Under the pieces are notes generated by a model. That model was not told the origin of the DNA and searched no databases. It saw only the letters and a list, made by a program, of their open reading frames with translations. DNA of 26,117 bases from a virus. Below, in pieces: positions 1 through 26,117 of this stretch. Where the stretch lies: IMG/VR virus record IMGVR_UViG_3300028553_000143, positions 1-26,117 of that record; one strand, 5' to 3'. How positions within the stretch are numbered: position 1 is the stretch's first letter; each line of letters begins with the position of its first letter. The position numbers were made by a program, and so were the translations under genes.

Positions 1-1
1 A

Positions 2-388
2 CAGGCATGCGCAACCTGCAAAAAGGTGATGACTTACACTAAGTACTGCTCACAGGAATGCGCTACAGAAGCACGGCGAGCAGCGTCGCGCGCCAAAATT
101 ATCGAGAGTGGCAGCTTTATAGCAGCCAGATCAAAAGGCCCAGCTAAGCGTTATATGCTGGAAAAACAAGGACACAACTGCGCCATATGTAAGAATACAA
201 CATGGCAAGGACAACCTATTCCGTTAATCATGGACCACATTGATGGAGACTCCGGCAACAACAAGATAAATAACATCCGCTTAGTTTGCGGAAACTGCGA
301 CATGCAGCTACCAACGTATAAGAACAAGAATAAAGGAAAAGGGCGGGCATATCGCAGGAAGCGTTATGCCGAGGGAAAGACCTACTAA
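2..388 (+). CDS. HNH endonuclease, 5' end cut by window edge
   Basis: The reading frame is open from base 2, so the gene begins upstream of the window. The ATG at 26 is probably internal: the codons before it encode a CxxC pair that completes a zinc knuckle with the later YCSQEC. The C-terminal half is a zinc-supported HNH nuclease: a CAIC knuckle, then a DHIDGD segment containing the catalytic His, then NNKINNIRLVC and GNC, which supplies the last zinc ligands. Members of this family are free-standing DNA nicking or cleaving enzymes that spread by homing, and are common in large phages. The basic tail (KNKNKGKGRAYRRKR) could bind DNA. It precedes an AAA+ ATPase gene with a 28-base G-poor gap. 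The family call is firm; the target site is unknown. Confidence 0.85.
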   Translation, partial: QACATCKKVMTYTKYCSQECATEARRAASRAKIIESGSFIAARSKGPAKRYMLEKQGHNCAICKNTTWQGQPIPLIMDHIDGDSGNNKINNIRLVCGNCDMQLPTYKNKNKGKGRAYRRKRYAEGKTY

Positions 389-416
389 TAAACAACCAAC
401 ACACCACAACACATAA
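389..416 (+). promoter_or_regulatory. G-less CA-rich leader before the AAA+ gene
   Basis: The bases between the HNH stop and the ATPase ATG contain only A, C and T, with repeated CAAC/CACA units and no purine-rich ribosome-binding site. Similar leaders precede 7206 and 26067. Such unstructured leaders can recruit ribosomes without Shine-Dalgarno pairing; that role is inferred. Confidence 0.5.
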
Positions 417-1550
417 ATGAAAAACAACTGGTCACAGAGTGGCAACATCTTCCGCATCGAAGAGGTTAGCCAGCAACTAGAACTACTACCGATTGGAATA
501 TACATCCTTCGGTGGAACCAACGCATGGGATTCTTTCTGGAGCACATCTCCAAGGAGTTCCCTCTGCCACCGAAGGTATATGGCCTGTGCGACGACTTTA
601 TCGCACGTGTCATCCGTACCTGGAACAATACAACTACCAACCTCGGAGCGCTGCTAAACGGCATTCGGGGTACCGGCAAGACGGTTACCTGCGAGATTCT
701 TGCCAACAAGCTGCAGCTGCCCGTGATCATCGTGGACGCTGCCTACGACGACATCAATGAGTTCGTCGGTAACATTCAGCAGGACGTGGTGCTCTTCTTC
801 GACGAGTTCGAGAAGGTATTTCCTCGGGAATACGGCCACCCAAGTAAACTGCTCATGCTTATGGACGGCGTTACCAAGGGTGCCTACCGCAAGCTGTTTC
901 TGCTTACAACCAACGAGCTCAACATCGAGCCCAACATGATACAGCGGCCAGGACGTATTCGGTACGTGAAGACATTCGGCAACCTGCATCCGGACATCAT
1001 CTACCAGATCGTGGATGACCGGCTGAAGTATACCGAGCTGCGGCAGTCTGTCATCGACTTCGTCTCCGAGCTGGAGCTTATTACGGTGGACTCCGTGTGC
1101 GCCATCATCGATGAGGTGAACATTCACCACGAGGCTCCTTCCGCCTTCGAAGACGTGTTCAACGTCAAGAAGATCGCGGATCTGCACGCCGTCTACGAGG
1201 TTATCAAGGATGAGAATGGCACGCCTATTGGCGAGAAGCTGCTGCACGATAACATCAAGCTGCGGCCCGCTCCGCTCAATTATGGCTGTGTGGGCTACGA
1301 CCTCTGGGCCAACCGCGACGAGCTCGGCCAGATCGCCGAGGTACTCGACACGGATCTGATCAACATATACTCCGCATTCACTGAGAAGGAGATTATTGAT
1401 GCTGAGGAAAATGATACGGAACTCGACATCTGCAAGCAGCCCATTCGTACTCTGCGTATCGAGCCTCGCAGCTCTTACAACAGAGTGTTCCGTGGTGGTG
1501 GAAACCGCTTTATGGGTAACGGGCTGTCCTGCATGGACCTGGATATTTAA
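417..1550 (+). CDS. AAA+ ATPase
   Basis: This 377-residue protein is a classical AAA ATPase. Walker A is GIRGTGKT at residues 82-89, Walker B is VVLFFDE at 124-130, sensor 1 is TTN near 164-166, and an RPGRIR segment at 177-182 resembles the arginine-finger region (second region of homology) of FtsH/Vps4-type ATPases. About 80 residues precede the ATPase core and about 170 follow it; I recognise no partner domain in either. The gene sits between an HNH gene and the tRNA cluster, which does not reveal its substrate. The start lacks a Shine-Dalgarno sequence and follows an A/C-rich leader without G. ATPase identity is certain from the motifs; the remodelled target (protein, tail or DNA complex) is not known. 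Confidence 0.85.
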   Translation: MKNNWSQSGNIFRIEEVSQQLELLPIGIYILRWNQRMGFFLEHISKEFPLPPKVYGLCDDFIARVIRTWNNTTTNLGALLNGIRGTGKTVTCEILANKLQLPVIIVDAAYDDINEFVGNIQQDVVLFFDEFEKVFPREYGHPSKLLMLMDGVTKGAYRKLFLLTTNELNIEPNMIQRPGRIRYVKTFGNLHPDIIYQIVDDRLKYTELRQSVIDFVSELELITVDSVCAIIDEVNIHHEAPSAFEDVFNVKKIADLHAVYEVIKDENGTPIGEKLLHDNIKLRPAPLNYGCVGYDLWANRDELGQIAEVLDTDLINIYSAFTEKEIIDAEENDTELDICKQPIRTLRIEPRSSYNRVFRGGGNRFMGNGLSCMDLDI

Positions 1551-1559
1551 CAAGGTCTT

Positions 1560-1631
1560 GGAGTCTTAGTGTAGTGGTTAACACGCAGCCCTGTCACGGC
1601 TGTAACACGGGTTCAAATCCCGTAGGCTCCG
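1560..1631 (+). tRNA. tRNA-Asp(GTC)
   Basis: The sequence folds as a complete cloverleaf: acceptor GGAGTCT/AGGCTCC with one G-U pair, D arm GTGT/ACAC, anticodon stem CAGCC/GGCTG with loop CTGTCAC (anticodon GTC), and T arm ACGGG/CCCGT with loop TTCAAAT. The discriminator is G, as expected for Asp. The 3' CCA is not encoded. It is the first tRNA of the cluster. Confidence 0.93.
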
Positions 1632-1659
1632 TCCAATAGACTGTCAGCATCTTTAAAGT

Positions 1660-1688
1660 TTGACAGCACTGCTTTTTAGCTGTATATT
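1660..1688 (+). promoter_or_regulatory. Sigma70-like promoter of HNH gene 1695
   Basis: A perfect -35 TTGACA (1660-1665) and a -10 TATATT (1683-1688) are separated by exactly 17 bases. Only six bases separate the -10 from the ATG at 1695, so transcription would begin at or next to the start codon and give a leaderless mRNA. Confidence 0.75.
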
Positions 1689-1694
1689 TACAGA

Positions 1695-2129
1695 ATGAAA
1701 ATATGCAGCAAATGTAAGAAGCAGCTGGACCTGTCTCAGTTTTGGATAAAAAATAAAAAGCGCAAGGACGGCAGTATATATGTGAGCAGGCAGTGTATGT
1801 GCAAGACGTGCTCTTCACAGCGCCGTACAGCCTATTATTTGCGTAATAAACAAACGGAGGTCGGCAAGAGAGCTGCGCGCGTACAAGAAAACAAAACGTG
1901 GTTTATAGAGTATAAGCAAACATTAAAGTGCTCTAAATGTGGAGACGCAAGACACTATGTATTAGACTTTCACCACAAGGCTGAAGATAAACTTCATGAA
2001 GTATCCGTGATGTACGCAAAATATTCAAGGACCACACTTCTACGCGAGATTGCTAAATGTGAGGTGCTCTGCGCTAACTGCCACAGAGAATTGCATTACT
2101 TAGCTAACAATAAATTACAGGGAGTTTAG
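1695..2129 (+). CDS. HNH endonuclease with N-terminal zinc knuckles
   Basis: The protein has 144 residues. Cys4/Cys7 and Cys36/Cys39 form an N-terminal zinc-binding module. The nuclease follows: Cys79/Cys82, the catalytic DFHH at 91-94, and LCANCHRELH at 125-134 with the closing zinc cysteines and histidines. It is of the same type as the proteins at 3000 and 3449. The gene has its own near-consensus promoter, whose -10 lies six bases before the ATG. The last three codons and the stop lie inside the 5' acceptor strand of the downstream tRNA-Lys, a 10-base overlap. This placement suggests a homing element that recognises tRNA genes. The HNH call is firm; the tRNA target is inferred from position only. 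Confidence 0.88.
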   Translation: MKICSKCKKQLDLSQFWIKNKKRKDGSIYVSRQCMCKTCSSQRRTAYYLRNKQTEVGKRAARVQENKTWFIEYKQTLKCSKCGDARHYVLDFHHKAEDKLHEVSVMYAKYSRTTLLREIAKCEVLCANCHRELHYLANNKLQGV

Positions 2130-2192
2130 CTCAATTGGTAGAGCAGGAGCCCTTTAAGCTCTTGGTTCTGGGTTCGAGTCCCAGAGCTCCTA
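2120..2192 (+). tRNA. tRNA-Lys(TTT) with unusual C33
   Basis: Cloverleaf: acceptor GGGAGTT/AGCTCCT (1-72 is a G-U wobble), D arm GCTC/GAGC, anticodon stem GGAGC/GCTCT, T arm CTGGG/CCCAG with loop TTCGAGT, discriminator A. The anticodon loop is CCTTTAA, so the anticodon is TTT (Lys), but position 33, almost universally T, is C. The first ten bases overlap the end of the HNH gene. CCA is not encoded. Confidence 0.85.
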
Positions 2193-2230
2193 TAATTTAC
2201 TTACAGCACATAGATATGGCTGACAGCTTT

Positions 2231-2314
2231 AGCGTCGTGGTGAAATTGGTAGACACACTATCCTTTGGAGATAGAGCCTATTAGGCATTCTAGGTTCGAC
2301 CCCTAGCGACGCTG
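2231..2314 (+). tRNA. tRNA with long variable arm, anticodon TTG (Gln-type)
   Basis: Acceptor AGCGTCG/CGACGCT pairs perfectly, the D arm is GTG/CAC with an 11-base loop, the anticodon stem is CTATC/GATAG, and the T arm is CTAGG/CCTAG. The loop CTTTGGA gives anticodon TTG, which reads CAA (Gln). A 15-base variable region containing GCCT/AGGC forms an extra arm, as in Leu/Ser/Tyr tRNAs, and the D arm is Leu-like. The weak A1-U72 pair and G73 instead resemble glutaminyl-tRNA identity. Gln is the reading by anticodon; a mutated Leu tRNA is the alternative. Confidence 0.8.
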
Positions 2315-2452
2315 CTTTTTCTTCGAGATAGTATATCCGTTATGCTCGAGTACTTTTTGCACAAAGACAAATACGCATCTTATCTTTAAATCCTTTATTC
2401 ATACGGCAACTATGCCCAAAATCAATAAATTAGGCAAGTAAATTTAACAACA

Positions 2453-2767
2453 ATGGATGACAAACGACAACCAGAAGTATTTTTAGACTTATTTAAGCGC
2501 CCGGTGTTTCCAGGAGACTACGTGATGTTTCCTGTGAATACAGTCATGCGCTTCGCTGTGGTTAAGGAGGTGGCCAGCAAGAAAAGCCTGTATGTATCCT
2601 ATTTTCAAGTACACAAGTTGGAACACCATCTCCGAAAAAGGACGTACGCTATAAGTGCTTACAACAGAGACGTAATCAAGATCGCAGCCGAGGAAGTGGA
2701 AAACCTGCTTGCGCCTATCGTATACGTTCCAATGCGGGATCTTTGCGAAAAATACAAAGCAACATAA
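2453..2767 (+). CDS. Hypothetical protein in tRNA cluster
   Basis: This 104-residue soluble protein is not one I recognise. The first half looks like a small beta barrel (FKRPVFPGDYVMFPVNTVMRF, then AVVKEV and LYVSYFQVHKL). The second half is more helical, with a basic KLEHHLRKRTY stretch that could contact nucleic acid. It lies between the TTG tRNA and tRNA-His, on the same strand. The start is preceded by AAATTTAACAAC rather than a Shine-Dalgarno sequence, the same A/C-rich context as other genes here. Codon use and length support a real gene; the function is unknown. Confidence 0.7.
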   Translation: MDDKRQPEVFLDLFKRPVFPGDYVMFPVNTVMRFAVVKEVASKKSLYVSYFQVHKLEHHLRKRTYAISAYNRDVIKIAAEEVENLLAPIVYVPMRDLCEKYKAT

Positions 2768-2772
2768 CAAAC

Positions 2773-2850
2773 GGTACTCGTAGCTCAATTGGTTAGAGCT
2801 CCCGATTGTGGGTCGGGCGGTTGTGGGTTCGAGCCCCATCGAGTACCCCA
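2773..2850 (+). tRNA. tRNA-His(GTG)
   Basis: An extra 5' G (position -1) faces C73, the hallmark of tRNA-His. Acceptor GTACTCG/CGAGTAC, D arm GCTC/GAGC, anticodon stem CCCGA/TCGGG with loop TTGTGGG (anticodon GTG), T arm GTGGG/CCCAT. Here the 3' CCA is encoded (2848-2850), unlike the Asp and Lys genes. Confidence 0.95.
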
Positions 2851-2851
2851 C

Positions 2852-2928
2852 GGGCGCGTAGCTCAGCTGGTTAGAGCAATCGCTTGATAGGCGATAGGTC
2901 GTAGGTTCGAATCCTACCGCGCCCACCA
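2852..2928 (+). tRNA. tRNA-Ile(GAT)
   Basis: Canonical cloverleaf starting one base after tRNA-His: acceptor GGGCGCG/CGCGCCC, D arm GCTC/GAGC, anticodon stem ATCGC/GCGAT with loop TTGATAG (anticodon GAT), T arm GTAGG/CCTAC with loop TTCGAAT, discriminator A and encoded CCA (2926-2928). His and Ile are probably one tandem precursor. Confidence 0.95.
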
Positions 2929-2940
2929 AATTTAACAACC

Positions 2941-2964
2941 GGGAGGTTAGCTCAGCGGTAGAGC
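2941..2964 (+). pseudogene. Orphan 5' half of a tRNA (acceptor strand + D arm)
   Basis: GGGAGGT, TA and a full D arm GCTC-AGCGGTA-GAGC form a textbook tRNA 5' end, but no anticodon arm or T arm follows; an HNH gene begins 36 bases later. GGGAGGT is a perfect seven-base complement of the 3' acceptor strand ACCTCCC of the tRNA-Val at 3375-3381. It is best read as the original 5' half of that tRNA, separated by the HNH gene. A deletion remnant of another tRNA is the alternative. Confidence 0.7.
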
Positions 2965-2999
2965 TTGACTAAGTCTACCGTGTGTGGTAAATATTATGA

Positions 3000-3326
3000 A
3001 TGACCACATGCAAAAAATGCGGCAGGGAATACGCGTACGCCAGAAGTCGCGGGCACAGAGTAACAATGTGCAACTCGTGTTTCACTAAAGCAAAAAATCT
3101 AAGGATTAAAGGTAAAGCTGTCGAGTACAAAGGAGGAAAATGTAAATATTGCAACTATGATAAATGCTTAGCTGCACTGCATTTCCACCACAGGGATCCG
3201 GATAAGAAGGACTTCGGAATAGGTACTGGATTCAATCGAGCCTGGGCTAAGGTTACTGACGAGCTAGACAAATGTGATTTGGTGTGTGCAAATTGCCACG
3301 CCGAAATACACGCGGGGTTGTTGTAA
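3000..3326 (+). CDS. HNH endonuclease inserted at a tRNA gene
   Basis: The protein has 108 residues: an N-terminal zinc knuckle (Cys4, Cys7, Cys24, Cys27), then the HNH core with Cys48/Cys51, the catalytic HFHH at 61-64 and VCANCHAEIH at 95-104. It is a shorter relative of the 144-residue HNH upstream. The last four codons (Ala-Gly-Leu-Leu) and the stop are also the first 15 bases of tRNA-Val, so the reading frame supplies the present 5' end of the tRNA. An orphan tRNA 5' half lies just upstream. A TAAATA -10-like box (2988-2993) ends six bases before the ATG, suggesting leaderless transcription. Identity is firm; homing into the tRNA is inferred. Confidence 0.88.
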   Translation: MTTCKKCGREYAYARSRGHRVTMCNSCFTKAKNLRIKGKAVEYKGGKCKYCNYDKCLAALHFHHRDPDKKDFGIGTGFNRAWAKVTDELDKCDLVCANCHAEIHAGLL

Positions 3327-3382
3327 TGGTAGCGAGTCTCCTTTACACGGAGAAAGCGGGGGTTCGATCCCCTCACCTCCCA
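3312..3382 (+). tRNA. tRNA-Val(TAC), 5' end shared with HNH gene
   Basis: Anticodon arm TCTCC/GGAGA with loop TTTACAC (anticodon TAC), T arm GGGGG/CCCTC with loop TTCGATC, acceptor 3' strand ACCTCCC, discriminator A. The adjoining 5' strand GCGGGGT pairs at six of seven positions (C2 faces C71), and the D stem TTGT/GCGA depends on two G-U pairs. The 3' two thirds look intact while the 5' third looks improvised. No CCA is encoded. Confidence 0.8.
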
Positions 3383-3413
3383 TTCTTTCCAACAGGGTAG
3401 ACGCAGATTTAGA

Positions 3414-3441
3414 TTGTGATTTTCTATCTACCGTGTATATT
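3414..3441 (+). promoter_or_regulatory. Promoter-like element of HNH gene 3449
   Basis: TTGTGA (3414-3419) and TATATT (3436-3441) are 16 bases apart; the -10 ends seven bases before the ATG at 3449. The 10-mer TCTACCGTGT (3427-3436) also occurs at 2974-2983, in front of the HNH gene at 3000. Confidence 0.5.
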
Positions 3442-3448
3442 CGTAGTT

Positions 3449-3988
3449 ATGTTAACGAAAAATGTACACAGAAACTGTAAGCGCTGTTCTAAATCCTTCT
3501 TAACCACCGCCAGAGATGTGGCCCGTGGTTGGGGGCTATACTGCTCTGCTGCTTGTGTCCGAGAGGACATAGCAGCCCGTCGTAAAAAAGAAACAGCTGA
3601 AAGAAAAGAACGGATGGGTAGTAACGTAAAGTGCGCAGCTTGCGCAAAAGCACTATACCGCTCACCGCGTAGGTTGAAGCTATCTAAAAGCGGCTTATAC
3701 TTTTGCTCTAATACCTGTAGGGCTAGTGCGCAGCACGTAGGTGGCCCCTTGGAGTTTTTACCCGAGCACTACGGGACCCTTGGGGAAGAAGGCTACAGCC
3801 GCTATAGAGCTAAGGCGTTTAAACATAAAGCAAGCTGCTGTGAGTTATGTAGTTATGATAAATTCCCCAAATTGCTAGAAGTGCACCATAAAGATAAAAA
3901 TAGGCGTAACTCCGACTTAAATAACCTGCAAATACTGTGCCGCAACTGTCATGCGGAGCAGCATATGCTACTCTGCCCACCAACTTAA
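3449..3988 (+). CDS. HNH endonuclease with two zinc ribbons
   Basis: The protein has 179 residues from the ATG at 3449. I prefer this start to an in-frame ATG at 3416, because a TATATT -10 box lies between the two. Two four-cysteine knuckles (Cys10, Cys13, Cys32, Cys36; Cys62, Cys65, Cys86, Cys90) are separated by a very basic helix. The HNH core follows: Cys131/Cys134, the catalytic EVHH at 144-147, NN at 158-159, and LCRNCHAEQH to 172. It is the longest of the HNH enzymes here. It follows tRNA-Val and ends three bases before the next gene, so it may be co-transcribed with the small-protein operon. The family call is firm; target specificity is unknown. Confidence 0.87.
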   Translation: MLTKNVHRNCKRCSKSFLTTARDVARGWGLYCSAACVREDIAARRKKETAERKERMGSNVKCAACAKALYRSPRRLKLSKSGLYFCSNTCRASAQHVGGPLEFLPEHYGTLGEEGYSRYRAKAFKHKASCCELCSYDKFPKLLEVHHKDKNRRNSDLNNLQILCRNCHAEQHMLLCPPT

Positions 3989-3991
3989 ACA

Positions 3992-4192
3992 ATGAAAATA
4001 ATCGAAACAAATGCACGCGATGACGGAGCTGTTGTCTACGTGGAAGCTATATGTGAAAATGTGGATGGAAAACTTATGCAAGTCAGCACATGCAAGTTCA
4101 GCTACAAGACCAAAGATGAAAAGCAACGAGCTTTAAAGCTGGCACACGCCGACATCGAATACTTTTTAACGAACGACAATGAAAAAACTTAA
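3992..4192 (+). CDS. Small hypothetical protein
   Basis: This 66-residue acidic protein is not recognised. It appears to have a beta-rich first half (VVYVEAICENVDGKLMQVSTCKF) and a helical second half (DEKQRALKLAHADIEYFL). The start is three bases after the HNH stop and is preceded by AACTTAAACA, without a Shine-Dalgarno sequence. Its last 14 bases overlap the start of the prepilin-like gene, so the two are probably translationally coupled. Confidence 0.6.
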   Translation: MKIIETNARDDGAVVYVEAICENVDGKLMQVSTCKFSYKTKDEKQRALKLAHADIEYFLTNDNEKT

Positions 4193-4394
4193 ACACAAAG
4201 CATTTAGTCTCCTCGAGCTGCTCGTGGTGATATCTGTAATCGCAATCATAGTTTCAATAGCTATACCTAATATAGTAGACGTGACCAAGAAGAAGCATAC
4301 GCGCTATTACGCTAACCCCATGGGTGCTCCTGTACCTGTGGAAACGAATACACCGCAGCGCTTCTGCCCCTACTGCGGGCATTCTCTGCCCTAG
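4179..4394 (+). CDS. Prepilin-like small membrane protein with Cys-pair tail
   Basis: The 71-residue product begins like a type IV prepilin or pseudopilin. A short basic leader of eight residues is followed by FSLLELLVVI, with Phe9 at the mature +1 position, Glu13 at +5, and a hydrophobic helix to about residue 32. Prepilin peptidase normally cuts after Gly; here the -1 residue is Ala8, which is less usual. The exposed part is only about 40 residues, far shorter than a pilin head, and ends in FCPYCGHSLP, half of a zinc ribbon. A phage gene like this could enter and poison the host pilus or type II secretion machinery, or could be chance similarity of a membrane anchor. It overlaps the previous gene by 14 bases. 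Confidence 0.7.
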   Translation: MKKLKHKAFSLLELLVVISVIAIIVSIAIPNIVDVTKKKHTRYYANPMGAPVPVETNTPQRFCPYCGHSLP

Positions 4395-4400
4395 TGTTAT

Positions 4401-4706
4401 ATGGGACTTGGATACTGTAACCCAGAGATAGAGAGCATCTTGCGCAATGCAAGAAAGGCGTACAGGCAGCTCGATGAAATAACCCAGGAGTTAAGAGACA
4501 AGGCCAATGCACTTGACGAAGTTCAGATGAAACTCTCTAAGGACGCCGTCGCCCATTGCAGAGCGCATGGCCTTCTAGAAATTGATGAGACCGCTGCGGA
4601 GTACGTTGTGGACGATTGGTATGGTGACGCCGACATGGAGTACATGTTCAAGGAGCACCATCCCAGACCACCTAAAGCACCAAAGAAAAAGAAACAACCA
4701 AAATGA
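4401..4706 (+). CDS. Hypothetical coiled-coil protein
   Basis: The 101-residue protein has a predicted helix or coiled coil at about residues 7-50 (ARKAYRQLDEITQELRDKANAL), an acidic middle (VVDDWYGDADMEY) and a Lys/Pro-rich tail (PKAPKKKKQPK). I do not recognise it. It begins six bases after the prepilin-like gene and its stop overlaps the next start in an ATGA, so it belongs to the same translationally coupled operon. Confidence 0.65.
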   Translation: MGLGYCNPEIESILRNARKAYRQLDEITQELRDKANALDEVQMKLSKDAVAHCRAHGLLEIDETAAEYVVDDWYGDADMEYMFKEHHPRPPKAPKKKKQPK

Positions 4707-4918
4707 AACTAACAGACAGCCAAAGAAAAGCAGTTAAGGAAGCAAGCGCAAAGATTGCTGAGCTTTCCGCCAAGCAAGACTTCATCTACCATGCATTACT
4801 CAACGTAGTACAGGTGGAGGAGGGACGTGAAGAGAACCTGATATTTGATCTGGTTTACAACACAGACGAGGAGGAGCTTGATGAGACAATCACCAGATAC
4901 GAGCAGTACACTGCTTAA
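4703..4918 (+). CDS. Small hypothetical helical protein
   Basis: This 71-residue, mostly helical protein has a basic first third and an acidic C-terminal region (NTDEEELDETITRYEQ). It is not recognised. The start is coupled to the previous stop through ATGA. Its 3' end overlaps the following gene by about 38 bases if that gene starts at 4881. Confidence 0.6.
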   Translation: MKLTDSQRKAVKEASAKIAELSAKQDFIYHALLNVVQVEEGREENLIFDLVYNTDEEELDETITRYEQYTA

Positions 4919-5144
4919 GAACTTTAAATGCAAGGAGTTGTTTAAAGTCCCTGGCGTATATGAATTCGACCCTCCGCGACCATTGCAGTGGGTTATGTCG
5001 GTTCCTCCCGAGAATGCCTCTACTACGCCAGGCATCATGCACGTGCACATAGGGGCGCGAGTAGTGGCCCCTTTGGATCTGAAGCAGCACGCCAATACAA
5101 ACTTCGTGCTGAGTAAGCGCAAGCTCTACAAAGTACATGGATAA
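4881..5144 (+). CDS. Hypothetical protein, start uncertain
   Basis: The 87-residue product is not recognised. Residues from about 15 on (KCKELFKVPGVYEFDPPRP, MHVHIGARVVAP) look like a compact beta-rich fold. I chose the ATG at 4881. An ATG at 4845 would overlap the previous gene by 74 bases with an N-terminus of poor quality, and an unnoticed non-ATG start near 4920 is also possible. The 3' end overlaps the next gene by eight bases. Confidence 0.55.
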   Translation: MRQSPDTSSTLLKNFKCKELFKVPGVYEFDPPRPLQWVMSVPPENASTTPGIMHVHIGARVVAPLDLKQHANTNFVLSKRKLYKVHG

Positions 5145-5469
5145 CATTCCGTTAGTTCTTACTCCTGCGCAAGTAGCTATTTGCAAGGAGGTTAACAGAG
5201 AGTACTGGGTACACAAGGCCCAGGCAAAGGAGCTGCGTAAAGCCGTCAGGGATCTTGATAAGGCGGCTGATGCGTTGGCCTATGCGATAGGACCACGCTT
5301 CGGTTTTCTTACAGACGAGGCTCGTGATGCGCTTCAGGAGGCTAACGAAGAGGCAGGCCTACCCGAGGCTCCTGAGGAGAGTGATTACAGAACAGAGGCA
5401 CTTGCCGATATTATCCAATGCCGCCCGGAAGAGTTTGACGCAGCGATAGAGGAACACATACAACAATGA
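5137..5469 (+). CDS. Hypothetical acidic helical protein
   Basis: This 110-residue protein is strongly helical. A mixed-charge heptad-like segment (VHKAQAKELRKAVRDLDKAADALAYAI) is followed by an acidic second half. I do not recognise it. Its stop overlaps the RNA ligase start (ATGA), which makes coordinated expression with the ligase likely. Confidence 0.62.
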   Translation: MDNIPLVLTPAQVAICKEVNREYWVHKAQAKELRKAVRDLDKAADALAYAIGPRFGFLTDEARDALQEANEEAGLPEAPEESDYRTEALADIIQCRPEEFDAAIEEHIQQ

Positions 5470-6554
5470 TTAACTTAGAGAAACTCAAAGAACAGGAATT
5501 TGCGGTTAAGACCAGAGTCATAAAGGGCGAGGAGCTCTATCTGGTCTACCCAACGAAGATAGGCGTCAAGTGGGGCGCAGAGAATATGATCTACAGATCA
5601 AGCATGTGGACAAGAGACGGCAAGCCTGTCTCTCTGGGTTTCAAAAAATTCTTTAACCTGGGTGAAGCTCCTCATATATGCGCCGATCCGGTGTCGCTGG
5701 AGAAGTGCACAGTCGTGGAGAAGCTCGACGGCACGTGCCTCATCGTCTCCAAACACAAGGGGCATGAGATAGTGCGCACGAGGGGTACGGTAGATTTTGC
5801 CGAGCAAGCAAACGCCGATGAGCTACAGTTGCTCAAGGACTTCTATCCTATGGCGTTCGACAACCCTCAGATTAACTCCGAGCAGTACACGTTTCTGTAT
5901 GAGTTCACTACTCCTACAAACGTCATAGTGCTGGACTACGGCGCTATTCCAGACATACGTCTGGTTGGTGTTGTGCAGCACCTGGACTATTCGTATCTGC
6001 CGCAGCACGAGCTGGATCAGATTGCGCGGGAGTACAAGCTCAAGAGACCTAAGACAGCCACGTACAGCGACCTGTACAAGCTTACGGATGAAATGAAGAC
6101 CGTGCTGGGCATCGAGGGCTACTGCATATACTACCATAACGATCAGGACATTAAGAAGGTCAAGAGTGACGACTACCTGGCTAAGCACCGGTTCAAGTCT
6201 GACTACTCTGTGGAGCGAGTCATCGACTTGTACCTTCAACAGGGCAGACCGCATTACATAGACTTCATGGCCTACCTGCAGGACGAGCTGGACTTCGAGT
6301 GCATGCTCAGAGCCTCGGCAGATGCCTCCAAGATATGTGATGCCATGGTGACGGTTAACAGAATAACGACACACATGGAGCAGTTTGTACGTGGCTTCGA
6401 TGGTAAGGAGCGCTCGGGGCGCAAGGAAGCGGCTCTGGCAATTACGCAGGCCTACGGCAATACGAACCGTGCAGGCTTCGCATTTAAATTGCTTGACGGA
6501 GGTACACTGGATAACGATGATATGAAGAAGCTTCTATTCCAATGTCTAAACTAA
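5466..6554 (+). CDS. T4 Rnl1-type RNA ligase
   Basis: The 362-residue protein matches the length (about 370) and motif order of T4 RNA ligase 1. LGFKKFFNLGE (57-67) precedes motif I EKLDGT with the nucleotidyl-accepting lysine Lys86. VRTRG follows near 103-107, motif IIIa is FLYEF at 143-147, motif IV EGY at 217-219, and motif V KVK at 231-233. The C-terminal third is the less conserved substrate-specificity region. Rnl1 enzymes seal 5'-phosphate and 3'-OH RNA ends using ATP; in T4 this repairs tRNA cut by a host anticodon nuclease. I see no polynucleotide kinase/phosphatase gene in the window. The position in an operon just after a tRNA cluster fits tRNA repair. Confidence 0.9.
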   Translation: MINLEKLKEQEFAVKTRVIKGEELYLVYPTKIGVKWGAENMIYRSSMWTRDGKPVSLGFKKFFNLGEAPHICADPVSLEKCTVVEKLDGTCLIVSKHKGHEIVRTRGTVDFAEQANADELQLLKDFYPMAFDNPQINSEQYTFLYEFTTPTNVIVLDYGAIPDIRLVGVVQHLDYSYLPQHELDQIAREYKLKRPKTATYSDLYKLTDEMKTVLGIEGYCIYYHNDQDIKKVKSDDYLAKHRFKSDYSVERVIDLYLQQGRPHYIDFMAYLQDELDFECMLRASADASKICDAMVTVNRITTHMEQFVRGFDGKERSGRKEAALAITQAYGNTNRAGFAFKLLDGGTLDNDDMKKLLFQCLN

Positions 6555-7003
6555 ACCTCACACGCTCCAAGATTCTCACACAAGTATACAAGCACTTCGG
6601 CGTCTCGAAGAAAGCACTTAAGCAGCTGACGGAGAAAGGTATAGAGTGGCACGCTGGAGAGATTCAGTTCACCATACCTCTCCATCAGTTGACTGACGGT
6701 ACGTATAGAGACATCACGCTGGGAGAGTCCAACGTAATAGATAGCCCCTATACACTGAGCGCCAAGGCCTTCAAGAAGACAAAGGCGTATGCGGAGTATC
6801 TCATTGCAGCTGCCTCTCTATCGGATATGGAGGGCTACTGCTTTATGAGCAAGGGCAGCCGTGCCATATTTGTTATACAGGAGCAATATGAAGGCTACTA
6901 CGGTGGTAGCGGTGGAATCTTCTTCAAGGAGCTTGGCCTCTCGATAACCACACTCGAGAACTACCTGCAGGACATGCATCCTGTGGACCACGAAACCGAA
7001 TAA
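6542..7003 (+). CDS. Hypothetical protein downstream of RNA ligase
   Basis: The 153-residue protein is not recognised. It starts with a basic helical region (SKILTQVYKHFGVSKKALKQL), continues with a beta-rich middle, and has a Gly-rich turn (GYYGGSGGIFF) followed by a helical end. It overlaps the ligase gene by 13 bases in another frame and is the last gene of this operon; an extended -10 promoter follows immediately. A role in RNA metabolism is only guilt by association. Confidence 0.62.
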   Translation: MSKLNLTRSKILTQVYKHFGVSKKALKQLTEKGIEWHAGEIQFTIPLHQLTDGTYRDITLGESNVIDSPYTLSAKAFKKTKAYAEYLIAAASLSDMEGYCFMSKGSRAIFVIQEQYEGYYGGSGGIFFKELGLSITTLENYLQDMHPVDHETE

Positions 7004-7006
7004 AAG

Positions 7007-7015
7007 TGGTATAAT
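7007..7015 (+). promoter_or_regulatory. Extended -10 promoter P1
   Basis: TGGTATAAT is a perfect extended -10 element (TGnTATAAT), which needs no -35; none is visible. The same nine bases recur at 7118 and 25962, each followed by A, two variable bases and TTGAA/TTGGAA. It begins four bases after the stop of the 6542 gene. Confidence 0.75.
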
Positions 7016-7044
7016 ACATTGAAAGAGATTTGGTTGTGGTGCGG

Positions 7045-7086
7045 AGGTGCGTCAGAGAGAGAAATCAATCTGGCGCACCTTTTTTT
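7045..7086 (+). terminator. Rho-independent terminator after P1
   Basis: AGGTGCGTCAGA (7045-7056) pairs with TCTGGCGCACCT (7069-7080) over 12 positions with one G-U, and is followed by a run of T. Only about 20 bases separate it from the predicted P1 start, so P1 would give a short RNA of about 65 bases unless termination is overridden. It can equally end the upstream ligase operon. Confidence 0.8.
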
Positions 7087-7117
7087 AGCTAGCGAATAAG
7101 CAGCGTCCAGCAAAAGC

Positions 7118-7126
7118 TGGTATAAT
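7118..7126 (+). promoter_or_regulatory. Extended -10 promoter P2
   Basis: TGGTATAAT again, followed by AATTTGAAGAAG. The predicted start (about 7133) lies at the base of the next hairpin. This is the likely promoter of the GC-rich gene at 7206. Confidence 0.75.
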
Positions 7127-7131
7127 AATTT

Positions 7132-7167
7132 GAAGAAGACTTTGTCCTATTGGGCACTGGCTTTTTT
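7132..7167 (+). other. 5'-terminal hairpin and CA-rich leader of the 7206 mRNA
   Basis: GAAGAAG pairs with CTTTTTT and TGTCC with GGGCA around a TATT loop, with small internal mismatches. The hairpin begins at the predicted P2 start. After it comes an A/C-rich leader to the ATG at 7206, without a Shine-Dalgarno sequence. It could act as a weak terminator or as a 5' stabilising cap on the mRNA. Confidence 0.55.
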
Positions 7168-7205
7168 AAACTAACGCAAAACCACAAAACCAACATAAAA
7201 CTCGC

Positions 7206-8180
7206 ATGGCCATCCAACTGACCAAAGAAGAAGAGGCGGAGCAAAACCGTCTCGCAGCCGAACACGGCATTGACCTAGGCGCTGAGTCCATCCACGCACG
7301 TGCGTCGGACGAGGATCTCATCATCCAACCCGAAACAACCCACACGGCTACCATGGAACCGATCGTCAACATCAACCCCACTCCGGCTCACTCCGGCGTG
7401 TGTGATGATGCGGACCTGATCCGTGCAGCCTACATGAACGAAGTCCGCCGCCGGGCCTCGATTCCGGCCGCCCAGTGGCGCCCCTCGTGGCTGCCCCATC
7501 AGCAATCGATCACGAACCGCCCTGGAGTTGGGTTGTTCCAAACGATCGACGGCAAGAAGTCTCAAGTCCTGGAGCAGGATGACTTCGAGGCCTTCATCGG
7601 CTCAATTGCCGAAGCAACCCAGGAGACGGGATACTGCGGGCATGACAGCAGCAAGATGCTGCTCGTCCGCGCCACCCTGCCTCAGGGTTATGAGGTTCGT
7701 GTGCCGAGTGTAATGGTGAGGGATATCCCTCCACATTACTTCATGCATGAAGGGGTTCGTGTGCACGTCACTCGGCCCTGGAAGAAAGGCGTTGCGCCTG
7801 CCACCTTCTTAGTGTGCAGGCAGATGCAGCCGTTTGGCCCTGGGACGGAGTCCTCGGTCTCGGCCGAGAGTGTCCGCCGGTATCAGGCGGTGACGTTCAA
7901 AGTCCGTATCGAGGACCAGTGCTTGATGGCCTGGTACCCCGGTCTGGATCGCGACCGCGTCGCCTGCAATGGCCTCGAGGAGACCTTCGTGAACATCGGC
8001 ATGCACGTGCCGAAGTCAGGCGAGGTCAGCAAGCCCCATCAGGGGCGCAAGCCCCAGAAGGGCGGTCAGCGCAACCACCAGCAGAAACAGAACCGCTTCG
8101 GCGGGGCGTTCTCTGCTGAGGTGATTGCAGAGATCGCAGCGCAGGCAGCTGTTGCAGCTGTCGAGCGCACGCGCAAGTAA
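7206..8180 (+). CDS. GC-rich protein of unknown function
   Basis: I do not recognise this 324-residue protein. An acidic N-terminal region leads to a compact alpha/beta core at about 75-265 (WLPHQQSITN, YEVRVPSVMVRDIPPHYF, GVRVHVTRPWKK). A Gly/Gln/Lys/Arg-rich linker (KPHQGRKPQKGGQRN) follows, then a C-terminal Ala-rich amphipathic helix (EVIAEIAAQAAVAAVERTRK), a layout seen in nucleic-acid-binding or oligomerising proteins. Codons ending in C or G dominate, in contrast to both neighbours. Strong tandem promoters, a 5' hairpin and a CA-rich leader precede it. Composition and promoter strength suggest high expression or acquisition from a GC-rich source; I cannot separate the two. Confidence 0.75.
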   Translation: MAIQLTKEEEAEQNRLAAEHGIDLGAESIHARASDEDLIIQPETTHTATMEPIVNINPTPAHSGVCDDADLIRAAYMNEVRRRASIPAAQWRPSWLPHQQSITNRPGVGLFQTIDGKKSQVLEQDDFEAFIGSIAEATQETGYCGHDSSKMLLVRATLPQGYEVRVPSVMVRDIPPHYFMHEGVRVHVTRPWKKGVAPATFLVCRQMQPFGPGTESSVSAESVRRYQAVTFKVRIEDQCLMAWYPGLDRDRVACNGLEETFVNIGMHVPKSGEVSKPHQGRKPQKGGQRNHQQKQNRFGGAFSAEVIAEIAAQAAVAAVERTRK

Positions 8181-8190
8181 GCCCTTAACC

Positions 8191-8228
8191 GCAGGGGTGG
8201 TCGGGTGTAATTCCCGGCCGCCCCTTGC
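8191..8228 (+). other. 15-bp GC-rich stem-loop before 8234
   Basis: GCAGGGGTGGTCGGG (8191-8205) pairs with CCCGGCCGCCCCTTGC (8213-8228) with two G-U pairs and one bulge, around the seven-base loop TGTAATT. No T run follows, so it is not a standard terminator. It ends five bases before the ATG at 8234 and should affect either readthrough or translation of that gene. Confidence 0.7.
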
Positions 8229-8233
8229 ATACA

Positions 8234-8524
8234 ATGAACAAGCTTGCCATAACAAACCTATTGCTGATAATCTGGGGAGCCCTTGAGTTGGCGGGCTTCA
8301 CTTGCGGCACTCCCAAGATATTCATTGGGTTGATGGTGCTGCTACTGACTGTCCTGCTCTTCGGACAGTTCTTGAAATACATAAGTCAGGAAGAGCGCGA
8401 CCGGCGTGAGATTCACCGGGAAAAAGTGTTAGTGTTGGACGAAACAAACAAGAGCCTGCGCGAGGAAATCGCGAGGCTAAAGAAAACAAAAGCTTCTGGA
8501 CAAAGGGAAAAAACCAAAGGATGA
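8234..8524 (+). CDS. Small membrane protein with coiled-coil tail
   Basis: The 96-residue product has two membrane helices at about residues 5-23 (ITNLLLIIWGALELAGF) and 29-49 (KIFIGLMVLLLTVLLFGQFL). A highly charged coiled coil (EERDRREIHREKVLVLDETNKSLREEIARLKK) follows and should lie in the cytoplasm. I chose the ATG at 8234, with the usual ACA context, over a TTG three codons earlier. It is separated from the GC-rich gene by a strong stem-loop. Holin-like or membrane-tethering roles are possible, but the lysis cassette lies elsewhere and no family is recognised. Confidence 0.65.
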   Translation: MNKLAITNLLLIIWGALELAGFTCGTPKIFIGLMVLLLTVLLFGQFLKYISQEERDRREIHREKVLVLDETNKSLREEIARLKKTKASGQREKTKG

Positions 8525-8555
8525 TTCAAAAGCGCGAACTGGGTGTGCAAAAAGT

Positions 8556-9017
8556 ATGGCTCTAGCGGCACTACACACCAAGGGATTCAGTCTGGTGACC
8601 AACAGTTTGAGGTCGGCAGCACCAAGCATAGCCGCAGCAGCTACAGATCTTGTACATGAGTTGGGTGGACAGCTCGGTACAATAAGCTTCGCAAACCGCA
8701 AGCCTCCGATAGAGGAACGTGTGATGCAGGATGACGGCGACGTTCCGGAGAACGTGCGTGCCCAAATTTGGAAGTGGGTACGGAGCCGCTATAAAAACAG
8801 CGGGGAGCTCTACAGGGATCTGAACTTCAAGCAGACCTGGAGTTGTGAGTTCTCGGGTGGTGCAAAGTACGCCTACGAGTATAAACGCAAGTACTTTCCG
8901 CTGCAGTCGTGGAGGAAGGGAAACGAAATTACGGAGGCTGAGTTCTTCCGTCGGTTGTCTGACGCTGAGCGGGCTGCAATGCCGTGCTATGTCTCCACGG
9001 GGGACGCTTACAAATAG
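8556..9017 (+). CDS. Hypothetical protein
   Basis: The 153-residue protein is not recognised. An Ala/Ser-rich N-terminal region of about 40 residues is followed by a polar, aromatic-rich domain (IWKWVRSRYKNSGELYRDLNF, YAYEYKRKYFPLQSW) and a helix EAEFFRRLSDAERAA. Two cysteines show no pattern. It begins 31 bases after the membrane protein and is followed by a terminator, so it closes this short operon. Confidence 0.6.
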   Translation: MALAALHTKGFSLVTNSLRSAAPSIAAAATDLVHELGGQLGTISFANRKPPIEERVMQDDGDVPENVRAQIWKWVRSRYKNSGELYRDLNFKQTWSCEFSGGAKYAYEYKRKYFPLQSWRKGNEITEAEFFRRLSDAERAAMPCYVSTGDAYK

Positions 9018-9033
9018 TCAGCACAAAGACATT

Positions 9034-9059
9034 AAAGGAGTGCAATATCTCCTTTTTTT
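9034..9059 (+). terminator. Rho-independent terminator
   Basis: AAAGGAG (9034-9040) pairs with CTCCTTT (9049-9055) around an eight-base loop, followed by T residues to 9059. It lies 16 bases after the stop of the 8556 gene. The 16-mer CCTTTTTTTAGCTAGC at its end is repeated exactly at the terminator at 7078-7093. Confidence 0.75.
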
Positions 9060-9074
9060 AGCTAGCAGTTATGC

Positions 9075-9080
9075 TATACT
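9075..9080 (+). promoter_or_regulatory. -10-like TATACT before 9089
   Basis: TATACT lies eight bases before the ATG at 9089, directly after the terminator; no good -35 is visible. It would give an mRNA with almost no leader. It also argues against an upstream in-frame ATG at 9071. Confidence 0.45.
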
Positions 9081-9088
9081 TAAGGAAT

Positions 9089-9340
9089 ATGGAAGAAAGA
9101 ACTGGATTCAAACTACCCAAACAATTCCTCGAACAGCTCAATGAGTTCTCGAGAGGATACTACTTGGTTGTCTGCAATGAGCTAGGAAATCTCGAGTCAT
9201 ATGAGAGCTTTGATAACCCTGTTGTCCAGCTTGGTGTCCTAAACTATGCAGATGCGCAAGTGTCTGCAATGCAAAAACATCTGCGTAATTGTGCATTACG
9301 CGATGAAGAGAGTCACGACGCAGATAGCGATCGTAATTAA
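9089..9340 (+). CDS. Small hypothetical protein
   Basis: This 83-residue protein is not recognised. A hydrophobic core (YYLVVCNELGNLESYESF) lies between helical segments and the end is very acidic and polar (RDEESHDADSDRN). I start it at 9089 because a -10-like box overlaps the earlier ATG at 9071. Its TAA overlaps the stop of the convergent endolysin gene in a TTAA, so there is no space for a terminator between the two. Confidence 0.55.
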   Translation: MEERTGFKLPKQFLEQLNEFSRGYYLVVCNELGNLESYESFDNPVVQLGVLNYADAQVSAMQKHLRNCALRDEESHDADSDRN

Positions 9341-9936
9341 GCGCACTTCTCTACTAGCAAGGCTTCTTGCTCCCTGCGTCTACGTAGACTCGGGGTATCT
9401 GGCCATAAACGCTTCATCCCGCGGATGGAGCTGGCCATACCTTTGTAGCTTTTAGCTGCCACGGCATCTCTTAAAGAGCGCATTTCTAAACGCCTGTCAC
9501 CAGACATCTTTACGCCGCGGTTGAATACAATGGATAGTACGGCTGCCTGGGCGTCAGGACAGAGCTCGTAGACGCCAGGAAAGGCCTTCTCTGTGAGCGC
9601 CGAGAACTTGGGTACGGTATACTTCTTAAAGACCTCCATAGCCTCGTCCCAGGTAAAGGTGATGCCCTTGAGCTTCTTTGTATAGGAGGCTCCAGCGGAA
9701 CCTGTCTTGCCGACTGCGCCTAGAATAAGATCCAGCTCCTGCTGTGAGGTATAGGGGCCGAAGATCTCTCTGAGCTCCTTGGGTGAATAGTAGGCACAAT
9801 CTATGCCAACCATTGCGGTAGGCCCGGAGGATTCGCCTGGCCAGCAGAACGTGTTCTTGTATACCTGCTCGTAGTAGCTCTTGCCGCCTGTCTCACACTC
9901 TATGATAAAATCGATGCCTTCTTTACTCGGATTCAT
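9337..9936 (-). CDS. Endolysin (lysozyme-like muramidase)
   Basis: The 199-residue product starts at MNPSKEG; the longer upstream frame runs into the preceding gene and is not homologous-looking. IIECETGG (residues 11-18) carries the candidate catalytic glutamate. WPGESSGPTAMVGIDCAY (32-49) resembles the Gly-rich Thr/Asp loop of phage lysozymes, and the C-terminus has the lysozyme-type DAQAAVLSIVFNRG and a final LRRRREQEALL. It would cleave the glycan strand of peptidoglycan. There is no signal peptide, so it needs a holin to reach the wall; the two-helix membrane protein directly upstream fits. It overlaps that gene by 14 bases and is the last gene of the minus-strand operon. Confidence 0.82.
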   Translation of the reverse strand: MNPSKEGIDFIIECETGGKSYYEQVYKNTFCWPGESSGPTAMVGIDCAYYSPKELREIFGPYTSQQELDLILGAVGKTGSAGASYTKKLKGITFTWDEAMEVFKKYTVPKFSALTEKAFPGVYELCPDAQAAVLSIVFNRGVKMSGDRRLEMRSLRDAVAAKSYKGMASSIRGMKRLWPDTPSLRRRREQEALLVEKCA

Positions 9937-10378
9937 ATACGTCGTCCATTGAAATACTGTAGTCGTCTTCCTTAGTATTCGAGATAATCTCTTTTTTGAT
10001 GTTGCTCTCTTTTTCCTCGGTGACAGTGTTTGTGTTATAGTTAGTGCTGTTGTTGCTGCCGTACTTGAGGTCAACAGCAGACTGCCCAAGTATCATAACG
10101 GATACGATCATTGCAACGATCTCCGCGATCTTTACAAACATGGTAACCATGCCTGCAATTGCTGCGTCTGTAGGGAGCATGAACAGCAAGCCTACGGCAG
10201 CGAAGAAGAAACCAGTCACCAACAGCAATGCAAAGAAAGTCATAAAGAACTTCTTCGACATCAGATGTGCAGTGCTATCCATCGACTTAGCTAGCTCCTC
10301 TGTTGCATGTGGTGGATGTATACCAGGCGCTAGGGGCCAGGTAATGTTCTTACTGAATTCGACAATCTTGGTCCACAT
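9923..10378 (-). CDS. Candidate holin, two membrane helices
   Basis: The 151-residue protein has two strong membrane helices at about residues 43-67 and 72-98. A polar N-terminal segment of about 40 residues precedes them and a long Asn/Glu/Lys-rich tail follows. It lies between the coiled-coil membrane protein and the endolysin in one operon, the usual place of a holin. Two helices with a cytoplasmic charged tail fit a class II-type holin, but the sequence gives no family match, so this rests mainly on context. It starts four bases after the preceding gene and overlaps the endolysin start. Confidence 0.6.
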   Translation of the reverse strand: MWTKIVEFSKNITWPLAPGIHPPHATEELAKSMDSTAHLMSKKFFMTFFALLLVTGFFFAAVGLLFMLPTDAAIAGMVTMFVKIAEIVAMIVSVMILGQSAVDLKYGSNNSTNYNTNTVTEEKESNIKKEIISNTKEDDYSISMDDVYESE

Positions 10379-10382
10379 ATAC

Positions 10383-10880
10383 TTAGAGAGGTAGCCAAAT
10401 GACTAAAAAGCCAGCCACAAATACGAGAATAGGTGCAAGTATCTTGACGATACCCGCATAAGGAGATAGGGCAGACACAGAGCTAAGAATAGCACCAGTG
10501 CCGTTGCTTCTTAGATAGAAGATCATTGCGAACATACCTGTCAGCAACGAACACAACAGCTTCAGTCTATGATATCTGTCTATGGTAGCCAGATGCGCCT
10601 TACGCTCGGCCTCATGTGCTTTCACTGCAGCTTCACGTTCGTTGAAGTATGTCGTAGCCGCTGTCTGTTGGTCCATACCCCAGGTGCGCATACTATCCAG
10701 CGATTGCTGAATTACATCGCGCTCTTTCTTAAGCGCCTCGTTGGTCTTGGTTGCAGTAGTCAGCTCTGTCTGTAGACCTGTGATCTCTATTTTTAGCTGG
10801 TCTCTGATTTGTGCGTTAGTCAGCGCATGGGCGGGCATGGCACAGAACACCATGGCTATTGCGGCATATATGGCTTTCAT
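10383..10880 (-). CDS. Membrane protein with signal sequence and coiled coil (lysis-associated)
   Basis: The 165-residue protein has an N-terminal signal peptide with an AHA-L cleavage site (residues 1-19). A long charged coiled coil follows at about 24-103, then two membrane helices at about 107-123 and 142-164. A periplasmic coiled coil beside a lipoprotein gene resembles the inner-membrane spanin of an Rz/Rz1 pair. However, true i-spanins have one N-terminal anchor and no C-terminal helices, so this is an inverted or unusual form. It overlaps the lipoprotein gene by four bases (ATGA). A function in outer-membrane disruption or holin modulation is inferred from position. Confidence 0.6.
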   Translation of the reverse strand: MKAIYAAIAMVFCAMPAHALTNAQIRDQLKIEITGLQTELTTATKTNEALKKERDVIQQSLDSMRTWGMDQQTAATTYFNEREAAVKAHEAERKAHLATIDRYHRLKLLCSLLTGMFAMIFYLRSNGTGAILSSVSALSPYAGIVKILAPILVFVAGFLVIWLPL

Positions 10881-11110
10881 CTTTTTTCAGGAGTAATTAC
10901 GTCTTTGAAGGACAGTGCGTCCACAAGCAGGCGAATGCGATCCGTTCTTGTCGTAGCGTTACGTAGAGCCGTATCTAGTGTGTTGATCTGCTCGTTGAGG
11001 TTTGTTGTGCTTGCAGGAGGTGGTGCAGTTCTTCCTGGAGCTTGTAGTGGTTTGTGCCACGAAGAGCAACCGACGAGGAACATGAATAGAATCAGTACTG
11101 TATTTTTCAT
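10877..11110 (-). CDS. Lipoprotein, candidate outer-membrane spanin
   Basis: The 77-residue precursor has a lipoprotein signal: basic start, hydrophobic VLILFMFL, and lipobox LVGC with Cys15 as the lipidated residue, followed by SS. The mature chain of about 63 residues starts with a Pro-rich stretch (APGRTAPPP), as is common in Rz1-type o-spanins, and ends in a helix. It overlaps the next gene, a coiled-coil membrane protein. This implies a host with an outer membrane. Lipoprotein status is well supported; the spanin role rests on size and context. Confidence 0.68.
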   Translation of the reverse strand: MKNTVLILFMFLVGCSSWHKPLQAPGRTAPPPASTTNLNEQINTLDTALRNATTRTDRIRLLVDALSFKDVITPEKR

Positions 11111-11141
11111 ACCTGTATGTTACCGCTGGCTGAAGCCAAAA

Positions 11142-11423
11142 TCAATCAATATCGCCCAGCTCGACTGTTTTATTTTTCAGGTCATGGGAGCAGTCACCCA
11201 TGAAGGCAATGAGCCCGTTTCTAACAAAAGAATGGCAGACTAGCCCGGCTAGGTTCATTAGAAGGGAGGGATAAAATGTAGGATGCTCTAAGTCACCGTT
11301 GAATGACCATGCTGGACGAGAAGTAGTATCTACGTTGACCACATGTACTGTGTTGCAGCCTGGGCAGAGAAAGCCCACGAGCTTCTTACCATCGGCGTTG
11401 TATTCTTGTACCTTGTTAGCCAT
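11142..11423 (-). CDS. DUF6527-like phage protein
   Basis: The 93-residue protein starts at MANKVQ; its ATG shares the A of the preceding gene's TAA (TAATG), which decides the start. A CPGC knuckle near residue 22 is followed by AWSFNGD, HPTFYPSLL, CHSFVRNGLIAF and GDCSHDL. I recall this Cys/His pattern from the small phage-borne family DUF6527; the match is from memory and the function is unknown. The four cysteines and conserved histidines suggest metal binding. It lies between the tail-fibre-type genes and the lysis genes. Confidence 0.7.
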   Translation of the reverse strand: MANKVQEYNADGKKLVGFLCPGCNTVHVVNVDTTSRPAWSFNGDLEHPTFYPSLLMNLAGLVCHSFVRNGLIAFMGDCSHDLKNKTVELGDID

Positions 11424-12517
11424 TAGCCTCTTGTGATTGTTACTCTCATACCTAGTACGAGCGCCTTTGTATCTGCCTTGGATTGCGGTGTGGTAAACTT
11501 CCACAGATACCCACTTGTTAGTCGGTTGCTCGCAGAATCCGTATAGAGCAGAAGCCCGCCAAGGGTTGACGTAGCTGATGGGTTGCCTGCAGCGACTAGA
11601 TAGGAGGCATCCCGGGTACCTGACCCAGCTGTATATACTCCTGTTGTAATACTGGCAGGGGGCACATGAGACGAGTTTGTGGCAAGCGCCAACGAAGGTG
11701 CCACACCTACAGCCGGGAAGTCGGCTGCGCTACTTAACATAGCTAACCGGTTGTTGCCTCCAGTGCCACTAGTACTATTACCATTCCAAAACGGTAGAAA
11801 GTTTTTCCACCCATAGCCATTATCTCCCACCACAGCAGTGGACGAGTTTAATGAACCAAAAATTGTGTTGAAGGTGCCTACAAGCTTTATAGTACCGTCT
11901 CCTGTGAAGCCTCCATTACTGATCGTTACATTAATCGGAGTCACAATACAGGGGACAGTAATTTTTAATGCGTAAGAAAGTCGTAGAAACTGTCCGGCTA
12001 CTAAAGATACACCGCTCGGAAACACAAAGCGTGAATATGCATACAGGGCACCTATATTTTGTCGTTGGGCTTCAATGACCGCCTCGTTGTATGTTACCGG
12101 TGAGGCAACCGGTGCAAAGTCATATGAGCGGACAAATGTCCTGGAGCCTGCACCCGTATCATCAGTAGTGCTGTGATTAAACCCAGATGTGGCTGTTTGA
12201 GTGTATACCGCGCCTGCCTGTATACCTGTCTGACTATTTGCTGCCGCCGTAGTGGATGTGCCTACACCTGCTCGAGACAATGTGGAGACCAGATGTGCCG
12301 CCGTGGCCCCGCCTACACTGCTGTCATTATAATATGTGGCTGACCCTACAAACAGATCTAATCCTTGATTGAGAATGAGGTTATGACGAAACTTATCACC
12401 GAAAGGGTGGTGCACCGCACCAGTGCTGGCGTTAACAATAGCTACCTTCCACGTTCCTCCGAAGCTGGCTCCAACCGTTGCCTCGCCCTCTATGTAGTTC
12501 CTCTTAAGGATGTTCAT
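11423..12517 (-). CDS. Beta-rich structural protein, paralogue A
   Basis: The 364-residue protein is a tandem paralogue of its upstream neighbour. Both begin with an ILK-x-x-Y motif, share KV-x-x-VNASTGA and NLILNQGLD near residues 25-55, and share VSLVAGQFLRL, NGGFTGDG and TYxAGSGTRD later. They differ in the middle and in loops. Composition (Ser, Thr, Gly, Ala, Asn) and lack of long helices suggest a beta-structured virion protein. Its place after three fibre genes points to tail-fibre tip or virion-surface use. Its ATG overlaps the upstream stop, and its own stop overlaps the next start (both TAATG). No family name is recognised. Confidence 0.72.
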   Translation of the reverse strand: MNILKRNYIEGEATVGASFGGTWKVAIVNASTGAVHHPFGDKFRHNLILNQGLDLFVGSATYYNDSSVGGATAAHLVSTLSRAGVGTSTTAAANSQTGIQAGAVYTQTATSGFNHSTTDDTGAGSRTFVRSYDFAPVASPVTYNEAVIEAQRQNIGALYAYSRFVFPSGVSLVAGQFLRLSYALKITVPCIVTPINVTISNGGFTGDGTIKLVGTFNTIFGSLNSSTAVVGDNGYGWKNFLPFWNGNSTSGTGGNNRLAMLSSAADFPAVGVAPSLALATNSSHVPPASITTGVYTAGSGTRDASYLVAAGNPSATSTLGGLLLYTDSASNRLTSGYLWKFTTPQSKADTKALVLGMRVTITRG

Positions 12518-13617
12518 TATACTCTGGTGAGCGTCGTAGTGAGGTTGATGACCAGCGACTTGGTAGCATGCTTGGTTTGCGGGCTATCAAACAGCCATAG
12601 CCAGCCGTCTGTGAGCCTGCTATGTGTGCCGGTCATACTGGCTGAGTTGAATAACACACCACCAATAGATGTGTCTGACCCTGGATTGTTAGCTGGAAAG
12701 ATATATGTGATATCCCTAGTACCAGAGCCTGCCGAGTATGTTGTTGATGTTATATTTGGCGCAACGCTGATAAGCGACCCGACTATAGACAGTGATGCAG
12801 CTGTGTCGACAGATGGAAAGCTCGCCGCTGAGCTAACCATGTAGGCGTGAGCATACAGACTCGAGCTCGCCCAGCCAGCGGGCAGGTAACCTTTCTGACC
12901 GTGCCAGCCAGAGTCTACATATGTGCCGTCGCTGTTCAGCGTACCAAACAGCTCTGCAAATGTGCCGACCGCTTGAACCGAGCCATCGCCAGTGAAGCCA
13001 CCATTGTTAACTGTTACAGTGATTGGTGTAACCGTAGACGGAATGGAGCATTTGAGCGAGTATACTAGTCGCAAAAACTGGCCTGCAACCAAAGAAACAC
13101 CTGGAGAGGGAAATACGAAGCGTGTAAATATTCTGGAACCACTACCTCCTGAGTTAGTACCATCCGCCGATAGCGCTGCCTCATACAAGGTCACACCTGA
13201 AGTAACTATATCGAAGTCGAATGACCTCGTGAACGTCGAGAAACCACTGACGGTATCTCTTGTGGACAGGCACGTGAAGCCTGGAGTGGTCGTGACAGAT
13301 GTAGCAGCTGTAGCTGCTTGTAGCCCAGTTTGCGAGGCGGCGGCTGCGGTACTTGACGTGCCACAACGTGCGGTAGATATTGCCAGAATTGTACCTGCCT
13401 GCTGCGAGTATCCAGAGGTGCTCTGAAACCACTGCGATGAGGAGCCGACGAGCATATCCAGCCCTTGGTTGAGAATGAGGTTGGGACGAAATTCGTCACC
13501 GAACGGAAAGTATTCAGCTCCTGTGCTGGCGTTTACGACGGAGACCTTCCACACGCCTCCCACACCGACAGATATATTGGCGTCGGCTTCCACATAAGAT
13601 TTTTTAAGTATTTGCAT
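12517..13617 (-). CDS. Beta-rich structural protein, paralogue B
   Basis: The 366-residue protein is the upstream member of the tandem pair, with the same shared blocks as paralogue A (KVSVVNASTGA, NLILNQGLD, SLVAGQFLRL, NGGFTGDG, YSAGSGTRD) and a similar end (SLVINLTTTLTRV). The length difference is only two residues, so the pair arose by whole-gene duplication followed by divergence of the loops. It starts three bases after the LamG/repeat gene ends and is coupled to paralogue A by TAATG. A role on the virion surface is inferred from operon position. Confidence 0.72.
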   Translation of the reverse strand: MQILKKSYVEADANISVGVGGVWKVSVVNASTGAEYFPFGDEFRPNLILNQGLDMLVGSSSQWFQSTSGYSQQAGTILAISTARCGTSSTAAAASQTGLQAATAATSVTTTPGFTCLSTRDTVSGFSTFTRSFDFDIVTSGVTLYEAALSADGTNSGGSGSRIFTRFVFPSPGVSLVAGQFLRLVYSLKCSIPSTVTPITVTVNNGGFTGDGSVQAVGTFAELFGTLNSDGTYVDSGWHGQKGYLPAGWASSSLYAHAYMVSSAASFPSVDTAASLSIVGSLISVAPNITSTTYSAGSGTRDITYIFPANNPGSDTSIGGVLFNSASMTGTHSRLTDGWLWLFDSPQTKHATKSLVINLTTTLTRV

Positions 13618-13620
13618 GAT

Positions 13621-15294
13621 TTAAGCGTAGGATAGGGTTATGGCACTAATTGTAACAGAAAACTCTTCAGCAGTTCCAGAGTTATCTTGAATAACCCACC
13701 CGTCAAAATAACTCAAGGATTGCGCTGAGCTAGCTACAGAAAACTCCTCGGCAGTACCTGAGGCGGTATATATAACCCAACCGTCAAAGAAGCTCATCGA
13801 TTGTGCGCTTACGGTGGCAGAGAACTCCTCTACACTGGTAGGAACTTCCGCATAGGCTGCAGTGGCATATGTGATTGAGGAAAGGCTTAATGTATTAGAG
13901 AATGTCTCTGGCGTTCCAGAGTTGTCTATGATATTAAGTGCGGTCACATAACTTATTGCCGTTAAACTAATTGTGTTAGCAAAGGCCTCTAACGTGGCAG
14001 AAACCTCTACAGGCCCGTCTGTCGTGTAGGTCATGGAGTTTAGCGCTACTGTATTGGCGAAAGCCTCCAGTATAGTCTGCTCGCTAACAGTATCCACATA
14101 GAGTAACTCGCTCAGGCTGAGGGTGGCCGCAAACGCGTCAGGGCTCACACCTAGATAACGCATTCCTGTTATGGTAAGTGTGCTTCCAAAAGCGTCTGGA
14201 GCTCCGGACTCGTCGTGAGAGCTCGCACTAGTAGGGTAGTCTATTGAAGCCACGCCTAGTGTAGCGGAGAGCTCATCTGGTGCTCCCGAGCTGTCTTGTT
14301 CTACGTTACCTATTACGTAGCCGATGCTCGGTACTGCTACCGTGTTAGATATCTCTTCTGGTGTACCGGCCACATCGTGCTCAGCCACGCCGACAATATA
14401 AGCTATGCTAGGAACGGCCATGGTTCCTTCTACGATATCTGGTGTCCCGCTGTTATCTAATGACATTGCGGCGTCGATATACAGTATATCGTTAAGAGCT
14501 AGGGAGTTGACAAAGAGCTCTATAGCGTTGTTGAAATTCTCAGCAATGCTGTCAGCAAATAGGCTCTCAGGAAGGTCAACCGGTATCCGCTCGGTATAGT
14601 AGCGTGTATTATCTGCGTTGAAGTTTCCTATAAAGCGGGCTATTCCGTTGGTTATACGCAACCCATCCATATTACCTATGAACCCGTACCCTGCTGTACC
14701 GGCCTCTGTTCCAGTGCTACCTATGACGCAACCCCCTGTAGAAAAGCTTGTTGTGCAGGCTATGTTTAACACAGACGTTCCGTGCAAATAAAGCTGCAAG
14801 TTGCTCCCAAAGCGTACCAATGCTATATGCTGCCACGTATCGAGCGTTAAAGCAGTGGCCGCCGTTCCCAGAATTCCGCCATCGCTGTATACGTAAGGAT
14901 GCCCGGTGTCGTCTAACCCTAACAGAAATGTATTAGCGCGAGCTGCGGAGCCACCTAAAGGGCAACCATCAAATATGGCACCAACATGTGTAGAGTTCGC
15001 GGTACAATAGACCCATGTTTCTACAGTGAAATCCCCAGTAAGTTCAAAGGCTGTATTATCTGGAGCTGTGAGATACGACAAGCCATCGAATAAACCAGAA
15101 GTACGCCCATTACGATAGCGGGCCGTGTCTAGCTGTGCGTTACCATGTGCGGTAACAGTGAACTCATGTGACGAGCTATCTAAAAATGTAGTAGATGCTG
15201 CGTCACCCTCCATGTTTAGGAGAAGAGCTACGCTGCTAAAGTATAAGTCGGCAGAAGCACCATTTCTACCGGCGCCAAAGCCAAATATACGCAT
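13621..15294 (-). CDS. LamG-domain fibre protein with tandem repeats
   Basis: In this 557-residue protein, residues about 20-230 form a LamG/concanavalin A-like jelly roll. Markers are SVALLLNMEGDAAS, FDGLSYLTAPDN, FTVETWVYC, TWQHIALVRFG, LQLYLHGT and MDGLRITNGIARF. The domain is often carbohydrate-binding in phage fibres. The rest is about twelve imperfect repeats of roughly 25-28 residues, consensus D-x-SGTPEEFS-x-T-x-S-x-x-S-I-x-Y. The last two are very alike (both contain YFDGWVI) and the final one is truncated at the stop. It lies between the 1007-residue fibre gene and the paralogue pair, with one-base spacing to the former. A receptor-binding role is inferred. Confidence 0.75.
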   Translation of the reverse strand: MRIFGFGAGRNGASADLYFSSVALLLNMEGDAASTTFLDSSSHEFTVTAHGNAQLDTARYRNGRTSGLFDGLSYLTAPDNTAFELTGDFTVETWVYCTANSTHVGAIFDGCPLGGSAARANTFLLGLDDTGHPYVYSDGGILGTAATALTLDTWQHIALVRFGSNLQLYLHGTSVLNIACTTSFSTGGCVIGSTGTEAGTAGYGFIGNMDGLRITNGIARFIGNFNADNTRYYTERIPVDLPESLFADSIAENFNNAIELFVNSLALNDILYIDAAMSLDNSGTPDIVEGTMAVPSIAYIVGVAEHDVAGTPEEISNTVAVPSIGYVIGNVEQDSSGAPDELSATLGVASIDYPTSASSHDESGAPDAFGSTLTITGMRYLGVSPDAFAATLSLSELLYVDTVSEQTILEAFANTVALNSMTYTTDGPVEVSATLEAFANTISLTAISYVTALNIIDNSGTPETFSNTLSLSSITYATAAYAEVPTSVEEFSATVSAQSMSFFDGWVIYTASGTAEEFSVASSAQSLSYFDGWVIQDNSGTAEEFSVTISAITLSYA

Positions 15295-15295
15295 A

Positions 15296-18200
15296 TTACA
15301 CCGATAGGTCTCCCATTAACGCCCAGGTATCCGCAGCTCTCTTGAACAATGTTGCTACGCCGTATTGTGCAGATATAGAGTATGCTCCACCGCGCGTCTC
15401 AACAGTGACGCCAGTATCTCCAGCAAAAGTTACACGACCCGCTCCAACCTGATAGACCGTCATTGAAGCGCCTATTGGAAAAGCAACATCTGCTTCGGCT
15501 GGTACGGTGAAAGTAACAGGATCGGCGTTGTCGCATGTAATAAACTTTTGATCGTCGCCGAGTACTGCGATGTATGTAGTGTCGGTTTGTGCATTTACTA
15601 CCGGATATTTAGGCGCAAAGGCGGTAGTGCTAGCTGTCCACGTAGCGCCCGTCTCATTCCAAATTAATGCACTACCGTCTATAGGGGCAGCACTATCCAC
15701 ATCCGCCAGCTCTGCTAAGTTCGCCCCAGTGAGATCAAGCTTACCAAGAGCGTCGAAGGGCTCGGTCGGTGGTGTAAAAGCAGCAGTATATACCGTGTTA
15801 TTCGAAACGCGCAGTTCATCAATGTGTAATGTTGCCCAACCGCTACCGGTTGTGGTATTACCTACATCCAAATATGCGCCGTCGCTCCAGGCGTCATCGA
15901 AGGCGGTTGGGCGAGCCACTGTTATCTCCAGTACACCATTCACATAAACTTTTATGTTTGTGCCGTGCCGTGTAATGACGATATGGTTCCATGTATCTTT
16001 TGCATAAGTGCTCGATGTATTGTACGTGCTTCCTGCCAGTGTGAGCTTTAGCTGTTGTGTAGATACCTCGAACCCTAGGCGTAGAAAGTTACCAAGCACT
16101 GAATCGGTTATTTCTATAAAGTCACTCAGCTCATCAGAAGGGTCCGCTGGAAGCCTCATGTAAAACTCAAGCGTAAAATTTAATGAAAAAGTCCTGAGCA
16201 TTTCTCTAAGAGAAATGTGTATACCGGTTAACACTGGCGTACTAGTACCGTCCAGATGTAATGAGTCGCTACCGTACTTAACTTCGTTAGAATCCAGCGC
16301 CACAGTCGACGGCCACGGGGCGGTACGCTCTACCGGTGTATAATATGCGTATTTCGATCCTATATTGTAAGGCTCGAAATCATCTACATCAGTGCGTTTA
16401 TCAAAGTGATATAGTAGTTGTGTGCTATCTGTATATGTAGTGGTGCTTAACAACCTGAGCGCAGCTTCGCGTGGTTGAAGGGTGAAACTGTCTTCAGTGT
16501 TATTGCTTGAGCAAGATACACTCCAGGCATCGTCTGGTAACTGTGTTAGCGTTAGGCTTGAGTTTAGCCCAACTGTGCGAGCGGCAATCACAGGGCGCTC
16601 GCTATAGTTAGTAGCTGTATATGTCACGCCGTTTATCTTAACATAGGGGTCCTCACATCTGACAATTACTGGCGATATGCCTCCTTGCACAATCTGTATT
16701 CTTGTACCTATTGGAAAAGTATCTTCCATGGAAGGATTCGGTAGTGTTAGATGTGTGTCGTAGTCGATCGCATTGTTCACTACGATAATAGTGCCCTCCG
16801 CGTCGCTCAGTACGACGTTTGCGTGCGTGGTTACGACACGTATTGGCCCTGTCGGTGCTCCAGCAGCTATCCAGCTACGTGTACCATCCGTCAGCGAGCT
16901 GAGTACATAGCCGTCAGCTGCGGGAGTACCTAAGGAAGGTTCGCTACCAAGGCCAGCTTCCACCCAGCTGCGGGTGCCATCAACCAATGAGCTTAATACA
17001 TAGTTATCTGCGGCTGGGTTACCTAGGGCAGGCTCCAAGCCAACACCGGTCTCTATCCAGCTGCGGGTGCCGTCAACCATGGAGCTTAACACGTAGCCGT
17101 CGACTGTTGGTGTGCCCAACATGTCTTCTTTATCATCCAAAGCTGCCTGCATATCTGTGCTCACTGGTTTAGACAAATCTGCGGTATTGTCTACATTACC
17201 AAGCCCTATTGCGGTTCTGGCTGCGGAGGCCGAGCCTGTCAGTACAGTGCGTCCTGTAGACGAGCTGTCGCTTATAAACGAGGCTGTTAAAATTGTCAGC
17301 TGAGTACTAGGTAATCTGCCTACCCCTGTCAGAGAAGCATAGCCATTAGGCTGTCCTTTAGCTGAGGTGGGCTGCAACCCCGCAATTGTAGTTAGGAGGT
17401 CCCCACCAGCGTTTAAGGCCGTTGTGGCCGTATCTGCTAACGTGGCGGTGTCAGCCACAACAGCATTGTCCACCGTAACACCTATCCAGTTGGTACCATC
17501 TGTTGTGGTGTATAGCTTACCCTCCACATCTATGCCCACCTGGTTCACTGCATCTGGCGTGACACTGGTCGGCGTATCTCCGAGATACTTGACAGCTGTG
17601 CCGCCTATGATAGTGTAGAGCCCTGTGAGATTTGCAGCGGATACAATGCTTGTACCCAACACTGTAACATCGGTCAAATCTTCAGAACTGTGCGTGTGGG
17701 TAGTAGACGCTTTTCCGTCAAGAGCAGTCTGTGTAGCGCTGCTTATTGGTTTGTTGGCGTCGGACGTATTATCCACATTACCCAGGCCTACCTGTGTTTT
17801 AGTAACCGTATGAGGATTAGCTGTATTGCCGGTATGAGCTGTAAGAGCGGTCGCGTCAGCTTTGAGTTCGACAGCGGTTATGTCTGCCTTGAGGTCCAGC
17901 GCAGCTTGTGTGTCGTCACTTATAGGCTTGTCTGCGTCTGCGGTATTATCCACAGAGTTAAGGCTTAGTGTAGTTTTTACTGCAGCGGCGTCGGTGCCAG
18001 TTAGTATAGACCTGCCTACGCTTGTGCTATCCGAAACCTCACTAGCTGTATGCGTGTGACCTACGTCAGACTTATCGGCAAGAGCTGCTGTAGTTGTAGA
18101 GGCGTCTGCCTTGAGGTCTAGCGCCGTTTGCGCGGCATCACTTACAGGCTTATCAGCGTCTGCAGTGTTATCGACAGTCTCCAGCGCTAGAAAGCCTTTA

Positions 18201-18319
18201 GCTTCTGCCGCTGTTGTGGACTGTAGGAGGTCCTTACCCTTTGCGCCCGCGTCAACAATGTCGTCGACACTTACAGTGAAGTTGCCAGATGTTTTAAGTA
18301 AATCGCTGAGATTAGCCAT
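15296..18319 (-). CDS. Long tail fibre protein with repeats and LamG domain
   Basis: The largest product here, 1007 residues. The N-terminal 400 residues hold four phage-fibre repeats of the form VDNTADADKPIS-x-x-x-Q-x-ALD-x-K (near 48, 122, 181 and 375), with GHTHTASEV-type linkers. Residues about 400-490 are three near-identical repeats with DGYVLSS and DGTRSW. A beta domain at 497-600 precedes a LamG-like domain at about 630-856 (LLYHFD, FTLEFYMRLP, WNHIVITRHG, IKVYVNGV, IDELRVSN). The last 100 residues (FTVPAEADVAFPIGASMTVYQ, TLFKRAADTWALMGDL) match a module frequent at fibre ends. It is a modular receptor-contacting fibre. Confidence 0.85.
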   Translation of the reverse strand: MANLSDLLKTSGNFTVSVDDIVDAGAKGKDLLQSTTAAEAKGFLALETVDNTADADKPVSDAAQTALDLKADASTTTAALADKSDVGHTHTASEVSDSTSVGRSILTGTDAAAVKTTLSLNSVDNTADADKPISDDTQAALDLKADITAVELKADATALTAHTGNTANPHTVTKTQVGLGNVDNTSDANKPISSATQTALDGKASTTHTHSSEDLTDVTVLGTSIVSAANLTGLYTIIGGTAVKYLGDTPTSVTPDAVNQVGIDVEGKLYTTTDGTNWIGVTVDNAVVADTATLADTATTALNAGGDLLTTIAGLQPTSAKGQPNGYASLTGVGRLPSTQLTILTASFISDSSSTGRTVLTGSASAARTAIGLGNVDNTADLSKPVSTDMQAALDDKEDMLGTPTVDGYVLSSMVDGTRSWIETGVGLEPALGNPAADNYVLSSLVDGTRSWVEAGLGSEPSLGTPAADGYVLSSLTDGTRSWIAAGAPTGPIRVVTTHANVVLSDAEGTIIVVNNAIDYDTHLTLPNPSMEDTFPIGTRIQIVQGGISPVIVRCEDPYVKINGVTYTATNYSERPVIAARTVGLNSSLTLTQLPDDAWSVSCSSNNTEDSFTLQPREAALRLLSTTTYTDSTQLLYHFDKRTDVDDFEPYNIGSKYAYYTPVERTAPWPSTVALDSNEVKYGSDSLHLDGTSTPVLTGIHISLREMLRTFSLNFTLEFYMRLPADPSDELSDFIEITDSVLGNFLRLGFEVSTQQLKLTLAGSTYNTSSTYAKDTWNHIVITRHGTNIKVYVNGVLEITVARPTAFDDAWSDGAYLDVGNTTTGSGWATLHIDELRVSNNTVYTAAFTPPTEPFDALGKLDLTGANLAELADVDSAAPIDGSALIWNETGATWTASTTAFAPKYPVVNAQTDTTYIAVLGDDQKFITCDNADPVTFTVPAEADVAFPIGASMTVYQVGAGRVTFAGDTGVTVETRGGAYSISAQYGVATLFKRAADTWALMGDLSV

Positions 18320-18320
18320 G

Positions 18321-19109
18321 TTAGAATGAGTTTGAGCCTAGAAATTTGAGCCAGCTGTGGGTGGAGCCGTCGCCCGTATAAAAGTACATATACGGAGTGC
18401 TGAATGCCAGATACTGTGTGCCTGCCTCGTACGGTACTGACAAAGCACTGTTGTTATGGGCGGGTGCACTTGCCAACTTTAGGTTTATATCCTGTGGAAG
18501 TATGAAGTTTTCGAATGTTGCGTTGGGTAGCAAGCGCCATCCAACCAACCCACCTACAAAAACAAGAGTGATATAAGCCGAGACATCTGCAACAAGGTCT
18601 TCGTCTAACTCACTGATTAGATTGCCACTACGCTCCACTGTGAGTGAGTTTGTACCCCAGCTAGTGGATGGATCTATGATCTGTATGCAATCTCCAATAA
18701 GTGGAGTAGCTGGCAGTGTGCAGCTAATAGCTCCAGCCGTTGTGTCTGCAAGATAACTACCACCGGACACAAGCAAATCATTATCAGCTATGTAACTATA
18801 TGGAGGGTTGATCAGCTCGGGTGTGAGCTGTATCCAGTTACCTTCGACACTGGCTGGTAACGTCTGCAGCACATAAGAGCGCTGGTTATCGGCTTGCTTG
18901 GCAATGTCTCCAACTTCTGCAACAAGAGCTACACGCGCGGCTTCATCAGCTACTGTGAATACCGAGAATACACCGCTGGGTGGAATAACTGATGGGTCGA
19001 GTGTGCCTGTAGCCCCAAGCATCGGGACCTTACCAGCATCAGCTACACCGGCGCTTGTCTTTGTTGCACCCTTTACGGGAAGTCTTGATAAGATTGTGTC
19101 CTCAGCCAT
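18321..19109 (-). CDS. Tail fibre-type protein
   Basis: In this 262-residue protein, the N-terminal part (GKVPMLGATGTLDPSVIPP, then VADEAARVALVAEVGDIAKQ with SYVLQTLPASVEGNWIQLTP) is a module common in phage tail fibres and baseplate-associated proteins. Residues about 105-200 form a beta domain (SGGSYLADTTAGAISCTLPATPL), and the C-terminus is aromatic-rich (YMYFYTGDGSTHSWLKFLG). It is separated from the fibre genes on both sides by a single base. It is probably a short fibre or an adaptor between fibres. Confidence 0.78.
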   Translation of the reverse strand: MAEDTILSRLPVKGATKTSAGVADAGKVPMLGATGTLDPSVIPPSGVFSVFTVADEAARVALVAEVGDIAKQADNQRSYVLQTLPASVEGNWIQLTPELINPPYSYIADNDLLVSGGSYLADTTAGAISCTLPATPLIGDCIQIIDPSTSWGTNSLTVERSGNLISELDEDLVADVSAYITLVFVGGLVGWRLLPNATFENFILPQDINLKLASAPAHNNSALSVPYEAGTQYLAFSTPYMYFYTGDGSTHSWLKFLGSNSF

Positions 19110-19110
19110 A

Positions 19111-20244
19111 TTAGTTAAGTACTAGAAAGTTAACAGCGCATTCAACAGAAGGAGCTGTATCCATATAAATCGTAAAGAAGCCTTCGTCTACAACAACCGC
19201 ACCAAGTAGTGCCGTAGCGTCATCCGTGGCCTTACTAATCATTACTATGCTCTCTGTTGTCACGTTGTCATTCGTGACCACCAAGCTAGTGGCGGCCGCC
19301 TCGAAGTTAACACGTCCGGAGGGCTTGTTTATCGTTTGATCTCCGGTTGTGCCCGTAGTTGTAATGGTGGTGTCTACGAACAGTCCGTATGTAGAGATAC
19401 TGTTGAGAGCAGCACGTGTAGCGTTCGATATGGGCTTATCCAAATCGCTGGTATTGTCCACGCTTCCTAGGCCAACCTGTGCCTTTGTAACACTATGGGG
19501 ATTACTGACGTTGCTGGTGTGGGCAGTGAATGTAGCGCTATCAACTTTGTCTGCCAGCCAGGCTGATACGCTGCTTATAGATGCTTTTAGATCTAGCGCT
19601 GTCTGTGTGGCCGTAGATATGGGCTTGTTGGCGTCACTTGTGTTGTTGACGTTGCTCAGGCCTACCTGCGCCTTGGTTACCACATGCGGGTTGCTGACAT
19701 TAGTTACGTGGTCGGCAAGTGCATCGGCACCCTGTTTTGCATCTAGCTCTGCCTGCAGACCAGTAATGCCTGAGATTGGGTGCGTGTGAATCAGAGAGGC
19801 CTTATCGTCCAGTGTGTCCTGCAGTGAGCTGATCTCACTGATCGTGAATACATGGCTGGTAGCTATCTTGTTGTTCAATGCGGCCAGCGTGGCTATAGAT
19901 ATAGGTTTGTTGGCGTCCGATGTGTTGTCTACGTTACTCAAGCCGACCTGCGCTTTAGTTACAGAGTGTGGATTGGAGGTGCTGGATGTATGCGCTGTAA
20001 GCGTCGTGGTGGCCGCCTTAAGAGCGAGCTGGGCATCTACATAGGTAGTGGCCGCCTTGGGGGTCAACGCAGCATTCATGGTAGAGGTTGTCACCATGCC
20101 AACTGCGGACGCAAAGTCAGCTGCGCTCTGTGCTCTGAGGTCTCCCGAGGAGTTTATGCTAACAAAATAGGAGGGCGTGAGTGTAACTGTCTTGAAGACT
20201 GTTACCCCAGATATCTCCTGGGAATATGTGAAATCGTGATTCAT
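19111..20244 (-). CDS. Tail fibre-type protein with DNTSDANKPIS repeats
   Basis: The 377-residue protein has three repeats of the type SNPHSVTKAQVGLSNVDNTSDANKPIS with ALDLKA-like ends, linked by helical or HTHPISGI segments (about residues 88-280). A beta C-terminal domain of about 95 residues follows (TTTGTTGDQTINKPSGRV, then FFTIYMDTAPSVECAVNFLVLN). Such repeats form the shaft of trimeric phage fibres. It is the first gene of the fibre block. A strong hairpin terminator lies just upstream and leaves only short space before its ATG, so its transcription must come from readthrough or from an element within that region. Confidence 0.8.
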   Translation of the reverse strand: MNHDFTYSQEISGVTVFKTVTLTPSYFVSINSSGDLRAQSAADFASAVGMVTTSTMNAALTPKAATTYVDAQLALKAATTTLTAHTSSTSNPHSVTKAQVGLSNVDNTSDANKPISIATLAALNNKIATSHVFTISEISSLQDTLDDKASLIHTHPISGITGLQAELDAKQGADALADHVTNVSNPHVVTKAQVGLSNVNNTSDANKPISTATQTALDLKASISSVSAWLADKVDSATFTAHTSNVSNPHSVTKAQVGLGSVDNTSDLDKPISNATRAALNSISTYGLFVDTTITTTGTTGDQTINKPSGRVNFEAAATSLVVTNDNVTTESIVMISKATDDATALLGAVVVDEGFFTIYMDTAPSVECAVNFLVLN

Positions 20245-20252
20245 CTAGGTAC

Positions 20253-20302
20253 AAAAAAGGTTGTGTAACTGAACTACCCAATAATAGCCCAGTTACACAA
20301 CC
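20253..20302 (-). terminator. Rho-independent terminator (minus strand)
   Basis: GGTTGTGTAACTG (20259-20271) is a perfect 13-base inverted repeat with 20290-20302, with an 18-base loop; on the minus strand it is followed by six T (20253-20258). It lies between the small Cys protein gene and the fibre genes, and its T run ends only eight bases before the ATG of the 20244 gene. Confidence 0.85.
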
Positions 20303-20322
20303 AAAACAAGCAAATCTGTCTC

Positions 20323-20634
20323 TTACTTCAGAGGGTCTTCTACCTTATCGTCCTCTTCGCCAGCATAATACTCAATATCTTTGGCTTTATACTCGGCGTC
20401 TGTCTCATTACTTGCCGCCTTGAACACAGCACGTACAGAGTCATCATAAACACGGTCAACCATCAATAGCTGACTAGTGCCCGACTCACCCAGGAAGATA
20501 CCCTGCCTGGGTTTTGTGAGAGAATACTCCACACAGGTCCATTGGTTCTCTGGTGTGCCCAGCATACGCAGGGCTGCCACTCTTTCCTTTGGAATAGCCT
20601 TACCGCTAACTACACATAGATGCTTTTTACTCAT
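20323..20634 (-). CDS. Small protein with a degenerate DksA/TraR-like motif
   Basis: In this 103-residue protein, residues 7-22 (CVVSGKAIPKERVAAL) resemble the zinc-finger segment of DksA/TraR proteins (CxxCGxxIPxxRxxAL). However, the second Cys is replaced by Ser, and only one further Cys (34) follows instead of a CxxC pair. The C-terminal part is acidic. The ATG overlaps the portal stop (TAATG). It may be a structural small protein that has reused the fold; a transcription role would need the coiled-coil tip of DksA, which is absent. Confidence 0.55.
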   Translation of the reverse strand: MSKKHLCVVSGKAIPKERVAALRMLGTPENQWTCVEYSLTKPRQGIFLGESGTSQLLMVDRVYDDSVRAVFKAASNETDAEYKAKDIEYYAGEEDDKVEDPLK

Positions 20635-22403
20635 TACTGTTGAGGAGGTTGTCCGCCTTGCTGCCCTTGCTGCTTGGCTTGCTGTACGCCTTGGGATTTA
20701 GATTGCGACGTCATCTGGTCGAGCTGTGACTTAACCTGAGCGTACAATCCCTGATCCTGGGCTTTGAGTTGTTGCAGCTGCTGTCTGCGTTGTGCTCCGT
20801 CTAGCGGAAACAGCTGCTGTGCAATCTGCTGGGCCTGTGCAAGAGCATCCTGCGGAGTCATAGGAGCTCCACCCTGCCCTTGTTGTCCACCCTGTTGCTG
20901 CCCGAGTAGATTATAGATGTCTGCATCTGTCTGCTGGGCGATCATGTCCTTCTCCTGCTCTTCTTTCTGCACATCAGCAGTAACACGATCTTCCTCCATC
21001 TTTTTGCGCACCTGATCTTCGTAGTCGAAGTTGTATAGCTTGAGCAGTTCGGATCTTGCGATAGCATTAGCCGATACAAGCTGGCCAACAACGGACTTGC
21101 GCTCCATGTCGTCGGAGAATGTAATAGGAATGAGAGATATCTGTGCCTCAGCAAGGCCAAGTATCTTACCAATCACCGTACCTAGGTGGTTGAGTAGCTT
21201 GTTATAGTTAGCGGGAATGACAGACCAGGCATTCTCGAACATACGAAGCATAGGACCAGCAGCTTGTTGCTGAAAGGACATCTGAAACATCTCCACCGGA
21301 ATATCCAATGCATTTAAGATGTTGTTTTGCAGACGTTCCATAAGCTCTACAGGCGCCAGCTTCGTACCCTCACCACCAAGCTGTTGATACTCAACAGGAA
21401 ATGGGAATTTATGATAAGAACCTGGGTCTCTGCGGTGCTCTTCGATCATCTGGTCTACGGAAGCCGCCCACAAGCCACCATTCTGGTGTAGAATAGGGTT
21501 AGCCGCGGAGTTGGCTTCCTTGGCCATAGAGATAACACGGAAAGGAGCAATGTCTTCGAAGCATATTACCTCATTGTAGCGCTTCAAGGTCTGTAGCATG
21601 AACAAATCTTCGAACAGGAACATGCATGGAGGCACTGCCTTACCATCAGTACGAATAGTATTAGGTGTGTCGAGCGTAAGATGCAGAAAGTTCTTCGGGT
21701 TGAAGGCCAACATATGCTTCTTCTCGATGCAATCGAACACAACCTGTGGTGTTTTCTTGCTATAGAACTTGTTGTTCTTCGTTGTAATCTTCTTGATGTA
21801 GGTCTGCGGTATGTCCCAGAAGTATTCACTCTCTCCGGTCATGTCCTCGTGCCTAATCTTGATCTCTTTAGCTGGCCAGTGCACTACATGGACCTTCTCC
21901 ATATCGTTCGAGGACTTATCCTCGCACTTGTGGTTGCCACGATAGCCGCATTGCTGGCAAGTCATCTTATACTTACCACTTTGGAACTCAAAGTCGTCCA
22001 GTTTGTCAATAGCGTGCACTCTAGCACACTCCGGGCACGTCAAATAGCGTGTAAACCCCTGGTTTACAGTGATAAACTCGTTACCATAGGCCAATACGTT
22101 GAGCCCAGCCTTGGCTAGAATATGTTTCCAGCCTATCTGGTCAAGTGCCTTGGTATATTTCTCCTTCGCCTCGCTATCATCGCACTCAATAGTGAGAGAT
22201 GTGATGAAATAGTTAGCAATACGGTTCAGCGCTTGCTTGTAGAAGCCATTGCGGAACAAAAAGTGCTCCGCCCAGAGCATCATTCCATCAATATTCTGAG
22301 GAAGATACTGTAAAGGTATGTTATAGAACGGGTTGGAGTACCTATCCTTAGCATTTTGCCCGAAATTGAAGAAGTTGCCCGGACCGTTGGGATCTAAAGC
22401 CAT
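20634..22403 (-). CDS. Portal protein with zinc-ribbon insertion
   Basis: The 589-residue protein has the length and layout of a phage portal. The N-terminal wing has YKQALNRIANYFITSLTIEC and NVLAYGNEFITVN; the later stem/clip and helix region includes LQNNILNALDIPVEMFQMSF and AAGPMLRMFENAWSVIPANYNKLL. A Gln-rich, probably disordered tail occupies about 500-589. Cys123, Cys126, Cys149 and Cys152 form a zinc ribbon inserted in the wing, which many portals lack. It would form the dodecameric DNA gate at the capsid vertex. It is one of the few genes here with a strong Shine-Dalgarno sequence (GGAGGA), located within the end of the 52-residue gene upstream. No terminase or capsid gene is in the window. 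Confidence 0.85.
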   Translation of the reverse strand: MALDPNGPGNFFNFGQNAKDRYSNPFYNIPLQYLPQNIDGMMLWAEHFLFRNGFYKQALNRIANYFITSLTIECDDSEAKEKYTKALDQIGWKHILAKAGLNVLAYGNEFITVNQGFTRYLTCPECARVHAIDKLDDFEFQSGKYKMTCQQCGYRGNHKCEDKSSNDMEKVHVVHWPAKEIKIRHEDMTGESEYFWDIPQTYIKKITTKNNKFYSKKTPQVVFDCIEKKHMLAFNPKNFLHLTLDTPNTIRTDGKAVPPCMFLFEDLFMLQTLKRYNEVICFEDIAPFRVISMAKEANSAANPILHQNGGLWAASVDQMIEEHRRDPGSYHKFPFPVEYQQLGGEGTKLAPVELMERLQNNILNALDIPVEMFQMSFQQQAAGPMLRMFENAWSVIPANYNKLLNHLGTVIGKILGLAEAQISLIPITFSDDMERKSVVGQLVSANAIARSELLKLYNFDYEDQVRKKMEEDRVTADVQKEEQEKDMIAQQTDADIYNLLGQQQGGQQGQGGAPMTPQDALAQAQQIAQQLFPLDGAQRRQQLQQLKAQDQGLYAQVKSQLDQMTSQSKSQGVQQAKQQGQQGGQPPQQ

Positions 22404-22407
22404 ATTA

Positions 22408-22566
22408 TTATTCCTCCGAGAGCTTAGTTACAGGTACAGGCTTGGCAAGTTTGTCCTTGTTAGCCTCGTCCGCTACCATGAAGCCCTCTTCGTCGTAGTA
22501 TTCTGCCTTTTTTGTGTTGTCGAAGTCGCTTTGTGACTCAGATGTAAGCATCGCGTTCTTTTCCAT
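22408..22566 (-). CDS. Small acidic protein upstream of portal
   Basis: A 52-residue open frame starts at MEKNAMLTSESQSDF and ends in VTKLSEE, just before the portal ATG. The portal Shine-Dalgarno sequence GGAGGA lies in its last sense codons, so the two genes are tightly coupled. It is hydrophilic and acidic, with no recognised domain. Its continuous frame, which fills the gap between two genes, supports it as real. Confidence 0.6.
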   Translation of the reverse strand: MEKNAMLTSESQSDFDNTKKAEYYDEEGFMVADEANKDKLAKPVPVTKLSEE

Positions 22567-22570
22567 AGTG

Positions 22571-23176
22571 TTATTCGTTGACCCGAAACAATATCATAAC
22601 CTTTTCTTGCGAATTTGTCCAATCAAAGGTCACTCCGGGGTAATAAACGGTGTGTTTTTGTCTATTTTCGTCGTAAAATGTCAAATATTCTCCAACTTTT
22701 GGCTCAAAAACCATATCTTCTTCATTTTCGAACACAAGAGCAAAGGCTAGCTCTTGTTCTAACACCGCAACGACACGTAATTTCATCTTGCCGAAGTCAT
22801 TTTCCAGCTGTACAGTCAGTTTTTGTGGTGTTTGGGGGGCAACCTCTCTATATTGCTGCGAGGATTTAGCTATTTGCTCGTTTTCTGCCTCGATGTCTTC
22901 GTGGAACGGGCTAACTATTGCTGCTTTTGCTTGTCTCTTCACTGTTTTTTGTGTTTTTGCACGTGTTACTTTTGTCTGTGGTGTTATTTCTAACGCCTTG
23001 CCTCCCGCAGTTGCGGAAATTCTCGTGAGCCTCTGCTGAATGCTCGCTAATTCTTGTGGTGTACCTGCAACAGCTCCCGTTACGTCGGCTATCTTTCTAC
23101 CACTCTCGCTAAATACTGCCTCGTCGGGACTCTTTCCGCCCACGACTAGGTCACCTCTCATTACTGGGTATTCCAT
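22571..23176 (-). CDS. Hypothetical protein upstream of portal
   Basis: I do not recognise this 201-residue protein. The N-terminal half is polar and probably helical (ELASIQQRLTRISAT, then a basic TKVTRAKTQKTVKRQAKAA). The C-terminal half is beta-rich (LTVQLENDFGKMKLRVVAVLEQE, DMVFEPKVGEYLTFYDENRQ, VMILFRVNE). It begins at a divergent promoter region with an A/C-rich leader and no Shine-Dalgarno sequence, and ends four bases before the 52-residue gene. It is probably the first gene of the portal operon and may be a virion or assembly component, by context only. Confidence 0.62.
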   Translation of the reverse strand: MEYPVMRGDLVVGGKSPDEAVFSESGRKIADVTGAVAGTPQELASIQQRLTRISATAGGKALEITPQTKVTRAKTQKTVKRQAKAAIVSPFHEDIEAENEQIAKSSQQYREVAPQTPQKLTVQLENDFGKMKLRVVAVLEQELAFALVFENEEDMVFEPKVGEYLTFYDENRQKHTVYYPGVTFDWTNSQEKVMILFRVNE

Positions 23177-23203
23177 ATTTTGTTTGTTTGCTCTGTCTGT
23201 TGT

Positions 23204-23211
23204 AGTATAAT
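23204..23211. promoter_or_regulatory. Overlapping divergent -10 boxes
   Basis: AGTATAAT holds TATAAT on the plus strand (23206-23211) and TATACT on the minus strand (23204-23209). The plus-strand box lies ten bases before the ATG at 23222. The minus-strand box gives a leader of about 20 A/C-rich bases before the ATG at 23176. Both genes cannot be served by polymerase at once, so this may act as a switch. Confidence 0.55.
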
Positions 23212-23221
23212 CAACTTAGTT

Positions 23222-24034
23222 ATGCCAAGTATACAACTTCTCCGTAAATCCACAAAATGGATTCCTGATTTAAGCTCGTATAAGCTAGTTCTGGAAGTCA
23301 TATCGACTCAATCTATATCAAAGAGTGTTTTTGTCAAGCAAAGAATCCATGATTTTGCTAAAGGTAAGTTCATAGACGTGTTTGCCGCGGTCTGTACACC
23401 TACGCAACTGCAGGATTTTAATGAGAAGTCACCTGCGTCAGGTACATCATACTTCAGAGACAGCCTTGTAGAGCTAGTGGCCCGTACGCCAGAGGTGCTA
23501 GAGGCTATCTTCAATTCAATAGTCTATGAGCTTAACAAGCTAGCCTTGGATGTGAGCGTCATGGAGGACTTGTCCGTTGATGGTATATACACCATAACAG
23601 GTGATACAGCAGTCAGAGAGACGTTATCTGTCATCACGGCGCATTATAGGTTGCCATTGTTTGCGCGCCCGTGTGGTACTAATGACATTGTTACAATTCC
23701 CAGCAACCATTATGTGGGTGCGCAGAATACGAGCCTACCTGGTTGGCTCAACTGCATCAACACCGACCCACAAGGCTGCAAGTTCAAATACAATATTGCA
23801 CAGGATGCTACACTGGCCGCACTGTGGCCTCCGAATGCGGACAAGCTCCCATACGCATATATCGACAGCAATGGTATTTCTCTGGACAGCTCTGATATAC
23901 TGATCACTGTCGACGGCATTTACTGGAAACATTCTGCGCTCGGGCAGGCGCCTTGGCCAATCGACTACGTTGATGTGAACGACCAGGGATTGCCGGAGAA
24001 CAAATTGACTCTAATTCTGGATTTCATCTATTAA
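23222..24034 (+). CDS. Hypothetical protein
   Basis: The 270-residue protein is not recognised. The first 110 residues mix beta strands and helices (SKSVFVKQRIHDFAKGKFIDVFAAVC, LVELVARTPEVLEAIFNSIVYEL). The rest is beta-rich with many aromatic and Pro residues (GWLNCINTDPQGCKFKYN, ALWPPNADKLPYAYIDSNGI) and resembles phage virion proteins in style. I start it at the ATG at 23222, as a TATAAT box lies ten bases before it; an earlier TTG in frame is unlikely. It ends one base before the next gene. It may be a head-tail or tail completion component, by style only. Confidence 0.62.
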   Translation: MPSIQLLRKSTKWIPDLSSYKLVLEVISTQSISKSVFVKQRIHDFAKGKFIDVFAAVCTPTQLQDFNEKSPASGTSYFRDSLVELVARTPEVLEAIFNSIVYELNKLALDVSVMEDLSVDGIYTITGDTAVRETLSVITAHYRLPLFARPCGTNDIVTIPSNHYVGAQNTSLPGWLNCINTDPQGCKFKYNIAQDATLAALWPPNADKLPYAYIDSNGISLDSSDILITVDGIYWKHSALGQAPWPIDYVDVNDQGLPENKLTLILDFIY

Positions 24035-24035
24035 A

Positions 24036-24398
24036 ATGTCAGCTCCGTCAAAATTATTTATGAACAAGTACACAGATGGGCGCAAGCACAAGCGGCGCGT
24101 ATCGGTGCTTGTGGATCCTGAAGATTTTGAACGCTTTAAGTCGAAGAAAATTTACGAGGTGTCCCGCGGCTATCCAGGTTTCTACGAAAATGGGCGCGTG
24201 CATTTCCTGCAAAGAGAGATATTGGGCTTGACAGATTCTGCGTGTGTGGTACGGTTTGAAAATTACAACAGGAAAGACCTAAGACGAAAGAATTTGGTTG
24301 TTCATGTTGTGCCGGAAACGTCACGCGGAAGGTACGCAGTCAGAAATAAACGCGTAATAAAACGTGGGGCAACCAGCACAATACCAACCATTTACTAA
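24036..24398 (+). CDS. HNH-like protein lacking catalytic residues
   Basis: In this 120-residue, very basic protein, residues 56-90 follow the layout of HNH_3-type phage nucleases (LHR-x-I-x-G, then V-x-x-H-x-N, DNR-x-x-NL). The key positions differ: LQREILG instead of LHR, VVRFENYN instead of VDH-x-N, and DLRRKNL instead of DNR-x-x-NL. The first and main catalytic histidines are therefore absent, while the asparagines and the NL end remain. The flanks are rich in Lys/Arg, suitable for DNA or RNA binding. It is probably a domesticated or inactive HNH fold used as a binding protein; a chance resemblance is possible. It is followed by the phosphoesterase gene. Confidence 0.5.
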   Translation: MSAPSKLFMNKYTDGRKHKRRVSVLVDPEDFERFKSKKIYEVSRGYPGFYENGRVHFLQREILGLTDSACVVRFENYNRKDLRRKNLVVHVVPETSRGRYAVRNKRVIKRGATSTIPTIY

Positions 24399-24435
24399 AA
24401 ATAAGCAGAGGTCGACTTGTCTGTGATTTTTAAAA

Positions 24436-25947
24436 ATGGACAAAGAAAACATATACGTTAAGTGTAAGAAACTAAGACAGCAGAAGAAGGGTGTAGTAAG
24501 TTATTTGGTATCAAAGGGTTATACAAAGGCCAAGGCAGACAAGGTCGGACGTGCTCTAGATAAGATTAACAGCGACAAGGAGTTAGAAGAGTTCTTGGGT
24601 GCTCCTGATGAAGCACCGATTGTAGCCGCGGTAGAGAACGACATGGAGTGGAAGGCTGCTCTTAAGTTCACAGAGAAGTATGTCTACAACAAGGCTGATG
24701 ACAAGTACATCATCTATCTCAAGGTAGCCAATGGCAACGTAGTTATTCCAGGCCACATCATTCGTGGCATCATCGAGAACTACTCCGACTGGTATGGTGA
24801 CACAGCCTCGGTCAATGACATCTGCCGCAACTACAAGATTCCTCGCAACTACTTCAACGAGATTCGCGATGCTCTTGGTATTACGCATGACTCCGAGCCC
24901 GTCAGCAAAGAAGAGCTCATCGAGAGAGACATAGACGAACTCGCAGAAGACATTCTGGAGAAGAAGAAGTTCCAGCTATACCAGAAGGTGCAGAAGCGCA
25001 GCTGGGTAGACACAGAGAAGGCTGCAGAGAAATGGTTCAATATGATGGACGGTGTGTTCAACCCGTTTCAATCCTTTCTTCAAACATGGCAGCCACCTAA
25101 ACGCAGAGTAGTTAATCGTGCTGCTGTTAAGCACACGAAGAAGACTGGTCGCTCACTGCTGGTCGGCCTATCCGATATACACATCGGAGCCTTCGCTAAC
25201 TCCAAGCTATCGTTCAGAGGCAAGGGCACGACAACTGACAGCCTTGTCAATGCAATGCGCGCATATGGCGAAGAGATTCATAACCTGGTAGAAGAGCGCG
25301 TGCATAACTTCGACGAGTGCATTCTTGCCTCGTTGGGAGATATACTCCACTCGTCTGGTAGAGGGTTCACTACAAAGGGAACACCTCTTACCACAGCATG
25401 CATCAAGGAGGAGCAATTCAACAAGGCGTTCGACGCTATCGTGGAGTTCATCGATACTCTGCTCGAGCTGTTTCCCAAGGTGCGCGTCAAAGCGGTAAAG
25501 GGTAACCATAATGACTTCGGTGATTACGTTCTCTTCAAGGCGCTGGCAGCATACTATCGTGGTGATAAGAATATTGCGTTCGACGTCTTTGAGAGTGACC
25601 ACGGTCTGTTCAAGGTTAACAGCACACTGTTCGTTATATCTCACGGATACTCTGCTGAATACAAGGGCAGACTTCCAGCTAGCGGTAAAGCGAGAGAGAG
25701 CTATGCAGGTAATCTGTTTCTGTCTCATCCGGAGGAGCTGATTGGTGTGGCATCCAAGGTACTTCTCACAGCAGATCAGCATCACTACGAGATGAAGGAG
25801 TATGCTGAGTTCGAGCACTACATGTTTCCTACATTATTGTCTGGAGATGGTCATGCCGAGGCGGCTGGACTGAATTGTATGGCGCGTCAATCGTGTCTGG
25901 TAATAGGTGACAAGGGCGTCAAGGAAGTGATTAATTTCTACGCATAA
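24436..25947 (+). CDS. Calcineurin-like metallophosphoesterase with N-terminal DNA-binding region
   Basis: In the 503-residue protein, the C-terminal half carries all metal-binding motifs of the family: SDIHIG at 246-251 (Asp247, His249), GDILH at 301-305, GNHND at 356-360, SHG at 402-404 and DQHH at 447-450. Such enzymes hydrolyse phosphodiester or phosphomonoester bonds with two metal ions; phage members include nucleases of SbcD/Mre11 type. The N-terminal 230 residues hold a helix-turn-helix-like segment (VNDICRNYKIPRNYFNEIRDALGI cut into SVNDICRNYKI and PRNYFNEI) and a long basic coiled coil, which suggests a DNA substrate. No SbcC-like ATPase is in the window. The A-rich start lacks a clear Shine-Dalgarno sequence. 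Confidence 0.85.
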   Translation: MDKENIYVKCKKLRQQKKGVVSYLVSKGYTKAKADKVGRALDKINSDKELEEFLGAPDEAPIVAAVENDMEWKAALKFTEKYVYNKADDKYIIYLKVANGNVVIPGHIIRGIIENYSDWYGDTASVNDICRNYKIPRNYFNEIRDALGITHDSEPVSKEELIERDIDELAEDILEKKKFQLYQKVQKRSWVDTEKAAEKWFNMMDGVFNPFQSFLQTWQPPKRRVVNRAAVKHTKKTGRSLLVGLSDIHIGAFANSKLSFRGKGTTTDSLVNAMRAYGEEIHNLVEERVHNFDECILASLGDILHSSGRGFTTKGTPLTTACIKEEQFNKAFDAIVEFIDTLLELFPKVRVKAVKGNHNDFGDYVLFKALAAYYRGDKNIAFDVFESDHGLFKVNSTLFVISHGYSAEYKGRLPASGKARESYAGNLFLSHPEELIGVASKVLLTADQHHYEMKEYAEFEHYMFPTLLSGDGHAEAAGLNCMARQSCLVIGDKGVKEVINFYA

Positions 25948-25961
25948 TATCAATCAATTAT

Positions 25962-25970
25962 TGGTATAAT
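25962..25970 (+). promoter_or_regulatory. Extended -10 promoter P3
   Basis: TGGTATAAT, identical to P1 and P2 over nine bases, followed by AACTTGGAAGAGG. It lies 15 bases after the stop of the phosphoesterase gene and reads towards the gene at 26067. Confidence 0.75.
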
Positions 25971-25980
25971 AACTTGGAAG

Positions 25981-26007
25981 AGGCTGTTAGCAATAACAGC
26001 CTTTTTT
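25981..26007 (+). terminator. Hairpin with U-tract at start of P3 transcript
   Basis: AGGCTGTTA (25981-25989) pairs perfectly with TAACAGCCT (25994-26002) around GCAA, followed by a run of T to 26007. It has the form of a terminator for the phosphoesterase gene. It also begins within about five bases of the predicted P3 start, so it would cap the 5' end of the next mRNA. Confidence 0.8.
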
Positions 26008-26041
26008 ATGCCTTGGGATATTTTATCCAACAGCAAGGCAT
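26008..26041 (+). other. Second hairpin in leader of 26067
   Basis: ATGCCTTG (26008-26015) pairs with CAAGGCAT (26034-26041), with an inner GGATA/TATCC and an AACAG bulge. It lies between the U-tract hairpin and the CA-rich leader, and adds a second structured element to the 5' region of this mRNA. Confidence 0.55.
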
Positions 26042-26066
26042 GAGATAAACACAACACAAAAACACA

Positions 26067-26117
26067 ATGCCAAAAGCAACCGCTAAGAAGGCAGCTCCCA
26101 AGGCTGTCAAGAAGCCC
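26067..26117 (+). CDS. Lys/Ala-rich protein, 3' part outside window
   Basis: Only the first 17 codons are present: MPKATAKKAAPKAVKKP. The Lys/Ala/Pro composition resembles histone H1-like or HU-tail proteins, or the basic N-terminus of a nucleic-acid-binding phage protein; too little is visible to decide. It is preceded by P3, two hairpins and a G-poor leader ending in ACACA, the same design as the gene at 7206, which suggests strong expression. Confidence 0.6.
   Translation, partial: MPKATAKKAAPKAVKKP

Follow-up and report, generated by a model that had tools for sequence, protein, structure and literature searches.

A phage HNH gene that ends in a tRNA-Val gene may have homed together with a same-anticodon tRNA segment

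How did a severed tRNA 5' end, an HNH gene, and a tRNA gene with a mismatched acceptor stem come to lie in a row in a viral tRNA cluster? The virus contig analyzed here (the window; 26,117 bases, classed linear) carries a co-oriented tRNA cluster at 1559-3382, in the order Asp, Lys, Gln, His, Ile, Val, and the interval from tRNA-Ile to tRNA-Val holds both an orphan tRNA 5' end (2941-2964) and an HNH ORF (3000-3326). A sequence-only reading had proposed that the HNH gene split a tRNA-Val and re-supplied its 5' end from within its own coding sequence. The analysis described below favors, with a probability of roughly 60%, a free-standing homing gene of the HNH type that moves together with, and fused to, a segment of a same-anticodon tRNA, i.e., intronless homing with co-conversion of the tRNA. 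The features concerned are as follows.

1695-2129, plus strand: second HNH ORF, of the same broad family as the ORF at 3000 (PHROG; ORF and tRNA calls)
2852-2928, plus strand: tRNA-Ile(GAT), intact, the upstream neighbor (ARAGORN; Rfam, 74.1 bits)
2941-2964, plus strand: 5' end of a type A tRNA-Val(TAC), left as an orphan and spanning canonical positions 1-25 (acceptor strand and D arm), as judged from the sequence, its match to intact tRNA-Val(TAC), and 7/7 pairing with 3375-3381
2965-2999, plus strand: non-tRNA spacer from the orphan half to the HNH start, where the tRNA does not continue in the sequence; putative left insertion junction
3000-3326, plus strand: HNH endonuclease ORF, 108 aa, phrog_2255-like (PHROG profile search, E = 7.5e-27; alignment A1; AF2 model, pLDDT 89.8)
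3312-3326, plus strand: dual-use stretch, in which HNH codons 105-108 and TAA are nucleotides 1-15 of tRNA-Val (sequence, ORF and tRNA calls, AF2 model)
3312-3382, plus strand: tRNA-Val(TAC), a probable chimera (ARAGORN; Rfam, 49.9 bits; comparison with relatives)
3312-3357, plus strand: probable type B part of tRNA-Val, namely acceptor 5' strand, D arm, anticodon arm, and 4-nt variable loop (against the intact type B tRNA-Val of L172)
3358-3382, plus strand: probable type A part of tRNA-Val, namely T arm (closer to L164) and 3' acceptor (7/7 with the orphan)
3449-3988, plus strand: third HNH ORF, of a different subfamily (phrog_1271), just 3' of tRNA-Val (profile search)
5466-6554: T4-type phage RNA ligase (profile search)

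By its sequence, the orphan is the 5' end of a tRNA-Val(TAC) of a type that we call A. The stretch 2941-2964 (GGGAGGTTAGCTCAGCGGTAGAGC) comprises an acceptor strand of 7 nt, T8/A9, and a D arm with all pairs formed, beyond which the sequence is no longer tRNA; the sequence-only reading had both its coordinates and its letters right. Of 2.9 million viral contigs, 4 contain the 24-mer (one position taken as C or T), and in all of them it begins an uninterrupted tRNA-Val(TAC), never another tRNA. The proposed exact complementarity to the downstream tRNA-Val was also found: GGGAGGT forms 7/7 Watson-Crick pairs with the 3' acceptor strand ACCTCCC (3375-3381), and when orphan halves in the collected loci were paired with downstream tRNAs (1018 combinations), such 7/7 acceptor pairing was seen at the window locus alone. 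The tRNA-Val's own GCGGGGT forms five Watson-Crick pairs, one G-U, and one mismatch (C2-C71) with the same strand, and the Rfam alignment flags C2-C71 as a non-pair. When the orphan is joined to the 3' part, the result is, as had been predicted, a fully paired molecule, folding into a full cloverleaf at -31.8 kcal/mol compared with -20.3 kcal/mol for the actual tRNA-Val. The poorer pairing ascribed to 3312-3335 is borne out at C2-C71 but not in the G-U-rich D stem, which is normal in the intact tRNA-Val genes of L172 and L151; hence only the acceptor mismatch is peculiar in this tRNA.

To trace the two parts of the tRNA-Val, we compared it with those of phages related through the portal protein (73-75% amino acid identity), which carry intact tRNA-Val(TAC) in two types. 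Type A, intact in L164 and L169, shares its D arm with the orphan, and the L164 copy has GGGGGTTCGATTCCCTCA as its T arm. Type B is intact in L172, where it reads GCGGGATTGTTGTAATGGTAGCGATTCTCTTTTACACGGAGAAAG... and has no HNH ORF alongside. The window tRNA-Val agrees with type B of L172 at 6/7 positions of the acceptor 5' strand, 17/17 of the D arm, 16/17 of the anticodon arm, and 4/5 of the variable loop, whereas its T arm agrees at 16/17 positions with type A (L164) and at 14/17 with type B. A 4-nt variable loop accompanies type B-like D arms, and a 5-nt loop is found in most TAGCTCAG-type tRNA-Val genes. As the orphan represents a type A 5' end, and the window tRNA-Val is type B as far as the variable loop, this tRNA is probably a chimera of a type B 5' part with a type A T arm and 3' acceptor. 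The join likely lies around the T arm, because the match to type B runs through the variable loop, while the T arm is type A-like and the 3' acceptor complements the orphan. An insertion at the junction of D arm and anticodon arm, as originally placed, is probably wrong: D arm, anticodon arm, and 4-nt variable loop are of type B, and type A resumes at the T arm.

The sole candidate gene within 2941-3382 is the HNH ORF; no integrase and no att repeats at tRNA ends were found, and the ends of this interval carry no matching repeat pair. The HNH and zinc-cysteine residues are kept, with C48, C51, H63, H64, C96, C99, and H100 invariant in the alignment, and for the HNH ORFs the best families among the matches listed were HNH, none being GIY-YIG. 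The AF2 model is confident, and the codons shared with the tRNA follow its last predicted helix (97-104); fold matches to PacI, EndoVII, and Gme HNH in a PDB search were weak (all E > 0.001). The ORF stands alone, without a surrounding intron, and Rfam detected neither a group I intron (Intron_gpI) nor, at the gathering threshold, any other intron family in the window. The best reading is thus of a free-standing homing-type endonuclease gene that is not intron-borne. The whole of 3312-3335 had been taken for the end of its coding sequence; four codons and TAA at 3312-3326 do belong to it, and the remainder lies beyond the ORF. Coding and tRNA sequence therefore coincide in the first 15 nt of the replacement 5' end, most of which is carried outside the ORF as a segment of a same-anticodon tRNA.

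We propose that these pieces arose as follows, presumably in this order. An ancestor would have carried an intact type A tRNA-Val, which the HNH nuclease would have cut or nicked. Repair from a putative donor, consisting of an HNH gene and a type B tRNA-Val, would then have copied the HNH gene together with the front of the donor tRNA (about 46 nt), and the resident gene would have been rejoined around the conserved T arm, as the region-by-region similarity suggests. The outcome would be a leftover type A 5' end (2941-2964), the HNH gene (3000-3326), and a tRNA-Val with a donor front and a resident back (3312-3382). A segment with the same anticodon would keep the tRNA usable and remove the cleavable allele. 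No donor allele of this composition was found in searches with the replacement 5' half and the type B core. The portal-related phages are too distant for a base-exact empty site, and no syntenic one was found for the window, since its AAA gene matched none of the six portal-related records and its RNA ligase matched one. A DNA similarity search with window positions 1-8000 against named phages gave solely tRNAs among the matches listed.

Pairs with and without an HNH gene were observed among near-identical phages elsewhere. In the Pakpunavirus phages HHBS9_1 and ph0034, an HNH ORF interrupts tRNA-Lys(TTT) in its anticodon loop: the 5' half is left through TTTTAA, and native sequence picks up at GTGAGTTCGAG in the T arm. 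The same tRNA is intact and HNH-free in JG004 and PAK_P1. The inserted HNH is related to both window HNH proteins (E = 3e-19 for the ORF at 1695 and 7e-13 for that at 3000); HHBS9_1 has no recognizable replacement tRNA-Lys. In Lahexavirus, an HNH of a different type lies inside the T loop of tRNA-His(GTG) in 4_4572 (L176, about 241-660) and LAh_9 (L178), the site being empty in LAh_6 and LAh_8. Besides these insertions, HNH genes were found next to replaced same-anticodon tRNAs. LAh_6 and 4_4572 carry an HNH gene followed 3 nt on by a tRNA-Gly(TCC) that is 58% identical to the tRNA-Gly(TCC) at the same place in LAh_8 and LAh_9, which lack that HNH. In the Kolesnikvirus phages ST-3 and Ep030, the HNH gene ends in the D loop of tRNA-Gly(TCC), which supplies its stop codon; this D loop differs from that of phiEa21-4 and SunLIRen, and the remainder of the tRNA is identical. 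PAK_P2 and JG003 (Pakpunavirus) have an HNH beside a replaced tRNA-Arg(TCT). The idea that an HNH gene split the tRNA-Val and brought a new 5' end thus holds in outline except for its junction, being supported by the identity of the orphan, the intact type B gene of a relative, and HNH insertions in tRNAs.

Not every locus fits a simple same-anticodon rule. The HNH-plus Ounavirinae Sf16, warpig, and FelixO1 have tRNA-Arg(TCT) types unlike those of most HNH-free phages seen, but this isoacceptor rule is broken by KPS64, which has the Sf16-type tRNA-Arg without HNH. A same-anticodon rule drew no support from L051, L052, L065, and L099, where the identity of the orphan is not clear; in L052, it resembles tRNA-Lys and the next tRNA is Ile. 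Separately, at L079 (6380-6912), a 5' part of tRNA-Arg(ACG) reaching past the anticodon loop is followed by an HNH ORF and then by a complete, different tRNA-Arg(ACG).

Ending inside a downstream tRNA is a frequent trait of the HNH family. Among ORFs with a co-oriented tRNA start -45 to +200 nt from the stop, 28/63 HNH ORFs overlapped the tRNA, compared with 25/173 other ORFs (p = 3e-6; the loci, collected through their HNH similarity, are only partly independent). The commonest HNH stop offset is -10, usually a TAG formed by T8-A9-G10 of the tRNA. The window's HNH ORF at 1695-2129 has its TAG at T8-A9-G10 of tRNA-Lys(TTT) (2120-2192).

This preference bears on the rival that fares best, namely that two tRNA-Val alleles recombined at conserved arms without any nuclease and left a truncated 5' end, with the HNH gene a passenger that had come to lie nearby or had been fused to the tRNA by drift. 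Short homologies are naturally provided by tRNA arms, some other ORFs too end at -10 in tRNAs, and orphan halves occur almost as often where HNH genes are absent: in gaps between co-oriented tRNAs, orphan 5' halves occurred in 5/65 gaps with HNH and 9/193 without (p = 0.26, not significant), so tRNA scraps also arise by other routes. An early list had suggested that orphan halves gather upstream of HNH genes; it was discarded in view of this matched control, and L095, L060, and L085 looked intron-containing. Against nuclease-free recombination, several of the near-identical phage pairs show tRNA insertion or exchange where HNH is present, overlap with tRNA starts is commoner for HNH than for other ORFs, and the window HNH sits exactly between two tRNA parts. 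We consider this rival unlikely.

A second possibility is that there is no chimera: an intact unit of HNH and type B tRNA-Val landed in a type A tRNA-Val, the type A 3' part was lost, and the 3' acceptor drifted. Type B alone accounts for 62/72 tRNA-Val positions and a two-parent chimera for 65/72, a modest gain, and the argument for chimerism therefore draws mainly on the acceptor. There, drift would require two changes that spoil the tRNA's own pairing yet produce a 7/7 complement of the orphan, and the T arm is nearer type A; we find this reading quite improbable. A split tRNA, whose 5' half and 3' part are joined in trans, e.g., by the phage RNA ligase at 5466-6554, is highly improbable, since perfect pairing of the two parts and a T4-type ligase encoded nearby are set against absent splicing-endonuclease signals, a contiguous 5' end already present on tRNA-Val, and no sign of selection keeping the orphan.

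Homing of the HNH gene with co-conversion of the tRNA, the reading that we prefer, can be set in the context of the wider family. Members in bacterial genomes lie just 5' of tRNA-Asn (L186, L187, L192) or tRNA-Gly (L195). The family is both free-standing and intron-associated, because a member in L095 (3871-4490) accompanies a group I intron (Intron_gpI, 70 bits) that interrupts an apparent tRNA-Asn in its anticodon loop. We tentatively suggest, at somewhat less than even odds, that a widespread phage HNH family lands in tRNA genes and moves as a fused nuclease-tRNA cassette, its 3' codons forming the 5' end of a same-anticodon rescue tRNA. Each homing event would swap a cleavable for a resistant allele with decoding kept, and tRNA allele exchange in phages would be nuclease-driven.

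Several further observations were made in the collected loci. tRNA-Asn(GTT) is frequent directly downstream of HNH genes, including in the bacterial contigs L186, L187, and L192. In L060 (870-1148), the HNH ORF ends in the 5' end of an apparent tRNA-Asn(GTT) that is interrupted in the anticodon loop; the interruption looks intron-like by eye, but no Rfam intron family reaches the gathering threshold there. In L006, L019, and L118, the 3' ends of HNH ORFs of this family overlap tRNA genes on the opposite strand.

Among known systems, SegB of T-even phages is a GIY-YIG homing endonuclease in a tRNA cluster; segB shares microhomology at its 3' end with the start of a tRNA gene, and SegB drives recombination of the tRNA region (PMC13096335, PMC2988022). 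Like SegB as described there, the window HNH is encoded by a free-standing gene among phage tRNA genes, but SegB is a GIY-YIG enzyme inserted between tRNA genes, and the available parts of these accounts contain no split tRNA, coding overlap with a re-supplied 5' part, or chimeric tRNA, all features of the window locus. Phage HNH proteins of phrog_2255 and phrog_3106, with relatives in Felix O1, PAK_P2, ST-3, and LAh_6, belong to the same family by profile and sequence search, and several adjoin or overlap tRNA genes; we found no characterized target for them, and their link to tRNA exchange comes only from the present comparison. HNH-encoding group I introns in tRNA genes are matched by the L095 member, whereas the window locus has no intron and nothing to splice out. 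Integrative elements whose attachment sites lie in tRNA genes usually restore the tRNA 3' end. The window locus likewise has a mobile unit that would interrupt a tRNA gene and restore the lost end, but it has no integrase, would use a nuclease and repair route, and re-supplies the 5' part. In a limited literature search, we came across no report of an HNH gene whose last codons double as the 5' part of a replacement tRNA.

tRNA clusters vary greatly between closely related phages, which is usually discussed in terms of codon usage or tRNA-targeting defense. If HNH genes are fused to same-anticodon tRNA segments, selfish nucleases with their own tRNA repair patch would cause part of this variation. 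Such fusion would also explain why HNH stops lie within tRNA genes, why phage tRNAs can be chimeric, and how some orphan tRNA halves arose. It predicts that the resident tRNA is cleaved internally and that the carried allele is resistant. The locus hints that selfish homing genes may spread by swapping tRNA genes without tRNA loss.

Two minor observations concern the third HNH gene of the window. The motif TCTACCGTGT lies at 2973-2982 and at about 3430-3439, shortly 5' of the HNH ORFs at 3000 and 3449, and might serve both as a control element. The third HNH gene has a 3' end (3965-3992, GCTACTCTGCCCACCAACTTAA) that resembles the tRNA-Ile 3' end at 2911-2938 (79% identity over 28 nt) and has CTGCCCACCA in common with the L164 type A tRNA-Val at its 3' end; this gene end is possibly an orphan tRNA 3' end.

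Follow-up and report, generated by a model that had tools for sequence, protein, structure and literature searches.

Aqs1 of phage DMS3 and Tip of phage D3112 are phage proteins that bind the assembly ATPase PilB and shut off type IV pili, and PfsE, a small inner-membrane protein of the Pseudomonas Pf phages, binds PilC and blocks type IV pili (PMC8764522); pilin mimicry is not described in that work. Our search of the open-access literature found no functional work on headless prepilins or pilin mimics of phages. Here we describe a 71-residue phage protein that shares with PilA, GspG and ComGC the leader, the cleavage site, Phe at +1, Glu at +5 and the hydrophobic helix, but differs from them in being headless, orphan-tailed and phage-encoded; it is not a complete pilin. 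Like PfsE, it would be a small single-helix inner-membrane phage protein. However, PfsE has 30 residues and comes from filamentous temperate phages, no class III signal has been described for it, and its active motif YxWGW is absent from the protein studied here, whose sequence holds no Trp; the two have no sequence kinship.

The window, i.e., the whole stretch of DNA analysed, is a 26,117-base record of an uncultured virus with six tRNAs. Its portal gene shows distant likeness to the portals of 180-187 kb Vibrio and Salmonella phages, and its other genes include an RNA ligase/tail-fibre attachment gene, an AAA ATPase and several HNH endonucleases. The structural block, from portal to tail genes, occupies approximately 9.3-23.2 kb on the minus strand, and the prepilin gene lies in an accessory block rich in tRNA and HNH genes, within a series that faces the structural genes and is transcribed in the opposite direction. 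Small HNH-type ORFs stand among the tRNA genes at 26-388 and 3416-3988, both with HNH profile matches, and at 1695-2129 and 3000-3326, which are HNH-type by eye only. In the portal protein (20634-22403, minus strand), four cysteines (C123, C126, C149 and C152) are invariant across three distant relatives and look like an inserted zinc-binding finger.

The ORF of interest runs from ATG to TAG at 4179..4394 on the plus strand, stop codon included, and its translation is MKKLKHKAFSLLELLVVISVIAIIVSIAIPNIVDVTKKKHTRYYANPMGAPVPVETNTPQRFCPYCGHSLP. It belongs to a tight same-strand series of small genes: upstream, a 66-residue ORF (3992..4192, plus strand) overlaps it by 14 nt, and downstream, after a 6-nt gap, follow two small ORFs of 101 and 71 residues (4401..4918, plus strand) with a mutual overlap of 4 nt. 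Family profile searches gave no match for the 66-residue ORF and no convincing match for the downstream pair. The frame of the prepilin ORF has the best codon score of the six, though weakly (0.08 bits/codon); because of this score and the tight same-strand series, it is probably a real gene. No Shine-Dalgarno motif precedes it, as is true of nearly all window genes (the motif is present in 2 of 31), which suggests a host group poor in such motifs.

The preliminary description had read in this protein a class III (prepilin) signal with Phe +1, Glu +5 and a following helix, and had proposed a prepilin profile as a check. Both curated profiles recognise the protein: PF07963 (N_methyl) gives 28.5 bits against a cut-off of 21.2 (E 1e-6) and TIGR02532 gives 28.4 bits against 16.3. 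The protein begins MKKLKHKA|FSLLE, with a short basic leader of eight residues (4179..4202), for which alignment with 20 other class III sites predicts a prepilin-peptidase cut after Ala8, so that A8 is -1, F9 is +1 and E13 (codon 4215-4217) is +5. The hydrophobic helix, residues 9-30 (4203..4268), contains a hydrophobic stretch of approximately 22 residues with a Kyte-Doolittle mean of up to 3.03 over 19 residues (11-29). Basic residues on both flanks of the helix (KKLKHK and KKKHTR) leave the predicted membrane topology ambiguous. We also built a custom profile from 20 other prepilins, leaving the window protein out, against which it scored 33.8 bits. When residues 9-31 were shuffled 20,000 times with their hydrophobic composition kept, the highest score was 15.4 bits, with none near 33.8, and no other ORF in six frames of the window and 35 related phage loci (582 kb) exceeded 18.4 bits. 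Over the records of the 35 portal relatives (2.37 Mb), PF07963 gave one match above cut-off, itself a convincing prepilin. Because the profile scores lie far above those of shuffles and other ORFs, chance is not a reasonable reading of the signal, and the claim that a phage encodes a prepilin-like protein is supported.

Ala at -1 had been flagged as a caution. One paper describes prepilin peptidase as cleaving at Gly or Ala (PMC3244431), and in 92 distinct class III sites from IMG/VR viral contigs, collected with a pattern taken from the helix of the window protein itself with the -1 position left free, this residue is Gly in 60, Ala in 30 and Arg in 2. A second set, whose pattern permitted only Gly or Ala, held 41 and 25, respectively. 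The caution is thereby weakened by the 30 Ala sites and that description, but not removed, as a review holds that Gly at -1 is invariable outside the archaea and critical (PMC4471445).

Beyond the hydrophobic stretch only 41 residues remain, and neither this length nor the AlphaFold2 model leaves a globular C-terminal pilin head on the helix. Predicted from the single sequence (mean pLDDT 64), the model contains a helix at residues 11-41 and no further domain with confidence, in agreement with the earlier picture of a 71-residue protein with almost no head and a CPYC tail. The tail (4269..4391) ends in FCPYCGHSLP, with CPYC at residues 63-66 (codons 4365-4376). It has the look of half a zinc ribbon, with a match to PF13240 below cut-off (E 0.007), yet a zinc ribbon has two CxxC knuckles, and this tail has one CPYC and scores 16.5 bits against a cut-off of 25. 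No relatives of this tail were found, either by full-length searches of viral contigs and phages or with tail patterns. A combined pattern of the N-terminus and CPxC returned one locus, L122, rejected since its CPxC lies in another frame, and the pattern MG.PV...CP.CG returned six loci, none of which encodes a similar protein. Nor could the C..G..C mini-head shared by several other stubs be aligned with the window tail.

Full-length searches with the window protein gave no match in viral contigs and none in phages, probably in part through low-complexity masking of the helix. A search started from L162, a relative with a less repetitive sequence, gave access to the phage set: prepilin-type genes appeared in 122 annotated phage records with this relative and in 228 with a consensus, the weakest of which are chance matches. 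Headless or nearly headless prepilins of 28-107 residues are present in unrelated large phages, including KVP40-like and T4-like Vibrio and Aeromonas phages, P. aeruginosa nankokuviruses, Delftia phage PhiW-14, Acinetobacter phage Acibel004, Synechococcus phage BUCT-ZZ01 and a phage distantly related to the window phage by its portal. The carriers of the short prepilins listed next fall in Straboviridae of two host groups, Demerecviridae, Nankokuvirus, Ionavirus, Saclayvirus and Kyanoviridae. The short prepilins comprise Aeh1p044 (28 aa), PX29 gp038 (31 aa), that of AhP_Mru1 (37 aa), PhiW-14 gp119 (44 aa), G1 orf026 of a Pseudomonas phage (59 aa), nt-1 ORF295 and that of F86 (61 aa each), ValKK3 gp231 of a Vibrio phage (67 aa), Aes508 gp085 of an Aeromonas phage (75 aa), and those of BUCT-ZZ01 (83 aa) and Acibel004 (107 aa). 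A PF07963 rescan of short phage prepilins placed 10 of 10 above cut-off. The shortest (28-37 aa) are practically the helix alone, with nearly no tail. Every stub read retains the class III positions; the preliminary description had named homologues lacking Glu +5 as evidence against its reading, and none was found, +5 always being Glu. Between one pair of Aeromonas orthologs, few substitutions were counted.

These stubs fill at least three PHROGs of "unknown function", with full-length matches of the ValKK3, Aes508 and G1 proteins to phrog_13280, phrog_11263 and phrog_10597, respectively. Like the members of these families, the window protein has an N-terminal class III signal, a length within their range (59-75 aa), no head, and a place in a non-structural gene block of a large lytic-type phage. 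It differs in matching over its first 28-34 residues only (25-29 profile positions), failing whole-profile membership in all three, and in its FCPYCGHSLP tail and Ala at -1. In T4-like phages the stub genes lie among nrdB/nrdD, td and tk/rI, away from virion genes, with syntenic copies beside td in ValKK3, F86 and nt-1. The pilin resemblance was already known to annotators of Aeh1 ("similar to N-terminal part of pilin") and PX29 ("similar to N-terminal part of fimbrial protein"), and ValKK3 ORF231 has been likened to PilE, with a guessed role in attachment (PMC13142089). The design is thus not peculiar to the window phage, and its recurrence in many unrelated phages whose hosts are piliated or secrete by type II lends support to the notion of a pilin mimic in general. 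Among such recurrent but uncharacterised phage proteins, the window protein is a variant with an orphan tail.

Several observations accompany these families. In Aeromonas phages, both T4-like and Demerecviridae, a lipoprotein-annotated gene stands at or near the stub, as it does in an unrelated contig of uncultured origin (L175 1006-1929, L178 803-1726, L182 506-1429, L190 172-1032 and L048 244-1104); it is SPFH/band-7-like in Aes508 and SPFH-like by eye in L048, and it is possible that it forms a functional pair with the headless prepilin. Three short prepilins, of a 350-kb uncultured contig (L223 4995-5237), of the distant relative G031 (L162 1495-1731) and of BUCT-ZZ01 (L179 1995-2243), have in common a small tail with a Cys..Gly...Cys arrangement, perhaps a miniature head closed by a disulphide. 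Synechococcus phages S-CAM7 and ACG-2014f, Vibrio phage 033B and P. aeruginosa phage F10 encode pilin-like proteins of greater length. In the temperate P. aeruginosa phages F10 (L177 2995-3627) and Ostro (L180 1995-2636), the gene for such a protein, of 210-213 residues, lies between those for the major tail protein and the tape measure protein, a location that would allow a component of the virion or tail. Records of Acinetobacter phage MD-2021a were left out, as their pilW, fimT, xcpT and ppdD-like genes look like bacterial chromosome; these pieces of 220-255 kb (CAKLQF020000004-5 and CAKLQH020000002-5) are filed as phage. Most long IMG/VR prepilins (290-390 aa) were not used for the stub class because their viral origin is unverified. 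Such long proteins (L002-L121, approximately 290-390 aa) resemble those of Planctomycetes, Lentisphaerae and Verrucomicrobia, and come either from viruses of these bacterial groups or from misfiled host DNA.

Within the lineage of the window phage, the RNA ligase as query found no related contigs, and portal alignment found 35, which divide into close relatives (L127-L130, 73% identity) and distant ones (21-28%). The close relatives share with the window the lysis genes, the portal-adjacent gene and an exonuclease-like gene. A PF07963 scan of their sequence (4.9-25 kb each) found no class III protein, and one of them, G004 (L130/L168), has the stretch from the lysis genes to the tRNA cluster, equivalent to window 3.4-9.3 kb, without a prepilin gene in it. 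Since the closest relatives lack a class III match in the sequence examined, the gene appears dispensable. The distant relative G031, with a related portal (approximately 25% identity), does carry a prepilin (L162:1495-1731), a headless protein of 79 residues which, like that of the window, is a short class III protein in a tRNA-rich region; the two are 48% identical over 29 residues. It differs in its C..G..C tail, against CPYC in the window, and in having no standard start codon: no ATG, GTG or TTG precedes the signal, and there is an ATA after a GAGGAGG motif, which means that the start codon is unusual or the sequence contains an error. Absence from the close relatives and presence in G031 argue for an accessory gene gained or lost in a variable region. 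Sites resembling KAFSLLELLVVIS occur only five times in 84,980 genomes, in Bacteroidetes, Gracilibacteria, Shapirobacteria, Pedosphaera and one unnamed bacterium; being so scattered, they permit no inference of the host.

The reading we prefer, tentatively, is that the protein may be an early host-takeover membrane peptide that copies the assembly helix and jams pilus or pseudopilus assembly in the host. Such a peptide would copy only those parts of a pilin that the assembly machine handles, namely the leader, the cleavage site and the assembly helix. It would insert in the inner membrane N-in/C-out, would probably be cut by the host prepilin peptidase, and would then compete with the pilins or pseudopilins of the host, whether at the peptidase (PilD), at the platform protein (PilC/GspF) or at the growing fibre. 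Assembly of type IV pili, competence pili or the type II pseudopilus would fail, and the phage could benefit by excluding other phages or DNA, or by keeping its progeny off a dying host. Preservation of the class III positions in all stubs read, and the reduction of the shortest to almost the helix alone, favour a decoy over a plain anchor. Glu5 is dispensable for cleavage and needed for homopolymer assembly (PMC4471445), and its retention points to assembly, beyond membrane insertion alone. PfsE offers, by analogy, a working precedent for a tiny phage membrane protein that stops pili. The 228 matching records, which are non-independent samples, come mostly from Aeromonas, Synechococcus, Pseudomonas, Vibrio and Acinetobacter phages, and Escherichia is outside their ten commonest names, yet for a different gene of this collection it ranks first; this host spread agrees with the decoy model, as supporting and not conclusive evidence. 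Against the model stand the window tail, unlike those of other stubs, the ambiguous topology, the lack of a class III match in the examined sequence of the closest relatives, and the scarcity of Shine-Dalgarno motifs, which would be compatible with a host that has no type IV pili.

Alternatively, the class III helix could be a mere membrane anchor, with the short CPYC tail as the working part, for instance a CxxC stub with a redox or metal-binding role in the periplasm or, if the helix is inverted, a cytoplasmic zinc knuckle. CPYC is the classic glutaredoxin active-site motif, Cys recurs in the tails of several other phage stubs, and the likeness of the tail end to half a zinc ribbon, below cut-off as it is, points the same way. 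Yet there is only a single knuckle, a plain anchor has no need of Phe +1, Glu +5 or a match to the N_methyl profile, and in the practically tailless relatives of 28-37 residues the helix must be the active part; we consider this explanation unlikely.

The protein might instead join host filaments as an extra minor pilin or pseudopilin that modifies them (capping, brittle pili or altered retraction) without abolishing assembly. A class III signal with Glu +5 would suit this role, and headless pilins are able to assemble in other systems, type IVb prepilins of Caulobacter being as short as 44 residues (PMC4471445). But no partner gene in the window would supply a head, the +6 residue is Leu14, whereas Flp (type IVb Tad) pilins have Tyr +6 after Glu +5, and no phage stub is known to occur in a pilus, which makes this role rather improbable. 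A fragment of a host pilin could also have recombined into a variable gene block rich in HNH genes and tRNAs, to be carried there without selected function; the orphan tail fits such an origin, as does absence from the examined sequence of the closest relatives, including the syntenic interval of G004. It is hard to square with an intact ORF that keeps all class III positions, with a design kept across several phage lineages as the three PHROG families, and with the syntenic copies by td, and we hold it to be distinctly doubtful. That the segment is a chance hydrophobic run, or the ORF not a gene, is exceedingly improbable, for although the codon signal is weak and no full-length homologue is detectable, 33.8 bits compares with at most 15.4 in the composition-keeping shuffles and 18.4 elsewhere.

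Extended to the other phages, the decoy reading becomes a proposal that we offer with still more reserve: headless prepilins may be widespread, repeatedly evolved phage decoys that poison host pilin processing and assembly, of which the window protein would be the CPYC-tailed version. If this is true, type IV pili, competence pili or type II secretion would be shut down during infection. A pilin-helix decoy would act on a different principle from the binding of PilB by Aqs1 and Tip or of PilC by PfsE, and a decoy consisting of the helix only would be a simple tool against pilus or pseudopilus assembly. The same design is filed as "hypothetical protein" in KVP40, 44RR2.8t, Aeh1 and KPP10, which opens the idea to work in laboratory hosts.
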